A stretch of DNA of 38,029 bases from Sphingobacteriia bacterium (GTDB lineage: Bacteria > Bacteroidota > Bacteroidia > Bacteroidales > TTA-H9), in NCBI GenBank assembly GCA_021286705.1, contig JAJTBW010000013.1, positions 1-38,029 of the forward strand, in the 5' to 3' direction. The position numbers were made by a program, and so were the translations under genes. Numbering within the stretch: the stretch's first letter is position 1; the number at the start of each line of letters is the position of its first letter. Below, in pieces: positions 1-38,029 of this stretch. The notes below the pieces were generated by a model that worked only from the letters and a program-made list of their open reading frames with translations, made no database searches and was not told the DNA's origin.

Positions 1-39
1 CCCGTTCCTCTCCTGTTCCCCTCCTGTTCTCCTCTTATG

Positions 40-83
40 CCTCTCCCTATCCTCTCCCTATCCTCTCCCTATCCTCTCCCTAT
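40..83. repeat. Four perfect tandem copies of an 11-bp unit
   Basis: The unit CCTCTCCCTAT occurs four times head to tail at 40-50, 51-61, 62-72 and 73-83. It forms the inner part of the pyrimidine-rich arm of the palindromic element. One and two-thirds copies are visible at the other window end (38011-38029), where the sequence stops inside the array. Copy number may vary between element copies. Confidence 0.9.
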
Positions 84-143
84 AAACTCGTGTAAGATAC
101 GAACTATATAGGTAGAGGATATAGAGAGGATATAGAGGGGATA
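48..143. repeat. Long imperfect inverted repeat (36-nt arms)
   Basis: Positions 48-83 pair with 108-143. By hand, 30 of 36 positions are Watson-Crick matches; mismatches fall at 53, 57, 58, 68, 69 and 78. The 24-nt centre (84-107) contains a small TCGT/ACGA inverted motif. The left arm is pyrimidine-only apart from the A of each unit, so the structure could form a cruciform in DNA or a long hairpin in RNA. Confidence 0.85.
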
Positions 144-369
144 TTGAGGAGATGTTGAGAAGATGTTGAGAGTTGAGAAGATGTTGAGATATTTATAGAA
201 TTGAGAGAGGCATAAGACAGACATAAGAAAGAATCGGGGGAGCGGGGAAGTATTGGAGAAATCAATACTCCCAATCTCGCAAAGAACAATAGATGCGCTT
301 TTAAAACAAATCATTTAGAAACGGAAATCTCATGAAAATAAAAATATACGTAAAAAACATATTTCAATG

Positions 370-401
370 TTGATTTAATTGTTGTTAAATAATTACATTT
401 G
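370..401 (+). promoter_or_regulatory. Bacteroidota-type promoter for the 429 lipoprotein
   Basis: TACATTTG at 394-401 matches the TAnnTTTG -7 box of Bacteroidota. A TTG at 370-372 lies 21 nt upstream, as expected for the -33 element. Transcription would start near 408, about 20 nt before the ATG at 429. Confidence 0.6.
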
Positions 402-428
402 GACATTTCATTTTAAAAATCTAACATA

Positions 429-1016
429 ATGTATAAACAACTAAAAAATTACGTAGGAGTCGGGTTATTGACGATCGGGTTATTATCTCTCAGTGCTTGT
501 GGAGGTTCAAAAAGTAGTACGAAAGTCACCCCTCCAAATGATGAGGTAGAGGTTACTGTATTATGCTCAGGACCTGAATATCAATCTGATGCTACTGCCT
601 TAAGATTCTCAGCTATCAGTTCAAGTATGGATCAGATGACGGCTAAAAAGAAAGCTCTTTCAGAAGCCAGAGCAGGATTAGCCGCCCAGATAGAGACTAC
701 CTTGAAAGGAGTTATTGATAATTATTTGAAATCAGCTGAGCATCAAAATCGTGAAGACCTTGAAAAGAGATATGAGGGGTTAACACGTGAGGTAATAAAC
801 CAGCAATTAACAGGTACAAGGACTATTTGTGAAAAGATGACCAAGACCAAAGAGGGCACCTATAAGTCATATGTTTGCATTGAACTCGGAGGTCCTGAAA
901 TTCTCAACTCTTTGAACAATCGCCTATCTAAGGATGAACAACTCAAAATCGACTATGATTATGAGAAGTTTAAGAAGACCTTCGAAGAAGAGATGAATAA
1001 AGCCGGAAACAACTAG
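429..1016 (+). CDS. LPP20-like outer-envelope lipoprotein
   Basis: A 195-residue lipoprotein. The N-terminus is a short basic stretch, a hydrophobic segment and a lipobox ending LSAC, with the lipidated Cys at residue 24, followed by a Gly/Ser-rich linker. The body has an Ala-rich helical stretch (about 70-100) in which Lys/Arg/Glu-rich turns alternate with Ala, then a segment with Cys residues near 138 and 153. This pattern, repeated in the protein at 7759-9633, resembles the LPP20 (Helicobacter Lpp20-type) fold. The C-terminus is a charged helix. The gene has its own promoter and a strong terminator, so it is probably monocistronic although it points into the next operon. No enzymatic motif is visible; a structural or accessory envelope role is inferred. 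Lipoprotein is sure, family moderately so. Confidence 0.85.
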   Translation: MYKQLKNYVGVGLLTIGLLSLSACGGSKSSTKVTPPNDEVEVTVLCSGPEYQSDATALRFSAISSSMDQMTAKKKALSEARAGLAAQIETTLKGVIDNYLKSAEHQNREDLEKRYEGLTREVINQQLTGTRTICEKMTKTKEGTYKSYVCIELGGPEILNSLNNRLSKDEQLKIDYDYEKFKKTFEEEMNKAGNN

Positions 1017-1041
1017 TCTTTATTCAAGTATTACAAAAAAG

Positions 1042-1071
1042 CTGTGGCACTTAAATAACTAAGTGCCACAG
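1042..1071 (+). terminator. Rho-independent terminator after the 429 lipoprotein
   Basis: A perfect 12-bp stem (CTGTGGCACTTA / TAAGTGCCACAG) with a 6-nt loop starts 26 nt after the stop codon. It is preceded by six A residues and followed by TTTATCATTT. It separates the lipoprotein from the following genes. Confidence 0.85.
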
Positions 1072-1208
1072 TTTATCATTTCACTTTTTTCAGTACACAG
1101 TTGACTTAATTTCAGCATTTCACATTTCTAACACTCTGTCTTAGGTTGCTTATTACCATATAAGCTTCATTGAATGAGACAACAAGACAACAAGGAATTT
1201 ATACTAAT

Positions 1209-2294
1209 ATGAGAAGCACTATTTCAGTTTTTCTCTTAATTCTTGTATTTTGCTCATCCACCCTACCCGGATCAGCAATGTGTAATGTTTTGTCTGCTAT
1301 TTACAATAGCCAGCTAGATCCTAATATATCAAAGGACACCGTCTCCTCAACTGAAGAACCTAATACCATATCTTACAACTCTTTTAAGAATAAGACAGTT
1401 GTTATCCCTGACTCTATTCTGTTTAGACTCAAAGGCAACAACGGAGAAGTATTTGGCATCTCAGATCCATATTTAGATTCATTGTATAGCTATAATCAAG
1501 CGTTATTCCGTGCATTTCTTATAAAATCACTTGCTAAATCAACTGTTATTAAACAAGTTGAAGATAACTTTCAACATCAAAATGATGATGAAAGCAGAAA
1601 AGCTAAAGGGGTATTTATTGAGATGTACTCAGTCGAAACCACTGTGCCATTGCCCCAAACAGTTAAAGTCAACTGGTCTGTTCGACTTTCGAGTGGAGAA
1701 CAAATAGTTGCTATAGATACTGTAGATCATCCATCTGATTCTGTTTTAAGTATCATCCCTGTCAAAATTCTTCTGTTCCACAAGGTCAATGAAGCAGGAA
1801 GCCTATATCAACTCTTTCGCCTAAAATATTGTATTAAGAACATCCCTTTTATTACAGGTTTGTTTACCTTCTCAGATTCACTTGATTTCTTATGGATTAA
1901 TAGAGATAAGAAACAGTTTGCTCAGGTTTTTTGCGAAAACCATCCCTCCTACACCTCTTCTAAGTTCTTCTATCGAAAGATGAGTGGATACTTTCGATCA
2001 GGTGAAACCACTATTTCAGGCATGAGTAGCCCAACTATCTTCGGTCTGTGGCCTGCCTTAATAAGCGGTGTTATATGGCAGTTGCCATTGCAGATGCAAT
2101 CTGACTCATTGGTGATTCGAGAAGTAGGAGACTTCTATAACTCGTTATCCATGAGACTCAATAGAACAATACAGTCATCAAGAGTGACTTTTAAAATAAA
2201 AGCAATTCATTTCTTGGGAGGGATTGTTATGGTTGAACTCAATCTTCCTCAACTCTTTGAAATTAAACCCCAGGATGCGATTCCAATTGAGTAA
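1209..2294 (+). CDS. Secreted protein of unknown function
   Basis: I do not recognise this family. The reading frame extends back to a TTG at 1170, but the ATG at 1209 is preferred because it gives a normal Sec signal peptide (a hydrophobic core within the first 22 residues, then a small-residue cleavage region near Gly-Ser-Ala). The mature part is about 335 residues, has no transmembrane segment apart from a mildly hydrophobic stretch near residues 280-295, and is rich in beta-type Ser/Thr segments. No catalytic motif is visible. It lies 66 bp upstream of the transglutaminase-like gene on the same strand and no terminator intervenes, so it is likely the first gene of the secreted-protein operon. 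No good TAnnTTTG box was found upstream. Confidence 0.75.
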   Translation: MRSTISVFLLILVFCSSTLPGSAMCNVLSAIYNSQLDPNISKDTVSSTEEPNTISYNSFKNKTVVIPDSILFRLKGNNGEVFGISDPYLDSLYSYNQALFRAFLIKSLAKSTVIKQVEDNFQHQNDDESRKAKGVFIEMYSVETTVPLPQTVKVNWSVRLSSGEQIVAIDTVDHPSDSVLSIIPVKILLFHKVNEAGSLYQLFRLKYCIKNIPFITGLFTFSDSLDFLWINRDKKQFAQVFCENHPSYTSSKFFYRKMSGYFRSGETTISGMSSPTIFGLWPALISGVIWQLPLQMQSDSLVIREVGDFYNSLSMRLNRTIQSSRVTFKIKAIHFLGGIVMVELNLPQLFEIKPQDAIPIE

Positions 2295-2360
2295 ATGATC
2301 AACAATAATAGAATATCATTGTTTTTCTTTAGTGAATAGTTAACTAGAACATAGCCTGAT

Positions 2361-5018
2361 ATGAAAAAACTGACATTAATATATAGTCTCGTTATTCTTT
2401 TCGGATTTTTAAGTTTAAGTCTTAAGGGTCAGACCTTCGAGCAATATAAAAAACAAGAGAAAGAGAAGTTTGATCAATTCAAGAAGGAGCAAGATGAATG
2501 GATCAAAAATCGAAAGAGAGAATTCAAAGAATATGTAGATAAAAAGGATAAAGAATTTAAGCAATTTCTGGAACAAAACTGGCGAAACTATAAGCCAGAG
2601 GCTCCAATTGTAAAGGTGCCGACTCCCAAACCTGAGGTTGTCCCTGAGTATACCCCGCCAAGTAAACCCACCACACCTCCTTCTGAGCTAATCCCAATTT
2701 CACCGGTTAAGCCAAAACCGATAATCGTAGATAATATCCCACAGATTGAACCGGTAGCCCGGCCTTTGCCTGATAAACCAGTAGGGGGAGCAATTTCTAA
2801 TATTTCCTATTTTGGAACAACCATTAGCTTTGAATATGACCCTGCTTTTAAAATTGCAGCACCAACTGCATCAAATAAACAAGCTGTAGCAGATTTCTGG
2901 TCAAGATGCAGCTCAACAGATTACGCCTGGCCATTAGATCAACTCCAAGAGCAAAAAGAGAAATTATCACTCAATGATTACGAGTATTATCTTCTGGTGA
3001 AAGCATTTAGTGATGACTTATATGGTAAAGATAGCCAAGGTAGTATCCTTATGAGTTGGTTTCTAATGTTGAGATCTGGCTATGGTATCAGGCTTGCCAA
3101 TAGTAATAATACTCTTTACCATCTATTACCAGCCTACCAGGATGTTTATGGCATTAGCTTCATTGAAGAGAATGGGAGAAAGCTCTATATCATGACTACC
3201 GATAATATCTCGCAGATTAATGCATATCCAGGTGATTACGAAGGAGCATCGAAGCCAATAGACTTTACCATTATCCAACCTGCTAAGCTGGGTAGAAACC
3301 TCTCCTATAGAAATATCTCATTCCCTTTCCAGGGGAAAACTCATTCTGTTAGAGTAGCTTATAACCCTGCTTTGATAAAACTATATGATGCATTTCCACA
3401 GCTTGAGATATCGACTTATTTCAATTCGGTTCCTTCATTGACTGCTAAAGAGAGCTTAATTGACGCACTTAAACCTCTCCTCGCTGATAAATCACAAAAA
3501 GATCAGGTGGAATTGCTTCTTAGCTTCGTCCAAAATGGATTTGAATACCAAACAGACCCGGAGCAATTTGGCAGAGAGAAATTCTTCTTTGCCGAGGAGG
3601 TACTATACTACCCTTACTGCGATTGTGAAGATCGTAGTGTCTTATTCTCTTACTTAGTAAGAAATCTTGTTGGACTAGAGGTGTGCGGCTTAGAATACCC
3701 GGGGCACATGGCTACAGCTGTGAATTTCGAGACATCGGTTAATGGAGACTATATAGAATATGGGAATAAACGATATATCATTTCAGACCCAACCTATATA
3801 GGTGCACCAATTGGACTATGTATGCCTCAGTTTAAAGAGGTATCTCCTAAAATCGTGCTCATTGATAAGCCTAACTTGATGCCAAGTGTTGACCCTCTTT
3901 GGCAACAATTGGCAGCATCAGGCTGCTACCCTGCCAGGGTTAATGGAGCAGAGACAGTTACTCTAGGTGATGGAGCTAAATACCTGATTGGCTTTAATAA
4001 TAAAGATGCCACATTCTTAGGTAAATCACTCGAAGTAAGCGAGAATGGAAACAGCTACTTCATCGGGAAAACAAATTCACAAAATCAGCCCGAGTGGGTG
4101 AAGACCAGCCTTTCAACTAAAGGGGTATTACCTGTACAAGTTGCTTTGGATGCAAGCGGCAACCTATATATAGCAGGTAGTTTTACAGGAACCCTCAAGG
4201 CTGATCCCTATGAAATTGTTGCCAGAAATGATAAAAGATCACTTTTCTTATGCGGATTGACATCAACTGGAAACATTAAATGGCTAAAAACTGTTTCATT
4301 AGATAGTCTTAATCAAGGAACGGGCATTGATTTCTCACTACAGTTTGATCTCAATGGACGATTAATAGGGACTCCCCGATTTGTTGAAGCTATTGTAGCA
4401 GAGAATGCGGGACTGTTCTTTGACAGTAATAACAAGGTCTTTACGCTAAACGGTCAAACAGGTCTGTTTTATCCGGAACAGCCCAAACAGAGTAGTGTTT
4501 CGTTTGCATCGGGGGCAAAAGCACTGACCCCAGAGGTAATTAAAGAAGAAAATGATGCTTTAATTTCTGGGAACACCGAAAGAGGCATTGCTGGTGTATT
4601 CGCTGTAGCTAATCTGGTTTGCAAAATGGGCTACACCTTTACAGGAATTGACGCCCAACGGGCTCTCGATAAATACAACCCAAACTTCAAACAACGCTGT
4701 TCTGAAACCTATAAGAACCTGGGAAAGATCACCTTCTTAAAAAACGCAGAGGGCGTGATTAGTATCCAGACTGATAAAGGTCAAGATATTAGTTTCGATA
4801 AAGTCAGAATAAAAAATGGATCTAAACTGACTATTTCTCAGGATAGAAATGGTGATATCCAGTTTAATATCCTTTCCGGCATAAAGGTCGGTAAAGCCAT
4901 TGTCTGGTATGACCTAAATTTCGTAAAAATGAGAAAGACAACAGGCGATCTTATCTTCGATTATGACTCCGACCATAGTCAAAAGCAATTAAATCTGAAA
5001 AAAGACATTTTAAATTGA
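2361..5018 (+). CDS. Secreted coiled-coil / transglutaminase-like / beta-propeller-repeat protein
   Basis: An 885-residue exported protein with an unusual domain order. Residues 1-23 are a Sec signal peptide ending Lys-Gly-Gln. Residues 24-80 are a Lys/Glu/Phe-rich heptad-like coiled coil. Residues 80-140 are a Pro-rich linker. The central region (about 140-500) carries a transglutaminase-like core: Cys420/Cys422 in YPYCDCEDRS, His449 in GHMATAV and Asp476 in SDPTY form the expected Cys-His-Asp order, with Cys422 the likelier nucleophile because it is followed by the Asp-Arg-Ser helix start. Residues about 540-690 resemble SBBP-type propeller repeats (GNLYIAGSFTGTL motif). The C-terminal 190 residues are unassigned. 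There is no T9SS sorting domain, so it is probably periplasmic. Substrate unknown; peptide hydrolysis or crosslinking is inferred only from the fold. It ends 14 bp before the next ATG. Confidence 0.8.
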   Translation: MKKLTLIYSLVILFGFLSLSLKGQTFEQYKKQEKEKFDQFKKEQDEWIKNRKREFKEYVDKKDKEFKQFLEQNWRNYKPEAPIVKVPTPKPEVVPEYTPPSKPTTPPSELIPISPVKPKPIIVDNIPQIEPVARPLPDKPVGGAISNISYFGTTISFEYDPAFKIAAPTASNKQAVADFWSRCSSTDYAWPLDQLQEQKEKLSLNDYEYYLLVKAFSDDLYGKDSQGSILMSWFLMLRSGYGIRLANSNNTLYHLLPAYQDVYGISFIEENGRKLYIMTTDNISQINAYPGDYEGASKPIDFTIIQPAKLGRNLSYRNISFPFQGKTHSVRVAYNPALIKLYDAFPQLEISTYFNSVPSLTAKESLIDALKPLLADKSQKDQVELLLSFVQNGFEYQTDPEQFGREKFFFAEEVLYYPYCDCEDRSVLFSYLVRNLVGLEVCGLEYPGHMATAVNFETSVNGDYIEYGNKRYIISDPTYIGAPIGLCMPQFKEVSPKIVLIDKPNLMPSVDPLWQQLAASGCYPARVNGAETVTLGDGAKYLIGFNNKDATFLGKSLEVSENGNSYFIGKTNSQNQPEWVKTSLSTKGVLPVQVALDASGNLYIAGSFTGTLKADPYEIVARNDKRSLFLCGLTSTGNIKWLKTVSLDSLNQGTGIDFSLQFDLNGRLIGTPRFVEAIVAENAGLFFDSNNKVFTLNGQTGLFYPEQPKQSSVSFASGAKALTPEVIKEENDALISGNTERGIAGVFAVANLVCKMGYTFTGIDAQRALDKYNPNFKQRCSETYKNLGKITFLKNAEGVISIQTDKGQDISFDKVRIKNGSKLTISQDRNGDIQFNILSGIKVGKAIVWYDLNFVKMRKTTGDLIFDYDSDHSQKQLNLKKDILN

Positions 5019-5032
5019 TAATATCAAACACA

Positions 5033-5794
5033 ATGAGAAAACTATTAATAATACTGCTCTTTATCCCAGCCGTTTTATTCGGCCAATACGATAAAATGTT
5101 AGACGAATTGGAGGATAGCCAAACTGAAACTCAAGATGGTAAATTAGCACTGCGGTTTTTTAATGCCGATAACGGCCAACCCGTCACTGATGCTACTATT
5201 AAAATTGAAGGCATTGGTGATTTCCAGACAGACATGCAGGGACGGGTGTTATTTGATATTCCGGCTGATGCCCGTTATGCCTGTTCCTTCTCTAAAGAGG
5301 GGTTTATAGAGGCCATATATCGTTTCGAAGTCATTGCAGGAACCATTTTTAATAATCGTTTCATGGTCTGCCCCATTTTGGATTTTGGATCACTTAGGGT
5401 CGTACTTTCTTGGAACAGAAAGCCTGCCGACCTTGACCTTCATCTTATAAAACAAGGGGAATACCACATCAGCTATCAGGACATGCATAAAAGCACTGAT
5501 GGGACAGGAAAACTTGATTTAGACGACAGAGATGGATTTGGGCCTGAAACAATCACCATTAAAGATCTGGATGAAAAGGCTGTATATACCTGTTATGTGA
5601 AGGACTATACTGATAAAGACCGTCCAAACAGTCGTAAACTATCAGAGTCAGGAGCAACTGTCCTTGTTTTCGGGAATAATGCCTTACTCAACACATTCGA
5701 AATTCAGAAAGATAAAAAGGGTACGAGTTGGATGGTGTTTGAAATAGTTAATGGAGTAGTTAAGCCAACATTAACTATAGGGAATCAATATTAA
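5033..5794 (+). CDS. Exported YfaP-like (DUF2135) protein with a carboxypeptidase-regulatory-like domain
   Basis: The start is set at ATG 5033, giving 253 residues with a clean signal peptide (MRKLLIILLFIPAVLFGQ). The longer frame uses a TTG at 5015 that overlaps the previous stop and places extra residues before the signal. About residues 35-105 resemble a beta-sandwich regulatory or CarboxypepD_reg-like domain (NGQPVTDATIKIEG, then a Gly turn and a strand with a KEGF motif). About 115-215 match the DUF2135/YfaP pattern: Trp-Asn, then DLDLHL, a short Thr-Asp-Gly loop, DLDDRDGFGPE and an ETITI strand. This Asp-rich pattern suggests metal binding (inference). It is embedded in the secreted-protein operon directly after the transglutaminase-like gene, and DUF2135 domains often accompany envelope or protease-inhibitor-like proteins. 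Confidence 0.8.
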   Translation: MRKLLIILLFIPAVLFGQYDKMLDELEDSQTETQDGKLALRFFNADNGQPVTDATIKIEGIGDFQTDMQGRVLFDIPADARYACSFSKEGFIEAIYRFEVIAGTIFNNRFMVCPILDFGSLRVVLSWNRKPADLDLHLIKQGEYHISYQDMHKSTDGTGKLDLDDRDGFGPETITIKDLDEKAVYTCYVKDYTDKDRPNSRKLSESGATVLVFGNNALLNTFEIQKDKKGTSWMVFEIVNGVVKPTLTIGNQY

Positions 5795-5875
5795 ACTGAC
5801 CGATATCTCTTAACTAAAGAATATTATACAACCAAAATAAACTGAGAAACATAAACTAAAACACATAGAGAAATT

Positions 5876-7759
5876 ATGAAACTTTTGAGATATACATTTA
5901 TTCTATTTTGTTTGGTCTTTACATCGAGCCTCTTTGCTCAGGAGTTCCAGACAAAAGAGATGACTCGAGTAACAAATGATCTTAAAGCTATTAAGGAGGA
6001 TGTTAAAGATGATAATGGTGAGTTAACAGCAATAGTAAAAGTTATAACCAATATTGACGGACTCTCTTTCGACTGTAAACTAGGCTTCGCAAAAGCTGCA
6101 GTAAAGGATTCACCTGGTGAGATATTACTATTTGTTTCTCCGAAAGAGCGAGAGATTAAAATTCAAAAGGAGGGGTTTCTTCCAAAAGTAATAGCACTTC
6201 CTGAACCAGCCGAATCTGGTGCCGTTTACAAAGTAGAAGTCTCAACCGACTTATCCGCAACTTTAGCCTCTGGACGTGGAACCATTGTTCTAACTACCGT
6301 TCCCGAAGGAGCATTTGTAGAGATCGATGGAATTGGAAATTCCAGGAAACAGACACCTGCCATATATAAAGATTACGAGGCTCGTCCTTTTAAATTTAAG
6401 CTCTCAAAGGATCGCTATGAAGCTAAAGATACCATTGTAAAATTAGTTGATCAAAAGAGCATAAGTGTAAATCTTAAACTCAAGCCTAAATGGGGTAAAC
6501 TTAAAATCAATGTTTTCCCTAAGAGTGCCACTATTAGAATTGATGGTAAAGTTCAGGGAACCGGAGATCTAGACCTAACCAATATTGAAGAGGCTTTGAA
6601 CATTGGCTCTTATGATATTGAAGCTTCACTAGAAGGCTATCATCCACAACGACAAACCGTTCAGATTACCAATAATAACATATCAGTCATTGATTTTAGA
6701 TTAGAGCCTATTAAAGGTTTTATAAAAATCACCTCTTCACCGAGTAATGCGGATGTCTACCTCAATGACTCACTCTACGGAAGAACTCCTCTTGAAAAAG
6801 AGGTGAGAATCGGAAGATACCAAGTTGTAGTCAGAAAAGAGGGATTTGCATCAAGTTCTGTAGTAGCTAATGTGATAGAGAATGAAATCACTAGCCAGTC
6901 TTTAACGTTAAATGAAAAGATCGATATTACTATTATTACTGAGCCAAAAGCTACCATAACTCTTAATGGGACTCTGTTGAGTGGTAAGACACCTCTTTTA
7001 GCGAAAGCTAATCCAGGAATAAACCATATTATAATTGAAAAAGAGGGCTATGAACGACTAGAAAGAGACTTCTCAATCAGAGAGAATCAAACAGAATATA
7101 AATTTGATCTAGAATTAAAGTCACAAGCCACCTATATCTCCACTTCACCAAGCGGAGTTTACGCCTACATTTCTGGCAAGGAAGAATCATTAGTCACCCC
7201 CGGACAGGTTTATCTAAAAAAAGGGGATTATGATATTACCTTGACTTCACCAGGCTATATGTCTAAGAAGACCACCCTATCAGTTGGGGATAAAGGGGAT
7301 AATTATTTCTACAGATTACGTCCTAGTAGTGTAATGTTTCTTGGGTTAAGTACCTCAGACGGTGGTATAGGAGGTAACCTAACTACATGGTCTGGGCACT
7401 TCACTTTCGTCATGGATATTCAATCCATTGAACAACGTGATGACGATCCGTACCCTGCCCCTGAGAAACAATCAGGTCTTCAAATGATGATAGCTATGGG
7501 CGTAAGAATCAATAGACCAATCCCGCTGAGTTTCCATGTTGGATATGGATTCAGAGGAATGGGTGAGGCTCCAACAGAGAGCTCTGATACTCAATTATAT
7601 GACCGTCAATTCTATTCACCAGTTATCGGGGCAACTGTGCCTATCTCTTTCGCTGGAGGAAGTTTTTGGCTTTACGGACAGATTAATTATTGGTTCCATA
7701 CAGAGATTAAAGACGAATCAAGCGTAAATCTTGTTGGTGGTATCGGATTTAAACTCTAA
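5876..7759 (+). CDS. PEGA-repeat protein with barrel-like C-terminus
   Basis: 627 residues. A Sec signal peptide (1-21, ending LFAQ) is followed by an N-terminal beta domain (about 30-125) and five PEGA-type beta-sandwich repeats at roughly 135-202, 207-277, 281-345, 349-414 and 418-482. Typical signatures are TTVPEGAFVEIDG, SSPSNADVYLNDSLYGRTP, GRYQVVVRKEGF and GDYDITLTSPGY. The last 140 residues (485-627) alternate aromatic and small residues and end GGIGFKL, like a small outer-membrane beta-barrel or anchor strand set. PEGA domains are carbohydrate or protein binding modules in other bacteria; here a surface- or peptidoglycan-facing binding role is inferred. The stop codon overlaps the next start (TAATG), indicating translational coupling to the LPP20-like protein. 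Confidence 0.85.
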   Translation: MKLLRYTFILFCLVFTSSLFAQEFQTKEMTRVTNDLKAIKEDVKDDNGELTAIVKVITNIDGLSFDCKLGFAKAAVKDSPGEILLFVSPKEREIKIQKEGFLPKVIALPEPAESGAVYKVEVSTDLSATLASGRGTIVLTTVPEGAFVEIDGIGNSRKQTPAIYKDYEARPFKFKLSKDRYEAKDTIVKLVDQKSISVNLKLKPKWGKLKINVFPKSATIRIDGKVQGTGDLDLTNIEEALNIGSYDIEASLEGYHPQRQTVQITNNNISVIDFRLEPIKGFIKITSSPSNADVYLNDSLYGRTPLEKEVRIGRYQVVVRKEGFASSSVVANVIENEITSQSLTLNEKIDITIITEPKATITLNGTLLSGKTPLLAKANPGINHIIIEKEGYERLERDFSIRENQTEYKFDLELKSQATYISTSPSGVYAYISGKEESLVTPGQVYLKKGDYDITLTSPGYMSKKTTLSVGDKGDNYFYRLRPSSVMFLGLSTSDGGIGGNLTTWSGHFTFVMDIQSIEQRDDDPYPAPEKQSGLQMMIAMGVRINRPIPLSFHVGYGFRGMGEAPTESSDTQLYDRQFYSPVIGATVPISFAGGSFWLYGQINYWFHTEIKDESSVNLVGGIGFKL

Positions 7760-9633
7760 TGACAGAATATCATTTAAAAATGAATACGAGATCAACAATA
7801 AACTATAAGATATTTGGATTTCTTATTACAATCATACTGTATTGTAATGTACTATCAGCCCAATCAGTTGATGAGATTAAGAATTCCAGAGACTATATTT
7901 ATGGCATTGGTCAAGGGAAAACATATCAGGAAGCTGATGCTCAAGCATTAGATCTTTTAGTAAGTCAGATATCAGTAAGGGTAGAGAGTAACTTCAGTAA
8001 TGTTGTCAGTGAAAAAGGAGATTCTCTTAGCAATTACTCTCAATCGGTGGTTCGAACCTATTCCAATGTCTCAATTACACAGAACAGGAGCAAGTTAATA
8101 AGTGATGAACCCGGGAACTTTGTTGTAATGAGATATTTGGCTGTAGCTGATCTTAATGAAATGTTCAATAGTCGAAAGAGCAAACTTCTTGACTATGTTC
8201 AGGAAGGAGTAAAAGCAGAGAATCAACTAAGGCTCTCTGATGCACTTCGGAACTACTATTGGGCTTTTGTGATGCTTCGCTCACATCCCGATGTTAATAC
8301 TATTCGGGGTAATCTTCCCGACAGGCCAAACGCCATTCTTCTCTCTGCGATACCTGATGAGATTGACAAGATCTTCAAAGGGATTACTTTTGAAGTAATT
8401 AGTAGAAAAGAAGATCCAGTATCAAAGGCTCACATGGTAACCTTAGCCGTCACTTATATGGGCAAGGCGGTTCAGAATTTTGACTTCCAATACTGGACAG
8501 GCGATTCATATAGCGTTCTTACCGGTGTAAATGATGGCCTAACAGAAATAGAGCTAAATAAAGGAACAGCGTCAACGCTAACCAATGTTAAAGCTATTGG
8601 AGAGTATCAAAATCTGAATAAATCACGATGGGATGCCGAGCTTAATAATCTTTTGAAGACTACTGCGCTTCCAACATTCCCTTCATCCAAAGTTATTATC
8701 AAGCTTGGAGATGCTCCTGTGGCTATTCAGAAATCCACAGTTCAGGAGACTAATAGTGTTTCAACACTTGCCAGAGCGGATATACCTCTCCCAAAAGCAG
8801 AGGAATCAACCGCCTATACCTCTATGATGAATACGGTTGTAAAAAGCATCAATGCAGGTAACCCTGACTTAGCTCGTAATATCTTTACACAAGAGGGTTT
8901 TGACCTCTTTAAAAGGCTCTTTCAGAAGGGTCAGATGAGGGTTCTAGAATCATCTATGGATCTTACAGTCTATAAATCATCTGATGGTTTTGAAGTTAGA
9001 AACATGCCGGTGAAATTCAGCTTTAGGAACAGCGACAAACACTTTATAGAGTACTTGAACTTCGATCTTACCAAAGAAAAGAAGATAGATCATCTTGCAT
9101 TCTCTATTGGAAATACTGCACTTAATGATATAGCCAATCGCCCGGGAACCTTTGGATCCCCGGAAGAAAAGATGTATCTGATAAATTTCCTTGAAGACTT
9201 CAAAACTGCGTATTCCCTCAGAAGAATTGACTTTCTAAAATCTGTCTTCGACGACAATGCACTTATTATTGTTGGTAGACTCCTTCAGGATGGAGGAAAT
9301 ATTGAGAAAATGTATAACACTTTAGGCAAAAAGGTGGAATATATAAAGTTGAGCAAGACCGAATATTTGGATCGGGTTCAAAAAGCCTTCGCAGCTAATG
9401 AATTCGTAAACCTTCAATTCGAGTCAACTAAAGTCATTAAAAAGAATGGAGAGAAAATATACGGCATACAACTAGAACAATACTACACCTCTAGCAACTA
9501 CGCTGATAAAGGATACCTCTTTCTAATGGTCGATTTAAAGGATTCTTTGAAACCTAAAATATACGTTAGAACCTGGCAACCTGAAAAAAACCCAGACGGA
9601 TCGGTATTTAACATGACCGACTTTAACTTATAA
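7759..9633 (+). CDS. LPP20-like exported protein, translationally coupled to the PEGA protein
   Basis: 624 residues from the overlapping ATG at 7759; a second ATG at 7780 would give a more standard signal peptide, so the exact start is open. The hydrophobic signal ends LSAQS near residue 35. Residues about 45-130 (YIYGIGQGKTYQEADAQAL, then a VVRTYSNVSI strand) match the LPP20 pattern of a Gly-rich strand followed by an Ala-rich helix. Residues 145-190 are helical. The rest comprises mixed alpha/beta domains, including two related stretches near 360-440 and 480-600 that look like NTF2-like or cone-shaped domains (inference from helix and strand order). No catalytic motif is visible. Pairing with a PEGA protein suggests the two form one complex. 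The downstream gene follows after 42 bp. Confidence 0.8.
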   Translation: MTEYHLKMNTRSTINYKIFGFLITIILYCNVLSAQSVDEIKNSRDYIYGIGQGKTYQEADAQALDLLVSQISVRVESNFSNVVSEKGDSLSNYSQSVVRTYSNVSITQNRSKLISDEPGNFVVMRYLAVADLNEMFNSRKSKLLDYVQEGVKAENQLRLSDALRNYYWAFVMLRSHPDVNTIRGNLPDRPNAILLSAIPDEIDKIFKGITFEVISRKEDPVSKAHMVTLAVTYMGKAVQNFDFQYWTGDSYSVLTGVNDGLTEIELNKGTASTLTNVKAIGEYQNLNKSRWDAELNNLLKTTALPTFPSSKVIIKLGDAPVAIQKSTVQETNSVSTLARADIPLPKAEESTAYTSMMNTVVKSINAGNPDLARNIFTQEGFDLFKRLFQKGQMRVLESSMDLTVYKSSDGFEVRNMPVKFSFRNSDKHFIEYLNFDLTKEKKIDHLAFSIGNTALNDIANRPGTFGSPEEKMYLINFLEDFKTAYSLRRIDFLKSVFDDNALIIVGRLLQDGGNIEKMYNTLGKKVEYIKLSKTEYLDRVQKAFAANEFVNLQFESTKVIKKNGEKIYGIQLEQYYTSSNYADKGYLFLMVDLKDSLKPKIYVRTWQPEKNPDGSVFNMTDFNL

Positions 9634-9675
9634 GCCTTAAAATAACACTGAAGCAAAAAATAAAAACACAATACA

Positions 9676-10332
9676 ATGAATAGAGTTTTAAGATATCTCT
9701 TCCTATTTCTAGTTGTCGTCACCACAAGTTGCAGCGATGAAGAGGGACAATATGCAAATCTTACCGGATCAGTAACCTTTTGGACGAAGAACATTGGAAC
9801 TAGCAACCCTGTAGTTACTATCAATGGCGTTGATGCAACTATCTCGCAAAACTATTCTTCAACTCCTAGTTGCGGTGCTTCCGGATGCGCCACTTTCGCT
9901 CTTGCTCCCGGCACCTATCAATACACAGCTTTTGGTAACCAATCTTGGTCTGGTTATATAACAATCTCTTCTGAGGGCGATTGCGTCACTCAAGAACTTA
10001 TTAATAACACAAGTTCCTATGGAAATGCAACATTCTGGACTCAAACCGATCTCGGGTGCGGTGGCATAATCGTATACATTAATGGAACCAATGGAACTAT
10101 TTCAAGCTACTACTCTTCAAAACCATCATGCGGAAGTTATGGTTGTGCTAACTTCAGTCTACCTGTAGGCACTTATCCATTTACTGCCTCATGTAATACC
10201 TATAACTGGGAAGGTGAGATAGAAATTACTTCGGGTGATTGCTCTACTATGAGATTATACGTAAGTGACAAATCTTCAGATAACCAATCTGAAACGCCTA
10301 CCTCAAAAGATGAATGCAGCAATAGTAAGTAG
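9676..10332 (+). CDS. Lipoprotein with two Cys-containing tandem domains
   Basis: 218 residues. A lipobox (VVTTSC) puts the lipidated Cys at about residue 19. The mature part is two copies of a roughly 75-residue unit (about 30-105 and 108-183). Both share a T/AFWT opening, an ING strand, TIS-x-x-YSS-x-PSCG, GCA-x-F, a LAPGTY/LPVGTY turn, a W-x-G-x-I-x-I strand and a GDC end. Each copy keeps three Cys at equivalent places, so conserved disulfides are likely; the second copy has two extra Cys. The GTY-type turn resembles a PEGA-like or carbohydrate-binding beta-sandwich. The tail is Ser/Asp/Glu-rich and low complexity. It is the last gene of the operon, followed by a strong terminator. Function unknown. 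Confidence 0.85.
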   Translation: MNRVLRYLFLFLVVVTTSCSDEEGQYANLTGSVTFWTKNIGTSNPVVTINGVDATISQNYSSTPSCGASGCATFALAPGTYQYTAFGNQSWSGYITISSEGDCVTQELINNTSSYGNATFWTQTDLGCGGIIVYINGTNGTISSYYSSKPSCGSYGCANFSLPVGTYPFTASCNTYNWEGEIEITSGDCSTMRLYVSDKSSDNQSETPTSKDECSNSK

Positions 10333-10344
10333 TCTTGCAAAATT

Positions 10345-10380
10345 AAAAGAGAAGGGGTCTAAATAGGCTCCTTCTCTTTT
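10345..10380. terminator. Bidirectional terminator between convergent operons
   Basis: An 11-bp stem AAAAGAGAAGG / CCTTCTCTTTT starts 13 nt after the stop of the two-repeat lipoprotein. The A-rich 5' side and T-rich 3' side make it usable from both strands. It ends the plus-strand operon and lies 87 nt beyond the stop of xseB on the minus strand. Confidence 0.85.
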
Positions 10381-10467
10381 AATAATTAATTATAGAAAAT
10401 TCACAAGGCCTTAAAGATTATACCAAACCCGTATATAACTTTAAAACCAAATAATCTCAGGGTAATT

Positions 10468-10665
10468 CTAGCCCTCTTTGTTACCAGTCAGGTTCTCGAC
10501 CTCATTCTTTGTCAATGTCAGCTGAGCCTTACAGTAATTTAATAACTCAGAGGCTCGCTTTACTTGACTCGTAAGGTTCTCAAGATTATTATCAGGATGT
10601 TCCATTTTTTTAATTAAAGCCTCAACTTCAGCAATAGCCTCAGAATAGGTCATGTTCTCTTCCAT
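10468..10665 (-). CDS. xseB: Exodeoxyribonuclease VII small subunit
   Basis: A 65-residue all-helical protein with the XseB pattern: TYSEAIAEVEALIKKME, then a short Asp/Asn turn (PDNNLENL), then a second helix carrying SELLNYCKAQL. XseB binds XseA in a multimeric nuclease that degrades single-stranded DNA. The internal Met5 codon at 10653 overlaps the flippase stop in an ATGA junction, so the translated start may be at 10653 (61 residues) instead of 10665. No xseA is visible in the window; the gene sits at the end of a glycan operon, so its neighbours say nothing about DNA repair. Confidence 0.88.
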   Translation of the reverse strand: MEENMTYSEAIAEVEALIKKMEHPDNNLENLTSQVKRASELLNYCKAQLTLTKNEVENLTGNKEG

Positions 10666-11939
10666 ATCTTTTTGAATTTATCTTTTAACTCCCTATAATC
10701 ACTTATATCAATCAGGTAAAAATTGATGGATTTCTGATACAATTTACCAAAGACTGCCCCTTGATAGAGAAATGAACTTATATAAGCCAACGAAGCAACA
10801 ATAGCCGCACCATAATGTTGAAATGATGCTACCAGAGGCCACACAAACGTTAGAGTAATGATAAAGCCTAACAGTGAACCCTTAAAATTGTAGACTGGTA
10901 TTCCACTACCAGAAAAATGATGGCTAAATATCATTGAAAGTGATAAAGCCAAGACTCCGGGAGCAAGAATAAGCATTATTGGCTTAATCCCTATGAATTT
11001 TGATGATAAAAGCATCAAAAACCAACTCTCAGGTATTATCAGGATAACAGCTAAAGCCATCAATGTTAATGAACCGGAAATCCAAAGCATCTTCTTGGTG
11101 TAAAACGTATTTTTCTCCTCATTATGATCATTTGAGATATGGCCAAATTGAACCAAGGCAATACTTTGGGTTATCATTCTTATCCCTTCCGTTAATTGGA
11201 CAGCTGCATTGTAGATACCCAGAGCAGAAGAACCCAACAATCCATTAATAAAATAATAGCTTATTCTTCTACTCCCAAGCTGAGTAAGGTTCGCCAATTG
11301 TGTTGCTGAGGTATAACTAAAAATCTCTTTGTTTAAATTACCAATTGAATATTGAAAAGCGGGTAAAGCAAACCTTCTCGAGAAAAAGGCAGCGACTAAC
11401 CACCCAACGATATATGAAAGATATAGAGAGTATATATAATGCTGTAGTTTGGCAGATCCTGACCACCATATCAGTAAGATAAACGTCGGAGGAAGAACCA
11501 TATATTGAAGGATAACACTAATGTTATACTGTTTAATCTTCTCCAACCCTAAGAGGATATTCTGATGGGTGGCGCAAAAAGAGGCTAAGACTGCAACTAT
11601 AATAATATGTGGTGCAGTTCCAGCCGGAACAATGATTTCATATAACACCGGAAACTTAGAGAGAACCAGACCGATTAAAGTGGCCAGACCTGCAATTAGA
11701 ACGGTCCACATATACGACCTAATTAACAATGCTCGTTGGGGATACCTTGAGGCAAAGTAGACCATACCTCCTGTCACCAAATCGGTAGCTAGTGCAAGGA
11801 TGGTCACGGCCAATAGAAATAAAGCAACCCTACCGTACTGCTCAGGACCTAATAAGCTAGCCCCAGCAACAACCATAAATAATGTGGCAGCAGCACCAAT
11901 TAACCTCGCAAATGCTGTAAAAAGTAGTTTCTTAATCAT
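10650..11939 (-). CDS. Wzx/RfbX-type polysaccharide flippase
   Basis: 429 residues with about 12 hydrophobic transmembrane segments and short basic loops. The N-terminus (FTAFARLIGAAATL, then LLGPEQYGRVAL) is typical of the oligosaccharide flippase branch of the MOP/MATE superfamily. It would move a lipid-linked sugar unit across the inner membrane. It overlaps the upstream glycosyltransferase by 8 bp and the downstream xseB, so the three genes are co-translated. Substrate not predictable from sequence. Confidence 0.88.
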   Translation of the reverse strand: MIKKLLFTAFARLIGAAATLFMVVAGASLLGPEQYGRVALFLLAVTILALATDLVTGGMVYFASRYPQRALLIRSYMWTVLIAGLATLIGLVLSKFPVLYEIIVPAGTAPHIIIVAVLASFCATHQNILLGLEKIKQYNISVILQYMVLPPTFILLIWWSGSAKLQHYIYSLYLSYIVGWLVAAFFSRRFALPAFQYSIGNLNKEIFSYTSATQLANLTQLGSRRISYYFINGLLGSSALGIYNAAVQLTEGIRMITQSIALVQFGHISNDHNEEKNTFYTKKMLWISGSLTLMALAVILIIPESWFLMLLSSKFIGIKPIMLILAPGVLALSLSMIFSHHFSGSGIPVYNFKGSLLGFIITLTFVWPLVASFQHYGAAIVASLAYISSFLYQGAVFGKLYQKSINFYLIDISDYRELKDKFKKIWKRT

Positions 11940-13683
11940 AATCTACCTTCATCTTACGCCTGATCAACTTATAAAACGCCATTTTTGCTGCTGATGGTAT
12001 ATATGAAAAACGCTTTGCGTCAATAACCGTAAACTGCTCAAAGTATTGCCATGTATGAAGTCCTTTATTAAAAAGCCATTGCTTATCTGGCTCAATCACA
12101 CCATACGGCTCCTCTTTAAATTTCAATAGTGTTAACTCAGTAATATGATTTAGGTTAACTCTTCTACCATAATGATTGGAACAGTCCTGTGTTGGCCGAA
12201 TTAATTTGCCGTTTTCAACATACAGATTGCCAGCAGGACGACTTGAACGAATATCCTGCTTCACCGGATTTGCACTATGCTCATGCCAAGGTCCGAATGG
12301 ATTATCTGAATACCATATAAAAAGATTATTACTTTGATAAGGCTTCTCTCCAGCAAACAACCACCACCTTTGTCCATCATGCCACAGAGTTGGATCAACC
12401 AGATCTCTGCCCTCTATAAGTACAGGACCAGGAATCATCTGAAATGTCGTTCTATCCAGTTCAAAAAGCTGTAGCTTATGAGCGGCATGACACTCCGGAA
12501 GACACCAAATCTTACCCTCGTAGCCGAATAGAAATGGATAACTTAAATGGTGCGGCAACTCTAAAACCTTCTTGACTTCGTAAGGGAAAGAGCCTACCTC
12601 GCCCAACTTAATCGCTGAAATTACACCCTTACCCGATTTATAACTAAAATCCTCAAAGAAGAGCCACCAGATATCATCTACTTCAAATAAAAATGGATCA
12701 GCTACAAATCTGTCTTTAGATACTTTTAAAAACCATGTTAACTCTTTCTCGCTATTCCATTTTCTATCTAACTTGTTATTATCATCTTCTTCTCTATGCT
12801 TATTCAATAGTCTCACCTCATCAGCCGGTTTAACTGGTTTTGACCCCATATAGATACCAATATTCCAATCCTCGGCTTTAAAGATATTATGCAGATGAAA
12901 CGCAATTCTATTAATAACTAGCTTGCAAATAAAAAGTATGAATACAAGATTCTTAGGTGGTTTATAAATTCTGGCTTTACTATGACTCTCTTTTTTCTCA
13001 AGAGTTCCATTAATCAAATCAAACGCACATTGAGCAGGCCATCTTATGGTTTGCATTAGAAGATTCTCCGTCTGGTGATTCCAGGAATGCGCAACGGTTG
13101 GAAAATATCCTTTCTTTAATATTATCCCTTTATCAAGCTTATCGGTCAACTGCTGAAGGATTGCACCTGTTATCGGCTCTTTATTATAGATCTCCCAAAA
13201 CCCTGGAGGAGTACCACGGTAATACTCCTCATCACCATGATGGAAAGACCAAATACCATGGCTTGCGATATTTAGTACCTCACCCTGAATAATCCCCATC
13301 CAAAACTGCAAGAAGAAATCACACCTAAATTCCTTCAACTTATCAATATCATGATCCGAGAAACTAACATAATGTGAGGTATTCTTTACCTTAATCGTTA
13401 AGGTAGTCTGGGCTAACATCTCATCAATCGTATTAAGCTCTTTAGCAGCCGGCTTATAAACATACTTATGCCATAGCTTAAAAATCAACTGATGCCATTG
13501 AAATGACTTTAATCTGTTATACAGGTTCTCCTTAGGCTTATCATCACCTGTACAATGTGCAAATACTACAAACTGAGCCCCTCCTTCAAGAAGATTTCTT
13601 ATAACCTCATGCTGCCATCGCTCCAATGCAGGATAGCCCAATAACAGGCCAAATCGAATATTACGCAAATGGTTATTCTTCAT
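11932..13683 (-). CDS. Formyltransferase-like / GINT1-like fusion glycosyltransferase
   Basis: 583 residues, two domains. Residues 1-220 resemble the formyltransferase fold: a core near 143-160 with SFHHGDEEYYRGTPP, where His148 or His149 sits at the usual catalytic His place, and a DKLDKGIIL segment with Asp184 at the usual Asp place. The usual Asn two residues before the His is not clear, so activity is uncertain. Residues about 270-570 look like a five-bladed propeller of the GH43 kind as in the N-terminal domain of glucosamine inositolphosphorylceramide transferase (GINT1-like): blade motifs include RFVADPFLFE, HLSYPFLFG and LVDPTLWHDG. No signal peptide; cytoplasmic. Directly coupled to a flippase, so a role in building or modifying a lipid-linked glycan is likely. 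Domain naming rests on remembered motifs. Confidence 0.75.
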   Translation of the reverse strand: MKNNHLRNIRFGLLLGYPALERWQHEVIRNLLEGGAQFVVFAHCTGDDKPKENLYNRLKSFQWHQLIFKLWHKYVYKPAAKELNTIDEMLAQTTLTIKVKNTSHYVSFSDHDIDKLKEFRCDFFLQFWMGIIQGEVLNIASHGIWSFHHGDEEYYRGTPPGFWEIYNKEPITGAILQQLTDKLDKGIILKKGYFPTVAHSWNHQTENLLMQTIRWPAQCAFDLINGTLEKKESHSKARIYKPPKNLVFILFICKLVINRIAFHLHNIFKAEDWNIGIYMGSKPVKPADEVRLLNKHREEDDNNKLDRKWNSEKELTWFLKVSKDRFVADPFLFEVDDIWWLFFEDFSYKSGKGVISAIKLGEVGSFPYEVKKVLELPHHLSYPFLFGYEGKIWCLPECHAAHKLQLFELDRTTFQMIPGPVLIEGRDLVDPTLWHDGQRWWLFAGEKPYQSNNLFIWYSDNPFGPWHEHSANPVKQDIRSSRPAGNLYVENGKLIRPTQDCSNHYGRRVNLNHITELTLLKFKEEPYGVIEPDKQWLFNKGLHTWQYFEQFTVIDAKRFSYIPSAAKMAFYKLIRRKMKVDYD

Positions 13684-13702
13684 TGAGAAGTTATCTGTAG
13701 TA

Positions 13703-13710
13703 CAAAAGTA
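13703..13710 (-). promoter_or_regulatory. TAnnTTTG -7 box upstream of the glycosyltransferase-flippase-xseB operon
   Basis: The complement reads TACTTTTG, a match to TAnnTTTG, 20 nt upstream of the ATG at 13683. It gives the operon its own promoter in the 56-bp gap after the DUF748 gene. No clear -33 TTG. Confidence 0.5.
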
Positions 13711-13739
13711 ACTTATCCTTTTTGCATTTTAAAACGAAA

Positions 13740-16055
13740 TCAATTCTCTAAAGTAGGTTCGTCTGGTACTGAGAACTTAACGTCATAGATAGGCCTTGGG
13801 GTGTTTTTATTGGTAGCATCATCTCTATTTATAGTAAACTTGATCCGTTTCGGGTCTACAGCATATTTCTGCGATAGAAAATCTGTTATAGTTTTATCTC
13901 TGAGACGATTAATCCGATCTATCTCCTGATTTACTACTGACTCTCCACCAACAGCAGCCTTACACTTCTCAGGAAGTGCAACAGCTAAAGATGACATCCC
14001 ACTCTTCTTTGTTAGCCAGGCTTGAAATGTAGAGTCATAAACGGACAAAGAATTCACTGTATCTGCTTGCTCCTTCGATAGTACCAAAGGGACCTTCCTA
14101 CTCCCTTTTTCAAAATACCATTTAGAAAGCGCCATTTGAGTAGCTATTGCATCCTGCTCAAGAGATAGATTATTTCTAAACGAGAATTCGGTTACCATCT
14201 CCTGTTTCTCCTGTAATGTCTTTCCGATTGCATTTAAATTCCGCTCCTGTTCTGATTGTATATCCATCTGCATCGGATTAAACTCTACGCTTTTCAACAA
14301 CTCAGGATCCCCATTTATTGCCTTTGCTAACCATGTAAAGGGACTGGTTACTGCTTTAACCACTAAGTTCTTGAAGATCTTCCAAGCTGCTTTACCCCAA
14401 TGGTAATTTGGGTCTTTCATATTTCCATCCACTGGTATCTCAATATCTATGTTGCCATGTCGATCCCTCAAGATTGCAATGGCTAACTTCATCGGAATCC
14501 GAATAGCAGAATCATTCTTAATTCTATCACCTATCTTAATCTGCTTGACGATTAATCTGTTTTTACTATCAATATAATCTCCTCTTACTGAAGTTTGATT
14601 CAAATAGGTTATATCACCCCTCCAGAAAGGATAAGCAACATAGTACTTTGTATAAGGGTTAAAAATAGACATCGTTAGTGAATTAATCTTAAGATCCAAA
14701 TCGAAGTCATGATAGTTTCGATTATCTATAGAGAGGGTAGCATTCACGTTACCATACCGGTTCATCAGAGTATGAATCTTGAAATTAATTGCTTTACTCT
14801 GATCCGTAAATTTCTGGGTTGAAGCATTAAACTCATCAAAGAAGATCGAAAACTTCTCGCCAGTGAGGAAATCATGGTATATAACAGTACCATTCTCAAT
14901 TGCGAATTTATTAACACCATACTCATTTCTTGAATACTGCTGGGCAATTTCGCTGATAAGATTTCCTAACATTATAAATGGATTTGCATAATCCATTGGG
15001 GTTCCAGTCTTACCTAATGATGTATCAGCTACTGAAGACGAAGAATTCATCTTTACCAGCTCCTGAATATTATTGCCTTTTGGCGTTAATACCACCATGG
15101 TATATGGATTAGTTATCGTGATTGTATTAAATACATACTTATTGGATGCCGTATTTATTGAATCAATTGTTATAGCAAAGTCCTTCCAACCAATGATCTT
15201 TTCATCTTTTTGGTCAGTCATAATAAAATCACTGAAATGTAAATCACCGGCTAAAGCAATCTTTGATGGACTATTAAAATTACCAGAGATCGTCATTGCT
15301 CCGCTAATCAACCCATCTGCTCGTGTACTGGTAACAAAAGGACTCATATAAGGAAACAGCGGAATAGTACTAATGCTGTCAGCCTTAATAACCATCTGAT
15401 AACCCATTGTATTAAGATTATAATCCATCTTTAACTGTACTTCACCCTTCTCGTTAATCAGGGAGGAGGCTTCTATTCTGATAGATGGATTATTGTAATC
15501 AAACTTCGGTATGTAAGTCTGAGCATTATGCAAGACTAATGTAACATCGGGCTGAGCGGTTTTATATTTGACTCTAGCATTCCGAACAGAGATATTATTC
15601 ACAAAGTATTTTACCGTATCGGTAACAGGCATCGTATCAACTTCACTTGATGAAAGAAATCTAGCCATCAAATCATCAAAGTTAAATTTACTTCCATCCT
15701 GAAAGACATTCAAAAGAAGGGTATCAACACCAATAGTATCAACCTTATAAACTCCCTGTATTGCTTTTCTAACCCCAATTCTTACAAACATTTCCCCTGT
15801 ATATGCTAAGGTATCCTTCCTGTTAGGTTCAAGAATATAAACCCCATTAGTTTTAATCTTTCCACTAAAAAGCCCGATATGGATATCTCGTAAGAGCACC
15901 TGCCGTCCAACATATTCAGGAGAATACTTCTCAATTGCCCAATGCGCAATAGGATTTATAAAGAGAATGAAAACTATAAGAGCAGCTATGATCAATGTGA
16001 AAAGGGATAAAAGTGCTATCAGAGCAACTTTCACAGGCCTCTTTAATTTTGCCAT
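13740..16055 (-). CDS. DUF748 / AsmA-like inner-membrane-anchored protein
   Basis: 771 residues. A single N-terminal transmembrane anchor (about 9-35) is followed by a long periplasmic region of repeating beta strands. The start of that region (YVGRQVLLRDIHIGLFSGKI, then DTLLLNV and FNFDDLMARF) is typical of DUF748 proteins in the AsmA-like group, thought to form elongated grooves for lipid movement or envelope homeostasis. A later region (about 520-560) has DIEIPVDGNMKDPNYHWG, also seen in this family. The C-terminal 150 residues are helical, ending in a DPKRIKF motif reminiscent of OmpA-like tails. Its own promoter box lies upstream; the gap of 56 bp to the next gene contains another promoter, so it may be monocistronic. 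Lipid transport is inferred from the family. Confidence 0.85.
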   Translation of the reverse strand: MAKLKRPVKVALIALLSLFTLIIAALIVFILFINPIAHWAIEKYSPEYVGRQVLLRDIHIGLFSGKIKTNGVYILEPNRKDTLAYTGEMFVRIGVRKAIQGVYKVDTIGVDTLLLNVFQDGSKFNFDDLMARFLSSSEVDTMPVTDTVKYFVNNISVRNARVKYKTAQPDVTLVLHNAQTYIPKFDYNNPSIRIEASSLINEKGEVQLKMDYNLNTMGYQMVIKADSISTIPLFPYMSPFVTSTRADGLISGAMTISGNFNSPSKIALAGDLHFSDFIMTDQKDEKIIGWKDFAITIDSINTASNKYVFNTITITNPYTMVVLTPKGNNIQELVKMNSSSSVADTSLGKTGTPMDYANPFIMLGNLISEIAQQYSRNEYGVNKFAIENGTVIYHDFLTGEKFSIFFDEFNASTQKFTDQSKAINFKIHTLMNRYGNVNATLSIDNRNYHDFDLDLKINSLTMSIFNPYTKYYVAYPFWRGDITYLNQTSVRGDYIDSKNRLIVKQIKIGDRIKNDSAIRIPMKLAIAILRDRHGNIDIEIPVDGNMKDPNYHWGKAAWKIFKNLVVKAVTSPFTWLAKAINGDPELLKSVEFNPMQMDIQSEQERNLNAIGKTLQEKQEMVTEFSFRNNLSLEQDAIATQMALSKWYFEKGSRKVPLVLSKEQADTVNSLSVYDSTFQAWLTKKSGMSSLAVALPEKCKAAVGGESVVNQEIDRINRLRDKTITDFLSQKYAVDPKRIKFTINRDDATNKNTPRPIYDVKFSVPDEPTLEN

Positions 16056-16105
16056 ATCAGAGTATTTTTCGATTTGATATCAACTACCTGATGATAATCT
16101 TATTA

Positions 16106-16113
16106 CAAAAATA
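16106..16113 (-). promoter_or_regulatory. TAnnTTTG -7 box upstream of the DUF748 gene
   Basis: The complement reads TATTTTTG, matching TAnnTTTG, 51 nt before the ATG at 16055. No convincing -33 element. T-rich, so chance is possible. Confidence 0.4.
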
Positions 16114-16141
16114 ACATATCAATTGCTGAATTAACACCCCT

Positions 16142-16459
16142 TTGTCATTTTTGCCTGTCCTAACTTACATTCAACCTTACTCCTCCCGAATTATTGCCAC
16201 CTTTAACAAGCAGACTAGAAGACTTAGAATATTCTCTGTAGGGAAAAACCCATATGATAAAAAAGAAATTGAATCACATAGATCTTATAGTAGTCTCACT
16301 GATATCTATGCTTGCAGACTCACAAATGAAAATAGCAATAACCATTTTTTTGCCTTTCTATTAGGACGATCTGGTAAAGTGGAGCAGTGGAGTATCACTG
16401 CGATAAATCATAAGACTATAAATATTGAGTTTATTGGGTTCATGCGAACAGAAACATAG
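16142..16459 (+). CDS. Doubtful small ORF or gene remnant
   Basis: A 105-codon open frame that can only start at TTG (16142); the sole internal ATG is six codons before the stop. The composition is protein-like, with mixed charged and aromatic residues (SSRIIATFNKQTRRLRIF, GRSGKVEQWSITAI) rather than a low-complexity shadow, and it lies in a gap with no gene on the other strand. No signal peptide, no family recognised. It may be the tail of a decayed gene or a chance frame. Confidence 0.25.
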   Translation: MSFLPVLTYIQPYSSRIIATFNKQTRRLRIFSVGKNPYDKKEIESHRSYSSLTDIYACRLTNENSNNHFFAFLLGRSGKVEQWSITAINHKTINIEFIGFMRTET

Positions 16460-16503
16460 CCCTTGCGTTGGTAATCAAAAGAATCTAGAAGACTTTAAAT
16501 AGA

Positions 16504-16533
16504 ACGAGCCGCGTATTTGATACGACGGCTCGT
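16504..16533 (-). terminator. Terminator downstream of leuS
   Basis: Stem ACGAGCCG-CGTAT / ATACG-CGGCTCGT with one bulged A (16525) and a 3-nt loop. In the leuS direction it lies about 79 nt after the stop and is followed by TTCTATTTAAAG. Confidence 0.65.
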
Positions 16534-16611
16534 CTAATTTCTATCTAATAAAACTATCAATAATAAAACAGCTTTACCATTTATGAATCACTTGAAACCT
16601 CACAAACGGAT

Positions 16612-19392
16612 TTAAATTACAATATTGATAATTTTACCTAAAACGACAATTACTTTCTTGGGCGTTTTACCCTCAAGATACTTTGCAGATTTTTCATTTG
16701 AAAGAGCTGCTTCTTGAACCTGATCGGCAGACAAATCTAATGGTAGCGCCAACGTAAACCTCATCTTACCATTGAAGCTAACAGGATACTCGAACGTACT
16801 TTCTATAAGGTACTTCTCATCGTATTGTGGGAAGTTAGCAAAGCTGATACTACCTTTGTTGCCTAATAAAGACCACAACTCCTCAGCAATATGCGGTGCA
16901 AAGCTTGAGATAAGAATAGTTAAAGGTTCAAGTATCTCTCTTTTATTACATTTCAGTTCGGTAAGCTCATTGACACAAATCATAAAACTGGCAACACAGG
17001 TATTGAAAGAGAATCTTTCCATATCCTCCTGTACCTTTTTAATCGTTTTATGAAGGGTCTTTAACTCTTGATCAGTAGCTTTTTCATCAGAAATCACAAA
17101 CTGATTATCTCTATCATGAAACAACTTCCAGAACTTCTTCATGAAACGGAAGGTTCCTTCAATTCCTTTAGTATCCCATGGTTTTGCCTGTTCTAACGGG
17201 CCCAGAAACATTTCATAAAGCCGCAGAGTATCAGCACCATATTTATCAACCAGATCATCCGGGTTTTGAACGTTATACAAAGACTTTGACATCTTCTCAA
17301 CCTCATATCCACACAGATACTTGCCATTCTCAAGAATAAACTCGGCATCTTTTAGGTCAGGTCTCCATAACCGGAAAGCCTCGGTATCTAACACATCATT
17401 ATCAACAAGGTTGATATCAACATGAATGGGCTGGGTTTCATATTGGTCTCTCAAATTATATGAGACAAACTGGTTAGTTCCAGTAATGCGATATGCAATG
17501 CTTGATCTACCCTGAATCATTCCCTGATTTATCAATTTAGCGAATGGTTCTGGCTCAACAGCAAGATTAATGTCATATAGGAATTTATTCCAGAAGCGGG
17601 CATAAATCAAATGGCCGGTGGCATGCTCTGCTCCTCCGATATAGAGATCGACATTACCCCAGTAGTTGACAGCCTCTTTTGAAAAATATGCCTCACTATT
17701 TGAGGCATCCATATATCTAAGATAATACCCTGATGAGCCGGCAAAACCGGGCATTGTATTAGTCTCTAATGGATATCCATTATATGTCCAGTTCTTTGCT
17801 CTGGCTAAAGGAGGTTCACCTGTTTCGGTGGGCAGATAAGCATCTACTTCAGGCAGTTCAAGAGGAAGCTGATCTTCAGAGAGCATATATGGCATCCCAT
17901 CTTTATAGTAGACAGGAAAAGGTTCGCCCCAGTAACGTTGACGACTGAAAATAGCATCACGAAGACGATAGTTAATGGTGCCCTTCCCAATTCCCATCTC
18001 TTCGATCTTATGGATTGTAGTTCTAATGGCATCCTTAACCTCAAGTCCACTGATAAACCCTGATTGTATCATGACACCCTCCTTTGAATCATAAGACTCT
18101 GTCCATTCAGAAGGATCAATAGGTTCTTCTCCCTTTTTGCAGACAACCTGAATTATCGGCAAATTAAAATGTCTTGCAAAGGCAAAGTCACGGCTATCAT
18201 GACCCGGTACAGCCATAATTGCACCTGTACCATACCCCATCAGAACATAATCAGCGATATAAATGGGTATCTCATTACCATTTAAAGGATTTATAGCAAA
18301 TGAACCTGTGAACTGGCCACTAACCTTTTTAACCTCTGTCATACGCTCACGTTCCGAGCGATTCTTAGCCCATGTTACATATTCAGTAACTTCGTTTTTA
18401 TATTCCGGGGTTGTTAAAAGTTCGACATAAGGATGTTCCGGAGCAATAACCATAAAGGTCACACCGAAGATAGTATCAGCGCGGGTAGTAAAGATATCAA
18501 GACGCTCTTCATGATCTTTAATTGCGAAAGAGGCAGCACAACCTTCACTTCTACCGATCCAGTTACGCTGAATCTCTTTGATTGACTCTGACCAGTCAAT
18601 TGTTTCCAACCCATCTAATAGCCGTTGAGCATAAGAAGAAATACGCAGAGACCACTGTCTCATAAGCTTTCTCTCTACAGGATGTCCTCCCCTTACAGAT
18701 AGCCCATTACTAACCTCGTCATTCGCAAGAACAGTTCCTAATTCAGGGCACCAGTTTACCCAGGAATCACTTAGATAAGCGAGTCTATAATTCATCAATA
18801 GGGTCTGCTGGTCCTTTTCATTCATCACATTCCAATCGGAGGCGGTAAATGCGTCATGTGGGTCGCAAGATGCATTGACACCTTCATTTCCAAATGAGCT
18901 AAAATGGTCAACAAGTTGTGCTATTGGTAGAGCCTTATTGGCAGTTTTATCATAATAATGCTCGAAAAGTTGAATGAAAGTCCACTGTGTCCATTTATAG
19001 TAGCTTGGATCACATGTTCTAACTTCTCGATCCCAATCAAAAGAGAAGCCGATTTTATCCATCTGTTCTCTGTATCGGGCAATATTTTTCGATGTGGTTA
19101 TCTCGGGGTGTGTACCTGTTTGAATAGCATATTGTTCGGCGGGGAGGCCATAGGCATCATATCCCATAGGGTGCAGGACATTATGCCCCTGAAGACGTTT
19201 ATATCGAGAAATAATATCACTGGCAATATAGCCAAGCGGATGGCCTACATGTAGACCTGCTCCCGAAGGGTAAGGGAACATATCTAACACGTAATACTTA
19301 GGTTTTGACGATGTGTTATCTGCTGCAAAGGTCTTCTCCTTGCTCCATTTGGCCTGCCATTTAGGCTCAATTTCTCTGAAATTATAGTCCAT
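16612..19392 (-). CDS. leuS: Leucyl-tRNA synthetase
   Basis: 926 residues, in the usual LeuRS range. The class I HIGH signature is HVGH at residues 48-51 after [10 protein letters not shown], and KMSKS is intact at 700-704. The editing (CP1) domain lies between, with [11 protein letters not shown] and the Thr-rich TTRADTIFG segment. A Bacteroidota-like insertion precedes KMSKS (about 630-695). The C-terminal anticodon-binding domain is present. It charges tRNA-Leu with leucine in the cytoplasm. The ATG at 19392 gives the standard [13 protein letters not shown] start. It is transcribed divergently from the GT-C-like gene, with a terminator downstream; it appears monocistronic. Confidence 0.98.
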
Positions 19393-19417
19393 TATGCCTT
19401 CTTCTGTTTATGAGGCG

Positions 19418-19425
19418 CAAAGTTA
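19418..19425 (-). promoter_or_regulatory. TAnnTTTG -7 box for leuS
   Basis: The complement reads TAACTTTG, 25 nt upstream of the leuS ATG. It sits in a 97-bp divergent intergenic region shared with the GT-C gene promoter. Confidence 0.55.
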
Positions 19426-19461
19426 CAAAATCATTTCACAGTCTTTATCCTTTGGATTTCT

Positions 19462-19469
19462 TACATTTG
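19462..19469 (+). promoter_or_regulatory. TAnnTTTG -7 box for the GT-C-like gene
   Basis: TACATTTG lies 20 nt upstream of the ATG at 19490. No clear TTG at the -33 place. It is back to back with the leuS promoter. Confidence 0.5.
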
Positions 19470-19489
19470 CTTGACTGAACCTATTTACT

Positions 19490-20845
19490 ATGGTAACCCG
19501 CAAATCGGCCATCATCTTTGCACTGATTAATCTTATAATGTTGTCTCTCTTTATTGACCGACGACCAAATCATCAAGGATTATCACGCACTTTGCCTGTG
19601 GTAACAATGATTGAAAAGCAGAGTTTATGCATTGATCGATATCAGGAGTTAACCAATGATAAGTGTTTTGTCCATAAACACTATTATTCAGATAAGGCTC
19701 CTCTTCCCACCTTTATTATTATTCCAGGGTATGCTCTACTGAATTACCTTGGACTGGTTACTGCTGATCCTAATACACATTCTCTCTATAATTCTCCTTT
19801 ACTAGAAATTACAGGAGCAATTATCATAGGCATAATTCCCTCTTTAATTTTGCTTCTTATTCTTTTATACCACTTTGCAAATACTTATAAGGTTCCTGTG
19901 GAAAAAGCTGCTGCTATTGTGATGGGACTTTTTTATGGATCATTTCTATTTCTGCAATCAGGCACCCTATTTGCCCACCTCATCGCGTCTCTATTTATTA
20001 TCTCAGCTTTAATTTTATATCAACATAATCGTTTCTTTTTCGCGGGACTACTTGCTGGACTAGCTATCTTATCAGAGTATACCATTGGATTCTTTCTACT
20101 GGTGATAGTCATGTTACATATTCAGAACAAAAAGAGATTTAATGAAATCCTATACTTAGGTTTAGGATTTCTTCCTGCATTACTCTTTCAATTATTATAT
20201 AATTATACAATTACCGGATCATTGATTGAGATGCCTTACCAAAATGTAATGGCCGATTATTCACAGATGAAGCATCACTTTGGATTCTCATGGCCAACAT
20301 GGGAGGCATTCATCGGGTTGACAGTATCTCCATACCGAGGGCTTCTATTCTATGCTCCTGCAACCATAATATTCCTTTTATTATATTTTTTTGATACTTC
20401 TAAAAACAAAATAATAGGTAGGATTTTCAACCCTTTCTTTATTATTCCAGTGCTCTATATCATCGTAATGTCAGGATATTTCTCATGGTGGGGAGGATGG
20501 TGTTATGGACCAAGACATCTCACCTCAGCTTATCTAATACTAGGCTTAGGAGCCACCCAATTCTTCAAAGATAAAAACTACCTATTACCCCTATTCAGAA
20601 TACTGTCATTAATGGGTTTAATATTAGGATTAATGGCATTGAACACCTATTGGCAAGGGCTTGCGACACACTATCCAAGTCCCTTTTCCCAAAGAATAGT
20701 CCCGGCACTGATAGCACTTGTTAAGGAGCCAATGAGTGAAATTGCAAATGAAAACATAATAAAATCTACAATAATTCTCCTTCTATTTCTTGGCACTCCC
20801 TTAATTCTAAGCAAAGTACCTAAAGCAAAAGCCGTCAAATCATAA
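19490..20845 (+). CDS. Multi-pass membrane protein, GT-C / PMT-like glycosyltransferase candidate
   Basis: 451 residues with about 10 transmembrane segments. The first periplasmic loop carries a YYSDKAPLP motif (Asp68-Lys-Ala-Pro), similar to the DKxP-type motif of protein mannosyltransferase-like GT-C enzymes, and a later loop has SWWGGWCYGPRHL (332-344), typical of bacterial membrane proteins of this group. GT-C enzymes transfer sugars from polyprenyl-phosphate donors on the outer face of the inner membrane. Single gene, divergent from leuS, ending in a convergent region with the sodium pump gene. Substrate unknown; the GT-C assignment is by topology and motif only. Confidence 0.7.
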   Translation: MVTRKSAIIFALINLIMLSLFIDRRPNHQGLSRTLPVVTMIEKQSLCIDRYQELTNDKCFVHKHYYSDKAPLPTFIIIPGYALLNYLGLVTADPNTHSLYNSPLLEITGAIIIGIIPSLILLLILLYHFANTYKVPVEKAAAIVMGLFYGSFLFLQSGTLFAHLIASLFIISALILYQHNRFFFAGLLAGLAILSEYTIGFFLLVIVMLHIQNKKRFNEILYLGLGFLPALLFQLLYNYTITGSLIEMPYQNVMADYSQMKHHFGFSWPTWEAFIGLTVSPYRGLLFYAPATIIFLLLYFFDTSKNKIIGRIFNPFFIIPVLYIIVMSGYFSWWGGWCYGPRHLTSAYLILGLGATQFFKDKNYLLPLFRILSLMGLILGLMALNTYWQGLATHYPSPFSQRIVPALIALVKEPMSEIANENIIKSTIILLLFLGTPLILSKVPKAKAVKS

Positions 20846-20919
20846 CCTCTTTTCTCTTGTACAAGTCATTAGAAGAGCATTCCAGATCAAATAAGAATTG
20901 ACTATGTAATCTATAGAAA

Positions 20920-20948
20920 GAGGCCGCCACCAGAAAGGCAGCGACCTC
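20920..20948. terminator. Terminator hairpin between convergent genes
   Basis: Stem GAGGCCGC / GCGACCTC with one mismatch, then an inner CC/GG closing an AGAAA loop. It sits between the GT-C stop (20845) and the oadB stop (20994). In the minus direction it is followed by a T-rich stretch, so it most likely ends the sodium pump operon. Confidence 0.6.
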
Positions 20949-20993
20949 ATCACACAACAAACAATAAACACGATCCAGTAGGAAGGGATCGCA

Positions 20994-22217
20994 TTATTTC
21001 AGTAATGGGATCAGCGTAACATATAATCCCGTTATAATAGCAGTGGTAATTACTCCACTAATATTTGCACCAAGGGCTTCAGGTAAGACCAGAGATGAAG
21101 GATTAACCTTAGAAACCTCCTTCTGAACAACCTTAGCTGTGGATGGAACACAACTTACACCGGCAATACCAATGGTTGGATTAAAGTTTCCTTTCTTAAT
21201 AAAGTACATTATATATCCACCCATTATTCCGCCAACTCCTGAGATAAATAGTGAGACAATTCCTAAAACAAGAAGCAGAAGAATTTTTGGATTTAAGAGC
21301 AAATGCGCTTCACACAAGATCCCAAGAAGCAGTCCGAGTAAGAATGTAGACCCATATAATAGTGGCCCTTCGATGAACTCTCTAATTTTTGTCAACCCAG
21401 ACTCACGTACAGCAATTCCAATGAATAAACTAAAAAACAATGGAGAAGCAACTGGGAATAACAGACTTAGAATAACACAAAGGATCACGGACAGCCACAA
21501 CTTTGAAAAAGCAGAATAAACTCTTGTTACTTTATTTGGGTCTGGTGTCATTTTAATACCTCTTAGCTTTGCTGGGACGAGCAGTCTTATGAGATAAGGG
21601 TATCCGCCATAGGTAAGCCCCAGATAAAGATAAGCTACTACAGTTATTGGAACAAACAGATGTTTAGCCAGTGTCAATGAGGTAAAAAGAACCATAGGGC
21701 CATCTGCACCGCCAACCATAGCAATTGAAGCTGACTCCTTAAGATCTAATCCCATAGCTAGAGCAATGGGAATAGTTAAAAAGGTGCCTAATTCAGCGCA
21801 AAATGCCAGAAAGATACTTGTCAAGGGCATCCGCATCAGATAACTTACATCCAACATAGTACCAATTCCCATAAACACAAAGCATGCAATCAAACCATTA
21901 CTAAAGGTTAAAGTGTAGATCGGTTGAAGAAAATCAATCTGCATGATATTCATCAAGCCCTCAGTATCTGATATTAAGGGATCAACAAACAGGTTTCCAT
22001 GTGAGCCATCTGGCATAAGCATTATACCCGCATTAATTGTTGACATACCTAAGCCCATTGGAATCATAAGCATTGCCTCTAAAACACCCTTCTTACCAAG
22101 ATAGATAAGAAGCATCCCCAGAACAATTAGGCCAGCTCTTGTAAAGCCAATAATTGGTTCCGATGTTGCCAGAGTATAAAAGCCCTGAAACAACTTTCCT
22201 ATTACCTCAGTTTCCAT
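20994..22217 (-). CDS. oadB: Sodium ion-translocating decarboxylase beta subunit
   Basis: 407 residues, highly hydrophobic, with about 9-11 membrane segments. It matches the OadB/MmdB/GcdB family: N-terminal AGLIVLGMLLIYLGKKGVLE, LLMPxGLG-type loop, MGIGTMLDVSYL, and the conserved AMVGGADGPMVLFTS motif, which contains the Asp used in Na+ coupling; a GVSCVPSTAKVVQ segment is also present. The subunit couples decarboxylation of carboxybiotin to Na+ export across the inner membrane. The partner alpha (carboxyltransferase) and biotin subunits are not in the window, so whether the substrate is oxaloacetate, methylmalonyl-CoA or glutaconyl-CoA cannot be decided; the symbol is used in the family sense. 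Overlaps the upstream small gene by 11 bp. Confidence 0.92.
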   Translation of the reverse strand: METEVIGKLFQGFYTLATSEPIIGFTRAGLIVLGMLLIYLGKKGVLEAMLMIPMGLGMSTINAGIMLMPDGSHGNLFVDPLISDTEGLMNIMQIDFLQPIYTLTFSNGLIACFVFMGIGTMLDVSYLMRMPLTSIFLAFCAELGTFLTIPIALAMGLDLKESASIAMVGGADGPMVLFTSLTLAKHLFVPITVVAYLYLGLTYGGYPYLIRLLVPAKLRGIKMTPDPNKVTRVYSAFSKLWLSVILCVILSLLFPVASPLFFSLFIGIAVRESGLTKIREFIEGPLLYGSTFLLGLLLGILCEAHLLLNPKILLLLVLGIVSLFISGVGGIMGGYIMYFIKKGNFNPTIGIAGVSCVPSTAKVVQKEVSKVNPSSLVLPEALGANISGVITTAIITGLYVTLIPLLK

Positions 22218-22449
22218 AATAAAAATCTATTAGCTCATTTTTAGGTACTCCGTTTTTATGCCAATACTCCTTATATCCATCCAGAAATTGCTTAAATTTC
22301 ACAAAAGGAGATTTGATTTGTTGTGATAATGATACTTGGTCTGGTGTGCTACCTGTAAAAAACCCTAAGACACTTATCATCAATCCGATTGCCATTGATA
22401 TAATAAATGTCAATAAAAAAATTAATAACAAACCGTTTACTGTAGTCAT
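22207..22449 (-). CDS. Small single-pass membrane protein coupled to oadB (gamma-like candidate)
   Basis: 80 residues: one strong N-terminal transmembrane helix (about 5-31, with a GLMISVLGFF end) and a hydrophilic C-terminal tail of about 48 residues with Lys/Phe/Tyr-rich helices. Position and topology fit an OadG-type gamma subunit or an assembly protein for the sodium pump, and it overlaps oadB. Sequence similarity to known gamma subunits is not obvious by eye. Confidence 0.7.
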   Translation of the reverse strand: MTTVNGLLLIFLLTFIISMAIGLMISVLGFFTGSTPDQVSLSQQIKSPFVKFKQFLDGYKEYWHKNGVPKNELIDFYYGN

Positions 22450-22569
22450 AAACTAAATTCGTTTGGTGATTATTTTCAATTGTCGGTCTTCAATAAAACA
22501 TTTCTCATTGCAACCAATCTTCGCCATTTAGAGGGTGATTACAATTATGGATATTTCAACTGAATCCTT

Positions 22570-22577
22570 TATATTTG
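22570..22577 (+). promoter_or_regulatory. TAnnTTTG box at the edge of a structured non-coding gap
   Basis: TATATTTG matches the -7 consensus on the plus strand and points into the hairpin region at 22578-22639, where no plus-strand gene exists. A weak TATGG lies about 19 nt upstream. Confidence 0.3.
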
Positions 22578-22639
22578 CCGGTCTGCGTCCTGTGAGGCTG
22601 ATCTAAACCCAATTATTGAACTCACAGGAACACAGCCGA
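22578..22639. other. Long imperfect hairpin, candidate structured RNA or terminator
   Basis: Positions 22578-22596 pair imperfectly with 22621-22639. The core CCTGTGAG / CTCACAGG is perfect (22589-22596 with 22621-22628) and the outer part continues with single-base bulges (CTGCGT against ACACAG). The loop is 24 nt. An alternative pairing of GGCTG (22596-22600) with CAGCC (22633-22637) is possible. It lies in the 242-bp gap between the TPR gene and the sodium pump operon. Strand and function unknown. Confidence 0.45.
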
Positions 22640-22649
22640 CAGTCAAAAG

Positions 22650-22666
22650 CGGTATGATCCTTACCG
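22650..22666 (-). terminator. Weak terminator-like hairpin after the TPR gene
   Basis: Stem CGGTA / TACCG with a 7-nt loop, 26 nt after the TPR gene stop on the minus strand, followed there by CTTTTGAC. Short stem and short T run; it could end the exbB operon, alone or together with the next hairpin. Confidence 0.4.
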
Positions 22667-22691
22667 TTAAGAGCTTCACAACATGCTCAAA

Positions 22692-24416
22692 CTATTTCAA
22701 AGCTGATATTGCTTGCTTTGCGATAGTATTTTCAGGATCAAGCGTCAGGACCTTTTGCCACCAGGCTGTTGCATCAGCCTTATAGGTTGTCATTTGGTCC
22801 TGATTTTTTTCAACTTTTGATTTATCATATAAGAGGTAGTTGAAATATCCTAAATATCTATAACCCTCTATTAAATCTTGCTTATACTTTTCAGGCTGAT
22901 TCTTTGCCTCTAGTAATGAGACTGCCTTTAAATAAGAATCTTTTGCGAGACCTTTAGTTGTCTCGGGATCTAATGCTGACAGTGCTCTTCCCTGCCATTG
23001 ATAACCTAGGTGAGAGTTTGGCGTTAAATCAATGACCTTTTGAAAAGATAATACCGCCTCCTTAAGGTATTTGCTTGTAGCAGCAGTATCAGCTTTAACA
23101 CTAGATAAATCAATAATCAGCATTAAATTGCGACCCTTTTGGAAGAATATAGAACTAGGTGTATTAGTCTTCCGTTTAATTAAACCGTTATATGCATCAA
23201 CCGCCTGGAAATAATCTTTCATCTTTTCAGCCGATTTAGCAATTTGCTCATATAAATTATATTGGGTAGAGTCTAGTGACAAAGATTTTCTATACTGTAT
23301 TATAGCTAATGAATCTTTACCAGTTGCTGCTAATAATCTGCCATAGTAATCAAAATCAGATGCAATAAGTCTCGAAGAATCTATAACAGTACGACGATTA
23401 AAGAAACTCCTCATCGCCTCTAACCCCTCGGGACCTTGTTTTGTTTCAGCGCAGGTATAAGCATAGAGCCTTAACAAAACTTCACTCTTACTTCCAAGAG
23501 TCAAGAGTTGTTTAATCAACTTATTAGCCTTAGAATATTCTTTATTAAACCAAAGAATATTGACATACTTCTCCATTTCATTCTGATCGAGATTACCCTT
23601 ATCTGCATAATAAGAATAATTCTTAGAAGCTTCGGCGTATGCCCCAGTCAAATAACATAATTCTCCCAAGAGTTTATGCCCTATTATTGATGTAGAATCA
23701 AGGGCGAAGACCTCCTGAAGTAATCTTTTGGCTTCTCCAAAGTTTCTGCCACCAGTATATGCCTTAGCAATGGCAAGTCTGGCAGGGATATTCGTTTTAT
23801 CTTTATAGATCACCTGCTCATATTTCCCACAAGCTTTACCCAATAAAGTTCCGTCTTTATACTGAACATCAAGTTCAGCATAGACATCACCGGCGTACAT
23901 AAAAATCATAGGCTGATCTGTGAGCACAGCACATGCCTGTGAAATTAATTCATCACAGCTATTCAGATCTCCAATTTTCCCAAAGGCGAGAGCTAACTGA
24001 CATTTCTCAAAGCCGTTTTTTAGATTATTGTCATAATATAACTTCTTCAATTCTAACTGGCCTTTCTTGTTGTCACCGTTTAACGATTCTAACAGGGCCA
24101 GACCTATACTTGACAGATAACCACCTTCTACTTTCAACTTTACTTCATTAAAAGCCATTCTGGCACTGTCTGCCTTACCTTGAGCTAGATAAATCTTTCC
24201 TAACCAATAAGAAAAGACTGGATTACTCTCTTGCTTTTTTGCTTCAATTCTAAGCTGATTCTTTAGAGCTCTCTCTTGCCCATTCTGCCAGTATGTATGT
24301 ATCCAACTTGGAATTTCATAAGCATTAGCAAAGAGAGTGGGCAGGAGCACCAGCATTACTAGTAGGCTTCCTCCTACTAGTGCTCTACTTCGAACGATAA
24401 AACATTTCAATATCAT
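22692..24416 (-). CDS. Periplasmic TPR-repeat protein of the ExbB-TonB operon
   Basis: 574 residues. An N-terminal hydrophobic signal (about 10-33, ending LFANA) is followed by about twelve TPR-like helix pairs. Recognisable TPR signatures include SYWLGKIYLAQGKADSARMAF, ARLAIAKAYTGGRNFGEAKRLL, LLGELCYLTGAYAEASKNY and YLGYFNYLLYDKS. TPR arrays bind partner proteins. Last gene of a seven-gene operon, 26 bp after the PstS-like gene, so it probably scaffolds something linked to the TonB energising complex. No catalytic motif. Confidence 0.87.
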   Translation of the reverse strand: MILKCFIVRSRALVGGSLLVMLVLLPTLFANAYEIPSWIHTYWQNGQERALKNQLRIEAKKQESNPVFSYWLGKIYLAQGKADSARMAFNEVKLKVEGGYLSSIGLALLESLNGDNKKGQLELKKLYYDNNLKNGFEKCQLALAFGKIGDLNSCDELISQACAVLTDQPMIFMYAGDVYAELDVQYKDGTLLGKACGKYEQVIYKDKTNIPARLAIAKAYTGGRNFGEAKRLLQEVFALDSTSIIGHKLLGELCYLTGAYAEASKNYSYYADKGNLDQNEMEKYVNILWFNKEYSKANKLIKQLLTLGSKSEVLLRLYAYTCAETKQGPEGLEAMRSFFNRRTVIDSSRLIASDFDYYGRLLAATGKDSLAIIQYRKSLSLDSTQYNLYEQIAKSAEKMKDYFQAVDAYNGLIKRKTNTPSSIFFQKGRNLMLIIDLSSVKADTAATSKYLKEAVLSFQKVIDLTPNSHLGYQWQGRALSALDPETTKGLAKDSYLKAVSLLEAKNQPEKYKQDLIEGYRYLGYFNYLLYDKSKVEKNQDQMTTYKADATAWWQKVLTLDPENTIAKQAISALK

Positions 24417-24442
24417 TTTACTGTTTGTTTGTGTGAAAAAAG

Positions 24443-25411
24443 TTAGTCATTTCTTATATTGACTAGTCTTATGGGTGCAATAGCTGGTAATAATCCAGCT
24501 TTTAAGATGATTCTTTGGCCTTTATCAGATGATACAAATGAGATAAACCCATCTGCTAATCCTAAATGAGGATCAGTAGAGATCATCCAGATATTACGAA
24601 TTAACGGGTATTGCTCAAGAGCCATATAAGCTTGAAAAGGCTTATAACTCCGGTCATTTGGATGTGGTCTAATTGCACAAACTCTTATCTGCTTTGAAAA
24701 AGAGAGTGCCGTTGAATCATCCTTATCACTTATCCAACTAACCCCTATAAGGCCAATTGCATTTTCATGTTTTGAAACATATCTAATAACTGCTGTATCA
24801 GAACGCAATGCGTGTGCATACGGGCTTAAGCTATCTGTACCTACTATACTATCTAGCATAAACCTTACTATCCCGCTCTGAGGGTGATCAAACACGATAT
24901 CAATTTTCTGATCTTTACTTCTATTAGATTGTCCTCCCCATGTGATTAATTTACCGGAAAGGATATCTTTAATCTGTTGAAGATCCAGAACTGAATCACT
25001 ATTTTTTGGGTTAATGATAAGAGCTACGGCATCTCTTCCAACCAAGACCTCTTTAGGAAAGATCTTCTTTTGCTCAAAGTACTTCTTCTCATCATAAGAT
25101 AATCTTCGGCTGGCAATAATAAGTTTTGCACTATCTGCAAAGAGTTTCTTAAAGGCATCTGATTCAGGAAGAAACTTAACGTTAATATGCGCATTTGCAT
25201 AGATAGCATGAAAAACATCTAATTCTGCCTGAATAACAGGAAGAAACGTTGCATCTGCCAAAGCATTAATACTACCAGTTGTAGGGGTATCAGTCGCCCT
25301 GTCAGGATTGGACTGACAGGACGTACTGAAACTAAACAACAGAATAAATAAAACCAGAGCATTGCTCCATTTCTTTTTTACAATTAACTCCACCTTTTTG
25401 AATACTATCAT
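24443..25411 (-). CDS. PstS-like substrate-binding lipoprotein
   Basis: 322 residues. An N-terminal signal with a lipobox ending FSTSC puts the lipidated Cys near residue 33. The body matches the PBP-like/PstS fold: an early strand and helix with ADATFLPVIQAELDVF, a FVSSDKGQRIILKAG C-terminal segment, LIIASRRLSYDEK, and GRDAVALIINPKN followed by LQQIKDILSGKLITW, a hallmark of PstS-type phosphate-binding proteins. No pstC, pstA or pstB is present. It starts in an ATGA overlap with the small membrane gene, so it is translated with the TonB operon. A sensing or ligand-presenting role is more likely than phosphate ABC transport (inference). Confidence 0.88.
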   Translation of the reverse strand: MIVFKKVELIVKKKWSNALVLFILLFSFSTSCQSNPDRATDTPTTGSINALADATFLPVIQAELDVFHAIYANAHINVKFLPESDAFKKLFADSAKLIIASRRLSYDEKKYFEQKKIFPKEVLVGRDAVALIINPKNSDSVLDLQQIKDILSGKLITWGGQSNRSKDQKIDIVFDHPQSGIVRFMLDSIVGTDSLSPYAHALRSDTAVIRYVSKHENAIGLIGVSWISDKDDSTALSFSKQIRVCAIRPHPNDRSYKPFQAYMALEQYPLIRNIWMISTDPHLGLADGFISFVSSDKGQRIILKAGLLPAIAPIRLVNIRND

Positions 25412-25590
25412 TTCCTAGATTCTTTAATTGTCCGAAATAAGCGCCAACTACCATAAAGTAAAAGCAGAGAGCCCAATCCGTAGCGTTGCCATGCTGAACT
25501 TAATTGAAATCCATAACAAAGTATCGCTAATCCTACTAAAAAGTAGAAACCAGGCATAATCCATGAGGAAATGAAATAGATATATTTCAT
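25408..25590 (-). CDS. Small two-helix membrane protein in the TonB operon
   Basis: 60 residues with two hydrophobic helices (about 3-27 and 36-50), a Trp/Arg-rich loop between them and a basic tail. It starts 6 bp after the tonB stop and its stop overlaps the next start (ATGA), which strongly supports translation. No family recognised. Confidence 0.8.
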   Translation of the reverse strand: MKYIYFISSWIMPGFYFLVGLAILCYGFQLSSAWQRYGLGSLLLLYGSWRLFRTIKESRK

Positions 25591-25596
25591 TTTAGT

Positions 25597-26415
25597 TTAG
25601 TTAAGCGTAAACTTAATAGGTAAGTTAAATTGAACAGGAACAGCCTTTCCAGCTTGTTTACCTGGAATCCATGCAGGCATAAGTTTAACAACACGAACTG
25701 CCTCCTCATCACAACCACCACCTATACCACGTAAAACCTTAATATTAGAGATTCTACCATTTTTATCGATGACAAATGTGAGAAAAACAGTACCTGTGAT
25801 ACCACTTTCACGAGCAATTGATGGGTATTTAATATTGTCCCTAAGGAATTTAACACGAGCTTCATCTCCACCAGGATAATCTGGCATCTGTTCAACCACC
25901 TTAAATGGTTCTTGGGTTTCCTCCACAACTTGTGATTGTTCCTGTTGAAGGTCGGCCATATCAACCGCATCAGCATCACTGCTATTTCCTTTTACATCAT
26001 TTACTGAAACAGATAACTTTGAATCAGTTACCTCCTCTTGTGTTTTCATTAAATCCTCATCTTTTACTTCTGAGTCATCTTTAATAACTGGAGGAGTAAA
26101 CTTGATGGTGCTTTTTATTTTCTCAGGAGGAGCCTGCTCTATAACGGGTTGTTCTTGCTCCTTCGCTTTATTCTTTTCAAGATCGATGTTTGCTAAGGCT
26201 GTTACCTCTACATTAACCTCTTTCTTTTCAGGAATAATGCTTTTTATAAGACCTGGAGCTAAAATTGCAAAAACAAAGAATACTATAGTGATTATCAATG
26301 CCACTCTGTGTCTACGTGATGAGTCACGACGAATAACAAAAGCACCGTAATCTTTGAATCTTTGAGCAAATACAATATCACACCAAGCATCAGAGAATAT
26401 ATTCGTTTTAGCCAT
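25597..26415 (-). CDS. tonB: TonB-family energy transducer
   Basis: 272 residues. A cytoplasmic N-terminus, one transmembrane helix (about 36-58), a long Glu/Lys/Pro/Val-rich periplasmic linker (60-175) and a TonB C-terminal domain (about 180-272). The domain has the Bacteroidota hallmarks: YPGGDEARVKFLRDNIKYP, GTVFLTFVIDKNGRISNIKV, CDEEAVRVVKLMPAWIPGK and VPVQFNLPIKF. It transmits the proton-motive force from ExbB-ExbD to outer-membrane receptors. Fourth gene of the operon, 22 bp after the second exbD. Confidence 0.95.
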   Translation of the reverse strand: MAKTNIFSDAWCDIVFAQRFKDYGAFVIRRDSSRRHRVALIITIVFFVFAILAPGLIKSIIPEKKEVNVEVTALANIDLEKNKAKEQEQPVIEQAPPEKIKSTIKFTPPVIKDDSEVKDEDLMKTQEEVTDSKLSVSVNDVKGNSSDADAVDMADLQQEQSQVVEETQEPFKVVEQMPDYPGGDEARVKFLRDNIKYPSIARESGITGTVFLTFVIDKNGRISNIKVLRGIGGGCDEEAVRVVKLMPAWIPGKQAGKAVPVQFNLPIKFTLN

Positions 26416-26437
26416 TACTTCTAATATTTAAGTGTGA

Positions 26438-27052
26438 TTATATATTTAATTTAGAATAGAGATCTTTATCAGGTCCTTCCAAATTTACGATAGCATATCT
26501 ACTGATACTGCAAATATTCATTTCATCCAAAGCATCCACAAGATTTTTATATGATGCGTCATCAGAAGCCATGATTCTTACAACAGGTGCATTCTTACCT
26601 GCCTTTATCTTTGAGAGCTGCTCCTTAAATAAGTCATCGTTCATCTTGGTTTTAGCCTTTTCCCTTTTCAGGTCTTCAACTTGCTTAACAATATCATAGT
26701 TCTTTTGAAGTAGAACCTTTCGAAGACCCGTTGCTGAATAATCAGTAGGAATTAATTGTGCTCCTTCAGTTTTTCCAAAGTAGTAATAGATTTTATCTTT
26801 ACCCCCGAGAATAACTGTAATAGCTTGAGAAGCTTTTGCTACAGTTTGATTATCCTCTTGCACATCCTTTGATGAAGGCATTGTAATCTCCATCGTTTGA
26901 GGTTTAATTAATGTGGTGGCTAACATGAAAAATGTTATCAACAAAAATCCAAGATCCACCATGGGTGTAAAGTCTATTCGGGTGGCTAGCTTTTTAGACC
27001 TTTTCTTGCCCCCCTTTTTATGTGATCCTTGATCCTGACTTACGTCTGCCAT
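26438..27052 (-). CDS. exbD: ExbD/TolR-family biopolymer transport protein (second copy)
   Basis: 204 residues. A basic N-terminus (GGKKRSKKLATRIDFTPMVDLGFLLITFFML) carries the conserved Asp in the membrane helix (VDLGFLLITFF) needed for proton coupling. The periplasmic part holds an ExbD core with an ASDDASYKNLVDALDEM helix and an insertion of about 50 residues around 95-150. 28 bp after the first ExbD gene. The two ExbD proteins differ clearly, so they are not a recent duplication. Confidence 0.93.
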   Translation of the reverse strand: MADVSQDQGSHKKGGKKRSKKLATRIDFTPMVDLGFLLITFFMLATTLIKPQTMEITMPSSKDVQEDNQTVAKASQAITVILGGKDKIYYYFGKTEGAQLIPTDYSATGLRKVLLQKNYDIVKQVEDLKREKAKTKMNDDLFKEQLSKIKAGKNAPVVRIMASDDASYKNLVDALDEMNICSISRYAIVNLEGPDKDLYSKLNI

Positions 27053-27080
27053 TTTGTACTGCGTTTAAGATTTACTTGGA

Positions 27081-27677
27081 TTACTCTCCTTCGAGACGAG
27101 TAATGAGGTTATACCTATTCTCATCTAACTCCTGAAGGGTTTTCATTACATTCTTCACCACCAAATAAGGTGTCTTTTCGTCAGCCTTTATGGCAATTCT
27201 TAGATCAGGATTGACCTCTCTGGCAGCTTTTACCCATGATAATAACTGATTATTAGTTGAGTCAGTGGGTATACCAAGATTATTCTGAGGATTATCCCGA
27301 GTTTCGGCAGGTAGAGCTAAATAGGCTGGTAGCATCTCTAAAGGATTGCCATAAACATCTAGAAGCGTATACTTCTTAATCTGATCAGGTGTAAATGACA
27401 ATTTATAGAGGTCTGCCATCTTGCTCAACAACTCACGTCTTTTCTCTTGCCCGTCAATACCGAAGAACACTCTTCCCGAGGGATCAATCAGCATTGTCAT
27501 CACATTAACTTCAGGGATCTTTATCTCAGAAATGGAAGAAGGTGTTGAGACCAAAATAGGCTCCTTCTTTGTAAAGTTTGAAGTCAACATAAAGAATGTC
27601 AAGAGAAGAAAAGCCACGTCTGTCATTGCAGTCATGTCTACCCATGTACTCTTTCTGGGTATTTTTACTTTTGGCAT
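27081..27677 (-). CDS. exbD: ExbD/TolR-family biopolymer transport protein (first copy)
   Basis: 198 residues. N-terminal KIPRKSTWVDMTAMTDVAFLLLTFFML contains the helix and the conserved Asp of ExbD (MTDVAFLLLTFF). The periplasmic domain ends with a LRIAIKADEKTPYLVVKNVMKTLQE segment typical of the family. It has an insertion around 90-140. 27 bp after exbB. Confidence 0.93.
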   Translation of the reverse strand: MPKVKIPRKSTWVDMTAMTDVAFLLLTFFMLTSNFTKKEPILVSTPSSISEIKIPEVNVMTMLIDPSGRVFFGIDGQEKRRELLSKMADLYKLSFTPDQIKKYTLLDVYGNPLEMLPAYLALPAETRDNPQNNLGIPTDSTNNQLLSWVKAAREVNPDLRIAIKADEKTPYLVVKNVMKTLQELDENRYNLITRLEGE

Positions 27678-27704
27678 TGTCTCTTCTTTAAACGATTGAT
27701 ACTA

Positions 27705-28517
27705 TTAAGCGTGCTTTTCATTATATGACTGAACTAAGCTAACACCAGCTTCATCAATACTGTAAGTGATTTTATCAATGCGAGTAGTAAACACGTTATA
27801 AAAAATCAATGCTAAAGCAGCAGTTCCAATACCAAAGGCAGTATTAATAAGCGCTTCAGAGATACCCGCTGCCAAAGCTACGGAATCAGGTGCTCCTGCA
27901 TTTGCCAAAGCCGAGAATGCCCTGATCATCCCTAGAACAGTTCCCAACAGACCCATCAATGTAGCTAGTGAAGTAATGGTAGCAAGTATAACTAAGTTTT
28001 GCTCTAAACCTGGTAATTCTAATGAGGTTGCTTCCTCAATTTCTTTCTGTAAAGAAGCAATCTTTTGATCCTTATTCATACTCTGCTCTTTCTCTAACGT
28101 GCGATATTTTTTAAGTACTGACCGTACCACACTTGCAACTGAGCCTTTTTGTCTATCACATGCTACCAAAGCAGCTTCAAAATCATTATTGGCTAAATGC
28201 ATCTTGACTTCCTGTACAAAAGAACTGACTGCATGCTTACCAGTAGCTTTTTGGATAGCAATGAAACGTTCTACAACAAATGTCAATACTGTCAAAAGTA
28301 AAGTCATGATTACTGGAACAATGAATCCCCCTTTGTAAATAATCCCAAAATAATTCCCTGGTAATGCAGCGTTTTCAGATGACCCTCCCTGAAAATTACT
28401 TGGATTCCCCATGATAAAATGAAATACCCCTAACGCAGTTAAAAATGCAACAGGAATAACTAAAGATGAAAAATTGACTTTAATCTTCTTGTGTGAAGCT
28501 GATGAATTGTTTTTCAT
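27705..28517 (-). CDS. exbB: MotA/TolQ/ExbB proton channel family protein
   Basis: 270 residues. Four hydrophobic segments (about 17-35, 58-80, 160-185 and 205-230) with the family core ATITSLATLMGLLGTVLGMI and, further on, ALINTAFGIGTAALALIFYN. It forms the pentameric proton channel with ExbD that powers TonB. First gene of the operon. The intergenic region upstream holds a 21-bp palindrome but no clear promoter box. Confidence 0.95.
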   Translation of the reverse strand: MKNNSSASHKKIKVNFSSLVIPVAFLTALGVFHFIMGNPSNFQGGSSENAALPGNYFGIIYKGGFIVPVIMTLLLTVLTFVVERFIAIQKATGKHAVSSFVQEVKMHLANNDFEAALVACDRQKGSVASVVRSVLKKYRTLEKEQSMNKDQKIASLQKEIEEATSLELPGLEQNLVILATITSLATLMGLLGTVLGMIRAFSALANAGAPDSVALAAGISEALINTAFGIGTAALALIFYNVFTTRIDKITYSIDEAGVSLVQSYNEKHA

Positions 28518-28764
28518 AACGATTAATGAATTAATAGAATTTTTAAAATAGTAACCCCTTTAGCATCATGTAGTAACATGACCTTAATATCAGATTTCAT
28601 TACCTTACAAATAGTCTTATGGATATACCATTATCATCATAATCATTTCGATACTCAAAATGTATCTATGACTAATATGACCTGAATGATATTAATTGGA
28701 GGATGTAGGTATCTAGAAAACTATAAACACACCTACCATAATGGGATAATAAATCACCAATATT

Positions 28765-28785
28765 ATTGAACTGAATCAGTTCAAT
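28765..28785. promoter_or_regulatory. 21-bp perfect palindrome upstream of exbB, operator candidate
   Basis: ATTGAACTGA-A-TCAGTTCAAT: ten-base arms around one base. It lies between the exbB start (28517) and the stop of the small unknown gene (28815). The absent loop and lack of a T tract argue against a terminator, so a dimeric repressor site is more plausible. The distance to exbB is 247 bp, far for a classic operator. Confidence 0.4.
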
Positions 28786-28814
28786 TCAAATATAAATAAT
28801 GAAACTCTCTATTA

Positions 28815-29252
28815 CTAAACTCTAAATTGCCTCTCCATTATTATAAAGTCAAGGCAATCAATCGAAATAATACTCTTATTGTATGTCTGTTTAATTAGAA
28901 TTGCCTGACTTACGTACGAGTTGGTATGAGTAAAACAAAGCTTAAAGATATACTTAGTTATTACCTCTTTTTCAGTTGAGAAAACTGTATGATGACTCAA
29001 AGTATTTGTACCCGACTCCGGTAACAGTGGATCACCGAACATGGTCATTGCAGTGGAGAATTTAAACAAAAAATCTGCACTTTTCCCGGTACCATCATCA
29101 ACATAACCCTTTAATTCCTCATTATTCGAATCTGTACTAAGTATACTCCCTGCATCATGAAGATTATACCATATAGAGTATCCACAGACCATCAATAATC
29201 CCAATAAAAGGACTTTTCTCAATAATCTACTCGTATGGATAGACAGATGCAT
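28815..29252 (-). CDS. Hypothetical membrane-anchored or exported small protein
   Basis: 145 residues. A basic N-terminus with one hydrophobic segment (about 10-28, LRKVLLLGLLMVCGYSIW) forms a signal anchor or signal peptide. The rest is unassigned; a Phe/Met-rich patch (ADFLFKFSTAMTMFGDPLLP) stands out. No family recognised. A TATCTTTG box sits 20 bp upstream of the ATG, supporting transcription. Monocistronic. Confidence 0.55.
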   Translation of the reverse strand: MHLSIHTSRLLRKVLLLGLLMVCGYSIWYNLHDAGSILSTDSNNEELKGYVDDGTGKSADFLFKFSTAMTMFGDPLLPESGTNTLSHHTVFSTEKEVITKYIFKLCFTHTNSYVSQAILIKQTYNKSIISIDCLDFIIMERQFRV

Positions 29253-29271
29253 AACAGTTCAATTCTGGCCG

Positions 29272-29279
29272 CAAAGATA
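29272..29279 (-). promoter_or_regulatory. TAnnTTTG -7 box for the 28815-29252 gene
   Basis: The complement reads TATCTTTG, 19 nt before the ATG at 29252; the start of transcription would be only about 12 nt upstream of the codon. Confidence 0.5.
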
Positions 29280-29499
29280 ATTACAATTCACAAACGAATA
29301 ACATCACCTCAAAAAAAATATTCATCCCTACACCTCTGAATTTCAGCACTTAATATTTCTATTGCATTAATCTTTTGTTAACGATATCAGGTAACACCAT
29401 TTTCAACCTACTCAACTGACCTGATCTTGACTATGAAAAAAACAACGTAGGCATTTCACAATTCATCTAATCATTGATGGTTGATTAATTACTTAAAAA

Positions 29500-29530
29500 A
29501 AACGGGATAGAATCTAGTCCTATCCCGTTT
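29500..29530 (-). terminator. Rho-independent terminator of the first C25 protease gene
   Basis: Stem AAACGGGATA / TATCCCGTTT (10 bp, perfect) with an 11-nt loop. In the gene's direction it starts 18 nt after the stop codon and is followed by a run of T residues. Confidence 0.9.
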
Positions 29531-29547
29531 CAGAAAATACTATATGG

Positions 29548-32500
29548 CTATCTAACGATAACTTTATTGGTAGTCACACCCTTATCAGACAATACTCTGA
29601 TCAGGTAGATTCCAGCTTTATCCAGTTTGAATTGGTAGGTATCAGTATCTGAAACTGATTCACGACGTTCAACAACCTGACCGGTAATTGAGATAACTTC
29701 AATACTACGTATAGCTGCATTAGAAGTGATTGTACGAACTGTGAATTCACCAGAAATTGAAGGATTAGGATAAATACTCATGCTCACTGTAGCTTCTGCA
29801 TTTCCGATTCCTACACCTTCCTGAGCTTTGATATAGTCAAACTTAGTAATAGTCTTAGTAGAATCAGCATTCCAAGTGTGTAAGGTAACATCATAAGAAC
29901 CAATGGTAGAATATACCACGGTCGGATTCTGTAATGTAGAAGCACTTGGTACACCTCCTTCAAAGGTCCATTCCCAATTGGTAAAGCCCTGGCTTGAAAG
30001 ATCTGTAAAGGATACCTGATTTCCAACAACGGGTGCTGTATTTGAAGCAATGAAGGCAGCCCACATCGGAGCACGGTGAATACCAAAGAAATCAAGATAC
30101 TGTTCCATTAACGAAGCTTTTGTTGAAGGAGCGGCACTACCATCAACATAGCCACCAAACTCTAATGAGGTGCCAATTGTACGATAAACGCCACCATCAT
30201 AGGCTATCCCGAGGTCAAAAGCTGTAGTCTGGTTTGAAAGAATAATAAACGAGGTATCAACAATCTGAAGTTTATCAATGTATTGCTCATCACCAGAATA
30301 GGTAAGATTTACACCGGAAGTAAACTCTCCGGCAGCACCAAGTACATTTGTGATATCACCACCATTGTCTGACTTACCCTTAACTTTAAACATTGGGTGT
30401 AAGTTAGTAGGGGTGTTATTCTGGTCAAAATACCAAGTATCTCCACCTTCCATATACATTCTACCGCCCTGTTCCAAGAAACCGATATACTTCTGAGCTT
30501 CGGCAGGTGTCAAAACGTGAGCCTTTGGATAGGTTCCAAGACACATGAAAATTGCCTGATAAAGATTAGGATTTGTAGGTAATGTTGTGGTATACTCAGA
30601 TGTTATAGATAAGCCATTGATGGTATTTTGAATAACAGGACCTGAGTTTGTGTTGCCGTCGAGGTCAACTACGAGTACAGGAATCCTACCAATAACAAGG
30701 CTAAACTCAACATTCTTCTGGTAACCATTATCGCCCTGAAGAATCAATGTAAAGAGAGCAGAATGTCCACCCGGTGTAAACTCAGCAACTGATACATTAA
30801 AGTTCTGTTGGCCATATCCGCCAGCTGCTATCGTACCATAATTACCATTGGCAGTGGTGATATTAACAAATGGATCTCCTGTTGCAAGAATTGCAGTCAG
30901 ATTAGTTACGCCTGCAGCTCCTTGGTTATTCAATTTAATCTGAATCTCATCGTTTTCACCCGGATCAAGTCTACCGTCATTGTTTCCAGTTGGGTCAATA
31001 ACGGTTGTGCTAGCGATTCTAACATCTGAAGCACTGATAAGCAGAGTAAACTGACTATTCCATATTGTACCATTATCATCGGTTACAACATAGATAACAG
31101 CTGCATGTTGGTTAGGAACGGTAGAAGAAATATTCAATGCATAGGCATTGTCCATATTCTTAATCTGGTTTGGAGAAATAACTCCATAAACCTCAGTTGA
31201 GTCAGAAATGGTAATATAAGGATCTGATGTCCTTAACTTAACAATTGCATTTGATGTAGGATCTACTCCAATATTTTTAACAGCGAGGTTAAGTGTGACT
31301 GCTTCACCATACTCAGGAATACCATTACCATTACCTGCTCCATCATTTACAACATTTGTGTTGTAAACAACATAGGGACCATTTGCCGGTACTACAGGTA
31401 CTCTACCCATATAAGGGATAGTATTGTACTTTGTAATAACAACATCAATAGTATCATTTGGGGTTGTTAGGGCCGCAAAATTAACCGTTGCTGAACCGTT
31501 AGAAACTAAAGCACTTCCTAAAATTGCACCATTAATACTTAGCGTAACCTTAGCATCATTTGATGCACAGTTAACGTTAAATGAAGTACTTCCAATAAAG
31601 GCAGTGGGATTGTGGTTAGCTGTAATAGCAACTGGATTATCTGTTCTGACCATCAAAGATGGGTCACCGAAAATAGTCCAAGTATCGGTCATCTCATCAC
31701 CACCAGTACCGTATTCATCATTCATCTTCATGCAGCCATTCATTGAAAGACCACCGAAAGTACGCTTGATGTTATCGTTATAACTCTCAACGAGAATATC
31801 TACCATCTCATCCTGACCGCACATTGGAGGATTCCAACTCTGATTAATGGTACTGCCTAAAAATGCAACAGCACCCGTAGGTTGTCCATTCTTCTCGGCA
31901 CGTAACCAAGCCTCAGCAAAACAGGTAGAGTTCATAAACTCTCCATTAACACAAGCTACTGACCAGATAAATGGAAGCTTATCCTGGTTGGTTAATTGAC
32001 CAACATTTGTATTGCTAAATCCAGTAGTTCCCCATGAATTATTACTACCGTGACCAGTATAAACAATGATACCACTACCATCATTAACCTCAGTAGATAC
32101 CATCGAAGCAGTTGGGTTACCAGAAGCATCATTACCCCCTTGGCTGCCATCAAATAGCTCTGGATTTTTAGTGTAGGTGTAAGCCATCAGATCAGTCTGC
32201 TGGTTACGGATATGCTGATAGTCGTATTCATTATCATCGCCGGGACCTTGATCTGAAGCGATCCCTAAACATGTTGTATACCAGTCATCAGAGGTAAGTT
32301 GAGGATTCTTCTCATAATTTAACGTACGAGTAACTTGGGTTGCAGCATGACCAACATTTTCAGCAGAAAAACGACCTACGAAGATATCAGGATAATGGTC
32401 ACCACCTGCTAAATAGCTATATGCTACATCTGATGGGCCACCTAAACCACTACCAGAATTGGTTGGAATCTGAGCATTATCACCCACTAAAAGAACATAT

Positions 32501-33390
32501 GCTAATCCACCGGCATCATATTCATTTTGGATATAACTCTTGATAGCAGTTGAGGTGCTTCCAATGCTAGAAACATTTACCATGGTTGTAGGAATGCCTC
32601 TCATGTTTTTCCACTCAACAAAGGGCTGCATTGTGTTCATAAAATCGCCATAGGCGATAACAATCATTCTACCCTCTTCTCCAACAGCAGTATATCTGTT
32701 ACCCTGGCTTGAATAATTCAGGAAATGGTTCTGATAAATCTGGTTAAACTCTGGGGTAATATGCGCTAATCCGTTTCTCGAAATGATATTTTCACCATTC
32801 TGATCGATAACGTATAACTCTATTGTCATTTCGTAATATACACGAAGGGTCTTAGTTGCCGCATTGTATTGAAAAGGATTTACAACAACTGTCTGTCCTC
32901 TTAAATCTCTAACAATATGAGGAGTTCTTAACTCAGCTTCTACACCTGGGAAAAGACGTCCTTCGCTATAGATGCTGCCAAAGGTATAAGGTACAGTTTC
33001 AGGATCAACTGTTCTTAGAAGATTTCCCTTTGAAGGAGCCACAAGAACGTTTGTATACTCTTCATACCTTGATGATAAAACTCGAACACCCATTCTTGCC
33101 ATATCAGGAATAACAAAACTTGAGGCAAACTTTGGGAGATCAGGGGCGCCAGCCTCCTGGATTTGGGTAGCTTTTGGAACAGAAATGATCCATGCGTCAC
33201 CCTGTGGAGTACTTACCTGCTTACGGAAGTATCCATTGAGAGATAGCGAGAAAACACTCCCCTTCGAGTCAGTTGACTGAAGTTGAAGCTTTGCTCCATC
33301 AGGTGTATTGCCTCCTATTGAAACCCACTCTTGCGCGAAAAGTGAGGAACAGGATAGCAACAAAACCATTAACGTAAATAATTTTCTCAT
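29548..33390 (-). CDS. Gingipain-like C25 protease with PKD domain and T9SS sorting domain
   Basis: 1280 residues. A signal peptide (1-19, ending LFAQ) is followed by a propeptide (about 20-215), then a C25 catalytic domain (about 225-590). The catalytic His447 is in YTGHGSNNSWGTTGF and Cys480 is in WSVACVNGEF, both intact. Then come several Ig-like or CARDB-like beta domains (about 600-920), a domain with LVVDLDGN near 925 (about 920-1110), a PKD-like domain (about 1115-1190, WEWTFEGGVP) and a C-terminal type A T9SS sorting domain (last 75, starting MSIYPNPS, ending KVIVR). Exported to the cell surface or released; protein degradation for nutrition is the likely role, specificity unknown. 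Own promoter box and terminator; monocistronic. Confidence 0.92.
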   Translation of the reverse strand: MRKLFTLMVLLLSCSSLFAQEWVSIGGNTPDGAKLQLQSTDSKGSVFSLSLNGYFRKQVSTPQGDAWIISVPKATQIQEAGAPDLPKFASSFVIPDMARMGVRVLSSRYEEYTNVLVAPSKGNLLRTVDPETVPYTFGSIYSEGRLFPGVEAELRTPHIVRDLRGQTVVVNPFQYNAATKTLRVYYEMTIELYVIDQNGENIISRNGLAHITPEFNQIYQNHFLNYSSQGNRYTAVGEEGRMIVIAYGDFMNTMQPFVEWKNMRGIPTTMVNVSSIGSTSTAIKSYIQNEYDAGGLAYVLLVGDNAQIPTNSGSGLGGPSDVAYSYLAGGDHYPDIFVGRFSAENVGHAATQVTRTLNYEKNPQLTSDDWYTTCLGIASDQGPGDDNEYDYQHIRNQQTDLMAYTYTKNPELFDGSQGGNDASGNPTASMVSTEVNDGSGIIVYTGHGSNNSWGTTGFSNTNVGQLTNQDKLPFIWSVACVNGEFMNSTCFAEAWLRAEKNGQPTGAVAFLGSTINQSWNPPMCGQDEMVDILVESYNDNIKRTFGGLSMNGCMKMNDEYGTGGDEMTDTWTIFGDPSLMVRTDNPVAITANHNPTAFIGSTSFNVNCASNDAKVTLSINGAILGSALVSNGSATVNFAALTTPNDTIDVVITKYNTIPYMGRVPVVPANGPYVVYNTNVVNDGAGNGNGIPEYGEAVTLNLAVKNIGVDPTSNAIVKLRTSDPYITISDSTEVYGVISPNQIKNMDNAYALNISSTVPNQHAAVIYVVTDDNGTIWNSQFTLLISASDVRIASTTVIDPTGNNDGRLDPGENDEIQIKLNNQGAAGVTNLTAILATGDPFVNITTANGNYGTIAAGGYGQQNFNVSVAEFTPGGHSALFTLILQGDNGYQKNVEFSLVIGRIPVLVVDLDGNTNSGPVIQNTINGLSITSEYTTTLPTNPNLYQAIFMCLGTYPKAHVLTPAEAQKYIGFLEQGGRMYMEGGDTWYFDQNNTPTNLHPMFKVKGKSDNGGDITNVLGAAGEFTSGVNLTYSGDEQYIDKLQIVDTSFIILSNQTTAFDLGIAYDGGVYRTIGTSLEFGGYVDGSAAPSTKASLMEQYLDFFGIHRAPMWAAFIASNTAPVVGNQVSFTDLSSQGFTNWEWTFEGGVPSASTLQNPTVVYSTIGSYDVTLHTWNADSTKTITKFDYIKAQEGVGIGNAEATVSMSIYPNPSISGEFTVRTITSNAAIRSIEVISITGQVVERRESVSDTDTYQFKLDKAGIYLIRVLSDKGVTTNKVIVR

Positions 33391-33486
33391 AGAAATTCAG
33401 GATTGTTGTAATGTTAATGTATATCTTAAAAATAGATTTGAAGTAGAGTAAAATTGTTTTTGGATATCTATTTCATTTACAAGTGT

Positions 33487-33494
33487 CAAAGTTA
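33487..33494 (-). promoter_or_regulatory. TAnnTTTG -7 box upstream of the 29548-33390 protease
   Basis: The complement reads TAACTTTG, 97 nt before the ATG at 33390. No convincing -33 TTG at the usual spacing. A leader of about 90 nt would result. Confidence 0.45.
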
Positions 33495-33717
33495 ATAAAA
33501 CAACTGCATCATTACTTAAATTTCACCCTTTATTGATCTGTTTTTTAGCGATAAGTCAGATAATTTTCTTTAAATGTTGTTTAGTTAACCATTCTAATTT
33601 GAACTCCAAACATTGTAATGAAATGATTGCTTCAGAAAATCCAGAATACGATGGTGTAAGCTGAACAGAGATCGATTCGTTAACTTTTTAAATTCTAATT
33701 TGATATTAAAACACCAA

Positions 33718-33747
33718 GGGGTAGCTTCAGTTGCCTGAAGCTACCCC
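33718..33747 (-). terminator. Terminator of the second C25 protease gene
   Basis: Perfect 13-bp stem GGGGTAGCTTCAG / CTGAAGCTACCCC with a 4-nt loop, 56 nt after the stop codon, followed on the minus strand by TTGGTGTTTTAATAT. The strongest hairpin in the window. Confidence 0.88.
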
Positions 33748-33802
33748 AAATATGAAAAATACCTGAATAATTAAACTGGGAAACCCAATCTAATCAGAAC
33801 CA

Positions 33803-36800
33803 TTATCTGGTTTTTACAACTCTTACAACTGAAACAGATGCTCCATTTCTCATCTTTAAGAAATAGACTCCCTGCATTAGTTGATCGGTACTGATCTCTT
33901 TCTGATGTTCACCAGCTGTCATTAGCTCTTCGCTACTGATGGTACGAATTACTTGTCCGAGACTATTTAGAAGTTCAATGGAAACAGTTGATTCCTTAAC
34001 TAAAGAATAGCTAACCGTCAATTGATTTCTAAATGGATTAGGATAAACTGCGAGATTATTAACGGCTACAGGGTTATCGATACCTACGAGTTGTACTGCG
34101 ACAACATTACTGAATCCTGATTCACAGCCATACTCATTAGAAGTAGTTACACTATAATTACCACTCTGAACAGGTATATAATTCTGGTTTACTGCGCCAG
34201 GAATAACAACATCATTCAGATACCATTGGTTACCAGTTGTAGCAGTTGAACTTAAAGTCACTCCACTATAAGAGGCAACAGGTGCTTGAGGAAACTCATG
34301 AACCACAACAGGAGCATTTCCATTAACCTGAGTGCTTCCATCAGATACCTGACAGGTAAAGGTTACATTCTCGCTAACGGTAGCAATAGGAGTCGCAGAT
34401 GTTGGATTATTAAGATACTGCGCTGGTGACCATAAGTATGTATAATTTCCGGTTCCACCAACTGTTAATGTTCCCAACTGGGTTGTATTGCCAATACAAA
34501 CGTTAGGAGGGAACGCAGCAACAGTAGTTGTCAGATTACCACCAATACATTCAATCACTGCCTTCCAACCTGATTTGGTTACCTGATTATCACTGCGGAA
34601 TAAGAAGGTCAATGCTCCGTCAGTATTAGTTGCAGTAAAGCTAGGTGGTAAACTTGTACCACAGTACTGTCCAATTTGAGGAGCACTTGTGTTAGCACCA
34701 TTATACAGGCGTAAGTAATCCCAACTGCAAGAACTATTTGTTTCAACATTAAACTCGGTGAAGGTCACTTTTAACTTAGCTCCCGGGGTTGAAGGCATGA
34801 AGGTAATAGTATCAGTCTGATTGTTTGAATAACTATTATCTGGACCACCTGCATCATAGAAGTTAGCCGAACAAACGTTCATGGTCTTTGAACTCGTAAA
34901 GTTAATTGACGGATTTTCACCCACGATTATTGGTAATGTGCTATTAACAGCATATTGACCCTGAGCACCAGCCATGATATTATAGACAAGACCTGCCTCT
35001 GTCATTGGCGGAGTAATAATATTAGACATTACGGTAAACTCAGCCTCCTTAGTTTGGTTTACACCTAAACTTGGAATTACATAGTTTGAAGTAGTAACTA
35101 AAAGATAATTCTCAGATCCGGGTGCAACTGTCAGGTTGCAAGGAGTATTAAGAACCGTTGTATGACCAACATTCTTAGTCTGAACCTTAACCTTAACCGT
35201 TTCACCAGCATCCAGAATGCCATTATTGTTGCCCGTGATTGCATCATCAATTGTTAATCCAAGAACCTGCAAAACAGGGGCATTCAAAGTCAGTTTATTC
35301 TCATATGACCAGTTGTTTGTTCCATCAGTCATAGTCATTAAATAATCAACTTTATGCTGATCCTGTACCAGAGAGGCAACCTTTAGACGATAAGCATTAC
35401 GAACATATTTAGTCGAATTTGCAGCTATAGAAGGAATTACTTGTGTGCTATCTAACAACTCAACATTGTTATCAGCAGTCTGATATCTGGTTTCAATATT
35501 CGAAGCAGTCTGTACCCCTACATTCTTAAAAGTAACATTTAAGAAAATATCCTCATCGAAATCAGCCAATCCATTATTATTACCTAAAGAATCGTTAACT
35601 GCGACGTTTTGAACAACAACGTAAGGACCAGTAGCCGGAACAACTTCAATCTGATCAATATGAGGTTTTCTATTCTGCTTAATAACAACAATATCTGCAT
35701 TTCCAACAGTATTCAAGGGACTAAAGTTCAGGTTAACAACACCTGAAGCATCAGCTACCTTAGCATCTAACAACGCTCCACCCATAGACAATGCAACATA
35801 AGCATGCTCTTCAGTCTGAACTTGTAGTGCATTATATCCAACGAGCATAGTGCTTGGATAATTTGCTACTACAGGTTGGGGAACACTATAATATATCATC
35901 AAAGAGGGATCACCCATTAAATGGTAGATTTCCCAATAGTAGGTCTTCATTGAGGATGATGACTCTTCAACAGCTAAGTCACCACCAACAACCATTTGTC
36001 CCTGAGTAACGAACCAATCGTCGGTACTTTCTCCATTTTCATGGAAGGTCTTATCAAATGCACCTAAATGGTTGGGGTCATAAACAGGATTGGAAACTAT
36101 CGACTTAAATCCGCAAGCCCAATAATAATCTTCATCCCAATAAGTAGAATTTGATCCACCAATATATCCTAGAGAGCCTTTATTTGCTGCTCTGAGTTGC
36201 TCTTCTCCAAAAGAGTTAACATCAAACTTCACACTTAAGCAACAGTTACCAATCATTAAACAGTATTTATGATTATTGGTTAATGAAGGAATATCTGAAA
36301 TAGAGAAACTAGGATCAGCCCAGCCATCTTCCGAACAGTGTGCTGAATAGTTTGCCATTGCCACACCTGAGGAAACTTTACTCAAAATCTGTTGATGATA
36401 ATTTGCCCCACTTGGCTCGGGTTGTAATAGAGCCAATGACATGATATTATGCGCAGCATTAAAATAATACGAAGTGCCATAATTAACCTGACCATTTCCC
36501 CAAGTCATTTGATGGCTTGCATCTGCTCCTGCAACTAATAATGCTTCACCTAAGAAAGATTCATCCGGGAAAAGATAACGCTCATACTCCAATGTTTTAT
36601 CAATCTGAGGTTGAAGTTGGGTAAGGTTATTTGCTGAAAAACGACCATAATATACTTCAGGTATTTTATCACCGGTATATTCACAATAATATAAATCGGT
36701 TACATGGCTACCAGCTGTCCCATTCCAAGCTGGAACCTGAGCAACGTCACCTACAAACAACACAAATGATGGTACATTGTAACCAGCAGGAGGTGTATTA

Positions 36801-37753
36801 TATAAACCCTGAAGGTAATTTTTAATACTAGTAGTAGTGGTGCCTACAGCAGGATCATTTGTGTAAGCCTCAATTACTTTAAAACCACGTTTGGTCTTCC
36901 ACTCAATGAAAGGTTGCAAAGCCGACTGAAACATCGGATCAGAAACAATAACATAAGTTACTGGTGCATCCTCAATTAGTTCTCTCATTTGAACTGGGCG
37001 ATAATTTGCAAGGCTCTTATATGCAGCACCAAAGTAGGGTGATGCAGTCTTTCTCTGCAAATCTAAAGTAGCTTGAACATTGGCACCGGGAAAATTAACT
37101 GAAATGTCTAAATCATCATAGATCCTTACAATTCCAGCAACTGGGTTATACTGAACAGGATAAATAGCCAGATTAGCCATGCGTATTCCGCGCATAATTC
37201 CTACCTCTTCAACGGTAGCAATATCATCAAACAAGAAGGCATCCTTTGCATACGACTCTTGATCATAGTCAAAAGGCAACGCTGTCAAATCAGCCGATTT
37301 TGAAATCGGAGCCTGAGCAGGCATCAACGGATGGGTAAGGCCAAGCTCAGCGAGCGTGTAATCACGGTAATGACTACGATTAACCTTAATCTCGAAAGAG
37401 GCACCTAGAGGAACCTCTATAAGCTTTCTCATTACAGGAACCTTAGGGGCACCAATTAAGTTACTTTGATGATAACCAGGAATGGCTAACTCACAAAATT
37501 GTCCTTTTTCAGTTGTAACATTGATAAAGCTAAGCTCATGTTGTGTCACCTTGACACCAAGAGTTTGAAAATTGTTTTCGGTAAAACGGAAACTGTTCAC
37601 ATCAGTTCCAGGTAGATTAATCTGAGCATTTAACACACTCGTTGTCAGAAGCAGACCCACAAGTAGCAACTGACCCATTAACCTCCTCATCTTAAAGTAT
37701 ACCGTGTTCATTGGATTTGGGTTAAAAGATGGTGATAATTTAAAAAACGCCAT
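33803..37753 (-). CDS. Divergent C25-type protease with CUB-like domain and T9SS sorting domain
   Basis: Up to 1316 residues. The first ATG (37753) puts 21 residues before the signal peptide; ATG codons at 37711 and 37690 fit better, the last giving MRRLMGQLLLVGLLL. After a propeptide (about 45-245) comes a C25-like catalytic domain (about 255-620). The catalytic pair appears as His472 in NYSAHCSEDGW and Cys505 in IGNCCLSVKF, so the usual GHGS is replaced by SAHC and a second Cys (504) adjoins the nucleophile. Then Ig or CARDB-like domains (about 630-960), a CUB-like domain with paired Cys (about 970-1095, CSANFYDAGGPDNSY and a WDYLRLYNG strand), two Ig-like domains (about 1100-1230) and a T9SS type A sorting domain (last 80, AVYPNPFRNQLTV). 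Secreted or surface attached; activity likely but altered. Confidence 0.9.
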   Translation of the reverse strand: MAFFKLSPSFNPNPMNTVYFKMRRLMGQLLLVGLLLTTSVLNAQINLPGTDVNSFRFTENNFQTLGVKVTQHELSFINVTTEKGQFCELAIPGYHQSNLIGAPKVPVMRKLIEVPLGASFEIKVNRSHYRDYTLAELGLTHPLMPAQAPISKSADLTALPFDYDQESYAKDAFLFDDIATVEEVGIMRGIRMANLAIYPVQYNPVAGIVRIYDDLDISVNFPGANVQATLDLQRKTASPYFGAAYKSLANYRPVQMRELIEDAPVTYVIVSDPMFQSALQPFIEWKTKRGFKVIEAYTNDPAVGTTTTSIKNYLQGLYNTPPAGYNVPSFVLFVGDVAQVPAWNGTAGSHVTDLYYCEYTGDKIPEVYYGRFSANNLTQLQPQIDKTLEYERYLFPDESFLGEALLVAGADASHQMTWGNGQVNYGTSYYFNAAHNIMSLALLQPEPSGANYHQQILSKVSSGVAMANYSAHCSEDGWADPSFSISDIPSLTNNHKYCLMIGNCCLSVKFDVNSFGEEQLRAANKGSLGYIGGSNSTYWDEDYYWACGFKSIVSNPVYDPNHLGAFDKTFHENGESTDDWFVTQGQMVVGGDLAVEESSSSMKTYYWEIYHLMGDPSLMIYYSVPQPVVANYPSTMLVGYNALQVQTEEHAYVALSMGGALLDAKVADASGVVNLNFSPLNTVGNADIVVIKQNRKPHIDQIEVVPATGPYVVVQNVAVNDSLGNNNGLADFDEDIFLNVTFKNVGVQTASNIETRYQTADNNVELLDSTQVIPSIAANSTKYVRNAYRLKVASLVQDQHKVDYLMTMTDGTNNWSYENKLTLNAPVLQVLGLTIDDAITGNNNGILDAGETVKVKVQTKNVGHTTVLNTPCNLTVAPGSENYLLVTTSNYVIPSLGVNQTKEAEFTVMSNIITPPMTEAGLVYNIMAGAQGQYAVNSTLPIIVGENPSINFTSSKTMNVCSANFYDAGGPDNSYSNNQTDTITFMPSTPGAKLKVTFTEFNVETNSSCSWDYLRLYNGANTSAPQIGQYCGTSLPPSFTATNTDGALTFLFRSDNQVTKSGWKAVIECIGGNLTTTVAAFPPNVCIGNTTQLGTLTVGGTGNYTYLWSPAQYLNNPTSATPIATVSENVTFTCQVSDGSTQVNGNAPVVVHEFPQAPVASYSGVTLSSTATTGNQWYLNDVVIPGAVNQNYIPVQSGNYSVTTSNEYGCESGFSNVVAVQLVGIDNPVAVNNLAVYPNPFRNQLTVSYSLVKESTVSIELLNSLGQVIRTISSEELMTAGEHQKEISTDQLMQGVYFLKMRNGASVSVVRVVKTR

Positions 37754-37856
37754 AAAGTTATAAATTCCAGCATCACAAGACTAATATTTAACTCTCATTT
37801 ATATAACTTTCTTTCTAAGTAGACCCCCAAAACTTAATGCCTAATCAATTAACCAA

Positions 37857-37864
37857 CAAAATTA
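37857..37864 (-). promoter_or_regulatory. Possible TAnnTTTG -7 box of the second C25 protease gene
   Basis: The complement reads TAATTTTG, about 104 nt before the first possible ATG (37753) and about 167 nt before the likeliest (37690). AT-rich region, so a chance match is possible. Confidence 0.3.
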
Positions 37865-37910
37865 TACCATTCAAACAAACCTAATCTTCTCCCGTGCATC
37901 TTGACACACG

Positions 37911-38029
37911 CTTCCCCGCTTCCCCGCCTCCTCGATCTTTTACTTGTCTTCCCTTGATCTACCTATCTTCTGCTGTTCTTCTCCTGTTCCCCTCCTGTTC
38001 TCCTCTTATGCCTCTCCCTATCCTCTCCC
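37911..38029. repeat. Strand-asymmetric palindromic intergenic repeat (right-end partial copy)
   Basis: Only the pyrimidine-rich arm is present; the window stops inside the second 11-bp unit. It begins with CTTCCCCGCT, the complement of the end of the left copy. Positions 37980-38029 are identical to 9-58 (50 bases), while the bases just before are only partly similar (37972-37979 against 1-8). This is a second copy of the element, or the other side of the same one if the molecule were circular. Confidence 0.8.

Follow-up and report, generated by a model that had tools for sequence, protein, structure and literature searches.

A transglutaminase-fold enzyme and its exported partners: a candidate envelope-processing system of Bacteroidota

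The window analysed here is a whole contig of 38,029 nucleotides from a Bacteroidota genome, which leaves the DNA upstream of the first gene, g1, cut off. Its opening stretch holds seven open reading frames, g1 to g7 (Table 1), all of them real and each product beginning, by inspection, with a signal peptide. An earlier note, made from the letters alone, had placed six of these genes on one strand; in fact all seven lie on the + strand. Other parts of that description were borne out: seven exported products, two of them lipoproteins (with lipoboxes LSAC in g1 and TTSC in g7), short distances within g2-g7 (66, 14 and 81 bp, a TAATG overlap and 42 bp) and a strong terminator at the end of the run. 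These six genes form a tight unit (1209-10332) closed by that hairpin, while g1 stands about 190 bp ahead of g2 and is probably a transcript of its own, since a second strong hairpin in the gap (1039-1074), a two-way terminator, divides the two. One site for the Bacteroidota -7 promoter motif precedes g1 at 394-401, but as the motif is not enriched in the window over chance (39 vs 43), this site is only suggestive.

Table 1. Features of the locus, in window coordinates.
Feature	Position	Strand	Description
g1	429..1016	+	195-aa lipoprotein, LPP20-like fold family
Terminator hairpin in g1/g2 gap	1039..1074	.	two-way; -23.4 kcal/mol, z -7.5
g2	about 1209..2294	+	exported 362-aa protein, divergent, possibly LPP20-like
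g3	2361..5018	+	exported 885-aa transglutaminase-fold enzyme
g3 architecture			helical module, N-terminal domain, catalytic core, SBBP/CylK-like propeller, C-terminal domain
g3 post-signal helical module	2430..2576	+	residues 24-72; common to MltC-type neighbour
g3 catalytic core	3624..3788	+	Cys422, His449, Asp476
g3 SBBP/CylK-like beta-propeller segment	3942..4430	+	residues about 528-690; missing from short g3 forms
g4	5033..5794	+	exported 253-aa protein, CarboxypepD_reg-like then DUF2135-like domain
g5	5876..7759	+	exported PEGA-array protein
g5 tail	7325..7756	+	predicted beta-barrel-like; alternating strands, end GGIGFKL
g6	7759..9633	+	exported; N-terminal LPP20 domain and C-terminal NTF2-like domain
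g7	9676..10332	+	218-aa lipoprotein, two internal repeats
Operon-end terminator hairpin	10342..10383	+	19 pairs, -26.2 kcal/mol, z -7.4

At the level of sequence, g3 encodes an exported enzyme of the transglutaminase superfamily with an intact Cys–His–Asp triad: C422 is kept in 66 of 68 homologues, H449 in 67 of 68 and D476 in 67 of 67, and all three are invariant in alignment A1. Neither Pfam nor NCBIfam offers a model that names the window's g3, which gives no match to Transglut_core (PF01841) at E<=1, and the family-level hhalign comparison with that model is weak (Prob 41%); the g3 core nonetheless aligns to PF01841 proteins, and a divergent homologue (L165) rises above the Transglut_core cut-off (26.5 against 23 bits). 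As both this assignment and that of g4 to DUF2135 are sub-threshold in the window, profile or structure evidence was needed. The AF2 model of g3 is multidomain (pLDDT 77.5), with a long helix at residues 26-72, and Foldseek finds LapG as the closest solved fold to the catalytic domain (4fgp/4fgo; TMt 0.43-0.50, prob 0.98-1.00, E 0.02-0.07, 21% identity). The transglutaminase-like or papain-like-fold core of the earlier note is thus upheld by the triad, the modelled core and the LapG match, though its score in the window stays below the Pfam threshold. The propeller segment matches CylK in the PDB (E 9e-20), which Foldseek also recovers, and SBBP more weakly; g3 showed no murein-binding domain. 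Membership of the LapG/BTLCP family itself was rejected – the PF06035 profile matches none of 23 g3 homologues at E<=1, and genes of this family occur in 0 of 118 Bacteroidota genomes – and LapG is kept as an analogy.

Among the partners, g1 and g6 are the clearest LPP20 proteins. The lipobox cysteine of g1, Cys24, is invariant in 26 of 26 homologues, 15 of which match the LPP20 Pfam domain (best 7.8e-5), and the g1 profile matches the solved Helicobacter pylori Lpp20 (5ok8, E 0.003); g1 of the window has no LPP20 Pfam match itself, and its combination of lipobox and LPP20 domain is a family-level result. A related neighbour lipoprotein of the short lineage (L145) scores above the LPP20 cut-off (34.1 against 25.9 bits). 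The LPP20 domain of g6, at residues 40-106, reaches 24.6 bits (E 3.5e-5), slightly under the same cut-off, and matches the solved LPP20 chain 4kzs (E 2.4e-5), while the g6 orthologue at L145 passes the cut-off of the NTF2-like Cds6_C model (28 against 27 bits). A profile built from the g6 C terminus ended with a set identical to that of the LPP20 profile and was set aside. For g2, which separates g1 from g3 at about 20 loci, there is neither a Pfam nor a PDB match, and its AF2 model (pTM 0.68) gave no significant or interpretable fold match; as members of its family also hit the g1 profile, at best with 4e-7, g2 is possibly LPP20-like in sequence. The LPP20-like proteins proposed earlier can therefore be retained for g1, at family level, and for g6, whereas g2 is tied to them only through the g1 profile.

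The same proposal had described a YfaP-like protein and a PEGA array. As a YfaP/DUF2135 protein at Pfam level g4 was rejected, 0 of 14 family members matching PF09906, but its C-terminal domain aligns to DUF2135 domains by hhalign (95.9%, E 5.6e-9), and distant homology remains. The PEGA array was confirmed: g5 carries five repeats (PF08308, E 1.3e-44, 150 bits), the sole domain in the window above its Pfam cut-off, followed by a tail that differs between family members.

Homologues of g3 occur in 57 of 247 sampled Bacteroidales genomes (E<1e-20) and also outside this order – the family is present in 41 of 345 sampled Bacteroidota genomes, and relatives of the system extend to Calditrichota and LCP-89. 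In many g3-bearing genomes g1, g2, g4, g5 and g6 recur beside g3, in the conserved neighbourhoods g1-g2-g3(-g4) and g6-g5, and g5 adjoins g6 at most other places where g6 occurs. Full-length g6 was found in 19 genomes, all 19 of which have g3 (P~5e-14), with only 9 of 22 g6 copies adjacent to it; g3 likewise accompanies g2 in 19 of 28 cases (P 8e-8), g4 in 8 of 9 (P 4e-5) and g1 in 37 of 63 (P 2e-13), P values that ignore the kinship of the genomes and come from query profiles derived from g3 loci. Divergence from relative to relative runs parallel to that of g3, with a Mantel r of 0.74 for g1, 0.93 for g2, 0.81 for g4, 0.77 for g5 and 0.70 for g6. At 18 loci, however, the g3 homologues are of the shortest kind (about 400 aa) and have no linked partners, so the enzyme can exist alone.

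Two ways in which the earlier idea might have failed were thus checked: the genes are not scattered in relatives but lie in conserved neighbourhoods and co-occur beyond chance, and none of them matched a characterised, unrelated system. Judged from these comparisons of sequence, chance co-location of g1 to g6 is not the case, and g3 is inherited with the LPP20-type lipoprotein g1 and the exported g2, joined in many genomes by g4 and the g5-g6 pair. Conserved linkage and co-occurrence fail for g7, for which a sample of 149 genomes gave fragmentary matches only, in 5 other genomes and never at a g3 locus; as a lineage-specific gene, unconserved with the others, it was rejected as a member. Of the single seven-gene system first proposed, then, the linkage of g1 to g6 stands, and the genes fall into two modules that can separate, g1-g2-g3-g4 and g5-g6, rather than forming one fixed machine.

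Beside g3 in several relatives lies a gene for an MltC-type lytic transglycosylase (C22; E 2e-41), directly upstream at L083, L085, L089 and L097 and nearby at L152 and L155; the window has no such gene. This neighbour carries the post-signal helical module of g3 (with a score attained by none of 1000 shuffles), which is also borne by a FecR-like protein in relatives. It was rejected as a paralogue of g3, with which it has only the N-terminal module in common, yet its position beside g3, together with the shared module, lends indirect support to the binding of glycan or peptidoglycan by the system. Secreted C14 caspases lie within 12 kb of g3 more often than expected (9 observed, 0.7 expected), and 14 of 16 have His-Cys dyad motifs. 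Both the transglycosylase and the caspase occur near g3 in a minority of loci only, and as no C14 protein occurs in the window genome at E<=1e-5, the caspase was rejected as a required component.

The reading that we tentatively favour, without holding it to be established, is that these genes code for an envelope-processing system of Bacteroidota, in which a LapG-like protease works on an LPP20-PEGA scaffold in connection with murein remodelling. In such a system, g1 and g6, with their LPP20/SHS2-type folds related to Lpp20, FlgP and FlgT, would form a scaffold at the periplasmic face of the outer membrane, and the g5 PEGA array with its barrel-like tail would span from that membrane into the periplasm. 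Through their shared helical module, g3 and the transglycosylase may dock on one common partner, so that g3, as a cysteine protease, could mature or release an envelope protein where murein is opened; a secreted caspase next to g3, where present, might add a second processing step. We infer the chemistry of g3 and an envelope protein as its class of substrate, as well as a single physical complex of the gene products. In its fullest form – an undescribed machine that recruits protease and transglycosylase via one docking module to the scaffold and couples wall opening to envelope-protein cleavage, joined by a secreted caspase in some lineages – the proposal is speculative and less likely than not.

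It is also conceivable, if improbable, that g3 acts on peptidoglycan directly, its core hydrolysing or crosslinking stem peptides alongside the MltC-type transglycosylase while the LPP20 and PEGA proteins serve as anchors. The proximity of that transglycosylase with the same helical module fits this, and amides are within reach of Cys–His–Asp enzymes; the nearest solved fold to g3, however, is that of a protein-cleaving enzyme, and g3, besides lacking a recognisable murein-binding domain, matches none of the known families of murein hydrolases. Less likely as an alternative chemistry, and indeed quite unlikely, is a true transamidase that would join envelope proteins – LPP20 or PEGA oligomers, for example – to one another or to the wall by crosslinks: the alignment of the core to PF01841 proteins and the homologue above the Transglut_core cut-off speak for it, against the weakness of the family-level match and the fact that many bacterial proteins of transglutaminase fold are proteases, such as LapG (PMC4359373) and HvyA, whose annotation is that of a transglutaminase-like cysteine protease (PMC4241560).

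Nor need there be a machine at all. Variable gene content, the separation of g1-g4 from g5-g6, the terminator of g1 and the solitary shortest g3 forms would suit independent envelope-stress or housekeeping genes held together by a common regulator; yet g6 is confined to g3-bearing genomes even when unlinked, and g3 shares a protein module with the neighbouring transglycosylase. We regard this reading, too, as improbable. Least probable, and very much so, is an assembly for secretion or surface display, with g1, g2 and g6 as an outer-membrane ring and g3 trimming cargo. FlgP, FlgT and Lpp20 do share a fold that makes outer-membrane rings in flagella (PMC12222027), and the g5 tail is barrel-like, but the neighbourhood has no pore, ATPase or motor gene, and no common cargo appears across loci.

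With these results a widespread, unnamed enzyme family that has a complete active site gains definite partners and a link to cell-wall remodelling open to experiment, and the shared helical module can serve as a marker for locating further parts. As Bacteroidota have no detectable LapG, a LapG-like g3 would show a route to periplasmic proteolytic control of envelope proteins in this phylum, and since Parabacteroides carry a related locus, a gut commensal is available for testing the system. A search of the literature on combinations of LPP20, PEGA, DUF4384, DUF2135, LapG and MltC found no published description of the gene set.

Its parts nevertheless resemble known systems to different degrees. 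Both g1 and g6 belong with the LPP20/FlgP/FlgT family (PF02169, SHS2-like fold), as judged by profiles and solved Lpp20-family chains, although the loci examined have no flagellar genes, g6 adds an NTF2-like domain and g2 is only weakly related. In its C-terminal domain g4 is like Escherichia coli YfaP and other DUF2135 proteins, below the Pfam threshold; the C22 neighbour is like the murein transglycosylase MltC, but with a g3-type N-terminal helical module. Bacterial C14 caspases (orthocaspases) with LPP20/DUF4384 neighbours recur by g3 in relatives, unlike in the window genome. With Transglut_core proteins g3 has the core motif and triad in common, adding its helical module, N-terminal domain and propeller, and while it differs from LapG/BTLCP proteins (PF06035, Peptidase_C93) in profile and partners, with no LapD/c-di-GMP control apparent among its neighbours, it shares with them export, a transglutaminase-type fold and the Cys–His–Asp triad.

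Re-examination of the window bears out the seven ORFs (g1 to g7), their gaps and the end hairpin as first described; the earlier note placed six ORFs on one strand, whereas all seven lie on the + strand. The stretch of some 190 bp that separates g1 from g2 contains another strong hairpin (z -7.5). As the window is a complete contig (contig C121 of its genome, G000), partners upstream may be missing.

Positions of features in the window, in the g3 protein and at loci of relatives (L-numbers)
Feature	Sequence	Position	Strand
Tandem repeats of eleven bases, of the types CCTCTCCCTAT and AGAGGATATTG, at the contig end just 5' of g1	Window	1-190	
g1 to g7	Window	429-10332	+
g7	Window	9676-10332	+
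Run of TonB-ExbB-ExbD type, together with a phosphate-binding-like and a TPR protein	Window	24446-28517	-
Helical module	g3 protein	Residues 24-72	
MltC-type lytic transglycosylase	L083	9998-11170	
FecR-like protein adjoining g3	L102 (Calditrichaceae contig)	9329-10120	

In profile searches, no Pfam or NCBIfam model names g3. Alignment of 23 homologues finds Cys422, Glu423-Asp424-Arg425, His449 and Asp476 invariant; over 68 homologues, the triad is Cys422 in 66/68, His449 in 67/68 and Asp476 in 67/67. In the AlphaFold2 model (pLDDT 77.5), a signal peptide and a single long helix (26-72) precede an N-terminal domain, which is followed by the catalytic core, a partial propeller – matched by Foldseek to CylK – and a C-terminal domain; the core matches LapG, a periplasmic cysteine protease (TMt 0.43-0.50, prob 0.98-1.00). 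Another lineage has a divergent homologue of 401 aa that passes Transglut_core. Owing to the triad, the model and this homologue, membership of the transglutaminase superfamily is good, whereas membership of LapG's own family (BTLCP, PF06035) is not, since g3 has no PF06035 match and this profile finds 0 of 118 Bacteroidota genomes.

Homologues of g3 occur in 57 of 247 Bacteroidales genomes (E<1e-20), in 41 of 345 Bacteroidota genomes (E<=1e-30) and additionally in Calditrichaceae and LCP-89. They form three length classes: long (at least 650 aa, with propeller), middle (~500 aa) and short (~400 aa). Within ~8 kb, long loci have g1 (25/48), g2 (22/48), g4 (12/48) and g5 (8/48), middle loci have g1 (15/40), g5 (9/40) and g6 (8/40), and at short loci g1, g2, g4, g5 and g6 are absent. 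Several short homologues from other lineages (L164-L171) adjoin, without partners, apparent housekeeping genes (lspA-like, tatD-like).

Among the partners, g1 and g6 are LPP20-type, a fold common to FlgP, FlgT and Lpp20, some of which form outer-membrane rings (PMC12222027). The identity of g2 is uncertain; in g4, profile comparison alone points to a DUF2135-like domain, and g5 is a PEGA array with a tail that appears barrel-like by inspection. The lipoprotein g7, lineage-specific and not conserved with the system, has two internal repeats, a sub-threshold match to the second domain of GldM and, after its lipid cysteine, an SDEE tract, which resembles surface-export signals of Bacteroidota lipoproteins.

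The divergence of g1, g2, g4, g5 and g6 follows that of g3. Loci from other orders (L145, L146, L149) keep the order g1 (opposite strand)-g3-g6-g5, and where g6 is distant from g3 it usually adjoins g5. All 19 genomes with full-length g6 also have g3 (hypergeometric 5e-14); for g1, g2 and g4 the association with g3 is weaker. As g1-like lipoproteins occur without g3 in 26 of 63 genomes, g1 belongs to a broader family. Behind all these comparisons across genomes stand non-independent genomes, fragmented contigs and profiles seeded from g3 loci. The window's genome also has another g5-g6 pair, located at the end of a contig (C239, L208), and a more distant g6 relative (C46, L209). In the nearest g3-bearing relative, of the same family (G020), a DUF4384/FlgO-like protein, a DUF6770 protein and a WD40-caspase precede g1; elsewhere (L077-L080, L086, L035), five genes in a row, for an OMP-like barrel, a small protein, DUF6175, an unknown and an LPP20-like protein, adjoin g1-g2-g3. 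A CHASE2-adenylate cyclase and an SH3/M48 peptidase protein lie near the L149 cluster, with look-alikes, by N-terminal sequence alone, at L151.

A lytic transglycosylase of the MltC type (E 2e-41 against solved enzymes of that type) lies directly 5' of g3 at L083, L085, L089 and L097 and near it at L152 and L155; at L211, one with a g3-like N-terminal module adjoins g6/g5 and a caspase-like gene. Right behind its signal peptide, the transglycosylase carries the helical module of g3 (TFEEYKKQ..EF..FK), with a score reached by 0 of 1000 shuffles. Across 1623 ORFs from all loci, the module is convincing only in g3, these transglycosylases and the C-terminus of the L102 FecR-like protein.

C14 caspases, mostly with a signal peptide and intact His-Cys motifs, are observed 9 times within 12 kb of g3 versus 0.7 expected; none is found in the window's own genome at E<=1e-5. 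At L042, L043, L069, L103, L104 and L182, a secreted C14 module adjoins g3, its content being CARDB-C14 (L042), DUF5683-like, DUF4384 and fn3-like lipoproteins.

The shared module and the transglycosylase would site g3 at the cell wall, lipoproteins and LPP20 folds would site the partners at the outer membrane, and the LapG-like core suggests proteolysis. Taking cell-wall siting, outer-membrane partners and LapG-like core together, our best guess is that g3 is a docked envelope protease acting where murein opens; what it cuts, in which sequence of steps and even by which chemistry are inferred. Rival readings are that g3 acts on murein directly, that it is a transamidase, that the cluster is a secretion assembly, or that its genes are merely co-regulated.

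Every domain superfamily in the cluster is already known; neither the g3 enzyme family nor the gene set nor the shared module turned up in the libraries or the literature searched, which included few subscription papers. We liken the system to periplasmic transglutaminase-fold enzymes that have lipoprotein partners; the chance of its being more distinct is real.
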